Source: a virus
IMG/VR virus record: IMGVR_UViG_3300012924_000003
Location: 1-44,417 of that record
Reading direction: 5' to 3' (one strand)
DNA: 44,417 nt
Below are positions 1-44,417 of the stretch, piece by piece. Position 1 is the stretch's first letter, and every line of letters begins with the position of its first letter. The translations under genes were made by a program, and so were the position numbers. The notes beneath the pieces are model-generated. The model worked only from the letters and a program-made list of their open reading frames with translations. It was not told where the DNA came from and made no database searches.

Positions 1-123
1 GCGGGGGCTGTTAGCTGCTCAATGCGCGTCACGAGTTCGTCAGCGGCTTCACATCCATACTCACGGCAAATTTCTATCGCTTTGCCGAACGCTGCCCGTT
101 CCGCTGCGATACGGTGGGCGGCA
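1..123. repeat. Terminal direct repeat, left copy
   Basis: These 123 bases are identical to the last 123 bases of the window (44295-44417). A gene on the minus strand reads in frame through the join when the two copies are merged. The simplest reading is that a circular or circularly permuted molecule was assembled and the overlap left in place. A genuine short terminal repeat on the virion DNA is possible but less likely, because the repeat lies inside a coding sequence. Confidence 0.93.
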
Positions 124-293
124 AAGGCTCGTGCAGTTCCGTCGTACAGCGATTGCTGATGAATTGTGTAGCCGTCAAATAGCTTGCGTCTGGCTTCAAG
201 GTCTACCGGCATCACCTGCACTGGTTCGGTCTGCTGGCTCGGTTTGCAAACGCAAATCATCATGTCGCACTTAGGGCACAGTTGAAAACTCAT
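1..293 (-). CDS. Hypothetical protein, 5' part (gene crosses the circle junction)
   Basis: This is the start of a roughly 113-residue protein whose 3' part lies at 44246-44294 once the circle is closed. The ATG at 291-293 overlaps the stop of the upstream gene in an ATGA arrangement. The N-terminus has a small Cys cluster (CPKCDMMICVC, residues 6-16), a possible metal site. The rest is helical and rich in Ala, Arg and Glu. I do not recognise the family. Its unbroken frame across the 123-bp overlap is the best evidence that the genome is circular. Confidence 0.75.
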   Translation of the reverse strand, partial: MSFQLCPKCDMMICVCKPSQQTEPVQVMPVDLEARRKLFDGYTIHQQSLYDGTARAFAAHRIAAERAAFGKAIEICREYGCEAADELVTRIEQLTAP

Positions 294-478
294 CGAGTCT
301 CCTTGCGACGCTTGACCAACAGTTCACGAACTTCCTTTAGCCAGCGATGCTCTTGACATACATAAGAAGGGCGAAGGTCATCGCAAGGCGTATCCTCGCA
401 ATTCCCGCAATAGCTATCAATCAAGATTGGGAAAAGTTTCGTTGCTCGTTTCAGCAATTCCAATTCCTTTTTGCTCAC
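290..478 (-). CDS. Small Cys-rich hypothetical protein
   Basis: This 62-residue protein has a Lys/Glu-rich helical start and then a central Cys cluster (CGNCEDTPC, followed by VCQEH), which could bind one zinc ion. It overlaps both neighbours by 4 bases and so sits in a tightly coupled run of minus-strand genes. I recognise no family. The regular overlaps and the metal-ligand pattern support a real gene. Confidence 0.7.
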   Translation of the reverse strand: MSKKELELLKRATKLFPILIDSYCGNCEDTPCDDLRPSYVCQEHRWLKEVRELLVKRRKETR

Positions 479-816
479 GGCTGCGTTCCTTTCTTGGCTG
501 GCTGCTGGAGCTGGGCGCGAATTTTCCCAGCTAAATTCTCTATACTGAACTCGCCATAAACGGTAGCATCCCCATGAAGTTCTATAATTCGCGCTGCTTG
601 CTCCAACGCGTCAGCAGTAGCCGTACGCCACTTCTCTTGCCATTGGTAAGCGGCTTGGCGATAGGTTTCAAACTCTGGCTGCGCTAGTTCCCTTGCGAAT
701 TCCAGCAGCAGGTTGGCCAGCGATTCACTATCACCAGATGTTGCGTCCCGAAACTCTCTTTTCCATAGCCAATCACGCGCTTTGGTCTCCGCCCGTTCTC
801 TCTGAGGGTCAGTCAT
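475..816 (-). CDS. Hypothetical helical protein
   Basis: A 113-residue, soluble, charged and almost entirely helical protein, rich in Ala, Glu, Arg and Trp. A glycine turn (HGDATVYGEF) lies near residues 81-90, and the tail is basic and Gln-rich. It has no Cys cluster or membrane segment. Its stop overlaps the next start by 4 bases. Function is unknown; the position among small early-type genes suggests an accessory role in takeover of the cell. Confidence 0.7.
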   Translation of the reverse strand: MTDPQRERAETKARDWLWKREFRDATSGDSESLANLLLEFARELAQPEFETYRQAAYQWQEKWRTATADALEQAARIIELHGDATVYGEFSIENLAGKIRAQLQQPAKKGTQP

Positions 817-852
817 GGCTGGCCTAGCCGTTTTTCCAATAGCGCCCGCAAT

Positions 853-1125
853 TCACTTACCTCTTGTTACGCTTGGCTGCTTCATGCGCTCAGGGTGTTC
901 TTCGCGGAATATCTTGAACGCTTCGATGTCCTTGTCTAAATGCTCGAAGTGGAAGTCGTTGCAGCCATCTTCTTTTGAAAGCGCCTCGTAAACGAGAAGC
1001 ATCCTTACGGCCAAACGATCTCTTGCTCGTAGCAGAAACAGCGGCTCATCCTCTGGAACAAGTTCTCCATTGGAGCGCTTCACGATCTCGCCTGTTGTAG
1101 AGAACTTTTCATCTATTTTCCGCAT
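853..1125 (-). CDS. Conserved-type phage hypothetical protein
   Basis: A 90-residue acidic protein. The central stretch EPLFLLRARDRLA (about residues 27-39) resembles a motif I associate with small uncharacterised phage proteins, followed by a helical region rich in Asp and Glu. It overlaps the upstream membrane-protein gene by 13 bases. I cannot assign a function. The recognition rests on memory of similar phage proteins, not on a search. Confidence 0.7.
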   Translation of the reverse strand: MRKIDEKFSTTGEIVKRSNGELVPEDEPLFLLRARDRLAVRMLLVYEALSKEDGCNDFHFEHLDKDIEAFKIFREEHPERMKQPSVTRGK

Positions 1126-1301
1126 ATCAGCCTCTTTCCAAATTCCATATTTGCACGCTCAGTCCACCCCGCTAAAATGGCAAATACTAGCAGGCAGAGG
1201 AAACGAATGAACCACGAAGAGTGGGGGAAGATTGCCAATACTAGAGCAGTGATTATCATTAGCCAGAAACGTTGTAAATACTTTCGCTTGGCTTCGCTCA
1301 T
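1113..1301 (-). CDS. Small membrane protein, two hydrophobic segments
   Basis: This 62-residue protein has a basic N-terminus (KRKYLQRF) and then two closely spaced hydrophobic segments at about residues 12-25 and 30-46. It therefore probably sits in the inner membrane as a helical hairpin. It overlaps both neighbours. Small two-pass proteins in early phage regions can act as superinfection-exclusion or host-takeover factors, or as holins, but nothing in the sequence decides between these. Confidence 0.65.
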   Translation of the reverse strand: MSEAKRKYLQRFWLMIITALVLAIFPHSSWFIRFLCLLVFAILAGWTERANMEFGKRLICGK

Positions 1302-1510
1302 CGCCCTCTCCTCCCATTCCCAGCTTCGCGGCGGGCCGTTTCTATGAAATGTAAAATGCGTTCTTCCTGCTCTTGCAGAACGACACCGAGCATATAAGCA
1401 GTCTCGCGGTCTGATTCGTTTTCAATGCGTTTGACCCTATCCCAGAATCGCTTGCTGTGGTTCCCGGAATAGTGGCGCTCCACCTTCGCTCGCTTCGCCT
1501 TAGTCGGCAT
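1298..1510 (-). CDS. Hypothetical basic helical protein
   Basis: A 70-residue protein with a strongly basic N-terminus (PTKAKRAKVERH), then amphipathic helix and a Gln/Glu-rich segment ending in an Arg/Gly tail. I chose the ATG at 1510 because it overlaps the end of the upstream gene by only 11 bases. A longer frame from 1576 would lie deep inside that gene. A nucleic-acid-binding role is possible from its charge; no family is recognised. Confidence 0.62.
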   Translation of the reverse strand: MPTKAKRAKVERHYSGNHSKRFWDRVKRIENESDRETAYMLGVVLQEQEERILHFIETARREAGNGRRGR

Positions 1511-1865
1511 CACGCACCTGCCCGTTCTGGAAATCTCTTTTAGGGTCGAACCAATCATCTTTGACGATATGCCCAATCGCTTCTACGCCGCCGTGCGTAG
1601 CGCGAACGCGAACGGTCTTGCCGGGGAGTTTTGACCACTCAGTGACCCCAGCGACTTCCATCACCCGCCAAATGAAATGCCCAGCGACGGATTCCAGTTT
1701 GTGGTGAGTGAAAGATTTTGGCAGATAGAGTGCATAGCCTCCGAATCCCTGCCCCGCTCCACCATAATCCAAATGCACCCAAGCAGAAAGCAGCCCGTGG
1801 TCATCGGATGTAATCACAGCGCTCTCAATCACCGCGTTTTTCTCTTCGTAAGCCAACTTGTCCAT
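1500..1865 (-). CDS. Conserved phage hypothetical protein (beta-rich)
   Basis: About 121 residues. The segment around residues 30-55 (DYGGAGQGFGGYALYLP) and the following HFIWRVMEVAGV match a pattern I associate with a widespread uncharacterised phage protein of the early or accessory region. The second half is beta-rich with an RVRATHGGVEAIGHI stretch. The ATG at 1865 overlaps the upstream stop by one base (TGATG). A GTG at 1868 would also work. Function unknown. Confidence 0.75.
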   Translation of the reverse strand: MDKLAYEEKNAVIESAVITSDDHGLLSAWVHLDYGGAGQGFGGYALYLPKSFTHHKLESVAGHFIWRVMEVAGVTEWSKLPGKTVRVRATHGGVEAIGHIVKDDWFDPKRDFQNGQVRDAD

Positions 1866-2068
1866 CACGCACCTGCCTTTCGCGCCCGCCGCACTTCCAA
1901 TTTCAATGCAGCTTTGATGTGGCTCCGTACTTCCGCATAAGTCATCAGGCTACGGCCATTTGTGATTAGCATGGTTTGGTTTTCCTTACTAAGGAAGCCG
2001 TCCACGAAACGCAAAACGCGCTTTTGGTGCCTTACCACTTCTTTTGCTGATAAAATCCATTCACTCAC
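1865..2068 (-). CDS. Hypothetical protein
   Basis: A 67-residue basic protein with a conserved-looking LRFVDGFLSKENQTMLITNGRSLMTYAEVRSHIKAAL core (shown here in parts: LRFVDGFLSKEN at about 19-30, NGRSLMTYAEVR at about 37-48) and an Arg/Lys-rich tail. It has no membrane segment or Cys. It is the upstream partner of the gene starting at 1865. Function unknown. Confidence 0.65.
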   Translation of the reverse strand: MSEWILSAKEVVRHQKRVLRFVDGFLSKENQTMLITNGRSLMTYAEVRSHIKAALKLEVRRARKAGA

Positions 2069-2095
2069 TTTTGCCCTCCCGCTGTGCCCCGCTTT

Positions 2096-2356
2096 TCAGT
2101 CCATCTCCAGCATGTGCTCACAAATAATCGTTATATCCGGTGCTGTTATCGGTGCCAATCCGCAAAGTTCTCGCAATCGATTTCCGGTGAGTTCATCGAC
2201 ATTCCAGAACCTGCCGCCACAGCCAAAACGTTCTGGATTACTATCGAGCGAAGAGGTTTCAATCGCTATCTCCAAGCCAACCAGTTCCTTCGGTAAATTT
2301 CGATAGTTCTCGCACCAATTATCCAGCGGCGCTATCTTAACTCTGGCTACGGCCAT
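2096..2356 (-). CDS. Hypothetical protein
   Basis: An 86-residue protein starting at the ATG at 2356 and overlapping the previous gene by 20 bases. The frame extends further upstream to 2545, but that part is Ser/Pro/Thr-rich noise lying antisense-like over the neighbour. The N-terminus has WCENYRNLPKELVG; the middle has GCGGRFWNV; the C-terminus has a possible metal or redox pattern with three spaced Cys. No family recognised. Confidence 0.6.
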   Translation of the reverse strand: MAVARVKIAPLDNWCENYRNLPKELVGLEIAIETSSLDSNPERFGCGGRFWNVDELTGNRLRELCGLAPITAPDITIICEHMLEMD

Positions 2357-2606
2357 CAGGCCCTCCCGCTGTGCCCAAGATGCGCTGGGCGCGGCAGTGC
2401 GTGCAAATCTCCGGCTTGTGAAGCTGAGACTTCGCGCTACAGCACTTGTGGATTCCCTCATCAGAATATGTGTGTGGTGAGTCGTTGGCCACCGCTTGCA
2501 ACTGGTCGGCGATGGGCTGGAGGTCGGCGGTGCAGGAAGATTCATAGACCATGAAAGTTGATGGCTCGTTCCACCGCTCCAGCATCCCGTGTAAGGTGTT
2601 CATCAT
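2337..2606 (-). CDS. Hypothetical Zn-ribbon-like protein, paralogue of the gene at 2998-3330
   Basis: An 89-residue protein. It shares three blocks with the protein at 2998-3330, in the same order: LHGMLER near the start, ADLQPIADQLQAV in the middle and QRILGT near the end. Between the last two it carries its own Cys/His cluster (KCCSAK...ICTHCRAQR), a likely zinc site. The DNA of these blocks is nearly identical (47 bp with one mismatch, 23 bp identical, 17 bp identical), so the pair arose by duplication or is kept alike by recombination. The start overlaps the previous stop (ATGA). Confidence 0.65.
   Translation of the reverse strand: MMNTLHGMLERWNEPSTFMVYESSCTADLQPIADQLQAVANDSPHTYSDEGIHKCCSAKSQLHKPEICTHCRAQRILGTAGGPDGRSQS
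2489..2535. repeat. Dispersed repeat, copy 1 (47 bp)
   Basis: This segment matches 3132-3178 with a single mismatch and encodes ADLQPIADQLQAV in both genes. Smaller matching blocks flank it in the same order: 2575-2597 with 3248-3270 (23 bp) and 2372-2388 with 3009-3025 (17 bp). Confidence 0.9.
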
Positions 2607-2965
2607 TCACCAGTACGAATAAAATGCTCAATACGAGCAGCGGCAATCTTGGCAGATTTCTTTGTCCCGTTATCGATATAGCCACCAAATTGGGCTGGCC
2701 AAGACTGCCAGTAAAATAACCTATTTCGGTCGTCTAACGTTATCCCCAAAACCTCAGTTGCCACATCGCCAGACCACGGCATAGGTTCTGTAGGATTGGT
2801 GAGCTTCCAAGCCCAACCTGCAATGCAAGCAGCAGTCCCACACTTGGCGTATTTGTGGGTGATTTCCATGTCGTATTTTTTCTCGCAAATCCAATCGCCC
2901 ATAAACAGCCGCCTTGGCTCTGCAAGGATATGGCGTGCAATCTTCCTTAGCAATTTGACGTTCAC
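2603..2965 (-). CDS. Conserved phage/plasmid hypothetical protein
   Basis: A 120-residue protein with a recognisable but uncharacterised pattern: an N-terminal NVKLLRKIARHILAEPRRL helix followed by CGTAACIAGWAW at about residues 42-53. I associate this with small phage and plasmid proteins of unknown function. The rest has a GITLDDRNRLFY segment and an RIEHFIRTGE end. It starts 32 bases after the preceding gene and overlaps the next by 4. Function unknown. Confidence 0.75.
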   Translation of the reverse strand: MNVKLLRKIARHILAEPRRLFMGDWICEKKYDMEITHKYAKCGTAACIAGWAWKLTNPTEPMPWSGDVATEVLGITLDDRNRLFYWQSWPAQFGGYIDNGTKKSAKIAAARIEHFIRTGE

Positions 2966-2997
2966 TGCTCTTCTCCAGCGCTCGACTCTGCCAAGCG

Positions 2998-3330
2998 CTA
3001 AACTTTTGTGCCCAAGATGCGCTGGAAATCAGCCACATACTGCTTCAATGCTCGTTCCTTCACCAAAGCCAGTGGATTGCCGTATTTTCCGTAGCCTTCT
3101 GATTCTTTAGCGTCCAATTCCATCCGCTCCACCACCGCTTGCAACTGGTCGGCGATGGGCTGGAGGTCGGCGGCGCAGTCGCGGCAAGTATCAGCCACAG
3201 CGCGAGTGTAGGGCATCTCTGAACGCGCACCAGGCGCATTGCGCAGCCGCTCCAGCATCCCGTGTAAGGTTTCAGGCGCACCCAGCAGCCAATCCGTAAC
3301 CGCCTGCTCTCGTTTGATTTCATCGCTCAT
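2998..3330 (-). CDS. Hypothetical protein, paralogue of the gene at 2337-2606
   Basis: A 110-residue protein starting at the ATG at 3330, which overlaps the stop of the 28-residue micro-gene upstream (ATGA). It has TLHGMLERLR near residues 20-30, a CRDC pair followed by AADLQPIADQLQAV, then charged helix and QRILGTKV at the end. The shared blocks with the gene 400 bases further on identify an in-operon duplication. Function unknown. Confidence 0.68.
   Translation of the reverse strand: MSDEIKREQAVTDWLLGAPETLHGMLERLRNAPGARSEMPYTRAVADTCRDCAADLQPIADQLQAVVERMELDAKESEGYGKYGNPLALVKERALKQYVADFQRILGTKV
3132..3178. repeat. Dispersed repeat, copy 2 (47 bp)
   Basis: Partner of 2489-2535, with one mismatch in 47 bases; see that entry. 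Confidence 0.9.
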
Positions 3331-3413
3331 GGTTTGCTCCAAAAAGGACACCACCAAAGATGCCAGATGGTTCCGCGAATCGCTGATACCTTACAGTGCT
3401 GGCAATCACTCAT
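3327..3413 (-). CDS. 28-residue micro-protein with Cys pairs
   Basis: The sequence begins MSDCQHCKV and ends WWCPFWSKP. The CxxC at residues 4-7 and the later Cys next to a Trp cluster look like half of a zinc ribbon. The support for a gene is its position: its ATG overlaps the stop of the membrane micro-gene at 3410-3553, and its own stop overlaps the ATG at 3330, both as ATGA. It may be a functional peptide or simply keep ribosomes moving between genes. Confidence 0.45.
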   Translation of the reverse strand: MSDCQHCKVSAIRGTIWHLWWCPFWSKP

Positions 3414-3553
3414 TTCAGATGCCATTTCTTGCCCCTTCGCAGGCGATTGCAGAGCCAAACACCATCCTCTCCGGCAAGGAAGCACAGGCACAGGCCAGCG
3501 AGGCTTAAAACCAGCCACAGCACGTTTAGCGGGGTTTCGGCTGGAGGATTCAT
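3410..3553 (-). CDS. 47-residue single-pass membrane micro-protein
   Basis: It begins MNPPAETPLNVLW, has one hydrophobic segment at about residues 10-29 (LVLSLAGLCLCFLAG in the middle) and a basic C-terminal tail (NRLRRGKKWHLK). The positive-inside rule puts the tail in the cytoplasm. It fits exactly between neighbours with 4-base ATGA overlaps on both sides, which is why I consider it real despite its size. Function unknown. Confidence 0.55.
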   Translation of the reverse strand: MNPPAETPLNVLWLVLSLAGLCLCFLAGEDGVWLCNRLRRGKKWHLK

Positions 3554-3795
3554 GGCTGGGCCTCGTCTTTTTCTTTCCTAGCCGATTGCATGGCGATATG
3601 CAGCATTTTCACTTCATAGCAAACTCGGTCGGCGCACTTCGGGCAAAGATGAGCCAAATCGTTTCGTGACCCAGCTACTTGGGTATGTGGGGCGTGAAGC
3701 CGCAAATAAAGCCAATCACCAGGAATTGAACCGCCACTAATAGCCGTGCCACAAGGGCCATCGCAAGTTATTGTTACTACACGTTTTACGCTCAT
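3550..3795 (-). CDS. Small zinc-ribbon protein
   Basis: An 81-residue protein. It opens MSVKRVVTITCDGPCGTAI and has a second Cys pair (HLCPKCADRVC) near residues 50-59, giving the two knuckles of a zinc ribbon separated by about 35 residues. The pattern is common in small phage proteins of unknown role that probably bind nucleic acid or a host protein. The stop overlaps the next ATG. Confidence 0.7.
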   Translation of the reverse strand: MSVKRVVTITCDGPCGTAISGGSIPGDWLYLRLHAPHTQVAGSRNDLAHLCPKCADRVCYEVKMLHIAMQSARKEKDEAQP

Positions 3796-3944
3796 TCTTC
3801 CTCCATCTGAGCATCTCTCCAGCGGTCGTACAGGTCGTCGGCATCGCTGTGGTATTCGCTTTCACCGTCGTCATCCTCGCTCATATCTACAAGCGAATGA
3901 TAGTGATAGGCGAAATCTTCTCGGCTTTGCTCGAAAGCATCCAT
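3792..3944 (-). CDS. Small very acidic protein
   Basis: A 50-residue protein, starting MDAFEQSRED and dominated by Asp and Glu (SEDDDGESE; DADDLYDRW). Its net charge is strongly negative, as in some phage DNA mimics or inhibitors of host DNA-binding proteins, but I have no direct evidence for that. The ATG at 3944 sits a few bases after the stop of the upstream gene. It overlaps the next gene by 4 bases. Confidence 0.55.
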   Translation of the reverse strand: MDAFEQSREDFAYHYHSLVDMSEDDDGESEYHSDADDLYDRWRDAQMEEE

Positions 3945-3948
3945 AGGG

Positions 3949-4236
3949 CTATTCCTCCTCCAGCAAGTCCAGCAGGGCATCAAAGGTAAGGCCGTGGGCG
4001 AGCATGGCGGTATCGAAGGCTTGGCGTTTGGCGGTTGAGGCTTGTCCCCACGCGGTATTGCAGCGGTGCATGGTCTCTTCGGCTTCGCGGAAAGCCAGCC
4101 AGGTAGCTTGTTCGGTCTCGCGCAGCACGGTCAAGCGCTCCAGCGTCCGTTCCAACTCATCTTCGCCTTTGAACTGGTCTTCGCCATAATTTCCTGTGAT
4201 GTAGCGGTCAAGCGATGCTGAGTCTCGGCTATTCAT
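3949..4236 (-). CDS. Hypothetical coiled-coil-like protein
   Basis: A 95-residue protein, almost all helix: residues 25-60 are rich in Glu, Arg and Leu with heptad-like spacing (DELERTLERLTVLRETEQAT). It ends LLDLLEEE. It overlaps the upstream gene by 4 bases. No family recognised. Confidence 0.65.
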   Translation of the reverse strand: MNSRDSASLDRYITGNYGEDQFKGEDELERTLERLTVLRETEQATWLAFREAEETMHRCNTAWGQASTAKRQAFDTAMLAHGLTFDALLDLLEEE

Positions 4237-4469
4237 GATTTTGTCTCCTGAGTGGTAGTGGCTGGGGTCAGCGCGGCCCTAGCCTTATCGTGAGTAGCTT
4301 TAGGCATCCATTCCCCGCGAGTCGTGCCACCGTTGTCCAGCATTTCTTGCAGCGCTTCTCGCAGCCGGGTGTTTTCGGCTTCAAGGCCGAGCTGATGCTG
4401 AATCCACGATTCTGGGAATCCGGCATGGCGCAGAACATTCTCAATCGTTGGCAAAAGTTCAGTGCTCAT
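4233..4469 (-). CDS. Hypothetical protein
   Basis: A 78-residue protein with a helical N-terminus (TIENVLRHAGFPESWI), a Leu/Glu coiled segment (AENTRLREALQEML) and a Thr/Ala-rich flexible tail. Its start overlaps the stop of the nuclease gene upstream (ATGA), so the two are probably co-translated. Function unknown. Confidence 0.65.
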   Translation of the reverse strand: MSTELLPTIENVLRHAGFPESWIQHQLGLEAENTRLREALQEMLDNGGTTRGEWMPKATHDKARAALTPATTTQETKS

Positions 4470-5152
4470 GGCTGCTGTGTCTCCTCCGGCTGGGCTGCGA
4501 TTAGTTCTTCGTACAATTTCACTGCTGGAGCCAATTCTCGAATCATCTTGCGTAGGCTGAATTGCAGCGTCAAAACACCCAATGGAGCCTTAAACGCAGC
4601 ATACAAAGCCGACTTACTCCCTGGAACTCCTAGAAATTGAAAGACATAATAATCTGAGACTTCATTTAATATACCGTGGCGATGTATATTGAATTTCCAA
4701 ACTACCTCATCTTTTCCATGTTGCGCCTCGGCGCATTTGACTTCAATTTTAAACTTCCCATCGACAAGTAAATCGCCATCTTGGCGTCTTTTGATTCGTT
4801 GTACCTGATGACCGTGTGCCGCAAAAATCGATGCTAATTTGTTTTCAGCGCAAAACGATTTTTCGGCATGATGGTTGATAGGTGCATCAGGGTAACCAAA
4901 TACACGATTGCGCGAATAGTGCCTTCCGCAGAATCCTAGCCTTCCGTACTTATCAGGCATCCCGCAATCTGGAACTTTACATACGCCAGCGACAAATAAC
5001 TTCTTAGCACGCAATGGAAGTTCCACACTGCCAAGCCTCTTGAATCGCGTATAATGCATGTGGCACCAACCGTGAACAAAAGAATTTCTGTTAGGGCCTC
5101 CGCCTATGCCAGTACATCCATCAACTGAGCATTGTGTGTGCTTCTTCCTCAT
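4466..5152 (-). CDS. Double zinc-finger PD-(D/E)XK-like nuclease
   Basis: A 228-residue protein from the ATG at 5152. Two zinc modules come first, with ligands C8, C13, C30, H33 and C58, C63, C75, H78; each ends in the CxMHY or CGRHY style often found in front of phage endonucleases. A PD-(D/E)XK-like core follows: E103 in a helix, D127 in GDLLVDG, then E137-V-K139 in KFKIEVK. This suggests a DNA endonuclease, perhaps of homing or very-short-patch type. It is the first gene of the minus arm. Its DNA is clearly AT-richer than the flanks, which hints at separate acquisition. A frame extension to 5263 is ignored because it would cover the divergent promoter region. Confidence 0.7.
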   Translation of the reverse strand: MRKKHTQCSVDGCTGIGGGPNRNSFVHGWCHMHYTRFKRLGSVELPLRAKKLFVAGVCKVPDCGMPDKYGRLGFCGRHYSRNRVFGYPDAPINHHAEKSFCAENKLASIFAAHGHQVQRIKRRQDGDLLVDGKFKIEVKCAEAQHGKDEVVWKFNIHRHGILNEVSDYYVFQFLGVPGSKSALYAAFKAPLGVLTLQFSLRKMIRELAPAVKLYEELIAAQPEETQQP

Positions 5153-5188
5153 GCTCGTATGATTGCAAATGAATCGTATTTGTGTCAA
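5153..5188 (-). promoter_or_regulatory. Minus-arm promoter candidate
   Basis: On the minus strand TTGACA (5183-5188) is followed by 18 bases and AATCAT (5159-5164), whose last base is exactly 6 bases before the ATG at 5152. No Shine-Dalgarno sequence precedes the ATG. The -35 is perfect and the -10 weak. An alternative is TTGAAG with TACGAT further upstream. The spacing would give a leaderless transcript. Confidence 0.45.
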
Positions 5189-5219
5189 GTACCAATCTTC
5201 AACTAGTACTAAAATAATC

Positions 5220-5249
5220 TTGCTTTCGGGGGATTGAAGGCGATATAAG
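5220..5249 (+). promoter_or_regulatory. Plus-arm promoter candidate
   Basis: TTGCTT (5220-5225), an 18-base spacer and TATAAG (5244-5249) precede the ATG at 5256 with exactly 6 bases between hexamer and start codon. No ribosome-binding site is visible. Together with the opposing minus-strand signal it makes 5153-5255 a divergent promoter hub. Confidence 0.45.
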
Positions 5250-5255
5250 TGATTT

Positions 5256-5399
5256 ATGGACATTGAAAAGATGTCGAAAGACTTGGTTTATCACTGGGCG
5301 AAGCGCAAAGGGACGCTTTTGCAGCTTGAGAAAGCCGTGGCTAGGATAATCCGGTTGGCTCTCAGGCGGGCCACAGGGCAGAAAGCAGTAAACGAATGA
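5256..5399 (+). CDS. Small basic protein, first gene of the plus arm
   Basis: A 47-residue helical protein, starting MDIEKMSKDLVYHWAKRK and rich in Arg, Lys and Leu. Its stop overlaps the next ATG (ATGA). It begins at the predicted transcription start, without a Shine-Dalgarno sequence. A small basic product at the head of the arm could be a regulator, but no DNA-binding fold is recognisable. Confidence 0.5.
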   Translation: MDIEKMSKDLVYHWAKRKGTLLQLEKAVARIIRLALRRATGQKAVNE

Positions 5400-5560
5400 G
5401 CTGGAGGGGGCCATACAAGCCAAAAGTAAAGATTCAGCGTAGTGGGCGCTGGTGGGTCATTTGGTACGAGGGATTCGGCATCAACTCGCAAGGGCGCACG
5501 CGCAAATCAGCAAGGAAGAACCTGGCAGACGCGGTGAAGGAATGGTGGAAGGCGCAATGA
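5396..5560 (+). CDS. Small basic protein, integrase-arm-like sequence
   Basis: A 54-residue protein: MSWRGPYKPKVKIQRSGRWW followed by VIWYEG, then SQGRTRKSARKNLADAVKEWW. The strand-strand-helix layout resembles the small arm-type DNA-binding domain found at the N-terminus of tyrosine recombinases (and AP2-like domains), but there is no catalytic domain here. It is linked by ATGA overlaps on both sides. It could be a free-standing DNA-binding protein. Confidence 0.5.
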   Translation: MSWRGPYKPKVKIQRSGRWWVIWYEGFGINSQGRTRKSARKNLADAVKEWWKAQ

Positions 5561-5841
5561 GCAAAGAGGTAGAAGAGCTGCTGGCGAGCGTAGCGGGAGA
5601 GATATGGCCAACGGACGATGGCATGTGGCTAGTCGGGGAAGAAATCCTTAAAAAGCGGCTAGGGCCACTACTGGAGGCCGGACAAGCGAAATTTGCAATT
5701 CACGTTGAAATTGAGGATTGCTGGTATTCCTGCCCTAAAGCTGAAAATTACTGTAATTCCGAGCGGAGCAAGACCTGTACTTGCGGCAAAGATGACTGGG
5801 ATAAGGCGCTGGCGGCGGGGCAAAACAAGGGGCAAAGATGA
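5557..5841 (+). CDS. Small Cys-rich hypothetical protein
   Basis: A 94-residue protein. The N-terminal half is acidic helix (EVEELLASVAGEIW). The second half carries five closely spaced Cys (DCWYSCPKAENYC and KTCTCGKDDW), a probable zinc site. The ATG at 5557 overlaps the preceding stop; the frame is open further upstream but the coupled start is preferred. Function unknown. Confidence 0.6.
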   Translation: MSKEVEELLASVAGEIWPTDDGMWLVGEEILKKRLGPLLEAGQAKFAIHVEIEDCWYSCPKAENYCNSERSKTCTCGKDDWDKALAAGQNKGQR

Positions 5842-6377
5842 GCGAGCAAAACGAAGGGCGAGCTCTGAACGATGTAGCGAAGTGGACGATGATAGGCGAA
5901 TCAGGCGTTAAAGATGGGACAACGGGATCAGGCACTGTGTTCAATAGGAACCAGCGGCCAATCGCAACCCAGCTAGAGCGCATCGAGCAAGACGTAAAAG
6001 CAGCGCTGGAGGGTCAAGCACGGCTGAACGCGCTGGTAGATGGGCTGCGCGGCGACATCGATAAAAGAGCACACGTATTTCGCGGCATGGAAGCCGGAAT
6101 CACCAAACTGAGCAACGAACTTCCTCCGGCCTTTCTTGGGTTGTATGACCGGCTAACCGCTATCGAAGCAAAGCTGGACGAAGCTGAGGAACGTGCGACT
6201 AGGGAAGTGACAGCACAGGTGAGTGCAGCTCTCTCTAGTAAGTTGTATCATAAAGTAGGTCTGCCTAAATGGTGGGTACAGGACGCTGAGAAGCGGTGGC
6301 CAAACGAAGCAGGATGGCAAGACCCACGGCGGGCCAGCAAAAAGCCGCCCTCCAAGAAAGCCCAGCGTGCGAAATGA
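5838..6377 (+). CDS. Hypothetical coiled-coil protein with basic tail
   Basis: A 179-residue protein. Residues 40-130 are heptad-like helix (LERIEQDVKAALEGQ; YDRLTAIEAKLDEAEER), consistent with an oligomeric rod. The C-terminus has PKWWVQDAEKRWP and a very basic Lys/Pro-rich tail. ATGA overlaps join it to both neighbours. Its place directly before the terminase genes suggests a packaging or late-regulation role, but that is only positional. Confidence 0.65.
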   Translation: MSEQNEGRALNDVAKWTMIGESGVKDGTTGSGTVFNRNQRPIATQLERIEQDVKAALEGQARLNALVDGLRGDIDKRAHVFRGMEAGITKLSNELPPAFLGLYDRLTAIEAKLDEAEERATREVTAQVSAALSSKLYHKVGLPKWWVQDAEKRWPNEAGWQDPRRASKKPPSKKAQRAK

Positions 6378-6640
6378 TTCTTCCGTGGACAAAGAACATG
6401 GCGTGGGTCTGGCGGCTGCGTATCGCTACATGGTTGCTCGGCAAGCCCGTTAAGCTCTTACCAGGCCAAGCCATATCGATGTATTACAGAACCCCGTGGC
6501 TTTGCTATCCGGCGATTGCAAACCCAACAAACCTATTCGATGAAATGCGAGCTGAGTTGGTAGAGATAACTAGGCTTGCGGTACTGCAAACCGATACCGA
6601 AGAAGATGTACTAGAACCCATTGACAAACGGAAGAAATAG
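6374..6640 (+). CDS. Hypothetical protein
   Basis: An 88-residue protein from the coupled ATG at 6374 (ATGA with the previous stop). The N-terminal half is Trp-rich and moderately hydrophobic (WVWRLRIATWLLGKPVKLLPG), the C-terminal half acidic (DTEEDVLEP) with a basic end. The hydrophobic part could lie on a membrane, but it is short and interrupted by Arg and Lys. Function unknown. Confidence 0.6.
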   Translation: MILPWTKNMAWVWRLRIATWLLGKPVKLLPGQAISMYYRTPWLCYPAIANPTNLFDEMRAELVEITRLAVLQTDTEEDVLEPIDKRKK

Positions 6641-6649
6641 GCATTTAAT
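6621..6649 (+). promoter_or_regulatory. Promoter candidate for the terminase genes
   Basis: TTGACA (6621-6626), a 17-base spacer and TTTAAT (6644-6649) form the best sigma-70-like match in the window. It lies over the last codons of the preceding gene, 12 bases before the terS ATG. No strong Shine-Dalgarno sequence precedes terS, so a very short leader is likely. Confidence 0.5.
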
Positions 6650-6661
6650 TCAAAATTAGAA

Positions 6662-7207
6662 ATGTCCAAAAGTTCCCCACCACGCTGGAAACTCTTCGCT
6701 AGAGAATACTGCAAGGATATGAACGGTACAAAAGCCGCAATTTCAGCAGGTTACAAACAAAAAGGTGCAGCAGTTCAAGCATCAAGGATGCTAACCAACC
6801 CTAAGATTAAGTCAGAAATCGAGCGAATCCTTGCAGAAAGAGCCAAAAAACTAGACATTTCAGCCGAAAAAGTGCTTGGGGAGCTGGCAAAAATGGCTTT
6901 CTCGAACATGCAAGACTACATCAGGATTCAGAACGGCGAAGCGTATATCGACCTTTCGACCCTCACGCGAGAACAAGCAGCAGCGATCCAAGAGATTACC
7001 AGCGAAGTTTATACGGAAGGGCGAGGCGACGATGCGCGGGACATCAAACGCACTAAGTTCAAACTCGCAGAAAAGCGTGGCGCTCTCGAACTTCTTGGCA
7101 AAAATCTGAAACTGTTTACGGATAAGACTGAAATTGCCGGATTGGACGAATTAGCAACTATGTTGAGCAAGGCTCGGTCACGTGTCCAACAAACAGCTAA
7201 TGCATGA
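6662..7207 (+). CDS. terS: Terminase small subunit
   Basis: A 181-residue protein that recognises viral DNA for packaging. The N-terminus has the typical arrangement of this family: RWKLFAREYCKD, then NGTKAAISAGY, then GAAVQASRMLTNPKIKSEIE, a helix-turn-helix DNA-binding domain in the first 60 residues. A beta/helix oligomerisation region with FSNMQDYIRIQNGEAYIDLS and a C-terminal LAEKRGALELLGKNLKLF helix follow. It overlaps the large subunit by 26 bases, as is usual for a terS-terL pair. Confidence 0.9.
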   Translation: MSKSSPPRWKLFAREYCKDMNGTKAAISAGYKQKGAAVQASRMLTNPKIKSEIERILAERAKKLDISAEKVLGELAKMAFSNMQDYIRIQNGEAYIDLSTLTREQAAAIQEITSEVYTEGRGDDARDIKRTKFKLAEKRGALELLGKNLKLFTDKTEIAGLDELATMLSKARSRVQQTANA

Positions 7208-8726
7208 TATTTCGGGCTTTACGCGTGACCCGCTTGGCTTCATTCGGTATATCTATCCGTGGGGTGAAAGTGAGCTTACTGACTCACAAGGGCCACGAAA
7301 GTGGCAAGGCGAGTTCCTAAAGCTCGTTGGCGACCATTTAGAGGATTCAGCAACACAGTTCCAACCACTTCAAATCTCAATCGCCTCCGGGCACGGCATT
7401 GGCAAATCGGCTCTGGTAGGCATGTTCACCCACTGGGCGATGAGCACCTGTGAAGATTGCCGCGTAGTCATCACTGCGAATAGCGACCCGCAGTTGAGAA
7501 CCAAGACTTGGCCGGAAGTATCGAAGTGGTTCCGGCTTGGCATCAATGCCAACTGGTTCACGGTAAACGCCGAATCCATAACGATTAAGCAGGAAAAGCA
7601 CGCACCAATCTGGCGAACTGACCGGCTTACCTGGTCAACCAACAATCCCCAAGCGTTTGCCGGATTGCACAATAAAGGCAAACGCATCGTTGTGATTTTC
7701 GATGAGGCTTCGGAGATTGATGATGTCATCTGGGAAGTGACTCAAGGCGCGTTAACCGATGAAAACACAGAGATTATTTGGCTGGCGTTTGGCAATCCAA
7801 CTCAGAATACCGGCAGATTCAGGGAGTGCTTTGGCAAATACAAGCATCGCTGGAAGAACATTCAGATTGATTCGCGGACAGTAGAAGGGACGAATAAGAC
7901 CGAAATTGAGAATTGGATCAAGGATTATGGCTTGGATTCCGACTTTGTGCGAGTTCGTGTGCGAGGAGAATTCCCGCGAGCAGGGTCTAATCAGTTCATT
8001 CCAAGCGACATAGTAGCGAAAGCGAGGGCTACAATCATCGAAGGCTCTCTGCATCTGCCTAAAATCCTATCGGTGGATGTGGCCAGATTCGGCGATGACC
8101 AAACGGTTATCGGCATGAGGCAAGGCCGGAGATTCAAGATTCTCAGAAAGTATCGCGGCTTGGATACGGTAGAAACTACACGATTCATCATAGACCATAT
8201 TGAGAAAGAAGAGCCGGACGCCATCATTATCGATGGAGATGGGCTTGGCGCTGGAGTGATAGACAATCTGAACCATAGGGGTTTCAGGGACATAGTTTTC
8301 GAGTTTCACGGCGGAGAGACGGCTCAGAACAGTGAAATGTACTTCAATCGGCGAGCTGAGGTGTGGGGACTGGCTCGGTCGTGGCTCAAAAGTGGCGCTG
8401 AGATTCCAGACGATCCTGAGCTTGAAAGCGACCTGACTGGCCCGCAATATGGCTTTTCCGCCAAGCAGCAAGTCCAGCTAGAAAAGAAGGAAGATATGAA
8501 GAAACGAGGTCTCTCGTCGCCGGATTCTGGAGATTGCCTAGCGCAGACATTCGATGTCAAAGTAGCTGTTTCAAGAGAGGCAGAAGCGGAAGAGCGCGTC
8601 CGGCATAAGATGGAGCAGGTTGAGCCAAGCGAGAAGATGGTTCACTATCACCGAATTCTGGCGGAAGAAAAGGCCATGCACCCGAAGCAGTTCAAGATTA
8701 AAAAGCACTGGCGATTCGCACGTTAA
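7182..8726 (+). CDS. terL: Terminase large subunit (ATPase-nuclease)
   Basis: A 514-residue packaging motor. Residues 69-76 (SGHGIGKS) are the Walker A loop and 170-176 (VVIFDEA) the Walker B with catalytic Glu. The RNase H-like nuclease domain follows with SVDVARFGDD (D299), IIIDGDG (D351) and a C-terminal SPDSGDCLAQ (about 446-455). It pumps DNA into the prohead through the portal and cuts the concatemer. The start is GTG at 7182; an ATG at 7200 is the alternative. A 190-base regulatory gap follows. Confidence 0.95.
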   Translation: MSNKQLMHDISGFTRDPLGFIRYIYPWGESELTDSQGPRKWQGEFLKLVGDHLEDSATQFQPLQISIASGHGIGKSALVGMFTHWAMSTCEDCRVVITANSDPQLRTKTWPEVSKWFRLGINANWFTVNAESITIKQEKHAPIWRTDRLTWSTNNPQAFAGLHNKGKRIVVIFDEASEIDDVIWEVTQGALTDENTEIIWLAFGNPTQNTGRFRECFGKYKHRWKNIQIDSRTVEGTNKTEIENWIKDYGLDSDFVRVRVRGEFPRAGSNQFIPSDIVAKARATIIEGSLHLPKILSVDVARFGDDQTVIGMRQGRRFKILRKYRGLDTVETTRFIIDHIEKEEPDAIIIDGDGLGAGVIDNLNHRGFRDIVFEFHGGETAQNSEMYFNRRAEVWGLARSWLKSGAEIPDDPELESDLTGPQYGFSAKQQVQLEKKEDMKKRGLSSPDSGDCLAQTFDVKVAVSREAEAEERVRHKMEQVEPSEKMVHYHRILAEEKAMHPKQFKIKKHWRFAR

Positions 8727-8841
8727 CCGATGCGGAAACAGCTCCGAACGCGACCCGTCGAGGGGCTTGCATCGCTATTCGTCGTCCCCGCACCGGGTTT
8801 GGTTATGAGTTCAAAGTAACACTTTTTGACTAGACAAAAAC

Positions 8842-8855
8842 GTTCCACGTGGAAC
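8842..8855. promoter_or_regulatory. parS-like palindrome
   Basis: GTTCCACGTGGAAC is a perfect 14-bp palindrome. It matches the core of chromosomal parS sites bound by ParB: against the Bacillus-type consensus TGTTNCACGTGAAACA it agrees at 14 of 16 positions over the extended site. From memory, Pseudomonas-type sites carry the GTTCCAC/GTGGAAC arms exactly. No parA or parB gene is visible in the phage. It could also be an operator, or a weak hairpin before the terminator. Confidence 0.5.
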
Positions 8856-8860
8856 AATTT

Positions 8861-8880
8861 ACGTCACTGTGACGTTTTTT
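8861..8880 (+). terminator. Rho-independent terminator after terL
   Basis: The inverted repeat ACGTCAC-T-GTGACGT (8861-8875) runs straight into six T residues (8875-8880). It can fold as a 6-bp stem with a CTG loop. It would end transcription from the terS promoter before the head operon. The stem is short, so termination may be partial. Confidence 0.55.
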
Positions 8881-8882
8881 GC

Positions 8883-8910
8883 TTGACGGCTACGGTAAAT
8901 AGCGTATTGT
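8883..8910 (+). promoter_or_regulatory. Promoter candidate for the head operon
   Basis: TTGACG (8883-8888), a 16-base spacer and TATTGT (8905-8910) follow directly on the terminator. Exactly 6 bases separate the -10 hexamer from the ATG at 8917, so transcription should begin at or next to the start codon. No Shine-Dalgarno sequence is present. Confidence 0.5.
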
Positions 8911-8916
8911 TGCCGC

Positions 8917-9171
8917 ATGAGTCGATTCTCTGAAGCCTGGGAGCGAATCACAAAGTCGAGGTATACCTGCTACTTAGAGCAGGAGCTGGAACGTACCCGC
9001 ACCGAGTTGCGGCAGTGGCAAGAGATTTTCCTCACGCATGAAGGGCTTCCCAAGCTAAACCAAGAAATTCCCCGGCCATTGCCGAAGATGGGCAACCGGA
9101 TGTTGCCAAGCCAGATGAAAGCCAAACTGGAATCGTTCACCACGCCGAAGGAGAAGCCGAATGTTTCTTAG
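8917..9171 (+). CDS. Hypothetical protein, first gene after the regulatory gap
   Basis: An 84-residue protein with a helical, Glu/Arg-rich N-terminal half (LEQELERTRTELRQWQEIFL) and a Pro/Lys-rich C-terminal half. It appears to be made from a leaderless transcript. Its end overlaps the next gene by 11 bases. No family recognised; its place before the portal suggests a small head-assembly or packaging accessory. Confidence 0.6.
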   Translation: MSRFSEAWERITKSRYTCYLEQELERTRTELRQWQEIFLTHEGLPKLNQEIPRPLPKMGNRMLPSQMKAKLESFTTPKEKPNVS

Positions 9172-9361
9172 TGCCGAAAACAAAGACCATCTTACGGGAT
9201 TCGTAAACCGTGGAGACTTTGCTGGGCTAATCTTTTACGTTGAAGCGTTGGAACATCCTCAAGTCGCTCCTGATGAATCTCCAGTTCCTGCAATTGAAGC
9301 GCAGGCCGAAGCAGAAACAGCAAGCAATATTGCCGAAGCGGAGAAAGCCAATGGCAACTAG
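9161..9361 (+). CDS. Small acidic hypothetical protein
   Basis: A 66-residue protein. Residues 1-30 look folded (LSAENKDHLTGFVNRGDFAG). The rest is an Ala/Glu/Pro-rich tail (IEAQAEAETASNIAEAEKANG), probably disordered. It overlaps both neighbours by 11 bases. Function unknown. Confidence 0.6.
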   Translation: MFLSAENKDHLTGFVNRGDFAGLIFYVEALEHPQVAPDESPVPAIEAQAEAETASNIAEAEKANGN

Positions 9362-9488
9362 TGGCGGAGCGGTAGACGCTTTGCAGCGCGAGCTTATCAA
9401 GAGCAAGGGCAAGAAGCGCGGCCCGAAGAAAAGAGATTTGCCCACCAAGCGCGAGATGGAAAAGATGGTACGCGACTTAAAGGGCTAA
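9351..9488 (+). CDS. Small basic protein (45 residues)
   Basis: It starts MATSGGAVDALQRELIKSK, then KGKKRGPKKRDLPTKREMEK, and is very rich in Lys and Arg. The ATG at 9351 lies inside the end of the previous gene and the codons continue past its stop. A DNA- or RNA-binding role fits the charge but is unproven. It alternates with an acidic neighbour, which might be a binding partner. Confidence 0.5.
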   Translation: MATSGGAVDALQRELIKSKGKKRGPKKRDLPTKREMEKMVRDLKG

Positions 9489-9516
9489 CGAGCGTCGAGG
9501 GAGAAAAGAGCAACGA

Positions 9517-9717
9517 ATGTTCGTTCCTTTATCCCAGAAAGTGAATCCGGATGGGTCGATTCAAGTGATTTCACAAAATTTCGTCAATGGCATATTTGCC
9601 CAGCGGTATCAAGGCGCCACGATTAGCGGGACTTTGACTGTCGGGCCGTATACGCCGGACATTCCAGGTGCTGAAGCGCAGGTTTTGATAGCGGTAACCG
9701 TAACGCCATTGAGCTGA
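9517..9717 (+). CDS. Small beta-rich structural-type protein
   Basis: A 66-residue protein preceded by a good ribosome-binding site (GGGAGAAAAGAG). Its sequence is beta-rich, Gly/Pro/Val-rich and free of Cys (GATISGTLTVGPYTPDIPG), like small virion or decoration proteins. It lies among head genes. Family not recognised. Confidence 0.6.
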   Translation: MFVPLSQKVNPDGSIQVISQNFVNGIFAQRYQGATISGTLTVGPYTPDIPGAEAQVLIAVTVTPLS

Positions 9718-9731
9718 GAAAGGCGGCGCAC

Positions 9732-9899
9732 ATGAGTTTCAAGGCCGTGCAAGGCAAGATTGAAAAGGAAGGCTATTCCAAGCGAGCAGCCGGAGCAATT
9801 CTGGCTAACGCTTCGCGGCACGCATCGCCAGCGGCAAAGAAAGCCAATCCGCGATTGAACCGTGTTAGCGGCGGCAAGAAAGGTAAATTTCGAATCTAA
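9732..9899 (+). CDS. Conserved small basic phage protein
   Basis: A 55-residue protein with the pattern FKAVQGKIEKEGYSKRAAGAILANASRHASPAAKKANPRLNRV (given here in two parts: KIEKEGYSKRAAGAILA and SPAAKKANPRL). I recognise this as a small basic protein seen next to head genes in many tailed phages, with unknown function. Its TAA overlaps the next ATG (TAATG). Confidence 0.7.
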   Translation: MSFKAVQGKIEKEGYSKRAAGAILANASRHASPAAKKANPRLNRVSGGKKGKFRI

Positions 9900-10228
9900 T
9901 GGCCATAACCAAAGTATTTCCGATAGCTACCGTAGGGCCGATTGATGCCGCGATTTCTGCTCCTGTGGCTGGCAGTCCATTCGCTTTCAAGATGCACGAA
10001 GCGACGGGTGATTTCAGCGCCATGTTCATCGTCAGCGGAACGGTGACTACGTTGAGCGCTGATTTGCAGACTAGCCCGGATGGCGGAACGACTTGGGTAA
10101 ACGTGACCACGGCATTTCTTACTGCTGCTGGCGGGAAATTACTAACTCCAGCCATTAGTGGAGCTTTGTATCGCCTGAACTACACCACGGCTTCCGGCTC
10201 GATTAACGTTTCGGCGGTATCCAACTAA
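9899..10228 (+). CDS. Probable virion beta-sandwich protein
   Basis: A 109-residue protein of low charge, rich in Ala, Thr, Ser and Val, predicted all beta (SGTVTTLSADLQTSPDGGTT; GALYRLNYTTASGSINV). Such proteins upstream of the portal are often head decorations or fibres. It is directly followed by the portal GTG start. No enzymatic motif. Confidence 0.6.
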   Translation: MAITKVFPIATVGPIDAAISAPVAGSPFAFKMHEATGDFSAMFIVSGTVTTLSADLQTSPDGGTTWVNVTTAFLTAAGGKLLTPAISGALYRLNYTTASGSINVSAVSN

Positions 10229-12592
10229 GTGGCAACGCCTCCCATCCCGGCGCAAGGCCAGCCATCCGTCGATCCAAACAATTTGCCGCGTGAGAAATGG
10301 TGGCCTCTTTGGAACCTCTTGATGGAGTTGGAGCGGATTGATGATATTCCGCGCCGCGAAGAGGTCAAACTGATTCTCCAGCGCAGACTGTACATGCGCG
10401 GAGAGCAGTATTGGTGGTACAACAACGACGCGGGAGCATGGTATCCGCCAAACGTTTTGCCGGTAGGCTTCGACTCCAACGATGTTTCCAGCACCAGTTT
10501 CAGGAATGTCACCAACATTTTCCAAGCTACCGGCCTAAGTCTGTCCTCTGTCATTACTCAGAACAATACGCAGAGTCAGTTCTTTCCGAAGTCGCCTTCC
10601 GACCCGCAAGACGTTTCCACCGCCAAGAATGCCAGCAAGTTTGTGGATACTGTCCATCGCAAGAATGATTGGCAGAAGCGCATGGACGAATGTGGTTATT
10701 TCATGCTGACCGATGGTTTCTTCGGAGCTAATGTCCGGTACATCAGCGACGGCGAAAAGTTTGGGTATGACGAACGCGACATCCTCGCTCCGGTAGAAGT
10801 CCCGATTGGGCAGGCTACCGTCTCATGCCCTCAGTGTGGATACGAAGCGGAAGGAACGACGGAGACTCAGCCAACATGCCCTGATTGTGGCCAGCCATTG
10901 ACCGAGAATCCAGCACCTACCGCTACTTCAGTGCAGTCTGTCGGAACGATGCAGATTCCCAAGGGTGAAGAAGTCATCAGCATGGTTCCCGGCCTGCAAA
11001 TCAGGCGCACGGCTTATGCCGATGAGCAGCAAGACTTTCTGTACATGGACTGGGTTACGGACATCGACAAATCGGTGGTGATAGCGACCTACCCAGAGAA
11101 GGAAGATGACCTCAGCGGGGCAACGGGTGGAGATGATTCTGGAACAGCGGCAAGTTACGAAAGAATTGCGCGAAGGCTTCTCTATCTGGGAACTGGCAGG
11201 CATTCAGGGGTGACGCTTGAAGGTTTGGGAACATTTCAGCGGGCGTGGATACGGCCAAAATCGTTTTACCGCATCACGGACAAAGCACTTCGGGCAGAAT
11301 ACCTGCAAATGTATCCGAAGGGCGTCAAAATCGTATTCTTCAATGGCGTGTACTGCGAATCGAAGGCCGAGAGCATGGATGAAGCGTGGGAAACCATGCA
11401 CACGATGCCCGGAGAAGGGTCGATCCGCGAGACGCTAATTAGCTCGATTCTGCCAGTGCAAGACCAGCTCAACGATTGCGTCAACCTGCTGTTTGAAATC
11501 TGCATGAATGGCGTGCCAGAGGGTTTTGCGGATTCAGGCTTGCTGGATTTTGAGGCTCGCAACGAACAAGTGGCCTCTGCGGGGAACGTAACTCCTGTGA
11601 CTTTGGCTCCGAATCAGGACATTCGGTCAAAGCTATCATTTGTTCCAGCGGTTGAACCAAGCATGGCGATGATGCGCTTCATCGAAATGCTGCTGAATTC
11701 CATTCCACAGTTCCTATCAGGCAATTTCCCTGCTCTGTTCGGTGGAGATACAGGTGGAAACAATACCGCTTCAGGGATTGCGACTCAGCGTAATCAGGCA
11801 ATGGGCCGGATTGGCAGAGTGTGGAGAAATTTCCAGTGTTTTCTGGCTAACGTAGATGCCAAAGCAGTGAAATGTTTCGCCAACAACCGTACTGAGGACA
11901 TGGAAATCGCCCAGCAAGGCGCTAACGGAGAATTTGATTCAGATTTTGTGCGGCTGGAAGACATGCAAGGCAATATCGTGGCTTATCCCGAAGTAGATTC
12001 GCAGTTTCCGGTGCTGGAAGCCGATGTTCGAGCGTTGTTGCTGAATATGTGGAACGGTGCCAACCCTATCTTCCTGCAAACCATTGCTTCGCCAGAGAAT
12101 CTGGAATATTTGTTCAGAACGATGGGCATTTCCGATATTCAAGTACCTGGCGAGCAGCAACGCAAGAAAACCAATATGGACATCAGCCAATTAGTGCAAG
12201 AACAGCCGCAAGTAGCACCTGCATCAGTGAATCCGCAGACAGGCCAGAAGATTCCGCCTCAGCCGATTCCCAGTTTGCAGCCTGACCCGAACATCGATGA
12301 TTTGAAAGTAGCGGCGGCCACGGCAAAAGGCTGGCTCATCAGCGACAAAGGGTTAGCCATGAAACAGTCCAATCCGGCTGGTTACATGAATGTCGCGCTA
12401 TTTTCCAAAGCCTGCCAAATGATGGAAAAACAACAAGAATTGCAGCAATTAATGGCGGCACAAGCAGCGCAAGGCAAAGGCCCGATGGCCGACATTTCTG
12501 GTGCTGAGTCGATGAATGCTCCGCCACATTTGAGTCCGGCTGAAGCGCAGCCACCAACGAGTTCTGCATCGCCGTCAGGTGCGGGAGCATAG
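10229..12592 (+). CDS. Portal protein with inserted zinc ribbon
   Basis: A 787-residue protein, the right size and position (after terL, before scaffold and capsid) for a podovirus-type portal, the dodecameric ring that admits DNA. The N-terminal region (RRLYMRGEQYWWYNND; FRNVTNIFQATGLSLSS) and the long Gln/Pro/Ala-rich C-terminal tail agree with that. An unexpected CPQC-x13-CPDC zinc ribbon (C200, C203, C217, C220) interrupts the clip or wing region. The start is GTG, one base after the preceding stop. The Gln-rich region from about 690 on could form the barrel or crown. Confidence 0.85.
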   Translation: MATPPIPAQGQPSVDPNNLPREKWWPLWNLLMELERIDDIPRREEVKLILQRRLYMRGEQYWWYNNDAGAWYPPNVLPVGFDSNDVSSTSFRNVTNIFQATGLSLSSVITQNNTQSQFFPKSPSDPQDVSTAKNASKFVDTVHRKNDWQKRMDECGYFMLTDGFFGANVRYISDGEKFGYDERDILAPVEVPIGQATVSCPQCGYEAEGTTETQPTCPDCGQPLTENPAPTATSVQSVGTMQIPKGEEVISMVPGLQIRRTAYADEQQDFLYMDWVTDIDKSVVIATYPEKEDDLSGATGGDDSGTAASYERIARRLLYLGTGRHSGVTLEGLGTFQRAWIRPKSFYRITDKALRAEYLQMYPKGVKIVFFNGVYCESKAESMDEAWETMHTMPGEGSIRETLISSILPVQDQLNDCVNLLFEICMNGVPEGFADSGLLDFEARNEQVASAGNVTPVTLAPNQDIRSKLSFVPAVEPSMAMMRFIEMLLNSIPQFLSGNFPALFGGDTGGNNTASGIATQRNQAMGRIGRVWRNFQCFLANVDAKAVKCFANNRTEDMEIAQQGANGEFDSDFVRLEDMQGNIVAYPEVDSQFPVLEADVRALLLNMWNGANPIFLQTIASPENLEYLFRTMGISDIQVPGEQQRKKTNMDISQLVQEQPQVAPASVNPQTGQKIPPQPIPSLQPDPNIDDLKVAAATAKGWLISDKGLAMKQSNPAGYMNVALFSKACQMMEKQQELQQLMAAQAAQGKGPMADISGAESMNAPPHLSPAEAQPPTSSASPSGAGA

Positions 12593-12643
12593 AGAGCATC
12601 GCTTCGTCAGCGTTAAACGACGTAGCTCTCAAGGAGAAAGTGA

Positions 12644-13924
12644 ATGGCAACAGCAGTCGTAACACCACCAGCGGACAGTCTTGAGCAGAAGTTTGCCAAG
12701 ATTGAAAGCAACGCAGCAAGTGTGGCTGCGGTACCGGGAACGCCGACACCAAGCGTAGAAACGCCTGCAACACCTCCGGCAGCGGTGCCGGGACAGGAAA
12801 CTCCTGCTGAAAAACCGATTGAAGGCGTGGAACCGGAAGAACCAGAAGTTAATTTGGAAGCAGCACCAGAAACAAGCGGAGATTTCTCTCGTTACAAACC
12901 TTTGTTTCAGGAGAACCCGGAACTGCGGCAAATCCTGGGACGGGAAAAAGCCTTTACCGAGATGCAGGGCGAACAGCCATTCAGTGAATTCAAAGAGATT
13001 CACGAACGGGTGCCAACTCTTGCGGATGCGGAAAGGCTAGTCGAAGAATCAGAGAATGCGCGGGAGTTTGGCCGGACCTACCGGGAAAGCCCTGTGCAAT
13101 TCGTTGAGAGCCTTCGAGAGAGTGACCCCAACGCTTTTGGCAAGCTGATTTCCGACCTGCCTGACATCCTAGCCAAGACTGATGTAAATTCCTGGCGGGC
13201 ACAGGCCACCAGTTATCTTGACCCGGTACTAGCGAATCTTCACGGAATCGCCGTACGGGAAAACAATGAGGCATTGCAGCAAGCCGTTCAATTAGTGGCT
13301 CAGTCACTGGGCATCGCTCCCGGCAGCCGTACTTCCGCCGTGGGCAATAGCGAAGTGGAAGAGTTGCGAAAGAAACTTGCTGAAAAGGAAAGTTCGGAAG
13401 GACAGCAAGCGTTTCAGAATTTTTGGTCACAAACCGATTCCAAAGTCATGGATCAATCTATCTCGGAAATCGAAAGCACGTTGAAAAAGACAGTGCCTTT
13501 GGCTACCGAGTCACAGATGAAACGCATGGTGGGAGAGGTTTACGACAATTTATTAAAGGCGCTTGGCGCTCAACCGCAATTCGTCGCGCAAGTGGACACT
13601 TACCGCCAAAACGCGAAGAAGGGCCGGATGGGCATTTCCGACCACAATGCCATCGTTGATTTCAGCTTTAAGCGGGCTAAGTTGGTCATCCCGCGAATTG
13701 CCAGAGACGTAGCAAGAGAATGGAATGAATCCATCTTGCAGACCAACAACAAGCAAAACGAACAAAAATCGGCTATCGCCGCAAAAACCAAAGATGTAGG
13801 TTCCGGGCCACAAGCTACCACTTCCGCTGCTGCTGCCGTGCCGAAGAGCGGCAAAATGACATCGGAAGATATTTTCAAGGCTATGGAGTCCGGTACGTAC
13901 ATTCCGCCGAAGTCGCGGGTTTAG
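12644..13924 (+). CDS. Scaffold-like protein
   Basis: A 426-residue protein between portal and major capsid, where scaffolding proteins lie. The first 85 residues are Pro/Ala/Glu/Thr-rich and disordered. The rest is mainly helical and charged, and it ends in a small basic C-terminal segment (SEDIFKAMESGTYIPPKSRV), the part that binds coat protein in other scaffolds. A strong AAGGAG site precedes the ATG. A fused protease domain was looked for and no Ser-His motif seen. Confidence 0.75.
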   Translation: MATAVVTPPADSLEQKFAKIESNAASVAAVPGTPTPSVETPATPPAAVPGQETPAEKPIEGVEPEEPEVNLEAAPETSGDFSRYKPLFQENPELRQILGREKAFTEMQGEQPFSEFKEIHERVPTLADAERLVEESENAREFGRTYRESPVQFVESLRESDPNAFGKLISDLPDILAKTDVNSWRAQATSYLDPVLANLHGIAVRENNEALQQAVQLVAQSLGIAPGSRTSAVGNSEVEELRKKLAEKESSEGQQAFQNFWSQTDSKVMDQSISEIESTLKKTVPLATESQMKRMVGEVYDNLLKALGAQPQFVAQVDTYRQNAKKGRMGISDHNAIVDFSFKRAKLVIPRIARDVAREWNESILQTNNKQNEQKSAIAAKTKDVGSGPQATTSAAAAVPKSGKMTSEDIFKAMESGTYIPPKSRV

Positions 13925-13955
13925 TTTTTAGCGGGGATGCCAAAAGGAGAATCAA

Positions 13956-15248
13956 ATGGCTTCAGTTGAGGCAAACGTTCAAGGTTTAGAACGCGAGCTG
14001 ATTGTTTACAAAGATGGCATCCCTGAACTTTTGGAAATGGATTCGCCGCTGTACAACTTGATGGAAAAGCAGGACGCTGACCCGGCTTCAAACCGCGCAA
14101 CACGTATTCCGTTGCTGGTTTCGGTGGGTGGCACTTTCCAGCAAGTCTCTATGGATGGCGGGTCGGTGGGTGATACCGGAGGCCCGGTGTGGCAGACCGC
14201 TACGCTGACTCCGTTCTATTACACTTCCGGCTTCAGCTACACGCTGCTTGCGAAGTATGCAACCACCGGAGCGGAGCGGGGAGTCAAATCGGCTACCGGC
14301 GAAGTAATGCGTCTGGCAGTCAAGGAATTCAAGACCTTCCTCGACATGCTGATGAATACCGCTGGCAACGGTGTGATTGGCACTATCACCTCCGTGGCCA
14401 CCAACGTATTTACCGTGACTACGGATGGTTTCAAGGAAGAATTGGTCATGGTCGGGCAAAACGTTCAGGTATACAACGCAGGGTTGACGACCAATCGTGG
14501 TTCTTCCACGGTTACGGCGTTCGATCCGGTTGGCCATACCATCACGGTAGCAGCGGCTCCGGGCGGCAGCGTTGCCACGGATTTGCTGGTTATCGGCGGC
14601 CTTTCCGGCACGCTTACGGCGCAGTCATCCTTGTTTGGCATCCAGTACCATCAGTCGGACGCGACTTCTGGCACTTGGCTTGGACTAAACCGGGCAACCG
14701 TTCCGCAAGTAGTGACTCCATCGGTCAATGCTGCTAACTCAGTATTGACGACTGGAATGGTCAGGGCTGCTCTTAACCGCATTCGTATCAACTTGGGCGA
14801 TTCTTTCTTCAACACCGAAATGACCAAGCTGATTTCGTACATGCATCCGGCACAAGCCGATTCCTACGAGTCCATCGCGCTACTGATTAGCTCGATTTGG
14901 AAAGACCCCACTGGCAATCAAAACGTCGATTTGCTGTTCAACAACCAGAGCGGCATGAAGATGAGCAATGTGCCTATCGTGCAGTCGATTCACCAAGACC
15001 GCACTCGCATTGATTTCTTGTGCTTGGGATATTGGGGGCGCATCGTGGCCACTGATACCGGGTTTTTGACCATCGGCGATAAGATTGTCTGGCCGAAAAT
15101 CGATACCACTACCGTTCCAGGCGGCTTGCTGGCCACTGAGCAGTTTTGGCTCAAGGCTGGCGTCCAGGTATACAACAGAAATCCCGCAGGCAGTTCCTAC
15201 ATCAAGAGTTTGGGTTTGCCCTTGATTGGTTCATCGAGCATTTATTGA
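13956..15248 (+). CDS. Major capsid protein
   Basis: A 430-residue protein placed directly after the scaffold, with a good AAGGAG site before its ATG. It has the general make-up of an HK97-fold coat: an N-terminal arm (residues 1-50), a GGTFQQVSMDGGSVG loop region, a long spine-like helix (LAVKEFKTFLDMLMNTAG) and a beta-rich insertion from about 140 to 215 that may be a surface domain. The last 18 bases overlap a convergent HNH gene. Confidence 0.82.
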   Translation: MASVEANVQGLERELIVYKDGIPELLEMDSPLYNLMEKQDADPASNRATRIPLLVSVGGTFQQVSMDGGSVGDTGGPVWQTATLTPFYYTSGFSYTLLAKYATTGAERGVKSATGEVMRLAVKEFKTFLDMLMNTAGNGVIGTITSVATNVFTVTTDGFKEELVMVGQNVQVYNAGLTTNRGSSTVTAFDPVGHTITVAAAPGGSVATDLLVIGGLSGTLTAQSSLFGIQYHQSDATSGTWLGLNRATVPQVVTPSVNAANSVLTTGMVRAALNRIRINLGDSFFNTEMTKLISYMHPAQADSYESIALLISSIWKDPTGNQNVDLLFNNQSGMKMSNVPIVQSIHQDRTRIDFLCLGYWGRIVATDTGFLTIGDKIVWPKIDTTTVPGGLLATEQFWLKAGVQVYNRNPAGSSYIKSLGLPLIGSSSIY

Positions 15249-15806
15249 TGAGTTAAGTTTACTTTTCCGATACTGGATAAATTCATCGCCAGTCATCGCG
15301 CTCTTAGAGCAATTGCACTTGAGGCAGGCAGGGACGACATTATCTATATCGTCTCTGCCACCTCTCTTAAAAGGAATTACATGGTCTTTGGTCAAAGTCG
15401 CAGCAGTAAGAATGGATTGACAGTAGAAACATTTCCATTCGCAGGATTCGACTTTCTCAATCCACTGCGCGAGAGTATGAGAGCCGCCATTAGTTTTCTT
15501 GCGGTCTTTGCGTTTTCGATTGTGGTAATTTATTTTGACCGCGTTTTTCTTTCTATATTTACGCTCCATTTCGAGAACGGCTTGCGGGTCGCGCTCTTTC
15601 CATTTCTTGTAACCTTTAATGGAATAAGCAGATTTTTTAGCCCTATTCTTAGCGACCCATTGGCGCTGGTAAGCATTCTTTTTTATCCGATTCTTTTTAC
15701 CATACTCGCAGCATTTTTTATTGTGTGCAGCTCTTTGTTCTGGCGTCCATTTGGCACGATATTGCTGCATGTACAATCTACGAGCAACTGGGTCTTTGAG
15801 AGGCAT
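15231..15806 (-). CDS. HNH homing-type endonuclease, antisense to the head operon
   Basis: A 191-residue protein. A long Lys/Arg/Tyr/Gln-rich DNA-binding region (about residues 1-105) leads into an HNH core: CFYC, then KDHVIPFKRGG, DNVVPAC and CNCSK, matching the DHxxP-GG-DN-xxC-xxCN pattern. It lies against the flow of the head operon and overlaps the capsid gene end by 18 bases. Parts of the gene are AT-rich (about 37 percent GC in 15661-15720). This looks like a free-standing homing endonuclease inserted between capsid and the next head gene. Confidence 0.85.
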   Translation of the reverse strand: MPLKDPVARRLYMQQYRAKWTPEQRAAHNKKCCEYGKKNRIKKNAYQRQWVAKNRAKKSAYSIKGYKKWKERDPQAVLEMERKYRKKNAVKINYHNRKRKDRKKTNGGSHTLAQWIEKVESCEWKCFYCQSILTAATLTKDHVIPFKRGGRDDIDNVVPACLKCNCSKSAMTGDEFIQYRKSKLNSSINAR

Positions 15807-15846
15807 GTAACCATTCTCGCATGACGGGGATTACAAGTAAACAATT

Positions 15847-16485
15847 ATGCGTGTACCTGAACATCTGAAAAAACGAGTCACGGAAATGGGTGGCAGGGCC
15901 GAGAATGGCTTGCCGCTATTCCGCATTGTGTGGGGCGGCGACCGTTTCACCTATATTGGGGGGCGCTGGAAAAAGTTCGATGAACACAACAACGTTACCG
16001 GAGAATGGATTGGCACCAAAAAGTGTTTGAAGCATCCTGAAGCTGCCGAACGCTACATCTTGGAAGTTCTTTGCCCGCCAGAGAATTACGGCAGCGAAGC
16101 GGTGTGGGAGACGATGTTCACCGAATGGATTGATGGCCAGCGAGTCGAGACTATGGGGCCGTTCCCGCGACAAGGTGAATATGAAATCGTCAAAGTCATC
16201 GAGCGAGAGTACAAAGACAAAAAGGGCGTCACTTACAAGAAGGAATTTGTGCCGCTGACCGAAACGATTTGCGATGCCATCGTGCAGACCGCCATCAGGA
16301 ACAGGGATTTGCCGGAGCGCATCAAGAAAGAAGCCAAAAGAGCGGATTTTGTCGCACAAGAAAAGCAGCAAGACCAGAACTTGTGCGACAAAATCAAGAG
16401 CATCGAAGAGCGCAGGCCGGAATGGGCGCGCAATGATTCTTACGTGGTTATGCCAAGCGATTTAGAAGTTTCCAAATTCTCTTAA
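15847..16485 (+). CDS. Hypothetical head-region protein
   Basis: A 212-residue protein with an N-terminal beta-rich part (GLPLFRIVWGGDRFTYIGGRWKKF) and a helical, Lys/Glu-rich C-terminal part (RIKKEAKRADFVAQEKQQDQ). It resumes the head operon after the inserted HNH gene. The next gene starts 10 bases on, with its own AAGGAG. I do not recognise the family; a virion or assembly role is inferred from position only. Confidence 0.7.
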   Translation: MRVPEHLKKRVTEMGGRAENGLPLFRIVWGGDRFTYIGGRWKKFDEHNNVTGEWIGTKKCLKHPEAAERYILEVLCPPENYGSEAVWETMFTEWIDGQRVETMGPFPRQGEYEIVKVIEREYKDKKGVTYKKEFVPLTETICDAIVQTAIRNRDLPERIKKEAKRADFVAQEKQQDQNLCDKIKSIEERRPEWARNDSYVVMPSDLEVSKFS

Positions 16486-16494
16486 GGAGCGTGT

Positions 16495-17163
16495 ATGGCC
16501 GCAATTCAGATTTGCAACACTTCAAAAGAAAGAATCGTTCTCCCTCGCCGGACGTACAACGTGCTGGGATGGGTGATTCCGTCTTGCCCTGACGATAAGC
16601 CGTTTACCAGTATCGTCATCGAAGACCAAATGGACGAAAAGAAGATTCACACCGAATACGATGCATCGAAAGCGGAAAGGATTCCCGTTCCCATTCCTTC
16701 CGAGCAGGTCATTGCCGATTACTTTGGCCGTGAACGGCTGAAAGAACGGGGATGCTTTACTTGTTCTCCCAATCATATCCCCAGCCAGCAGGAAATTGAC
16801 GATGCCAAATTGATTCGCACCAAATGGCTGCAAGGATTGGTGGAAGCTGGCGACAAAGAGTTCATGCGTACTAAGCGAGTCGATGAAATACCCGACTTTT
16901 GCAAGCGGGCGGTGGAAGAGTTGGGTCTGAAACGCGAATGGGCAGTGGTAGCGCCGCCTCCGATGACTTCTTGCCCTGCTTGCGGAGAGTCGATCAACGT
17001 TGGCGTGGCCATCTGCAAATCTTGCAGGGCTATTCTGGATTTTGACAAAGCGAAGCAGTTTGGATTGATTTCAGAGGATGAACCAGTCCAGCCGAAACGC
17101 GGGCCAGGTCGGCCAAAGAAAGAACAAGTTCCAGTAAGCGGAGAGGAAATCGCAGGAATCTAG
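16495..17163 (+). CDS. Zinc-ribbon protein with AT-hook
   Basis: A 222-residue protein. Residues 1-155 hold an uncharacterised alpha/beta region. A CPAC-x10-CKSC zinc ribbon (C160, C163, C174, C177) follows, then an AT-hook-like KRGPGRPKKE at 201-210. Both suggest DNA contact. In the head operon it could be a DNA-end or packaging protein, a head-completion factor, or a late regulator. Its stop abuts the next ATG (TAGATG). Confidence 0.75.
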   Translation: MAAIQICNTSKERIVLPRRTYNVLGWVIPSCPDDKPFTSIVIEDQMDEKKIHTEYDASKAERIPVPIPSEQVIADYFGRERLKERGCFTCSPNHIPSQQEIDDAKLIRTKWLQGLVEAGDKEFMRTKRVDEIPDFCKRAVEELGLKREWAVVAPPPMTSCPACGESINVGVAICKSCRAILDFDKAKQFGLISEDEPVQPKRGPGRPKKEQVPVSGEEIAGI

Positions 17164-18126
17164 ATGCCCGCCCTTTCTACAACTGCATTTCCCACAGCTG
17201 GCAGTGTCTTTGCTCTGGTGCGGAGCATGCTCAATGACGCTGATTTAGTGGCTACTTCCACGATTACGCCTTCGCCTTCAGGTGCGGTGAGAGTGTCCAA
17301 CGTGGTGACGATTACCACTTCAGCGGCGCACGGGCTGGCCATCGGGAATGTGGTGATTATTGCGAGCGTGTCCGACACTTCGTTCAACGGAACGCAAGTA
17401 GTTACGGCAACGCCGACTACCACCACGTTTCAGTACAACCAAACAGCAGGCAACGCGACTTCAGGCAATGGAGTAGTGCAGCTGGCGATTCAAGGCGACA
17501 TCTTCACCGACAATGTTCTGCTTCCGCTGGCCAACAAGGCTTACCGCAAGGTTCAGGCCAGATTGCAATCCAACGGAAGCAAGTCCATGACCAGCGAAGC
17601 ATTCTTGACGCTGACAGCCAATCAAACTCAACTTTTGGATACGACTAGTCCCCAGTTGCCGGTAGATTTTCTGGCGCCCAGGGATTTATCGGAGCGAATC
17701 TCAGGCTCGAATCTTGCTTACGTTCCGATGGGTCAGGTAAACATCATTCCAAGTTTTCCCAGCAACGTTCCTTTGGCAACCAATGGGGTATTTGCGTGGT
17801 TCGAGGATGGCATCTATCTGCCGGGCGCCACAAATTCAATGGACATCAGGCTACGCTATTTTGTGGCATTTCCTGATGTATCCAGTGCTTCAGGTTCGTT
17901 CACCATTCGCGGCTGTGAAGATGTAGTGGCAACCCATACGGCGTATCTGGCGGCCAATTCCAGGGGCGCGGCAAACGCCAGCATGTTTTTAGGCATGTTC
18001 AATGAGGACATGACGGAATTGCTTAACTTGCAAGCGCACGCCAGAAATTATCTGGTAGGCAGGCGCAGGCCGAACAACGTAGGACGTGGCTCAAGCAGGT
18101 TCTGGGGCACGGGCAGAGTTTTGTAA
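17164..18126 (+). CDS. Adaptor/neck-like protein with beta insertion
   Basis: A 320-residue protein. The first 20 residues and residues 110-320 resemble a podovirus head-to-tail adaptor: helical ends, a VLLPLANKAYRKVQARL helix and a mixed middle. Between them (about residues 30-105) sits a beta module containing TSAAHGLAIGNVVIIASVSD, then FNGTQVV and TTTTFQY, which recurs in the tail proteins at 18523 and 25327. Coupled to the previous gene (TAGATG). Identification as adaptor is by position and general sequence feel. Confidence 0.6.
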   Translation: MPALSTTAFPTAGSVFALVRSMLNDADLVATSTITPSPSGAVRVSNVVTITTSAAHGLAIGNVVIIASVSDTSFNGTQVVTATPTTTTFQYNQTAGNATSGNGVVQLAIQGDIFTDNVLLPLANKAYRKVQARLQSNGSKSMTSEAFLTLTANQTQLLDTTSPQLPVDFLAPRDLSERISGSNLAYVPMGQVNIIPSFPSNVPLATNGVFAWFEDGIYLPGATNSMDIRLRYFVAFPDVSSASGSFTIRGCEDVVATHTAYLAANSRGAANASMFLGMFNEDMTELLNLQAHARNYLVGRRRPNNVGRGSSRFWGTGRVL

Positions 18127-18174
18127 CCGAGTCAAAGCAGTAGCCGTATCTCGCGGCGGAAAAGGAGCAACACA

Positions 18175-18519
18175 ATGGCGGTAGCACTCACAGTCACAAA
18201 AAAGAAGTGGGATGGAAAACAGTTATGGGTTTACGGAACGGTAGTGCTTTCTGGCAGCTATGTTTCTGGCGGCGATACTCTTAGCGTTGCCGGATTGGGA
18301 ATCCAATCGTCATTGGTTCCTTTCTCCGTGCAATTTGAAAGTCAATCTGGCACAGCCGCTCAGGCCATCAATCAATACACTTGGGTTCCGGGCACGACTC
18401 AGGCCAACGGCAAAATCCGGTGCTTCATTGGCGCCGTAGCCGAGCTTGCTGCCGGAGCTTATCCCGCTGCCGCAACTGGCGACAGCATTTCAGCTACTTT
18501 GCAATTTGAACTGAGGTAG
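18175..18519 (+). CDS. Probable head decoration or minor virion protein
   Basis: A 114-residue all-beta protein, preceded by AAAAGGAG. The pattern LTVTKKKWDGKQLWVYGTV...SGSYVSGGDTLSVAGLGI is of a type I associate with small phage virion proteins near head completion genes. It has no charged helix, Cys cluster or signal peptide. Confidence 0.65.
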   Translation: MAVALTVTKKKWDGKQLWVYGTVVLSGSYVSGGDTLSVAGLGIQSSLVPFSVQFESQSGTAAQAINQYTWVPGTTQANGKIRCFIGAVAELAAGAYPAAATGDSISATLQFELR

Positions 18520-18522
18520 TGA

Positions 18523-21447
18523 ATGTCAGTCAGCGGGATGCAGGAAATGAAGGTTGCGGAGTTTGGCGGGCTGAACACGCTCACCGATGCTACCAATCTT
18601 CCTGTCTGGGCATCCCCTGACTGCCAAGATGTTGAATTCTATCCGGGGCTGGTGAAAAGCCGCCCCGGAACCTCTTCGGTGTTCGCAACACTCGCTGGGA
18701 ATCCTACTGTCAATTATCTAAAGACTTTCGTGACGCCGACGCTGGCGCAAAGACTGCTGGCACTCGATTCGCTGGGCAATCTTTACAAGGAAAATCCCAT
18801 CGGAACGTTGGCGAATATCAGCAGCGCAATCGTTCCTGGAACGTACATGAACTCCGTTTCCCAATTTGGCAGGGAATATCTGGCCGATAGTGATGGGAAA
18901 ACAGGCTTGGACATTCCTCGCCAGTACGATGATACCAATCTGGACAGAGTGAGCCAGATTGGGCCAGGACGGGCGCCATCACCAACTGATGAGTCCGGTT
19001 CTTATGCGCTTGCAGCATCGCCTGGAGGAGTCCTTATAAATACTGGTGGCGTTATCAGTGGCGTAGCCGCGACATGCACTGGGAATATTGCTACCCTCAC
19101 ATTGACTCCGCCAACGCCCAATATTAATGCCGTGGGAGACCTGATTAAACTATCAGGATTTTCGGTAGCAGGCTACAACGGCACATGGCCAATCGCTGCT
19201 ATTGTTGGAGGATTGCCGAACTCTGTACAAGTAAATTTAGGCGTAAACTTCGGGTTGGCAAATGCCACTGGCGGGACTGTTGATTTTGGCTGGCGTAGCA
19301 TTGTTTCTGCGAGTGGTTCGTTTCCCGTAGCGTTTTTTAATGGACAACTTGTGACGTTAGCTGGCGTTGGAGTGGCTGGCTACAATGGGAACGCCCAACT
19401 AAGGAGAGATACTCCCATTGGAGGTGCGCTAATAGCCTATAACGTAACATGGCTAGGATTGGCTGCATCCGGTAATGGAACGGTATCTCCAGCAGGTAAC
19501 ATTACGGCAGGTACGCGAAAAGTTACGGTTGCATTTGTTACAGAGCAAGGGTTCATCACTTGCCCAGCACCTCCGATTTCATGGACAGCCATCGGTGACA
19601 AGCGCGTAGTGCTAACCAGCATTCCCAAAGGACCGCTAAATATCGTTGCGAGAATCATACTTTTCACAGCATCCGGTGGGAATAATTTCTTTTACGTCTC
19701 TGACCAATCGCCCTCTATTTTTAGTATTGGAATGATAATTAACGATAATGTTACAACTTCGGCTACCTTCGATTTTACCGACCAATTGCTATTATCGGGC
19801 ACTTCAGGCGATTCTCTTTTTAATCTTGTGGAGTTGGGGGAATGTTCCGGTGTTACCGCCTACAGTTCTCGGCTGTTCTGGTGGGGCGAGCGCAACAAAG
19901 TAAAGGCGGATGGTGGCGGAGGAGGATTTAACAATTTAAGTTTTGACGGTGGATTCACACAGCCAATCCCATCTGTTTTTCCGTTAGGTTGGATTCCTGA
20001 CCCGACATCCAGCACCGGGGGAACGTTTACATATACAGCTCAGTATTGGGGTGGAGCCTATGGCTGCGCTGGCGATGGAGTAACGGCCATTGTTGGAAAA
20101 ATTAGCCAACCCGCAGCGGTCGATTATCTTGGTGCCCCAATCCTTGTTCCCAATACCGCATACAGCGTTCGCGCAAGAATTAGGAGCTTTAATACACTTA
20201 CTCAGGGAACGCTGCACATAAATTTACAGAGCACTATCGGCAGTTTCACTACTACAGGAATATCTCTCACGGCGGCGCAGGTCAATTCTACCTATGCTGA
20301 GTTTATAGCTCCCATTCTGTCTCCGCAAGCCACCATCCCGTCTGACATCGTATTACAAATCTATGCGGATGGAACACCCACCAATAATGGAATCTTCTTC
20401 GTTGATTGCGTGGAAATCTTCCCGACCAATCAGCCGTACAACAATTCGCAAATCAGAGCTTCATTCGTGGAAAATCCAGAAAGTTTTGACGGTGTAACCG
20501 GATTCCTCAACGTCGCACCAGAGAACGGTCAAGCAGTCAAAAGCTGCTTCGTCATCCGAAACAATTTGTACATCGCCAAAGAACGAAGCTTGTACGTCAC
20601 GCAGGACGATGGCACCAACGAACCTGCGGATTGGTCGATCCAAGAGATTTCAGAGAAAGTAGGAACGCCATCGGTCAGAGGGGTTGGTGTAGGTGATGAG
20701 TGGGCCATCATTGCCGCGATGGATGGCGTGTACTATTTCACTGGTGGCCCGCCACAAAAGATTTCCCAGGAGATTCAGCCTACTTGGAACAACATCAACT
20801 GGACGTACGGCCACCTTATCAACGTCACGGTAGACACCAAACGCAAACGGGTGTACATCACGGTGCCTTACGGCTCTTCCACTGTTCCCAACAAAATCCT
20901 TACCTTGGATTACACCTATGGATTCCAAGAGCCGCAAGGTGACGATATTCAACAGTCCCAGAACGGCATAGGACGCCGATGGAGTCCGTGGGCATTGAGC
21001 GCCAATTCGATTAGCCTGATTCTGCGGCCCGACAACACCCAAAAACTGTTTCTGGGGAATGGCGCTGCGACAGGTAAAATTTATCAACTTGACGAATCGA
21101 ATACGGTTTTTAGTGACGATGGCGCCGTGATTAATGCATACTGGCAGCCGGGGTATTTTCAGGACGGCACGCGGCTCAATTACGGATACGTCACAGCGAA
21201 TGTGGTGGGTTCCGGCACCTGCAATCTGACTTTGAAGCGTGGCGACCAGTCGAGCATCATCCCGATTCGAGGCTGGATTATGAGTTTGCTGGGCTACACC
21301 AACATGGAACGGCAAATTCAGAAACAAGCCTACCGCATGTCCATGATTTTCGGCGTGAACACACTGAACAGCTATTTCAGCTTGCAGGGTTTTTCGATGT
21401 GGGTAGCTCCGGCCATCTATGGGCCAGTCAGGGGCATAAATTCGTGA
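18523..21447 (+). CDS. Tail hub/nozzle-like protein
   Basis: A 974-residue all-beta protein. The start (EFGGLNTLTDATNLPVW, then DCQDVEFYPGLVKSRPG) is typical of beta-propeller tail-hub or stabilisation proteins of podoviruses: short acidic strand, Gly-Leu-Asn, then an Arg-Pro-Gly turn. The middle (about 160-640) carries several inserted sandwich modules, including GYNGTWPIAA and FNGQLVTLAGVGVAGYNG, related to the adaptor insertion. The C-terminal third returns to propeller-like repeats. It begins 3 bases after the preceding gene, with weak ribosome-binding sequence. Confidence 0.65.
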   Translation: MSVSGMQEMKVAEFGGLNTLTDATNLPVWASPDCQDVEFYPGLVKSRPGTSSVFATLAGNPTVNYLKTFVTPTLAQRLLALDSLGNLYKENPIGTLANISSAIVPGTYMNSVSQFGREYLADSDGKTGLDIPRQYDDTNLDRVSQIGPGRAPSPTDESGSYALAASPGGVLINTGGVISGVAATCTGNIATLTLTPPTPNINAVGDLIKLSGFSVAGYNGTWPIAAIVGGLPNSVQVNLGVNFGLANATGGTVDFGWRSIVSASGSFPVAFFNGQLVTLAGVGVAGYNGNAQLRRDTPIGGALIAYNVTWLGLAASGNGTVSPAGNITAGTRKVTVAFVTEQGFITCPAPPISWTAIGDKRVVLTSIPKGPLNIVARIILFTASGGNNFFYVSDQSPSIFSIGMIINDNVTTSATFDFTDQLLLSGTSGDSLFNLVELGECSGVTAYSSRLFWWGERNKVKADGGGGGFNNLSFDGGFTQPIPSVFPLGWIPDPTSSTGGTFTYTAQYWGGAYGCAGDGVTAIVGKISQPAAVDYLGAPILVPNTAYSVRARIRSFNTLTQGTLHINLQSTIGSFTTTGISLTAAQVNSTYAEFIAPILSPQATIPSDIVLQIYADGTPTNNGIFFVDCVEIFPTNQPYNNSQIRASFVENPESFDGVTGFLNVAPENGQAVKSCFVIRNNLYIAKERSLYVTQDDGTNEPADWSIQEISEKVGTPSVRGVGVGDEWAIIAAMDGVYYFTGGPPQKISQEIQPTWNNINWTYGHLINVTVDTKRKRVYITVPYGSSTVPNKILTLDYTYGFQEPQGDDIQQSQNGIGRRWSPWALSANSISLILRPDNTQKLFLGNGAATGKIYQLDESNTVFSDDGAVINAYWQPGYFQDGTRLNYGYVTANVVGSGTCNLTLKRGDQSSIIPIRGWIMSLLGYTNMERQIQKQAYRMSMIFGVNTLNSYFSLQGFSMWVAPAIYGPVRGINS

Positions 21448-21974
21448 AGCCTCTAACGCTTAAAAACATTGTCTCGGTCAGGGAACAATACCCCGGCCTA
21501 TATGAAGATTTGCTGACGATGCAGGAGCATATCAACACCGTGACTAAAGCTTTAGGCGGGGTGCAAGACCCTATCGCGGCTGGCGGGATAAACATTTCAG
21601 CCTCGAATGGCGTAATCGACGTGCAGATTGTTGATAAGCATCCTCAACAGGGAGAAGAGTATTTTCTGGAGTACGATACGCAGCCTTCTTTTGCCACGGC
21701 TCATACGATTTCGTTGGCTGCTTCAAGAAACCATCGAACCAGCACTTTGGCGGGGCTTACAACTTACTGGCGCTGGTACAAAAGCACCAAGCTAGGAAGT
21801 TTGAGCGAGCGAATCGTGTATGGCAATCCGCCAACGGCTGTAGTTCCGGGAAACACTGCTTCGCCAGCTCCAGCCATTCAGCCTTCTAGTGGAAGTGGAG
21901 TCTCGCAAATTCCCGGCTACGGTTATAGCGGAATCGGCAACTCTGGCGCTGGCGCTAGAGGGAGGACGCAATGA
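21444..21974 (+). CDS. Fibronectin-III-like virion protein
   Basis: A 176-residue protein from a GTG start overlapping the previous stop (GTGA). A helical N-terminus (VREQYPGLYEDLLTMQEHIN) leads into a beta-sandwich with EYDTQPSFATAHTISL, LAGLTTYWRWYKSTKLG and LSERIVYG, the strand pattern of an Fn3 domain. The tail is Pro/Ser/Gly-rich and flexible. It is likely a surface attachment part of the tail. Confidence 0.65.
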   Translation: MKPLTLKNIVSVREQYPGLYEDLLTMQEHINTVTKALGGVQDPIAAGGINISASNGVIDVQIVDKHPQQGEEYFLEYDTQPSFATAHTISLAASRNHRTSTLAGLTTYWRWYKSTKLGSLSERIVYGNPPTAVVPGNTASPAPAIQPSSGSGVSQIPGYGYSGIGNSGAGARGRTQ

Positions 21975-22573
21975 GTTTCACTGGCCCGACATTTGGCGGA
22001 GACATTAGCGGAAAGAACATCTGGGGAGCTATTGGCAGCCAGTCCAAGAATTTAAGCGGCCAGCAAGGACAAAGTAGCAAACAGCGCAGTTCCGAATACG
22101 GCACATTGATGCCGCAGTATTCCAGCCTTTTGAATTCAGGATATTCCGACGCACAGAAGGCGGCCATCAATCAGAGCACGTTGGGAGCAATCAACGAAGG
22201 GTACGGCGGAGCGCAAGATTCGGCTACCAGACGGATGGCCAGAACCAACAATTCGGCTGGTTATGGTTCGATGCTAGATAGTCTGGCCAGAGGAAAAACC
22301 ACAGCTCTGGCCAATCAGAATTTGGCCAATCAAAAAGATTTTGCCGATGAGCAGCTTCGCCGCAAGATGATGGGCTTGCAAGGAATTTCTCAACTTTACG
22401 GCGTGGATACCAGTTTCCTGAACAGCTTGAATCAAGGACAGAATCAACTGACTGGAATTGGTGCAGGAGTCTACGGAACGGCAAAAAACCATCCGGGATT
22501 CTTCGATACGATGGGCAGTGCTTTTGCCGGAAGTTTTGGACAAGGTGCAGGCTCGTTATTGACTGGAGGATGA
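21971..22573 (+). CDS. Internal virion/ejection protein candidate 1
   Basis: A 200-residue protein, Gly/Ser/Gln/Asn/Ala-rich and low in hydrophobic residues (NLSGQQGQSSKQRSSEYG; MARTNNSAGYGSMLDSLARG). This composition, and the place between hub and tailspike, is like the small ejection proteins of T7- and P22-type phages. It ends with a GSFGQGAGSLLTGG tail. Coupled to the preceding gene (ATGA). Confidence 0.6.
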   Translation: MSFTGPTFGGDISGKNIWGAIGSQSKNLSGQQGQSSKQRSSEYGTLMPQYSSLLNSGYSDAQKAAINQSTLGAINEGYGGAQDSATRRMARTNNSAGYGSMLDSLARGKTTALANQNLANQKDFADEQLRRKMMGLQGISQLYGVDTSFLNSLNQGQNQLTGIGAGVYGTAKNHPGFFDTMGSAFAGSFGQGAGSLLTGG

Positions 22574-22574
22574 A

Positions 22575-22808
22575 ATGGGAATGCTTGATTTTGATGGGCC
22601 GGACTTTGGCAGCGGCTACGACCAATATTCCGGCATGTCTGGATTTCAAGGGAATCCGCAGCCCGGACGACCAAGTTTTCTGAACGCTTTTCAGGCCGGA
22701 GTGCAGCAGAATCCCAAGAAGAACAAACTTCTAGCTGGACTTTCTGGACAAGCTGGCGGCGGTGGGTTCATGGGCGGACTGGGAGACGTTGCAAAGTTCT
22801 TGATTTAG
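22575..22808 (+). CDS. Small Gly-rich virion protein
   Basis: A 77-residue protein. It begins MGMLDFDGPDFGSGYDQYSG and has a Gly-rich C-terminus (QAGGGGFMGGLGDVAKFLI). It starts one base after the stop of the previous gene. Probably part of the ejection set by position. The second Met (22581) is an alternative start. Confidence 0.55.
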   Translation: MGMLDFDGPDFGSGYDQYSGMSGFQGNPQPGRPSFLNAFQAGVQQNPKKNKLLAGLSGQAGGGGFMGGLGDVAKFLI

Positions 22809-22817
22809 CGAGGCGCT

Positions 22818-24065
22818 ATGGCGATTACAGCAATCAATCCGAAAAAGTTTCTGGGAGCAAACAATCCGTTTACTCCGATGGGGCCAGCCACGGAAGATTC
22901 CGCTATCGCACCTGAATTCGGAGCGACACCCAGTTCCAGCGGAACATTTTCCAGCGCTATTTCTTCACCGGCGATTCAGCCAAACCTGCGAGGAACCAAA
23001 GAATTTCAGGAATATTCCGATGTGGCCGATAAACTACGACAGGCATTGAATCCTAATCCAGTCAGCACGCCAAGAGCCTTGTTGGGTGCGTTGATTTCCC
23101 GCAGGAATCCTATGTTGGGCAGTGTGATTACCGGAGACTACCAGCGGCAACGAGCGATTCAACCGCTGATGCAGCAAGAAGAACTTCTTAGCAATCAGCT
23201 AAAAATGGGCCGGGAACTGGAAAACCAGCGCATCAGCAACGAAGAAAAGCAGGCACAAACGGGTTATTTGAATGCTCATGCCGCCGCAGTCAGCAGCCCT
23301 GCTCCAAAGGGAGCGCAGGACAAGGCCATCGACGATTTGGTAGGAACGCCGAATCCTGACAATGGCGGAAAGCCATACACGTATGCCGATGCTTTCTCTC
23401 ACATTCAGGATTCGATACAAGGCGCTAAGATTACTAAACCGCCAGTTCCAACTGAGGAAGACAAAGCCATCTCTGATTTGCTGGGAGCAAAAGGAAAGCC
23501 AAACACTCCAGCAAACCGTGATGCTGCTAGGAGCACATTGAAAACGCGTGACAGACCGGCTAAAGACCCAGACATTGCTGACTTGGGAAAACAAATCAAG
23601 CAGGCGCAACTGGAAAAACTTAAAGAGGCCACGCCGGACGAGCAACGCCGTGCAGATTTGGCAAATAACTTGGAGGAAAACCTAAATAATCTGGAGGATA
23701 TTGCCAAGCGCAGGCCTGAATTATTTGGCCCTATGGCTGGACGTATGACCGGCCTGCGGCAAACAGTTGGTTCTAGCGACCCTGATGTTGCGGCATTGAA
23801 AGTCATAGAAGAACAAACCGGACTAGCGATGGTTGGAGCGCACGCCATGCGTAATGCCCAACACGCAGAAAAAGCGGCTCAATCGATTACTGGGGCGAAT
23901 CACAATACAGCCAGCGCTTTACTTGCTCCGAATGGCCCAATTGCTAGGGCGCGGGAAAGCGTAGCGACATTCAAGGCTGACGCCAACCGCAGACGTAACG
24001 CCATTGGTGCACCGAGTGGCGGAACTTATCAACGGCCAAGTCCCAATGTGGTGGTGGAGCAATAG
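22818..24065 (+). CDS. Internal virion/ejection protein candidate 2
   Basis: A 415-residue protein. The first 60 residues are Ser/Pro/Ala-rich; the middle and C-terminus are long, charged helices (KQIKQAQLEKLKEATPDEQR; LANNLEENLNNLEDIAK). No catalytic motif was found. Helical, Gln/Ala-rich proteins of this size and place form the DNA-ejection apparatus of short-tailed phages. Its TAG overlaps the next GTG. Confidence 0.6.
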   Translation: MAITAINPKKFLGANNPFTPMGPATEDSAIAPEFGATPSSSGTFSSAISSPAIQPNLRGTKEFQEYSDVADKLRQALNPNPVSTPRALLGALISRRNPMLGSVITGDYQRQRAIQPLMQQEELLSNQLKMGRELENQRISNEEKQAQTGYLNAHAAAVSSPAPKGAQDKAIDDLVGTPNPDNGGKPYTYADAFSHIQDSIQGAKITKPPVPTEEDKAISDLLGAKGKPNTPANRDAARSTLKTRDRPAKDPDIADLGKQIKQAQLEKLKEATPDEQRRADLANNLEENLNNLEDIAKRRPELFGPMAGRMTGLRQTVGSSDPDVAALKVIEEQTGLAMVGAHAMRNAQHAEKAAQSITGANHNTASALLAPNGPIARARESVATFKADANRRRNAIGAPSGGTYQRPSPNVVVEQ

Positions 24066-25330
24066 TGGCAGACGAGAACAAATTCGATGGACAAACTCCG
24101 GTATCCGGCTACACGCTTTTCCACGGCAAGGATGGGAAGAGCTACTACCTCAAGGGAGAGAGTCTATCTGATGAAGACGTTACGCAGCGAGTGGCGAAGC
24201 TACGTGGGTCTGCCAGCACGGCTGGAGCTGATACTCCTAGCGCACAGCCGACAAACGCACCCACTGGAGTGGGCAAACAATTGAACGATTGGTGGAAAAC
24301 TCCATCACCTGATATTCGTGGTGGGAAGTGGACACCTCCAGGTGAAACTAGGCCAGAAAGTAGCAGCACTCCACAGCAACGCTTAAAGAATGCATCACTA
24401 TCCGCTGGCATCATGGCGTCTCCGTTCATTGGAACTGGACTGGCATTGGCTCCAGCGGCCACGTTGATGGGTCTTGGCGGCGGAGTGGCTGGAGGCGTTG
24501 CTGGAGGATATGCAGGCAGAAACATCGGTGAAAAAGTTGGTGCGCCTGATATTGGTGAAGACATTGGCGGATTGTTGGGCAGTGGATTTGGCGGATACGT
24601 TGGTAGCGCTTTAGCTCCATCGCCAAATACAATAGCTGGTTTAATGCGCCGTCCAGCGACTTCCGCTCAGTCTTTGGCGAATGGCCCCGCCGCACAAGGG
24701 AATCCCGGCACGGTGAAGAACATTCTGCCTTCCATGCTCCAGAAATACACGATTCCCGATTGGATTGTGCCGAAGGGCGAAATCGGCACGCCGACAAATC
24801 CCGGCCCGTTCAACAAGATTCCCAGCAAACTATCGGGTGACATGGTTAGCGACCCATTTTCGCCTGCTGGTGCTGGAGCATCTAGGAATTCTTCACCTTT
24901 TGGCAATAATTTCCAAAATGGCCGCACAGGCGAAGTGCCTTATGGCGCTGTCCTGAAATTGCCGATTCCTAACGAAGCGATGTCGCCAATCAACCCGAAA
25001 TACATGGGTTCCGTGCCAAGAAATACTTTGGTGGGAATGGCGGAAGGAAAAACTCCGGGAGCGGCCACGCAGCTTGGGCAAGTCGGGAACAAGGTGATTT
25101 ATGTGCCAGACACGATGGAAGGTTCGGCTGGGCCAAAGAGTGTAACCAATTTCTCCAATCCCGGCTCAGGCATAACAGTTAAAAATGCGATGGGCATCCG
25201 CTGGGCATCCTCCGCTGATGGCAAATACTCAGTTTCGATTCCAAAGGAAGTTCCTGATGAAGCCATCGAAGAATATGCCGCACCGAAACTAGCGGAACAA
25301 GCTGCGTCACATGGGAGATTATTTCAATGA
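24065..25330 (+). CDS. Ejection protein candidate 3, glycine-zipper membrane segment
   Basis: A 421-residue protein with a GTG start overlapping the previous stop. Residues 1-110 are polar. Residues 112-150 form one long hydrophobic Gly/Ala stretch (MGLGGGVAGGVAGGYAG), a glycine-zipper pattern that can insert into membranes. The C-terminal half is Pro/Gly/Asn-rich and resembles a fold with small beta hairpins (GTPTNPGPFNKIPSKLSGDM). An ejected pore-forming protein is the best guess. ATGA overlap with the tailspike gene. Confidence 0.6.
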   Translation: MADENKFDGQTPVSGYTLFHGKDGKSYYLKGESLSDEDVTQRVAKLRGSASTAGADTPSAQPTNAPTGVGKQLNDWWKTPSPDIRGGKWTPPGETRPESSSTPQQRLKNASLSAGIMASPFIGTGLALAPAATLMGLGGGVAGGVAGGYAGRNIGEKVGAPDIGEDIGGLLGSGFGGYVGSALAPSPNTIAGLMRRPATSAQSLANGPAAQGNPGTVKNILPSMLQKYTIPDWIVPKGEIGTPTNPGPFNKIPSKLSGDMVSDPFSPAGAGASRNSSPFGNNFQNGRTGEVPYGAVLKLPIPNEAMSPINPKYMGSVPRNTLVGMAEGKTPGAATQLGQVGNKVIYVPDTMEGSAGPKSVTNFSNPGSGITVKNAMGIRWASSADGKYSVSIPKEVPDEAIEEYAAPKLAEQAASHGRLFQ

Positions 25331-28300
25331 AGAGATTGCTGCTGTTTTTGGCGTTACTGGTGCCTAGCGTGGCATTCGGGCAGAATTCCGCTTATCAAAG
25401 CATCTTGCTAGGGCCGACCGGGCGTCCATTGGCAGGAGCGGTAGTAACAGTGTGCTCTTCATCGGGAATCGGCATTCCTTGCAGCCCGACCGTGAATATT
25501 TTCAACTCTGCTGGGGCTGGGATTTCTAACCCCACATTTTCTGATGGACTTGGAAATCTGCAATTCTGGGCACCTCCGGGAACTTACATCTATACCGTGA
25601 CTGGCAATGGAATCACACCCTATACGCAATCTGCTGTTTTGCCTTGCATCGTTGGAGCCTCTTGCGCCAACGCTGGCATCCTTCCCAATACACCTTTGGC
25701 TTTTAGCGCGACACCTAGTTTTGCAGCCACCGTCAGTGCTTCTTATTCCATAACGCTTACGGGCAATGTCACGTCCAGCACGATTACTGGCACACCCATA
25801 AACGGCAACCTGTTGAGTCTGACGCTGGTGGAAGATGGCACAGGTGGACGCACTTTCGCCTTTCCGGGGAATTTCGTTATCCCGGTTGGATATACGTTCG
25901 ACACGACCGCTACTCACACCAATGCGCTGACCTTCAAATTCGACGGAACCAACTGGAACCTGATTTCAAACAGCGGCGGTGGCGGCGGAGCATCGCCACT
26001 TGGCAACAACGGCGACCTGCAATCCAAAAACGGAGCAGCCTTGGCGGCCAGCGGTGAGAACGACAACGGAACAACTCTAGCTATCTCACGCGACCAACAG
26101 AATGCTGGGCCGAATCCTAGCTTTGACCTTCGCGCCTTTGGCGGGTACATAGCAAACTCTGCTGGAACAATGACCTGCACCATCAGCTCTGGCAGCGCAA
26201 CGCTAAATTGCACTTCTAACCCGGACTTCAAAGACGCTACTGGAATTCCAGGCTCATCGCTTGGGCATGGCGTGGTTGTTCCGGGCGCTGGAGTTGTGCC
26301 GACAATCACCACTCCGGGCACGCCTACGGTTACGCCCAATCTATTGAACGGCGCGACCACTTGGAATTACAAAGTCATTGCTGAAGATTACAAAGGCGGA
26401 TTGACGGCGGCCACCGCTGCGGGGACAACGGCGGTTGGGTCTGCCGCTCTTGGCGCAACGAGCTTCGCAATTACTACTGCAACGCGGGCTTCCGGCACCA
26501 CCACCTACACCACATCCTCCCCTCATAACCTGCAACCGGGAGCGACCCTCCTAATTTGTCAGTTTGGCGGCGGGGCTTGCCCTGGGACATTTCTGGACGC
26601 GTTCAACGGAACGAAAACGGTGGTCGCTACGCCGACCTCAACCACTTTCACGGTCAGCGACGGAAATGTTCCTGATGGTTCTGAGACTCCCGGTTCGGGC
26701 TTAGGAAATGTGTTGGCCTGCAACACGCTCACCTTCGCCGCCAATTCTTACAGCGGCGTCGGCACGTTGCGTTACTGGATTTACCGTTCGCAAGGGGCGG
26801 GCGCTTATTCACTTGCCGGCGTCGCCGTTGGACTTGATCCGTATTTCGTTGATTGCGGAACGCCTGCTCCCTCGAGCCCGAGCTACCTTCCGGCGACTCC
26901 TCCATCCAGTCCGCAGGCCGGCTATTTGGCCACTACCATCGCCAGTGGCGGAGGGACGAACACCCTCACGCTTGCAGCCAGCGCGGGAACGACAGCTACC
27001 AGCGTGACGGCCTCGCATGACAATTCGCAAAACCTGATAGCCGCGATGAACGCCGCAGCGGGACAGAGCGGCGGAACGGTATATATCCCATCGTTCCCGA
27101 ATAGCGGAGGCCAGCCGGTATTTTGGGTGTTCAATGGGCTTACGGACTTCACTCAAGCCAGTTCCATTAACGCCAACGTAGTCACCGTGCTCATCAACGG
27201 CTACATCGCTCTCGGCCAGCCGTGGAACCTTCGTACCGGCATCACCATTCAAGGGCAAACCAAACGGAATACCAGCTTCATGTATCCCGGTGGCGCGTTG
27301 ATTGGCGGCGGCGCGCAGCCGCTGCTGTACGTCAACACCAAGAATTCCATCGTGCTGCGCAATTTGTACTTGAATCCTTCCAGTGCTCAGGGTAGCGGGT
27401 TTTATACCGATAATGACAATGGCGGCAACGGCTCCACGGGACTCATCATCGAGAACGTTGGCGTTGCGTCTGGCGGTCTGGGCTACGGTCGGCCAGTAGT
27501 ACTTAAGGGCGGCTTCGATTACCTGTTCCGCCAGTTCAGTTGTGACGGAGTGCTCGGCGCAACGTTGATGCCTTATCCGTGCGTGGAGTTCACCAACAGT
27601 TCGATCGCAACGTCGAACACGGCTTCCCAGGTTCCCGGACGGGTGGTGATGAGCGACAGCTACCTGATTGGCAGTGGAATGCTGGTGGATAACATCAACA
27701 CCGTGGGCAGCAGTTCGGGCACCATTTTCCGCTTCACCGGATTCACCTACGAAAGCGGACATACTCCATTTCTACGCATCGGCCCAATGGGCTTCACCAC
27801 GGACTACAACCTGACTGACATCAACGTTTCCGACCAAGTGACCGGCAGCGGCACTCCGCTAGTTGATGGCAGCGGAAGCCAGCTTGGTCTAATCTCGATT
27901 ACTGGTGGAAGTATGACTGGCGGGGCTCCGCCGATGCTCATCAGTGGATACGTTGCGACCTCGCTGTTCATCAATCATCCGGCTTCGGCCAACGTCGGCA
28001 ACACTCCCTGGTTCAGTTTCGCGCAGTGGAACTCGGAAATAAACAATATGCCTTTGGATGCCAAGGGAACCGGAAGATTTACATACCAGATGGCAACCCC
28101 CGGAGCGCCCAGCGGGTGCGTAGTCAGCGCTGGTGGAGCAATTCCGATTGGTGTTGTTACCTACGGGCTAACAGCGGTTGACGCTGACGGGCAGGAGACC
28201 TTCATCGGGCCGACTGCCACGGTAACGACTACCACCGGGAATCAGACGGTGACTTGTAACCTGCCTTCCCGGCCCACCGGGGCCATTGGATTTATGGCCT

Positions 28301-30762
28301 ATCACAGCTTTGGGGCTGCGCCAATCAATCAAGGAAACAAGGTTTCGGTGGTATCTTGCCCGACGCCACAGTTCACTGGCAGTACTTTCGTTGATACCGT
28401 GAATAGCAATTGCGGAACGGTGCCCAACACCAATACCGCTGGCAGCAGCATCGTTTCCAGTACTGGGTTAAGCTCAAATGCCCATCGATTCCCAAGCACG
28501 TCAGCTACGGGCTTTGTCTATAGTGAGGTGAACAATTCATTTAGTGCGGCTCAAACCGAAACTAAGCCTGACGCCAGCGGCACCACTGTAACCTCAACGG
28601 TAGCAGAGACCGCCGCAAGGACCGGGCAGGTGCCAGTGGCGAGCAATGGCGGGGCGGTAGTCCTTTCTTCGCCCGGAATCGCAGACGGCAACGCAGGCGC
28701 TGCGGTCACTACCACGCCGTACACCATCCTGTGCGACAGCGCTACGACCTTGCGAGACCGCTCAACCACGATTCGCTTTCAAGCTGGAGCCAGCGTCATC
28801 AACCTGCCAGACCATACTGCTTCCGGCTGCGGGTCGAACATGGCGTTTGTGCTGATAAATGAGAGTGTCTCTCCGTTCCTAACTATTAACCGCGGCGGCT
28901 CGGATACGCTCTCGGTGTACGGGCAAATAAGTCCCGCGCTTACTGGACAGACTTCTTTTTCTCTCTATCCAAATCAAACGGTTTCGCTGAACAACGGTGC
29001 TGGAGTAATTTGGGAAGCGCGGGTCACCTCCAATCCCAGTCCTCTTGCTATTGTCGCTTCCAATTACGGCGTGAAACGTGACGTGAAGTGGATTACCGAT
29101 GCCACGCTATCGACAGCGAACGCCATCATCGATTGCACTTTTGCCAACGATTGCAACTTCGTGGCGGGCACCGACAATGGAAAAGCCTGCTGGGCTACCA
29201 ACGCGCAATCCGACTTATCACAGACTGCTGTAGTGGTTTTGCCTGAAGGCACGCTTACGGTCACTGACGCTCAACATGCAACCTGTTCTGGCGGCAACGC
29301 CACCGCGAACCAGACTCACAATTCTATTTTCCTATGGGGGCATATCGATAGCGCAATTCTGGGTCAAACACAAAGCACCGCCAATGACCCGCTATTTGCT
29401 GCATGGACAGATGCTCAGACTAAATGCCTACCTCTTATTCTCGACGGAGCATCGTTCATCGAACAAGGTGAGTTTAATACATGGTCGGCGTCGAGCGCTT
29501 GTGGACAGGATGTTTCCATTGAATTCATGCGTTTCGGATACACCATCAAAGGTAACGGGCGCGGCAGCACTTTCCTGATACCGACACCGAAATTCGACCC
29601 AACAACCTGTACTGGCCCCAACGGAACAGGAGTAAACTGCCTTTTTGCATTTCCTAATCCCTTTATTTCCGGCCTGCAAGTTTGGAGCGCGGGGAACAAC
29701 GCCTGTGGCGCCGGATTCAACGGCAAAACTCTTTGGGCGGTTTTAGGTCATACCTTCGGCGGCGGTGCTAACGGACTGATAAGTGGAACGATGATTCAGG
29801 CGTGGTGCGGCAATACCGCTGGAACCATCGGTTTGAACTTGGGTGCTGGCGGCGGGACTTTTAGCGGTATTGATTTACGTGACGTGTGGACAGAATTTGC
29901 TGGATGTACGCCACTGGACGTAGCTGGCCCACTCATCGTCAACTGGTTCGGCGGCGACTTTTGGGGTGGATGCACGAACGGTTATGCAGCGATTTTGGAA
30001 GCCAGCAATCCGAGTATTTTTAATACCGTGCGCTTAATCAATGGCAGCGGAGGCACTTCTGGCAACATCTTCGTGCAAGGCGGTAACACGTGGAATGACA
30101 CTGGTTCGTATATGTACAATGCTTCCTCTGCTTCCGCAACAGTGGTCAACCGGGGAACCGTAAATCTAGATGGGACTGTCTTAAATTTTACCAACGCGGG
30201 GCAAGCTGGTTTATATAACATCACCAGTCCAGGAACCTATCATCTGCGCGGGGTTCAGAATACCGGCACGGCGTTGACCGCTGGCCGCTACTTCTTCTCG
30301 GATACCGCAGGAACGTTGAACGTATTTGACGATTGCGGAAATTCCACCGCGCTGTTCTCTGGATTTACCGGAGCGGGCGCGTTCAATCTTTACGGCAGTT
30401 GCTCCATCACCGGAACGGCGCTGGCTACTGGCAATCTGGTTCCCAGCGCCAATTGGGGCACCAGCGCGGCGGTCACCATTCCAAATTGCACACAAGGGGA
30501 TTGCGACTCGCGCAGCTTTGCTTTCACTTTGACCAATGGTTCTGCGGCAGTGGGCGCTAATCCGACCATTGCTTTTACTTTCCCGCAGGCTTTTGGGCGA
30601 ACACCGATTTGCACAGTGCAGCAGGTAGGCGGAACGCAAGCAGTTACAGCGGCAACATTGTTCCTAACTCCCAGTGCCGCCAGCCGTACCGGAATTACCC
30701 TGACGTACAATGGAACACCGACTATCAACTTGACTGAACTCTACCAAGGGACGTGCAAATGA
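25327..30762 (+). CDS. Giant beta-helix adhesin/tailspike with signal peptide
   Basis: An 1811-residue protein. Residues 1-19 (MKRLLLFLALLVPSVAFGQ) are a textbook Sec signal peptide with an AFG cleavage site. Residues 20-115 look like a carboxypeptidase-regulatory or Ig-like domain (GPTGRPLAGAVVTVCSS). An FNGTKTVVATPTSTTF module follows near 425. Two Gly/Asn/Ser/Thr-rich beta-helix regions (about 560-930 and 1260-1620) look like pectate-lyase-type spikes, each opened by SFDLRAFGG- or SNYGVKRDV-like stretches. The C-terminus is a small beta domain. It is likely a host-surface binding or degrading spike. A signal peptide on a virion protein is unusual. The DNA is markedly richer in Gly/Thr codons than neighbours. 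Confidence 0.75.
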   Translation: MKRLLLFLALLVPSVAFGQNSAYQSILLGPTGRPLAGAVVTVCSSSGIGIPCSPTVNIFNSAGAGISNPTFSDGLGNLQFWAPPGTYIYTVTGNGITPYTQSAVLPCIVGASCANAGILPNTPLAFSATPSFAATVSASYSITLTGNVTSSTITGTPINGNLLSLTLVEDGTGGRTFAFPGNFVIPVGYTFDTTATHTNALTFKFDGTNWNLISNSGGGGGASPLGNNGDLQSKNGAALAASGENDNGTTLAISRDQQNAGPNPSFDLRAFGGYIANSAGTMTCTISSGSATLNCTSNPDFKDATGIPGSSLGHGVVVPGAGVVPTITTPGTPTVTPNLLNGATTWNYKVIAEDYKGGLTAATAAGTTAVGSAALGATSFAITTATRASGTTTYTTSSPHNLQPGATLLICQFGGGACPGTFLDAFNGTKTVVATPTSTTFTVSDGNVPDGSETPGSGLGNVLACNTLTFAANSYSGVGTLRYWIYRSQGAGAYSLAGVAVGLDPYFVDCGTPAPSSPSYLPATPPSSPQAGYLATTIASGGGTNTLTLAASAGTTATSVTASHDNSQNLIAAMNAAAGQSGGTVYIPSFPNSGGQPVFWVFNGLTDFTQASSINANVVTVLINGYIALGQPWNLRTGITIQGQTKRNTSFMYPGGALIGGGAQPLLYVNTKNSIVLRNLYLNPSSAQGSGFYTDNDNGGNGSTGLIIENVGVASGGLGYGRPVVLKGGFDYLFRQFSCDGVLGATLMPYPCVEFTNSSIATSNTASQVPGRVVMSDSYLIGSGMLVDNINTVGSSSGTIFRFTGFTYESGHTPFLRIGPMGFTTDYNLTDINVSDQVTGSGTPLVDGSGSQLGLISITGGSMTGGAPPMLISGYVATSLFINHPASANVGNTPWFSFAQWNSEINNMPLDAKGTGRFTYQMATPGAPSGCVVSAGGAIPIGVVTYGLTAVDADGQETFIGPTATVTTTTGNQTVTCNLPSRPTGAIGFMAYHSFGAAPINQGNKVSVVSCPTPQFTGSTFVDTVNSNCGTVPNTNTAGSSIVSSTGLSSNAHRFPSTSATGFVYSEVNNSFSAAQTETKPDASGTTVTSTVAETAARTGQVPVASNGGAVVLSSPGIADGNAGAAVTTTPYTILCDSATTLRDRSTTIRFQAGASVINLPDHTASGCGSNMAFVLINESVSPFLTINRGGSDTLSVYGQISPALTGQTSFSLYPNQTVSLNNGAGVIWEARVTSNPSPLAIVASNYGVKRDVKWITDATLSTANAIIDCTFANDCNFVAGTDNGKACWATNAQSDLSQTAVVVLPEGTLTVTDAQHATCSGGNATANQTHNSIFLWGHIDSAILGQTQSTANDPLFAAWTDAQTKCLPLILDGASFIEQGEFNTWSASSACGQDVSIEFMRFGYTIKGNGRGSTFLIPTPKFDPTTCTGPNGTGVNCLFAFPNPFISGLQVWSAGNNACGAGFNGKTLWAVLGHTFGGGANGLISGTMIQAWCGNTAGTIGLNLGAGGGTFSGIDLRDVWTEFAGCTPLDVAGPLIVNWFGGDFWGGCTNGYAAILEASNPSIFNTVRLINGSGGTSGNIFVQGGNTWNDTGSYMYNASSASATVVNRGTVNLDGTVLNFTNAGQAGLYNITSPGTYHLRGVQNTGTALTAGRYFFSDTAGTLNVFDDCGNSTALFSGFTGAGAFNLYGSCSITGTALATGNLVPSANWGTSAAVTIPNCTQGDCDSRSFAFTLTNGSAAVGANPTIAFTFPQAFGRTPICTVQQVGGTQAVTAATLFLTPSAASRTGITLTYNGTPTINLTELYQGTCK

Positions 30763-31016
30763 GCTTCGGGTCTGGGCCATATACAATCAGTTTAGGAGGT
30801 GGAGCATTGCTTGCCGCTGGACGCACAACAGGAACTATCAACGTTCCCGGAGCTACGACTGGAATGCACGTGAAAGTGACTCCTCAATCAGATACTGGAG
30901 CTGGCTCAATGTACGGCGGATATGTAAGTTCGGCTGGCGTGGTCACGGTTTGGCTACAAGTCATTCTGGCAGTTACACCACCGGCAACAGTTTTCAATGT
31001 AACGGTGGAATCGTGA
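30759..31016 (+). CDS. Small beta-rich protein between the two spikes
   Basis: An 85-residue protein whose ATG at 30759 overlaps the spike's stop (ATGA) and whose stop overlaps the next GTG (GTGA). It is all beta, Gly/Thr/Val-rich with no charged helix (TISLGGGALLAAGRTTGTIN; GMHVKVTPQSDTGAGSMYGG). It may be a chaperone-like cap or a small tail-tip component. Confidence 0.6.
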   Translation: MSFGSGPYTISLGGGALLAAGRTTGTINVPGATTGMHVKVTPQSDTGAGSMYGGYVSSAGVVTVWLQVILAVTPPATVFNVTVES

Positions 31017-32872
31017 GAAAACTGCTCCAACTCGCATTGCTCCTCCTGCTCTACGCGGCTCCGGCGTTTGCGGGTACTTGTCCCTCTGCCGCCAATTTGG
31101 GCGACGGTGGCCTTTATGGCGCTCCCTCGAACTGCTTTTACATTGATTTTGTTGGCGGAGCCGACACCAATGCTGGAACAACCGAGGGCGCTCCCCTTAA
31201 ACACACTCTCGGCATGGTAGGCTGCGCCAATAATTGTTCGACACTGCCCGGAAGCGGAACCACCGGAACTGGAATTATCTTCAAAGGCGGCATCACTTGG
31301 GACTGGACGATTTTCCCGTGGACTACCCGCGCAGGCTCTGGAGGCACTGACAGCTTTAACGGCTGTGCTGGCAACGGCTGTTACTACTACGGCGTGGACA
31401 AAACCTGGTTCACCGGAGGCAGTTGGACGCGGCCAATTTTCAGCGGTGGCGACTGGTCAAATCCAGGCACTAACACTACCTGTTTCTACGATACCAACGG
31501 AGTCAGCATCCCGTTTATCAACAACTCCGCCCACAAATGGGTCATTATCGACAGTTTCGAGTTCACGGGAATGTGCAACACCACCGGAACTGGCGGAGGG
31601 TTGAAACCATCGTACATTGAAAACACCAACGGCTCAGGGGGAGATTTCCTTACCATTGAGAACAATTATTTCCACCGCTGGACGTTCCCGGCATCCGCAG
31701 TCCCCACTAAGGGAGATTATTCGTCAGCAGCGGTATTGAGCGATGCTCACGCCCATTGGACGTACAACGTGGTGGACGGCACGGACGCTGGGCCAACGAC
31801 AACCTACACTAGCGGTGGGCAAGGGACAGGTTCTCCGGGTACTGGATTTTTTAGCGGCGAGGGAGTGTATTCCGGGCAGTTGTACATAGACCACAACGTT
31901 TTCTACAACATTTCTCAAGCCTTGGATGTTGCATTGTCCTCCGTGCATGACAATTATTTCTACAACGCTTCGGCGACCTCCGTCACCGGAACCACGCATC
32001 CTCATATTTCCAACGATGGTGGTTGTTCCGGCAACTTACAAATTACGTGGTACAACAACGTAATCGACACGGTATATTCCGGTCAGGGCTGGCAACCGCT
32101 TCTTGGGCCTTGCACTTATTTCATGTTCAACAATATCTGGACGAACACCAACGTAGCGCGGTTACTAAACTGGGGGCCGACTACCAGCACATTTTACGGT
32201 TTTAACAACTCTTTGGAGTGCGGACTGGTCGCCAATCCTCCATCAAACGTTTGTGGAGCGCTGAATCAGGCTACGTTCTCTTTTTACAATTCATATTTCA
32301 TCACCAGCGGATTCCAACTGGAATGCGGCAACGGCACCGACCCGGCTTGTGCTTCGTGGACGAGCAGTGCTGGCACGATAACCTCGGCAACTTTTAACGG
32401 TGTTCCAGGCGGCCCTGTTGATATTCTTACCCAAACCAAAGCCGTAGCAAATATACTGTGTGGTTCTTATGCGGGAACGTATCAATTCTTGCCAAGCCTC
32501 GGATGCGCGGCGATAGGCGTGGGAGTGAACGAGACAACTCTATGTAACACAATTACCGATGCGGCTGCTCAAGCGGCCTGCAAAAAAGATACTTCGTACG
32601 CTGTGACCTACGACCAAGTAAATCACAAACCAGTCAATTCGGTGCGGGTGTCGATTGCTCGGCCTTCTAGTGGAGCGTGGGATGTCGGAGCCTACCAGTT
32701 TTCTGGTGTCATTCCTACTGCTCCAGCCAATCTCTTAATGGGAATAACCTACCCCGCACCGGGCAAGATTCTGGTAACGTTGAGCAACGCAGTAACCTGC
32801 GCCAAGACTTGCAAGATTTTACTGACCTGCCAGACCGATTGCGGGCCAACGTATTCAGGGAGTGTGCAATGA
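31013..32872 (+). CDS. Right-handed beta-helix protein with signal peptide
   Basis: A 619-residue protein from GTG at 31013 (GTGA overlap). Residues 1-20 (MRKLLQLALLLLLYAAPAFA) are a second clear Sec signal peptide. After it, FYIDFVGGADTNAGTTEGAPLKHTLGM is the opening typical of parallel beta-helix surface proteins (given in parts: IDFVGGADTNAGT and GAPLKHTLGM). Repeats such as IDHNVFYNISQALDV and ITWYNNVIDTVYSG (Asn-rich ladder) support the fold. The C-terminal 60 residues form an Fn3-like domain (PAPGKILVTLSNAVTC) with paired Cys. Many Cys suggest disulfides formed outside the cytoplasm. Confidence 0.72.
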   Translation: MRKLLQLALLLLLYAAPAFAGTCPSAANLGDGGLYGAPSNCFYIDFVGGADTNAGTTEGAPLKHTLGMVGCANNCSTLPGSGTTGTGIIFKGGITWDWTIFPWTTRAGSGGTDSFNGCAGNGCYYYGVDKTWFTGGSWTRPIFSGGDWSNPGTNTTCFYDTNGVSIPFINNSAHKWVIIDSFEFTGMCNTTGTGGGLKPSYIENTNGSGGDFLTIENNYFHRWTFPASAVPTKGDYSSAAVLSDAHAHWTYNVVDGTDAGPTTTYTSGGQGTGSPGTGFFSGEGVYSGQLYIDHNVFYNISQALDVALSSVHDNYFYNASATSVTGTTHPHISNDGGCSGNLQITWYNNVIDTVYSGQGWQPLLGPCTYFMFNNIWTNTNVARLLNWGPTTSTFYGFNNSLECGLVANPPSNVCGALNQATFSFYNSYFITSGFQLECGNGTDPACASWTSSAGTITSATFNGVPGGPVDILTQTKAVANILCGSYAGTYQFLPSLGCAAIGVGVNETTLCNTITDAAAQAACKKDTSYAVTYDQVNHKPVNSVRVSIARPSSGAWDVGAYQFSGVIPTAPANLLMGITYPAPGKILVTLSNAVTCAKTCKILLTCQTDCGPTYSGSVQ

Positions 32873-33099
32873 TAACTCAGCATCAGATGCTGGACGCGGC
32901 AACCGAGACGGTGTTTGTGTGCTCCATCCTGCACAGTTTGTTGCCGCCGTGGGATGCGTTTGGTGACTTTCCCAGAGTGCAGAAATACTATAAACTTTTC
33001 ATCTACATCATCGGCTACATGGCGCTTTCTGCCCGCTCGACGGTCTACTCTAGCGTGTCACTGAAGAATCAACTTCCGCCAGCGGAACCCAAGCCGTGA
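32869..33099 (+). CDS. Small membrane protein, lysis-region candidate 1
   Basis: A 76-residue protein with ATGA overlap to the spike gene. A motif I have seen in uncharacterised phage proteins runs through it: LLPPWDAFGDFPRVQKYYKLF, followed by one hydrophobic segment (IYIIGYMALSA) and ARSTVYSSVS. The soluble N-terminal half and the single segment do not match a classic holin, though a lysis role is possible by position. Confidence 0.62.
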   Translation: MITQHQMLDAATETVFVCSILHSLLPPWDAFGDFPRVQKYYKLFIYIIGYMALSARSTVYSSVSLKNQLPPAEPKP

Positions 33100-33335
33100 C
33101 CCGGCAATTTCCACTCATCCGCATGTGCAGCTTCATTATTTTCTGCATCGCCATGATGGCTATCATCGGCCATGTAAGCGGACAAGAGAATCTGTACTCA
33201 TGGATTCGCGGCAGGGCGGGAATGGGCTTGCCTACCGCTGTTTGTTTTGTGGTGACATCGTGGAGTTTGTTTGTGCTGGGCATCGAACGAAGCCATACTT
33301 ACGAGGAGAAAAATGCAGCTATTGGAACCAAGTGA
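33096..33335 (+). CDS. Small membrane protein, lysis-region candidate 2
   Basis: A 79-residue protein from a GTG overlapping the previous stop. It has two hydrophobic segments (about 10-28, CSFIIFCIAMMAIIG, and 47-62, AVCFVVTSWSLFVLG) joined by a charged loop (SWIRGRAGMG), i.e. a class-II holin-like topology. Holin is the leading guess but no signature proves it. Confidence 0.6.
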   Translation: MTRQFPLIRMCSFIIFCIAMMAIIGHVSGQENLYSWIRGRAGMGLPTAVCFVVTSWSLFVLGIERSHTYEEKNAAIGTK

Positions 33336-33474
33336 TTTCATTGCCGGATGCGCGGTTATCGGCTGCTTGACGCTCATCGCTTTTCACCGGGATGGCACTA
33401 TTTCCAGCATCTTGATGACTATTTGTGGATACTATTTTGGCTCCAAATCGGCAAGGCGCGTTAAAACAAAGTAG
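33313..33474 (+). CDS. Small membrane protein, lysis-region candidate 3
   Basis: A 53-residue protein with an excellent AGGAG site four bases before its ATG. It has two hydrophobic segments (DFIAGCAVIGCLTLIAF and SSILMTICGYYFGS) around FHRDGT, and a basic tail (KSARRVKTK). Another possible holin or holin regulator. It overlaps the preceding gene by 23 bases. Confidence 0.58.
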   Translation: MQLLEPSDFIAGCAVIGCLTLIAFHRDGTISSILMTICGYYFGSKSARRVKTK

Positions 33475-33482
33475 GAGCAGCG

Positions 33483-33698
33483 GTGAATCCCATCTTCCAG
33501 CAGATTGCCCTCATCGTGGCAGGACAAGTGGTTTCTTGTTTCGTTACGATGTATCTGATTCGCTGGAAGAAACGGGAGAACAAGCCGCGTGAACTCGAAT
33601 TGGAAATAGACCGGCTCAGCAAGAACATCATTGCCATGCGCGGGCAGATTAAATATATTGAAGGCCGTATGAATGGCACGATGTGGAAGAGGGATTGA
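33483..33698 (+). CDS. Membrane-anchored coiled-coil protein (spanin-like layout)
   Basis: A 71-residue protein with GTG start. One N-terminal hydrophobic segment (about residues 6-26, ALIVAGQVVSCFVTMYLI) is followed by a basic stretch (RWKKRENK) and a charged coiled coil (ELELEIDRLSKNIIAMRGQI). That is the layout of small inner-membrane spanins or antiholins. The partner could be the lipoprotein at 35516-35974, though it is on the other strand. Confidence 0.55.
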   Translation: MNPIFQQIALIVAGQVVSCFVTMYLIRWKKRENKPRELELEIDRLSKNIIAMRGQIKYIEGRMNGTMWKRD

Positions 33699-33732
33699 GC
33701 GCATTTAATTACTAGAAAGGTAGGTAACTATT

Positions 33733-33909
33733 TTGGGACAGCCGCCACCGAAGGGTCAAGTCGTAGGACTATTTCTTTGCATCGTCAATTCAGAAGGCAA
33801 CATAGTGCTGAAGGGTGATGATGGAACCATCGTGCTGCATCTCTCGGTTGAGGATGCTGGCTACTTTGCCGTAGGACAGTCGTACTCGTTTGCCGCTACC
33901 ACGCCTTGA
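33733..33909 (+). CDS. Small protein with TTG start
   Basis: A 58-residue protein. The start codon is TTG at 33733, preceded by GAAAGGTAGG at a fitting distance. The product (GQPPPKGQVVGLFLCIVNSE; GDDGTIVLHLSVEDAGYFAVG) is beta-rich with no membrane segment. It ends in a TTGA overlap with the next gene. Composition suits a small folded domain. Unknown function. Confidence 0.5.
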   Translation: MGQPPPKGQVVGLFLCIVNSEGNIVLKGDDGTIVLHLSVEDAGYFAVGQSYSFAATTP

Positions 33910-34469
33910 CCGAAGCGCTGAGGTTCGGCTTCCTTGTTGGCGCCAACGTCTACGCTCTGTGGAAGGTCAAGAGTCCGCTGTCGGTTTGGCTGTTCCTTGC
34001 CGGCAATCTGGTCTACGAACTGCTCACCGAAGCTGCCTACCTGAACCATTGGCACTATCCCGCCGTCTACGCCGCTACCACTATCCTATGGCTGTTTTTC
34101 GCCTTCCATGTGGTTTGGGAATCTCTGCTGCTCTTCAGCTACCGCCTGAGACTCCTCGCCATACCAGCTGTGCTGACCGTGGGGATGTCCAGGCTGTGTT
34201 TTATGGGCGTTGACCATCCGTGGAGCCAGTCAAGCTGGATTGTGCTGCTACAAGGCTCGGTATTGCTTTTTCTTGGGCAGGTGTTGGGAGCCTCTTCGGC
34301 CTACTCGCCGCGCCACTGCAATCAGTTTTTCATCCTGAGCATGACTTGGCTGGCGCAAACTCTGTTCCTGTGTGGGTATCTGCTGCATGATTCTTGGCTG
34401 GGGCTGTACTGGCTGCCTGCGGTGATTGTCGGATGCGGATTTATAGCGGTCGGAAGAACCTCAGCTTAG
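33906..34469 (+). CDS. Polytopic membrane protein at the arm junction
   Basis: A 187-residue protein with TTG start in a TTGA overlap. It has about six hydrophobic segments (VWLFLAGNLVYELL; TTILWLFFAFHVVW; LAIPAVLTVGM; SWIVLLQGSVLLFLG; FFILSMTWLAQTLFLCGYLL; WLPAVIVGCGFIAVG) and few charges. It is the last plus-strand gene and runs 9 bases into the convergent endolysin gene. A polytopic membrane protein of this kind is not a standard holin. Lysis timing or host-envelope modification are possible. Confidence 0.62.
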   Translation: MTEALRFGFLVGANVYALWKVKSPLSVWLFLAGNLVYELLTEAAYLNHWHYPAVYAATTILWLFFAFHVVWESLLLFSYRLRLLAIPAVLTVGMSRLCFMGVDHPWSQSSWIVLLQGSVLLFLGQVLGASSAYSPRHCNQFFILSMTWLAQTLFLCGYLLHDSWLGLYWLPAVIVGCGFIAVGRTSA

Positions 34470-34922
34470 CTTGAAACTTGCCCAAACCGCTGGCATGCCT
34501 TTTTCCTGAAAATCCCAGCGCATCGTATCGTCAGGATTGGCTGGACATTCCTGCAAATAGAGATGCGGCTCATCGGGAAACGTTCTCCACATTGCCCCTT
34601 CATTCAGTCCACAACTGGGAGCCTTGGACAGAATCTCGTTCCACTTGGCGTCCTTGCCGCTCCAGTCGATGCCTACTCCATCGCTAGGCGCGACATCAAC
34701 GGCGTACCCAAAATTGTGAGCGGAATGGCCACCGGGCGCCTTGGTCACGATGCTACCCGGCTGCGTCCGTCCTTGATCGAACAGCGCATCCTGCTCGGCC
34801 CACGTCCGCAAGCCGCACGTCACCACCAAATCAAACGACAATATTTCGGCCAATTGCTTCACCCGTCTGGCGAGTTCCGGGTGTACCTCTGCAAGCTTTT
34901 CTATGGAGTGGGCGTTTAGCAT
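34461..34922 (-). CDS. M15-type peptidase endolysin
   Basis: A 153-residue enzyme of the VanY/D-Ala-D-Ala carboxypeptidase (M15) type, predicted to cut peptidoglycan cross-links. The catalytic zinc motif is SxHxxGxAxD: SAHNFGYAVD with H69 and D76, preceded by GLRTWAEQDALFDQGRT. The second part of the site is DEPHLYLQ with H120. There is no signal peptide, so release needs a holin. The ATG lies just after a strong hairpin and has no obvious ribosome-binding site. Confidence 0.85.
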   Translation of the reverse strand: MLNAHSIEKLAEVHPELARRVKQLAEILSFDLVVTCGLRTWAEQDALFDQGRTQPGSIVTKAPGGHSAHNFGYAVDVAPSDGVGIDWSGKDAKWNEILSKAPSCGLNEGAMWRTFPDEPHLYLQECPANPDDTMRWDFQEKGMPAVWASFKLS

Positions 34923-34931
34923 GGCTTTTTA

Positions 34932-34974
34932 GGCGGGAGCCGGGTTTTGGTGAAGCTCCAGACTGACTCCCGCC
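34932..34974. promoter_or_regulatory. Hairpin before the endolysin start
   Basis: GGCGGGAG (34932-34939) and CTCCCGCC (34967-34974) form a perfect 8-bp inverted repeat with a 27-base loop. It ends 9 bases upstream of the endolysin ATG on the minus strand. It may limit endolysin translation or stabilise the mRNA. No T tract follows on either strand, so it is not a simple terminator. Confidence 0.45.
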
Positions 34975-35068
34975 CCAACGTGGTCAACTCTCCTTCTACT
35001 GGATTTGGCACACGAAACTTGAGGGCCGCTTGGGTTAGGTTGCATCCTTGGAGGGGATGGAGCGGCCC

Positions 35069-35089
35069 CTTAGCGCTCTGTTCGCTAAG
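35069..35089. promoter_or_regulatory. Hairpin at the 3' end of the 35085-35327 gene
   Basis: CTTAGCG (35069-35075) and CGCTAAG (35083-35089) pair perfectly over 7 bp with a 7-base loop and include the stop codon of the minus-strand gene. Without a T tract it is more likely an attenuator or mRNA-stability element than a terminator. Confidence 0.4.
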
Positions 35090-35327
35090 CTGGAGGTGGA
35101 GTGGCTGCCGTGACGGTCGTATCCACCGCTGCGACTGCCGCTGTGGCCGCATCAATCGCTGCCTGATTGCTCTGCGCTTTCGATGCGATGAGTGTGTTTA
35201 CATCGCTTTGCAGTTTAGCAATCGCTGCATTTAGGGCTGTGAAATCTTCGGCCATTTTCTTTTCCCTCCACAGAAAGTATAAAATCACCAAACAAATGAA
35301 AAGCCTGAATAGCGCTGTTTCCAGCAT
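35085..35327 (-). CDS. Ala-rich protein with possible dual start
   Basis: The full frame gives 80 residues with an N-terminal hydrophobic segment (LFRLFICLVILYFLW, about 6-20). An internal ATG at 35255 has a strong GGAGGG site seven bases upstream. It would give a 56-residue soluble form, MAEDFTALNAAIAKLQSDV plus an Ala/Thr-rich tail. Two products, membrane-bound and free, are therefore possible, as with dual-start holins. The longer form has a weaker ribosome-binding site. Confidence 0.6.
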   Translation of the reverse strand: MLETALFRLFICLVILYFLWREKKMAEDFTALNAAIAKLQSDVNTLIASKAQSNQAAIDAATAAVAAVDTTVTAATPPPA

Positions 35328-35330
35328 GGC

Positions 35331-35516
35331 TCACTTGGACGCTTCGGCGTGCGCTTTGGCAATGATGTCTGTCCATTCGCCAGCGTCCCCGGCCAAGATA
35401 TCCGCGTCCGACTTGCCTTTGAGGCCGTTTACCAGCGACATAACCAGCCCGAAGGCGATAGGTTCCAGCTGCGCGATTTCCCCGATGATGGCGATTGCTC
35501 TTGCGGCTGAGGCCAT
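35331..35516 (-). CDS. Small hypothetical protein
   Basis: A 61-residue protein with a hydrophobic, possibly membrane-active N-terminal half (AARAIAIIGEIAQLEPIAFG) and a polar C-terminal half. Its start overlaps the stop of the lipoprotein gene (TAATG). It probably belongs with the lipoprotein and the dual-start gene in one cell-envelope or lysis cassette. Confidence 0.6.
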   Translation of the reverse strand: MASAARAIAIIGEIAQLEPIAFGLVMSLVNGLKGKSDADILAGDAGEWTDIIAKAHAEASK

Positions 35517-35974
35517 TACTTTCCTCCTGTGGTGGTAGTCGTTTGATTGGCGAGAAGCGTTGAAACATTCGCCAGGATGGCTTGTGCGGTCTGAATCGAC
35601 ACTTTCAAGAGTTGCTGAGATGTTGGGTTCTTTACGCCCAGCACTCCGCTATTCATCAAGTCAGTCACAGCTGCCGAAAGCGTGTTGAAGTTCTGCTGGA
35701 CGGTAGTGTTGGCGGCGCCAGATTGCAGCGAACTAGTGAGCGTTTGTCCGGCCAGAGCTACTTTCTCGATGCCTGCTTCCAGCTTCAGATGCTCCGCAGA
35801 GTCAATCCGGCCAGACTGGAATTCAACTATCTCCGCTTGCTGGAAAGCTGCCACCGTCACGCTGAAGTCGTGCTCGGCAATCACTGCTTTGTGATAGGCC
35901 GTGCCCGGACAGCCAGCAAAGAACAGACTGGAGAGCAGAACCACTACTAGGGCCGTGTGTTTTGTTTTCATCAT
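35516..35974 (-). CDS. Predicted lipoprotein
   Basis: A 152-residue protein with a lipoprotein signal peptide: basic start (MMKTKH), hydrophobic core and the lipobox FFAGC with the lipidated Cys at about residue 22. The mature part is helical and Gln/Ser/Thr-rich. A phage-coded lipoprotein suggests an outer-membrane spanin or a superinfection-exclusion protein. It is unusually long for a spanin. Two tandem ATGs (35974, 35971) follow a GGAGGA. Confidence 0.7.
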   Translation of the reverse strand: MMKTKHTALVVVLLSSLFFAGCPGTAYHKAVIAEHDFSVTVAAFQQAEIVEFQSGRIDSAEHLKLEAGIEKVALAGQTLTSSLQSGAANTTVQQNFNTLSAAVTDLMNSGVLGVKNPTSQQLLKVSIQTAQAILANVSTLLANQTTTTTGGK

Positions 35975-35980
35975 TCCTCC

Positions 35981-36010
35981 ATCTTAGGCTTACGTTTCTT
36001 GCAAATACAA
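35981..36010 (-). promoter_or_regulatory. Promoter candidate for the lipoprotein operon
   Basis: On the minus strand TTGTAT (36005-36010), an 18-base spacer and TAAGAT (35981-35986) lie with exactly 6 bases (GGAGGA) before the ATG at 35974. The same spacing recurs at other transcription-unit starts. Here a Shine-Dalgarno sequence fills the 6 bases, so either the site is fortuitous or the second ATG is used. Confidence 0.35.
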
Positions 36011-36060
36011 TCGAAATCGTCACGCCAGCGCTAGAATCCCGCAGAAATGCAGAGCGGTTT

Positions 36061-36402
36061 TCATATCAGCCGCATCTGCCCGGTTTCTCGTTCTTTGCGC
36101 TCCCTGCGATGCCGTTGATGCAATTTAACGTCGTATCGTAAATGACATCGCTGACACATATGCTTGAGATGCTTCCGTCTGGCGCACGCTGGGTTATGAC
36201 ACAAGTGGGCAGTTGTAAGTACAATCTTTCCGCGAGCAAACGTAGCTGGCTCTCCATTTCTTTCGATGCATCTTCGCGGGCCAGGATTCGTTTTATGTAA
36301 ACCGCACTCTCCCGTGCATTCACAGCGTCCTCCACTTCTCTTGGCAATATCCGCGACAATCTGTTTCCAATTCTTCGGATACTTTTTGTTGTCTACTGGC
36401 AT
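36061..36402 (-). CDS. HNH endonuclease
   Basis: A 113-residue free-standing HNH nuclease. The zinc-binding Cys pairs are CECTGEC, then AHLCHNPAC and HMCQRCHLRYD; the HLCHNP and CHLRYD segments match the common phage HNH pattern. A basic tail (QRHRRERKERE) follows. It may act in packaging or as a homing enzyme. It lies in an accessory segment of the minus arm. Confidence 0.8.
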   Translation of the reverse strand: MPVDNKKYPKNWKQIVADIAKRSGGRCECTGECGLHKTNPGPRRCIERNGEPATFARGKIVLTTAHLCHNPACARRKHLKHMCQRCHLRYDVKLHQRHRRERKERETGQMRLI

Positions 36403-36404
36403 TT

Positions 36405-36500
36405 TCAGCGCCCAAACGCCGCATAAGCCACCAGTACGGCCACCGCCAAAAACAGCAAGCTCCAGCGAAGCAAATCCTTACGCTCCACGGCTGGAATCAT
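36405..36500 (-). CDS. 31-residue single-pass membrane micro-protein
   Basis: MIPAVERKDLLRWSLLF then LAVAVLVAYAAFGR: a short charged N-terminus and one hydrophobic segment. It overlaps the upstream gene's stop (ATGA) and ends two bases before the HNH start. Size alone makes it uncertain; the coupled start and clear membrane segment support it. Confidence 0.45.
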   Translation of the reverse strand: MIPAVERKDLLRWSLLFLAVAVLVAYAAFGR

Positions 36501-36736
36501 GGCAGTCCCGCCAAATAATGCCCAATTCCTTCCAGCAGCCGTTCCGCAACCTCAAATCGTCCTTCTTCCACGGGGTACTCCAAAACAACCTCTCCATTCT
36601 TCTTGGCTCGGAATCCCCAAACTTCGCCTTCATCGTCCTTGCCGTATTCATAGCCGAAATAGAAATCAAACTCTCCGGCTTCCATCCCGGCATAATCAGA
36701 AGCGATTGAGATGCTAATTTTGTTTGCTGGAATCAT
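36497..36736 (-). CDS. Small acidic hypothetical protein
   Basis: A 79-residue acidic, beta-rich protein (SISIASDYAGMEAGEFDFYF; DDEGEVWGFRAKKNGEVVLE) from the ATG at 36736, which overlaps the stop of the nuclease gene upstream (ATGA). A frame extension to 36748 has less support. It resembles small anti-defence-type acidic proteins only in composition. Confidence 0.6.
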   Translation of the reverse strand: MIPANKISISIASDYAGMEAGEFDFYFGYEYGKDDEGEVWGFRAKKNGEVVLEYPVEEGRFEVAERLLEGIGHYLAGLP

Positions 36737-37065
36737 AGTAAATCCCATTTCCTCAGAAATTCCTTGGCCTCGCCCGTAGAAACTTGGCGATTGGTAAACT
36801 GGAAAACACGCCAGTCTAAAAGTTGCGCGGTGTTCAGCTTGGTGTATTCATCCTCTTGCTCGCGCCCTCTCGCATGGCCCCCAGTCCAGTTACCGCCTGA
36901 GACCTCAAATGCAATCCGGCGCGAAGCATCTGCCAAGTCGAATCTCCACCTGCGCTCGGCACAAACCCGCACTTCCGGCTCAGGAGCAAAGCCCAGCTCT
37001 CGCAGGTGAATCGCCAGCAGCAGTTGCGCTGGAGTTTGTTTCTTTTCTTTCGGGGCTTTAGCCAT
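36733..37065 (-). CDS. Small PD-(D/E)XK-like endonuclease
   Basis: A 110-residue protein. After TPAQLLLAIHLRELGF comes ERRWRFDLADASRRIAFEVSG (given in parts), where D43 and E54 sit in the typical nuclease-core spacing, then an expected Lys replaced by SGG and a later EYTKLNTAQLLDWRVFQFT with K76. The W-x-V-x-QFT ending is typical of VSR/DUF559-type phage nucleases. A role in resolving or trimming DNA is plausible. Confidence 0.65.
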   Translation of the reverse strand: MAKAPKEKKQTPAQLLLAIHLRELGFAPEPEVRVCAERRWRFDLADASRRIAFEVSGGNWTGGHARGREQEDEYTKLNTAQLLDWRVFQFTNRQVSTGEAKEFLRKWDLL

Positions 37066-37219
37066 GCAGGTTCCTTTCCTGATTGCGAATGGCCTTAATC
37101 TTTTCTGCTGTTCTGTTTTCTGGCACCGCCCGCCACGCTCGCATCCAATCCCGGAGATACATACGCCTCACCTTCTTGCTCTTCCAATTGAGCTTCAGCG
37201 AGCGGTACTTCTTGGCCAT
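37058..37219 (-). CDS. Small very basic protein
   Basis: A 53-residue Lys/Arg/Trp-rich protein (MAKKYRSLKLNWKSKKVRRM...). Its ATG at 37219 has a strong GGAGAGG site. It overlaps the nuclease gene by 8 bases. DNA- or RNA-binding is likely from the charge. A second open frame (37095-37319) overlaps it out of phase. Confidence 0.55.
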   Translation of the reverse strand: MAKKYRSLKLNWKSKKVRRMYLRDWMRAWRAVPENRTAEKIKAIRNQERNLHG

Positions 37220-37319
37220 GAATCCTCTCCAGGCGAACCATCTTTCGGCTCCAGCCGTCTTTGTTTTTGTAGCCAGCCGGGTAAATCCTGGCAATCACCG
37301 CTACCCATTCTTTGTCCAA
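37095..37319 (-). CDS. Overlapping small reading frame, uncertain
   Basis: A 74-residue frame with TTG start, MDKEWVAVIARIYPAGYKNK and DGWSRKMVRLERIHGQEVP at its N-terminal half. That part looks protein-like. It fills the 80 bases between the HNH stop and the start of the basic protein and then runs out of phase over that gene. The C-terminal part is Gly/Ala/Gln-rich. Possibly a real overlapping gene. Confidence 0.35.
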   Translation of the reverse strand: MDKEWVAVIARIYPAGYKNKDGWSRKMVRLERIHGQEVPLAEAQLEEQEGEAYVSPGLDASVAGGARKQNSRKD

Positions 37320-37636
37320 CGCGGCACCCTTTCGTCTTCCGCTAAATGGCAGAAATGAGACAAATTCGCTAGGTTCTTGAGCCTGTCGTCACGCCCGTCC
37401 CTGCGAGGAATGATGTGGTGCGGCTCTTCGCCTTCCGTCCTGCACAAAACCACGTGCGGCTTGTGCAGGATGCTCCAGCGCTCGCAAAGTCCGGCACTAC
37501 GTTCTTGCAGCTCCATCTTGCGGCGCCGCCAATCTTCGCCGAACAACACCTCTTCGCCCGTAGGCCGGACAAACGACTTGGCATCGGTGTACCCAAGCTC
37601 GGCCTTCCGCTCAGGACTTTTGTTCATCAAGCCCAT
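37301..37636 (-). CDS. HNH endonuclease
   Basis: A 111-residue HNH-type nuclease. It has the zinc Cys and the core CRTEGEEPHHIIPRRDGRDD then LKNLANLSHFCH, i.e. the HHIIP...N...C..H pattern. The starts at 37636 and 37627 both precede the family's conserved part. It overlaps the upstream gene by up to 26 bases. Probably a homing-type enzyme or a packaging-linked nuclease. Confidence 0.78.
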   Translation of the reverse strand: MGLMNKSPERKAELGYTDAKSFVRPTGEEVLFGEDWRRRKMELQERSAGLCERWSILHKPHVVLCRTEGEEPHHIIPRRDGRDDRLKNLANLSHFCHLAEDERVPRWTKNG

Positions 37637-37934
37637 CTTCGACTAGCCCCTTGATTGCTTCGCTGCTGATTTTGCTGAGTAGCAGAATCATCGCGTGGAT
37701 GCCCAACGTTTTATTGCCGCCGCAAGCTTCAATGTACCGCTCTTTCTGCTTGTGAAACTCCACGTAATTGGTTTCATCGGTGACAAATATCACGCGCCGG
37801 TTCTTGTCCGGGTTGAGTATCCGCTGCTTCGCTTCCACGTCTACCAGCCCGTAGTGGCACTTGCGGCTCCGGTGCGCTGGCCCCTGTTCGTACAGGAACT
37901 TTGTGGCGAAGTATACCTCCTCCAATGTAGGCAT
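37611..37934 (-). CDS. Hypothetical protein
   Basis: A 107-residue alpha/beta protein (LEEVYFATKFLYEQGPAHRS; RRVIFVTDETNYVEFHKQKE) with no obvious catalytic motif. The upstream 155 bases to the next gene are non-coding apart from very short frames. The start codon lacks a clear ribosome-binding site. Function unknown. Confidence 0.6.
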   Translation of the reverse strand: MPTLEEVYFATKFLYEQGPAHRSRKCHYGLVDVEAKQRILNPDKNRRVIFVTDETNYVEFHKQKERYIEACGGNKTLGIHAMILLLSKISSEAIKGLVEDGLDEQKS

Positions 37935-38089
37935 AATTTGTGGGAGACTGAGTACGACCTGCTCGGTAATCGAGACGCGAGCTTAGACGCTTTATTGCGC
38001 CCACTCTGTATGACTGTCACTCAGCCGCTTTTCCCAGTCCCCCTTTCAGCAAAGTGCCGTATACACGGCTCACTCACCTTGCTAGAAAC

Positions 38090-38377
38090 TCATTTGCGGA
38101 GCGCCCATGTCCCCTGATACCCACCGCGCCTCCCAAGCCGATTCGACGGCATCACCGTCACCAAATCCCACGCCCCGCCACGGAACACCCCGCCAGCAGA
38201 ATTGCCAAGCGCTTCCGGGCTGATAAACCGCGTTACATCGTCCATACAAACTGTGTCTTGCTGGTGGCCCAGAAGTTCAGCTACCCAGCAAGCAGCAAGA
38301 AAAGACTCCCGATGAGCGCTCTCTGCTCTGGCCAAGCCTGTTAATTTCAGTTGCTTGGGAGTGCTGAGAATGGGCAT
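38090..38377 (-). CDS. Conserved-type phage hypothetical protein
   Basis: A 95-residue protein with a GGAG site three bases before the ATG at 38377. The end pattern ALGNSAGGVFRGGAWDLV then SNRLGRRGGYQGTWALRK resembles small phage proteins with a [AG]N[SA][AW]G[AG]VFR...WR motif usually found beside recombination genes. It overlaps the ERF gene end by 31 bases. Function not known to me. Confidence 0.65.
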   Translation of the reverse strand: MPILSTPKQLKLTGLARAESAHRESFLAACWVAELLGHQQDTVCMDDVTRFISPEALGNSAGGVFRGGAWDLVTVMPSNRLGRRGGYQGTWALRK

Positions 38378-39138
38378 TGTCTCCGCTCCAGTGTGTATTT
38401 CAAGTCCTCTAGCTGTTGTGCGTTTACCACAATTGCCTTTGCCGTGGGATTCCAGAAGTCTCGCAGTACGTCCTTGTTGAGCTTCTTGAGCGCTTCGTCT
38501 CCCAAGATGGTTGCCGTCTGGCTCTCTTGGTGCCAAACGTAGAACAGCGAACGCTCGCCATTAGCCTGTTCCTGCGATTCTAGGGCTGCCTGCGCGGTTT
38601 TATTCCCCGCTTTGGCTGCTTGCTCTATTTTTTGCCTTGCTACCGCCTGAGCGGCTTCCGCTGTGCCTTGCCCTGAAACATCGTTGCCATCGTCATCGTC
38701 CTCGGCCACCGAGCCTGTCACTGATTGCCAAGAGTACCGTCTGGCGTAGGTCATGGCCTTGCCGATGCTGTGCGCCGTGAAGCCGCGTTCGTCCACTGCT
38801 GGGATAAGCAGTTCGTGGCTAATCCATTCGCCGGATTCATGCGCCATGAGCGTAGTGACTATCAAGTTCTTGCCAGTCAGTGTCACGGTTGGAAACTGCA
38901 TGATGGTGATTCCGTTGTTATTCAGGTGCTTTCTGGTGGCCGAAACCAGGCTGAACAGGTCGGCATACTTCGATACCCGGTTACCGCGCTTGAAAGCTGG
39001 ATTCTCCGATTCCTTGTAGATGGGGTCGAAGGCCAACTGCGCCTTGCACAACGCAGTGACCAGCTTCCCAATATCCGTGGAGCGTTTCACTGACACCAAC
39101 TCGTTCGATTCGGGCTTCTCTTCGATTGCTTCACTCAT
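38347..39138 (-). CDS. erf: ERF-family single-strand annealing protein
   Basis: A 263-residue member of the ERF family (essential recombination function), which anneals complementary single strands and circularises or recombines phage DNA. The family pattern is clear: KAQLAFDPIYKESENPAF, YADLFSLVSATRKHLNNNGI, then HSIGKAMTYARRYSW at about 123-137 followed by an acidic EDDDDGND linker. The C-terminal domain is variable. With no replication enzymes visible, it is the main recognisable DNA-metabolism protein. Confidence 0.88.
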   Translation of the reverse strand: MSEAIEEKPESNELVSVKRSTDIGKLVTALCKAQLAFDPIYKESENPAFKRGNRVSKYADLFSLVSATRKHLNNNGITIMQFPTVTLTGKNLIVTTLMAHESGEWISHELLIPAVDERGFTAHSIGKAMTYARRYSWQSVTGSVAEDDDDGNDVSGQGTAEAAQAVARQKIEQAAKAGNKTAQAALESQEQANGERSLFYVWHQESQTATILGDEALKKLNKDVLRDFWNPTAKAIVVNAQQLEDLKYTLERRQCPFSALPSN

Positions 39139-39325
39139 GGCTGTTCCTTTCTGCTTGTACGCATGTTTCGTGAGCGTGCCCGGTACTGCCGCCGTCCCTG
39201 TACGGCTGCCCGGTGATGATGAGTTGCTGGCATAGAGCGCAGCGAATCGGCTCTCGCTGGCTGTGGCGATTGCTCTTCACGTTCAGCCTGAAACGCGTCC
39301 AGTCGCGCTGTAGGGCTGGCTTCAT
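39131..39325 (-). CDS. Small zinc-finger protein
   Basis: A 64-residue protein, basic at the N-terminus (LQRDWTRFRLNVKSNRHSQR) with CALC-x19-HETC ligands at about residues 29-55, a single zinc site. It overlaps both neighbours by 4 or more bases and so is coupled to the regulator upstream and ERF downstream. Possibly DNA-binding. Confidence 0.65.
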   Translation of the reverse strand: MKPALQRDWTRFRLNVKSNRHSQREPIRCALCQQLIITGQPYRDGGSTGHAHETCVQAERNSHE

Positions 39326-39525
39326 GGCCGCGCCTCCGCATTTTTCTTAATCTGCCGCAGCTCGCCGTCAAACTCGATTGAGCGCCTATTGGTGAACGCT
39401 AGAATTGCTCTAACCGTGTCCGATTCGTCTAGCTTCACGTGATTGGCCAAGCACTTCAGAATGCGCCTTTGACCTTTCGTCAGCCTCACGTGCAAGAACT
39501 CTGTATATTCTCTTTCCCTCTTCAT
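39322..39525 (-). CDS. Ribbon-helix-helix-like regulator
   Basis: A 67-residue protein with the layout of Arc/MetJ-type repressors: a short strand (FLHVRLTKGQ), helix (RRILKCLANHV), turn, helix (DESDTVRAILAFTNRR). The tail is charged. It is the first gene downstream of a TTGACA promoter that carries an inverted repeat in its spacer, which fits autoregulation of the zinc-finger and ERF genes. The identification is by layout, not by a search. Confidence 0.6.
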   Translation of the reverse strand: MKREREYTEFLHVRLTKGQRRILKCLANHVKLDESDTVRAILAFTNRRSIEFDGELRQIKKNAEARP

Positions 39526-39531
39526 GTGCTA

Positions 39532-39560
39532 CTTGTCTCACGTCGCGTGAAACCTGTCAA
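39532..39560 (-). promoter_or_regulatory. Promoter with embedded palindrome
   Basis: On the minus strand TTGACA (39555-39560), a 17-base spacer and GACAAG (39532-39537) lie with exactly 6 bases before the ATG at 39525. The spacer contains the interrupted palindrome TCACG-CGA-CGTGA (39538-39550), a good operator candidate. The -10 is poor, so activity may need an activator. No Shine-Dalgarno is seen. Confidence 0.5.
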
Positions 39561-39586
39561 TAGGGATTATTTACACTGTGCAAAAC

Positions 39587-39769
39587 TTATTTTTCTGCTC
39601 CTGTGGATAAATGGATTCTTTTGCTGTTCTCTGCTTCGGCTTCATCTTGATTTGCTGAACGCCAGCCGCAAGAACAAACGCAACCCCACGGCCTGCCTAT
39701 GCAGATAGGCTTGTGAATGATTTGTACTTCGTGCGTCGTTTGTGTTTCTTGGCTCCGGCTAACTTCCAT
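39587..39769 (-). CDS. Small Cys-containing protein, uncertain
   Basis: A 60-residue frame with a Cys cluster GCVCSCGWRSA, like half of a small zinc ribbon in many phage proteins, then a Glu/Ala-rich segment. Its start lies 73 bases inside the HNH gene in another frame. Real, truncated or accidental are all possible. Confidence 0.4.
   Translation of the reverse strand: MEVSRSQETQTTHEVQIIHKPICIGRPWGCVCSCGWRSANQDEAEAENSKRIHLSTGAEK
39602..39610. promoter_or_regulatory. DnaA-box match
   Basis: TGTGGATAA is the complement of the perfect DnaA box TTATCCACA. It lies in an AT-rich stretch (39565-39620) upstream of the regulator promoter. A perfect 9-mer is expected about 0.3 times by chance in 44 kb, so the evidence is modest. 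It falls within the doubtful small frame 39587-39769. Confidence 0.35.
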
Positions 39770-39999
39770 AGGTGTATCTGCCTCTGCTCCCAAGCCGTTC
39801 TAAAGTTATGATGCGGGTGCCTTTTTCCATGACAGACAATGCACAGGTGCTCCAAATCCTCCGGTAGTTCCTGCCCCTTTCGCGCATAGGTCACATGATG
39901 AAAGTGCTCGGCTTTATTTATTTTGCAATCTTCGCAAGTCATCATAGAGCGCAAAATCACTGCTTCTTTCGCCGCACTACTAATTTTTATTTTCCCCAT
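39697..39999 (-). CDS. HNH endonuclease
   Basis: A 100-residue HNH nuclease: CEDCKINKAEHFHHVTYARKG then DLEHLCIVCHGKRH, i.e. CxxC, HHV, and CxxCH. It has a basic tail (GAKKHKRRTKY). It is the first gene after the structured 40000-40542 gap on the minus strand. Lack of a good promoter or ribosome-binding site suggests read-through. Confidence 0.78.
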   Translation of the reverse strand: MGKIKISSAAKEAVILRSMMTCEDCKINKAEHFHHVTYARKGQELPEDLEHLCIVCHGKRHPHHNFRTAWEQRQIHLWKLAGAKKHKRRTKYKSFTSLSA

Positions 40000-40170
40000 A
40001 GTCCGTTTTCCCTGCCGAAGTTTCCCTCTGAAGGTTTCGGGGTGCGAGGGGCAGAGCCCCTTAGCATCTCAAAGTCGTGTTTAGAGATAGCAAGCCACGG
40101 TTCTCACCAATAGTTCCTGCTTACTATCGGTTGCAACCTTTAAGTTTCGGCTAGTGGAAACCGCGCATTT

Positions 40171-40236
40171 GCTATCAAACCTGGCAGACCAAGTTCCTCG
40201 GCAGGAGAGCTTGGATTTGTTTTGAGATTTGATAGC
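40171..40236. repeat. Nested inverted repeat
   Basis: The outer arms GCTATCAAA (40171-40179) and TTTGATAGC (40228-40236) pair over 9 bp. The inner CCAAG (40189-40193) and CTTGG (40210-40214) pair over 5 bp, with TCCT-CGGC-AGGA at the tip. A two-stem hairpin forms on either strand. Confidence 0.65.
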
Positions 40237-40312
40237 GGGTGAATACACAACGCCCTTCATTCCCGCAAAGCGGCAGAGTGACGGCTTCAGACTGGAAAAA
40301 TGTAGGAGCATA

Positions 40313-40375
40313 TTCGCCGGAACATCTTTCTAACGGCTCCCCTTGTGATATGCGTGCGAGGCGTGTTCCGGCGAA
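40313..40375. repeat. 12-bp perfect inverted repeat
   Basis: TTCGCCGGAACA (40313-40324) and TGTTCCGGCGAA (40364-40375) are exact complements with a 39-base loop. The loop contains sequences (40342-40354 and 40354-40360) that pair with segments downstream at 40396-40408 (13 bp, one mismatch) and 40420-40426 (7 bp), so the fold is interlocked. Confidence 0.75.
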
Positions 40376-40408
40376 GGACCATCTGACCCCAACGCCGCAC
40401 ATCACAAG
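40342..40408. repeat. 13-bp inverted repeat crossing the 12-bp pair
   Basis: CTTGTGATATGCG (40342-40354) pairs with CGCACATCACAAG (40396-40408) with one A-C mismatch. The left arm lies in the loop of the 12-bp pair and the right arm outside it, so both stems together would be a pseudoknot, or the two are alternative folds. Confidence 0.65.
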
Positions 40409-40542
40409 AGAAACCCTTGCTCGCACTCTACCCCAATCCAGGAAACGGCGTCAAGGCTTTTCTGCTGCGGGCCCGTGCAAAACATTGGGAAAACAGCAAA
40501 ATAAGGCTTTTACCCGATTGTACCAGCCACGTCTAGTCTGAA

Positions 40543-40749
40543 ATGCTAGAGCACGCCATGTACCGCCCACTTGCAGAGGAACGGCCCCAACTGCGTTCGG
40601 CGCTGAGCCAAGAAATTGTGGCTTTGGAGCTGGAACTGTGCTCGTTGTCGCCACATGTCGTAGCGCTAGAACGGCTGCTGGCACGCAAAGCAGACCTCGA
40701 AAAGCGGTTGGCATGGCTCAGGGATATGGAGCTGAGCTGCGAGCGCTAA
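40543..40749 (+). CDS. Small leucine-rich helical protein, plus strand
   Basis: A 68-residue protein with heptad-like leucines (LSQEIVALELELCSLSPHVV, then LERLLARKADLEKRLAWL). No minus-strand gene covers this interval. It lies alone on the plus strand inside the minus arm and converges on the next gene with a 4-base overlap. There is no clear ribosome-binding site. A second Met at 40558 is an alternative start. Confidence 0.45.
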   Translation: MLEHAMYRPLAEERPQLRSALSQEIVALELELCSLSPHVVALERLLARKADLEKRLAWLRDMELSCER

Positions 40750-41081
40750 GGGCTGCGGTTGCTTTGCTCATGGTTTCCTCGCTGGGGCTGGTGGCCACGG
40801 TATTTCTTCTGAGAATTCAAGTGGTTTGTGCAGGATGATAATTGCTCTAGGTGCTTCACTACTGCTGCCAGACCGCCAGATTCGTTTAACTCCATGATTT
40901 TGTCGTGGTCATGCTCGTAGGCAATCAGCAATTCGATTCCCGCTGCGTTCTGCTGCGGCACGAAATAGTCGTCGGTCTTTAGGTCAATAGGGTCGGCCTG
41001 CTGCAAGCGCATCAGGTTCTCGCGCTCCATCACTAGAATCAAGATGCGCCTGCGTCCTAGCTGAAGTGGCAAAGCAATCAT
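40746..41081 (-). CDS. Hypothetical protein
   Basis: A 111-residue protein. The N-terminal half (LGRRRILILVMERENLMRLQ) and middle (GIELLIAYEHDHDKIMELNE) look folded; the C-terminus is polar and basic (SQKKYRGHQPQRGNHEQSNR). Start overlaps the previous stop (ATGA). No family recognised. Confidence 0.6.
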   Translation of the reverse strand: MIALPLQLGRRRILILVMERENLMRLQQADPIDLKTDDYFVPQQNAAGIELLIAYEHDHDKIMELNESGGLAAVVKHLEQLSSCTNHLNSQKKYRGHQPQRGNHEQSNRSP

Positions 41082-41485
41082 ATTTTCGTCGCTTTATTCC
41101 ACGGCTGAAGTGCTGCTAGCTCTCGCGGTTCTGGGAACTTGCCGTCAAATCGGACGGCGCGGTCATCAAGCGTAACAACTGCTGCTGGTTTCCAGCGCGT
41201 GAAGCGCACATCTTCAATCCCCGGCCCTGCTGGCGTGTCGTACCAAAGATTCCCAGAATGAGTCCGTAGCCAGCTACGCATCGCGGAGATTCCGCCCCAG
41301 TAACGAGCGCGGCTGGAATGAATCACCACGTCATAGTCGCGTACCGCGTGGAGAATGAATTCGATTGCTCCTTCTACTGGCGAGTCGGGAATATTGCGTG
41401 CCCCTCGCCAGCCGCTCGTATAGCTGTGAATCACGCCGTCAAAGTCCAAGCAAATAATCGGCTTGCGTTTAGATTCCGTAGTCAT
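41078..41485 (-). CDS. HAD-like phosphatase
   Basis: A 135-residue single-domain HAD-type protein. Motif I is ICLDFDGVIHSY with D14 and D16; motif II is probably VVIHSSRAR (Ser near 57), and motif IV is TLDDRAVRFDG near 106. Short versions without a cap are common in phages, where they may process nucleotides or polynucleotide ends. Coupled to neighbours by 4-base and longer overlaps. Confidence 0.78.
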   Translation of the reverse strand: MTTESKRKPIICLDFDGVIHSYTSGWRGARNIPDSPVEGAIEFILHAVRDYDVVIHSSRARYWGGISAMRSWLRTHSGNLWYDTPAGPGIEDVRFTRWKPAAVVTLDDRAVRFDGKFPEPRELAALQPWNKATKI

Positions 41486-41720
41486 AACTCGGTGCCTCTC
41501 TCCAATCAGGTTCAGTTTCGCAGGTGGAACACGCGCAAATCGTCAGGTGCATTTTCGTATCCAGATGCTTGCTGCAAGATGTGCCAACTTCGACTAGGAC
41601 AACCACGCCGCGCCGGCCGCAATGAAAATTAAACCAAGTATTCCTAAGCACCCTAAACCGGAAGGTTTTCGCATCCGGGTATTGCTTCAAAGCGAACAGC
41701 CTCGCTCGTTCTACGCTCAC
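41469..41720 (-). CDS. Small Cys-containing protein
   Basis: An 83-residue protein from the GTG at 41720, which overlaps the methyltransferase stop (GTGA). It starts MSVERARLFALKQYPDAKTF and has a beta-rich middle (GRRGVVVLVEVG). Its Cys residues (FHCG, TSCSK, CACSTC) could bind zinc. The frame extends to 41756 but the coupled start is preferred. Function unknown. Confidence 0.6.
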   Translation of the reverse strand: MSVERARLFALKQYPDAKTFRFRVLRNTWFNFHCGRRGVVVLVEVGTSCSKHLDTKMHLTICACSTCETEPDWREAPSYDYGI

Positions 41721-43114
41721 GCTTTCTTCTCCTGTGCCTCTCGCTGGGCGCCCCACTGCTCCACAATTCGTTCTGCATATTCGGCTACACAGTTTGCTAG
41801 TTCAGGAGGAATGGTGGCCACAATATCGGTTTGCGTTTTGCCCTTCACGCCATTATGCCGCACGTCCCAACCTGGCTTGCCTTTGTGCTCGCGCAGCCCC
41901 ATCGCCAGTTCGGTCATGCCCTTCCGGCAATTCGGCAACTTTCCTGTAGGGACAGCCGTTCCCCATAGATGAAAACTACCAGCGTGATTATCGGATTTTC
42001 CGACGTAGCGCTGCGCCCCGGCGACATTCTCCATTACGTACGGAATTCCTGCGGCCTCGCATATTGATCGAGCGTGATTGAATAACTTGATGCCCAGCGC
42101 GGGGAAAGGAACTGGCGGACGGAAATTCAGCATGGTACTGAACTGTTCGCAGGGTGTTGAGGCTACGACGAAGTTAAAGTTCTGAATATAATCCGCCGTG
42201 ATTTCCAGAATGTCACCTTCGACCATAGTACAGCCTTGCGGCACGGCTCGAGCAGGCTTACGCAAGTCAACGCAGATGCAGATATGGCCGCGCTGGGCAA
42301 AAACAGCAGACCAGCCAAGCTCGCCAGCGCATAAATCCAGCACTCTCATTTGCCTGCCTCTCGCTAAATCGTGCAGGTGAATTTCGTCGGCGGGCATTGA
42401 AGGGTCAATCTCAATCCGAAATGTGGGCTGGCTGGCCTGCGGCGCGGCGGCGATTCGACGGATGTCGTCTAGCTTCTGGCAGACGTTAATCCAATCCGAG
42501 TTGACGAAAACGAATTCCACGTTTCGTGCGCAATATTGAGCTTTATCCAAAGCATCCCGCAATCGCCGCTCGGCCTCCCGCAACTGTTCCGGCGTCCCGG
42601 TTGGCGGTGGGGCGGCGGCCAGCAGTCGATTACCCTCGGCAACATACCATTGCAAATCTTCCTGCATCATCTCGACGATGCGAACCAATTCCTCTTTGCT
42701 CTTTTCAGCCAACGGTACAGAAATGGGGGTTTGTAGCAGCATATTCTTTTTGTGACCGTAGCCGGGCTGACAGACACAGTGCTCTCCACCAGCGCAGTGC
42801 CTATTAGGGCCAGAGCAATATCTATTTTCATGCTCGTCACGACATTTTGGATTCTCGCAAACGAACACTTCAGCTTTGAGATTGATAGCGCAATCGGAGC
42901 ATTTTAGCTCAGTACGCTCTTCGCAGATGTGACAAAGATGTCTGTCATTTATTCTATCCATGATTACCCTGCTTTCTTTTGGCCACGGCTTAGGCGAAAC
43001 ATAACCAGGAGCAAGAGGACAAACACCCTTTGGCGTTCCATAGTGCAGGCCGCCACAACTTAAACAGGTCTCTTGACCGGGAAGCGCATCACTATCTAAT
43101 TTCCAGCGGCTCAT
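41717..43114 (-). CDS. Cys-rich domain fused to C5-cytosine methyltransferase
   Basis: A 465-residue fusion. Residues 1-120 hold at least twelve Cys in pairs (CLSC, CHICEE, CSDC, CENPKC, CVCQ), resembling a RING- or treble-clef-type zinc domain. Residues 135-250 are a helical linker with APPPTGTPEQL. Residues 255-465 are an S-adenosylmethionine methyltransferase of the C5-cytosine type: DLCAGELGWS (motif I), STPCEQFS with catalytic C322 (motif IV), VMENVAG (motif VI). The target-recognition region is short. It may protect phage DNA or change its regulation. Confidence 0.75.
   Translation of the reverse strand: MSRWKLDSDALPGQETCLSCGGLHYGTPKGVCPLAPGYVSPKPWPKESRVIMDRINDRHLCHICEERTELKCSDCAINLKAEVFVCENPKCRDEHENRYCSGPNRHCAGGEHCVCQPGYGHKKNMLLQTPISVPLAEKSKEELVRIVEMMQEDLQWYVAEGNRLLAAAPPPTGTPEQLREAERRLRDALDKAQYCARNVEFVFVNSDWINVCQKLDDIRRIAAAPQASQPTFRIEIDPSMPADEIHLHDLARGRQMRVLDLCAGELGWSAVFAQRGHICICVDLRKPARAVPQGCTMVEGDILEITADYIQNFNFVVASTPCEQFSTMLNFRPPVPFPALGIKLFNHARSICEAAGIPYVMENVAGAQRYVGKSDNHAGSFHLWGTAVPTGKLPNCRKGMTELAMGLREHKGKPGWDVRHNGVKGKTQTDIVATIPPELANCVAEYAERIVEQWGAQREAQEKKA
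42575..42618. repeat. 44-bp repeat, copy 1
   Basis: Identical to 43601-43644. It encodes the linker APPPTGTPEQLRE in the methyltransferase, and the same peptide in the neighbouring 316-residue protein. Confidence 0.92.
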
Positions 43115-43278
43115 TTGCCTGCCTCTCGCTCCTGCGGTGGCGCGGCGGGACGCAGGCGTGCATCGTCCACGTCAATTAAGTGATACCGAATCATACGTAC
43201 AATTGCTCCGTCATCCGGTGGAACTTTTTCTTCTTGGCATTTCTTTACCGCCCAAGCGATAATTTCAAGTCCGGTCAT
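43111..43278 (-). CDS. Small hypothetical protein
   Basis: A 55-residue protein, MTGLEIIAWAVKKCQEEKVP then DDGAIVRMIRYHLIDVDDAR, mainly helical. The ATG at 43278 lies 14 bases inside the previous gene; the stop overlaps the methyltransferase start (ATGA). The frame extends to 43308. Function unknown. Confidence 0.6.
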   Translation of the reverse strand: MTGLEIIAWAVKKCQEEKVPPDDGAIVRMIRYHLIDVDDARLRPAAPPQEREAGK

Positions 43279-44215
43279 TTTTATCGCTCCACAAATGCTC
43301 TGTGACAAGGACGTTCTCCAAATCTACTTGCTCTCTAAACGACTCAATGAAACGAATCGCGTCACTTCGGCGAGAAAAGCGCAGTGCCGAAATATCGGTA
43401 AATGCAACCCACTTCGGTTTGTGGTCACAAAACCCAAAGCACAATCCAGTACGTTCAATTAGATGTGCCACAGAAACGTGTCCTGCTATGAGAGCTTCCA
43501 ACTCGTTGGCGTGGTCTCCACAGGCCGTAGCGTAGCCGTTGTATTCATGCTGATTCGGCAGGTACAATTCAGCCTTATGTTTCCGCCACTTTTCCGCCAG
43601 CTCCCGCAACTGTTCCGGCGTCCCGGTTGGCGGTGGGGCGGCGGGCAACTTAGAAATTAATACCGCTCGGTACTCTTCTTCCGTTTCATTTTTTGATGGG
43701 TAACGCCAGCCATGCTGCTCAGCTAAATCCATCAAATCGTCCATATCCATGCTTGCAAGCGGCTGCGGCGTCCCTGCGGGCTGGGGCACTGGCGAATCGA
43801 ACTCATCTGCGAAAGTTATCCTGGCTGAAAGATTTATCACGTGCGGAAGTTCTGCTGCGCGTTTCACGATGCAGGCCGCGCAAAGTACTCCACCATCGTC
43901 AGGATTCAGCAAAAGCCACTGTTCTTTGGAGAGCACAACATCTAGCGGCTGCTTGGAATAATCCTGACCGCAATAGAGGCACTTTACCTGCGCCGTCTCT
44001 TCCGTCGCTACCGGAGCCGCTGGATTCATTGAAACCTGAAATTCATCTTGCGTTTCAGCGTCAGCAAAGGTAGGAGCGTGAAGCTCTAAGTTTTCGAGCG
44101 GATCCGCTGGGGGCACGCAGATTGGATTACCGGGCCAATAACCAACTTCTAGGCCACAATTCTTGCAGCGGTAATCGTCCCAGTGAATAAGTTCGTGTTC
44201 TTTATTGGCCATCAC
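43265..44215 (-). CDS. Multi-zinc-ribbon protein
   Basis: A 316-residue protein. CKNCG near residue 17 and the pairs CLYCGQDYSK (about 79-88) and CAACIVKRA (about 111-119) suggest one or two zinc ribbons. A Pro-rich linker with AAPPPTGTPEQLREL follows, shared with the methyltransferase by a 44-bp identical DNA repeat. The C-terminus is helix/beta with DISALRFSRRSDAIRF. It starts at GTG 44215 or ATG 44212, after AGGAG. No catalytic motif. Confidence 0.65.
   Translation of the reverse strand: MMANKEHELIHWDDYRCKNCGLEVGYWPGNPICVPPADPLENLELHAPTFADAETQDEFQVSMNPAAPVATEETAQVKCLYCGQDYSKQPLDVVLSKEQWLLLNPDDGGVLCAACIVKRAAELPHVINLSARITFADEFDSPVPQPAGTPQPLASMDMDDLMDLAEQHGWRYPSKNETEEEYRAVLISKLPAAPPPTGTPEQLRELAEKWRKHKAELYLPNQHEYNGYATACGDHANELEALIAGHVSVAHLIERTGLCFGFCDHKPKWVAFTDISALRFSRRSDAIRFIESFREQVDLENVLVTEHLWSDKNDRT
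43601..43644. repeat. 44-bp repeat, copy 2
   Basis: Identical to 42575-42618. The two copies encode the same linker peptide in two otherwise unlike proteins. Confidence 0.92.
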
Positions 44216-44245
44216 TTTTCTCCTGTCTGTGCAGCGGGCGCAACT

Positions 44246-44417
44246 TTATTCAGAATCTCGCGGGTCTCCAGCAAATCCTTTTACGCTTTGTGCAGCGGGG
44301 GCTGTTAGCTGCTCAATGCGCGTCACGAGTTCGTCAGCGGCTTCACATCCATACTCACGGCAAATTTCTATCGCTTTGCCGAACGCTGCCCGTTCCGCTG
44401 CGATACGGTGGGCGGCA
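44246..44417 (-). CDS. Hypothetical protein, 3' part (gene crosses the circle junction)
   Basis: The end of the gene that starts at 293; 44295-44417 repeats 1-123 and the unique part is 44246-44294. The frame continues to a TAA at 44246-44248 with no break (C-terminus AAQSVKGFAGDPRDSE). It lies 30 bases from the start of the next gene at 44215. Confidence 0.75.
   Translation of the reverse strand, partial: AAHRIAAERAAFGKAIEICREYGCEAADELVTRIEQLTAPAAQSVKGFAGDPRDSE
44295..44417. repeat. Terminal direct repeat, right copy
   Basis: Identical to 1-123; see the left copy. Removing one copy gives the 44,294-bp unit. Confidence 0.93.

What the first reader, a model, noticed from the sequence alone, without database searches (positions are those of the whole stretch)
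40000..40542. 540-base structured gap: possible origin or non-coding RNA
In a tightly packed genome this gap has no convincing gene but at least five inverted repeats. A perfect 12-bp pair (40313-40375) is crossed by a 13-bp pair (40342-40408) and a 7-bp pair (40354-40426), giving pseudoknot-like or alternative folds. Such dense, interlocked pairing suggests a functional RNA or a replication origin with hairpins.
Basis: partly seen in the sequence, partly recalled or inferred. Interest (0 to 1): 0.7.

Follow-up and report, generated by a model that had tools for sequence, protein, structure and literature searches.

The report
Pseudoknotted RNA leader before phage endonuclease
A gap between genes in an uncultured phage seems to encode a tightly folded RNA, on the strand opposite to the one shown, lying directly in front of a small DNA-cutting (HNH) gene whose production it probably controls, but no relative was found that could prove the fold.

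Summary
They make best sense as RNA on the minus strand. That crossing pair is the strongest in the 44-kb window on either strand and was reached by 0 of 160 whole-window shuffles. Four of the five DNA mismatches in the long pair are G-U on the minus strand.

The RNA ends at the start codon of a small HNH endonuclease gene on the same strand (39999-39697), and a promoter-like site lies just before the pseudoknot. I read the region as a structured 5' leader of a free-standing phage HNH gene that gates its translation, a new, elaborate variant of the leaders known for T4-type homing endonucleases. Gating is inferred: predicted pairing of the weak ribosome site is no more than chance often gives.

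An origin is not supported. No Rfam family, group I intron, HEARO or protein match was found. No relative turned up in IMG/VR, phages, plasmids or about 400 genomes, so covariation is untested. A stand-alone RNA or a chance fold remains possible.

The parts
40000..40418 (-). Proposed structured RNA (5' leader of the HNH gene), about 419 nt
   Evidence: 420 nt upstream of the HNH start folds at z -4.60 on the minus strand; the same test upstream of three other HNH genes gives +0.46, -1.23, -0.06. Sliding scan places the structure at about 40000-40450. 5' end inferred from a promoter-like site only.
40335..40415 (-). Helix A: 40415-40396 with 40354-40335, 20 continuous pairs on the minus strand (4 G-U)
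   Evidence: -36.0 kcal/mol stacking, best helix of the window; 4 of 160 whole-window shuffles reach it
40313..40375 (-). Helix B: 40375-40364 with 40324-40313, 12 Watson-Crick pairs, crossing helix A (H-type pseudoknot)
   Evidence: A+B crossing pair -61.7, 0 of 160 shuffles
40247..40457 (-). Domain 1 closing stems around the pseudoknot: 40452-40447/40254-40249 and 40432-40424/40280-40272 (exist only if transcription starts upstream of 40452)
   Evidence: 211-nt domain z -5.70 on minus, -0.93 on plus; pairs listed
40171..40236 (-). Helix 40236-40225/40182-40171 (12 pairs, 1 G-U), core of domain 2
   Evidence: domain 2 (40246-40000) z -3.44 minus, -3.96 plus, so its strand is undecided
40010..40206 (-). 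Possible long-range helix 40206-40196/40020-40010 that would pair the HNH gene's weak Shine-Dalgarno AGGG (40013-40010)
   Evidence: 11 pairs, -23.2; AGGG paired with mean probability 0.98, but 14.5% of leader shuffles do as well
40425..40454 (-). Promoter-like site TTGACG-18-TAGAGT, predicted start about 40418, 3 nt before helix A
   Evidence: one of 13 such sites on the minus strand of the window; consensus match only
39697..39999 (-). HNH endonuclease gene, 100 aa, same strand, immediately downstream
   Evidence: PHROG HNH families E 1e-6 to 1e-4; phrog_119 E 3e-8 on the DNA; Pfam HNH 16.0 bits, below cut-off
40746..41081 (-). Upstream gene, native only to about residue 80; likely mosaic junction near 40842
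   Evidence: 80 aa at 87.5% identity to L004 and 80% to L008, then unrelated; the lost C-terminus is nowhere in the window

Best explanation
The gap encodes a structured RNA transcribed leftward (minus strand) together with the 100-aa HNH endonuclease gene that starts right after it. Its 5' part folds into a stable H-type pseudoknot (helix A 13-20 bp, helix B 12 bp) inside a multi-stem domain, and its 3' part folds up to the ribosome-binding region of the HNH gene. Most likely it is a cis-acting leader that limits or times translation, or sets stability, of the endonuclease mRNA. RNA and HNH gene arrived together as one module next to a mosaic junction. Supported: the pairing and its strand bias, the adjacency, the truncated neighbour. 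Inferred: the transcript, its start, the pseudoknot in solution, the joint arrival, and the translational effect.
For: Pseudoknot-type crossing pair beyond chance for the whole window. Domain 1 is minus-specific: z -5.70 against -0.93. Four of five DNA mismatches in the long pair are G-U on minus. The structured stretch ends at the HNH start codon and the HNH coding stretch is not structured. Of four HNH genes in this phage only this one has a structured upstream region. Promoter-like site just before helix A. Adding helix B to a helix-A fold gives -67.3 before any loop penalty against -53.1 for the best nested fold of 40418-40300. Precedent: T4-type HEG leaders, including HNH mobE, sequester the ribosome site (PMC2988022), and T4 gene 32 uses a leader pseudoknot (PMC3014915).
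Against: One sequence only; no covariation. Pairing of the AGGG is not beyond chance (14.5% of shuffles), AGGG is a weak ribosome site, and its partner is not the pseudoknot. Domain 2 shows no strand preference. For the 419-nt leader, the pseudoknot's advantage over the nested fold (-166.7 against -159.1) is within what a loop penalty could cancel. The promoter-like site may be chance. The closing stems of domain 1 need a start upstream of 40452, which conflicts with a start at 40418.
Confidence: 0.45

Rival explanations
1. A stand-alone, trans-acting phage noncoding RNA that merely lies beside the HNH gene, comparable in style to the ornate phage RNAs.
For: Dense multi-stem fold with crossing helices; own promoter-like site; about 420-450 nt; no strong pairing at the start codon itself.
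Against: No terminator-like site at its 3' end, so the RNA would run into the HNH gene; no Rfam match; no tRNA genes, near which GOLLD and ROOL often lie (PMC12286853).
Confidence: 0.25
2. Decayed or random DNA at a recombination junction; the fold is a chance outlier.
For: The region borders a mosaic junction; most single repeats are within chance; helix A alone is borderline for the whole window (4 of 160); coding stretches elsewhere reach z -5.2; no relatives.
Against: The crossing pair exceeds all 160 whole-window shuffles by about 6 sd of the null; the G-U pattern is strand-consistent in domain 1.
Confidence: 0.17
3. A DNA element: replication origin, partition or recombination site built of hairpins.
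For: Domain 2 is equally structured on both strands; the gap is non-coding.
Against: No skew turn at 40 kb; no iterons; the 20-bp helix needs G-U pairs and is imperfect as DNA.
Confidence: 0.07
4. A mobile ribozyme or intron carrying its HNH gene (group I-like), inserted in the truncated upstream gene.
For: Structured RNA followed by an HNH ORF, and the upstream gene is interrupted.
Against: Rfam group I model finds nothing up to E 10; no second exon anywhere in the window; no group II or other ribozyme match.
Confidence: 0.05

Closest known systems
Translation-controlled homing endonuclease leaders of T4-type phages (I-TevI, I-TevII, I-TevIII, segB, HNH gene mobE of Aeh1; PMC2988022)
   Same: Structured RNA directly in front of a phage endonuclease gene on the same strand; ribosome site predicted paired.
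   Different: Those are compact hairpins over the ribosome site with a late promoter inside; here about 420 nt with crossing helices, a weak ribosome site, and pairing of that site no stronger than chance.
T4/T2/RB69 gene 32 leader pseudoknot (PMC3014915)
   Same: Pseudoknot in a phage mRNA leader upstream of the start codon.
   Different: Here the stems are 12 and 13-20 bp, longer than in that small pseudoknot (own knowledge); the downstream gene is HNH, not ssDNA-binding protein; about 300 nt separate pseudoknot and start codon, against 67 nt in gene 32.
HEARO / omega RNA with IscB or IsrB (Rfam RF02033)
   Same: Structured RNA just 5' of an HNH-bearing ORF.
   Different: No match to the RNA model; the ORF is 100 aa with no RuvC or RRXRR part.
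ROOL and GOLLD phage RNAs (PMC12286853)
   Same: Large, multi-stem phage RNA with predicted pseudoknots.
   Different: No Rfam match, no tRNA island, smaller, single known sequence.

Membership tests
Translation-controlled HEG leader (T4 type) | Endonuclease gene immediately downstream on the same strand | tested here: met
   HNH 39999-39697
Translation-controlled HEG leader (T4 type) | Stable structure sequesters the ribosome-binding site beyond chance | tested here: inconclusive
   AGGG paired 0.98, but 14.5% of shuffles equal it
Translation-controlled HEG leader (T4 type) | Structure reduces endonuclease translation | not testable with these tools
   needs reporter assays
HEARO / omega RNA-IscB | Matches the RF02033 covariance model | tested here: not met
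   no match up to E 10
HEARO / omega RNA-IscB | Partner protein with RuvC and RRXRR (PLMP) parts | tested here: not met
   ORF is 100 aa, HNH only; PF14239 absent; IscB model 17.2 bits against cut-off 175
Group I intron with HNH ORF | Matches the group I core (RF00028) | tested here: not met
   no match up to E 10; the control genomes ring
Group I intron with HNH ORF | Interrupts a gene whose second exon follows | tested here: not met
   C-terminal exon of the truncated gene not in the window
ROOL / GOLLD | Matches Rfam models | tested here: not met
   no hits
Replication origin | Skew turning point or iterons at the site | tested here: not met
Structured RNA | Compensatory base changes in relatives | not testable with these tools
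   no relative found

The most novel reading that the evidence does not exclude
A new family of phage RNA that works physically with a minimal HNH protein (RNA-bound or RNA-guided cutting without RuvC), or a new ornate phage RNA class, here represented by its first member.
Probability: 0.05. Interest if true: 0.85.

Novelty: new variant of a known kind. Interest (0 to 1): 0.36.

Why it matters
If confirmed, it would extend leader control of phage endonucleases from simple hairpins to a large pseudoknotted RNA; [quoted passage not shown] It would also give a sequence and a fold model with which to look for relatives in metagenomes. With a single sequence, the value for now is a well-located, testable candidate.

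Tried and rejected
Relatives by DNA: none in phages or plasmids beyond chance. By HNH protein: none in viral or genome contigs, none in phages, only weak ordinary HNH proteins in plasmids. By RNA frames translated as bait: none. Through neighbouring genes: L002-L108 fetched; none carries the RNA by blastn or by a model built from the single sequence, nor do 399 genomes of one phylum; those empty results say little, as a one-sequence model reaches only near relatives. An HNH relative in L072 is the end of a different 185-aa protein without such a leader. Plus-strand ORFs 40543-40749 and 40713-40838: no credible family match, no native codon usage, and running against the operon, so not taken as genes. 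Rfam snoRNA and MicA hits at E above 2 are chance. Three mutually crossing helices (A, B and the 7-bp pair) cannot plausibly all form at once; the 7-bp pair is taken as an alternative or chance.

Full report
What the window is. It is a virus record of 44417 bases with a 123-bp direct repeat at its two ends, 1-123 and 44295-44417, so probably a complete, circularly joined phage map. Rightward genes run from about 5.8 to 34.5 kb (large terminase 7182-8726, about 50% identical to enterobacterial and Pseudomonas phage terminases). Leftward genes fill the rest, including an Erf-like annealing protein (38347-39138), a methyltransferase-like protein (41717-43114) and a HAD-like protein (41078-41485). 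The gap lies inside the leftward unit.

The observation. All the stated repeats exist and no frame in the gap looks like a gene. Seen as minus-strand RNA the 13-bp pair becomes 20 continuous pairs, 40415-40396 with 40354-40335, and the 12-bp pair 40375-40364/40324-40313 crosses it in H-type order. Loops are 20, 9 and 10 nt, or 20, 9 and 17 nt if only the inner 13 pairs of A form; the second case is sterically easier (inference).

Is it more than chance? Whole gap: minus z -4.65, plus z -3.41, none of 100 shuffles as good on either strand. Domain 40457-40247: minus -5.70, plus -0.93. Sliding windows confine the signal to about 40000-40450 with a peak of -5.9 at 40250-40449 minus. Fold energy alone is not unique in this genome: a coding stretch at 12901-13100 gives -5.2 with 20 shuffles. 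The crossing pair is the stronger test. It ranks first among 182 chunks on both strands (-61.7, next -50.3), and none of 160 dinucleotide shuffles of the whole window reached it (mean -45.1, sd 2.7, best -55.7). Helix A alone was reached in 4 of 160.

Strand. Of the five mismatches in the 23-nt DNA repeat I1, four become G-U on the minus strand and none on the plus strand. The stems 40432-40424/40280-40272 and 40236-40225/40182-40171 each contain one more minus-strand G-U. One pair, 40286-40296/40532-40542, goes the other way (full with G-U on plus). Domain 2 (40246-40000) is structured on both strands, so the strand case rests on domain 1.

Surroundings. The RNA ends at the ATG of a 100-aa HNH gene on the same strand (39999-39697). 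A promoter-like TTGACG-18-TAGAGT would start transcription near 40418, 3 nt before helix A; there are only 13 such sites on that strand in 44 kb, but it is a consensus match and no more. If transcription instead starts further upstream, the outer stems of domain 1 can form. Upstream, the gene at 40746-41081 matches phages L004 and L008 to residue 80 and then turns into unrelated sequence; the missing end is nowhere in the window. So the stretch from about 40842 leftward to at least the HNH gene looks like an exchanged module. In the relative L004 the same place holds other genes. The phage has further HNH-type genes at 15231-15806, 37301-37636 and 4466-5263; none has a structured leader.

How it most likely works. 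The best reading is a cis-acting leader of a free-standing HNH gene. In T4-type phages such leaders sequester the ribosome site of intron-encoded and free-standing endonucleases, among them the HNH gene mobE (PMC2988022), and a leader pseudoknot serves gene 32 autoregulation (PMC3014915). Here the AGGG before the ATG is predicted paired (0.98), with several competing partners: an 11-bp long-range helix 40206-40196/40020-40010, or 40160-40146 in the best nested fold of the shorter transcript. But 14.5% of shuffled leaders do as well, so translational gating is an inference from context and not shown. Energetically the pseudoknot beats the nested fold clearly in a 119-nt piece (-67.3 before loop penalty against -53.1) but only marginally in the whole leader (-166.7 against -159.1), so switching between folds is also open.

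Membership. Group I (RF00028), HEARO (RF02033) and everything else in Rfam fail. The HNH protein has a faint resemblance to the HNH part of IscB (17.2 bits against a cut-off of 175), but there is no RRXRR domain in the window and the 100-aa ORF has no room for RuvC. It is therefore not an IscB system; that an HNH protein works with this RNA is only a remote possibility. The origin idea finds no support in skew or repeats.

Limits. No relative was found by any route open here (see Tried and rejected), so the decisive test, covariation, was not possible. I put about 0.7 on a real minus-strand structured RNA and 0.45 on the leader-of-HNH reading.

Noticed in passing
39550-39585 (minus): A 31-36 bp non-coding element, TTTTGCACAGTGTAAATAATCCCTATTGACAGG, is about 92-97% conserved in the relative L004 (7279-7314), ahead of a leftward gene in both. 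It combines a near-perfect dyad TTTGCAC-A-GTGTAAA with a TTGACA hexamer: probably an operator plus promoter.
   Followed up: partly
15231-15806, 37301-37636, 4466-5263 (minus): Three more HNH-type endonuclease genes besides 39697-39999; the one at 15231-15806 sits backwards among rightward structural genes, as a free-standing homing endonuclease would.
   Followed up: partly
1-123 and 44295-44417: Perfect 123-bp direct terminal repeat, so the record is probably a complete phage genome.
   Followed up: no
2489-2535 and 3132-3178; 42575-42621 and 43601-43647: Two different pairs of 47-bp direct repeats (46 of 47 identical) in leftward coding regions, suggesting recent local duplications.
   Followed up: no
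12901-13100 (plus): A stretch inside the ORF 12644-13924 folds unusually well (z -5.2 with 20 shuffles); unexplained.
   Followed up: no
39587-39793 (minus): Short ORF overlapping the end of the HNH gene matches small PHROG families of unknown function (best phrog_5419, E 1.7e-4).
   Followed up: no
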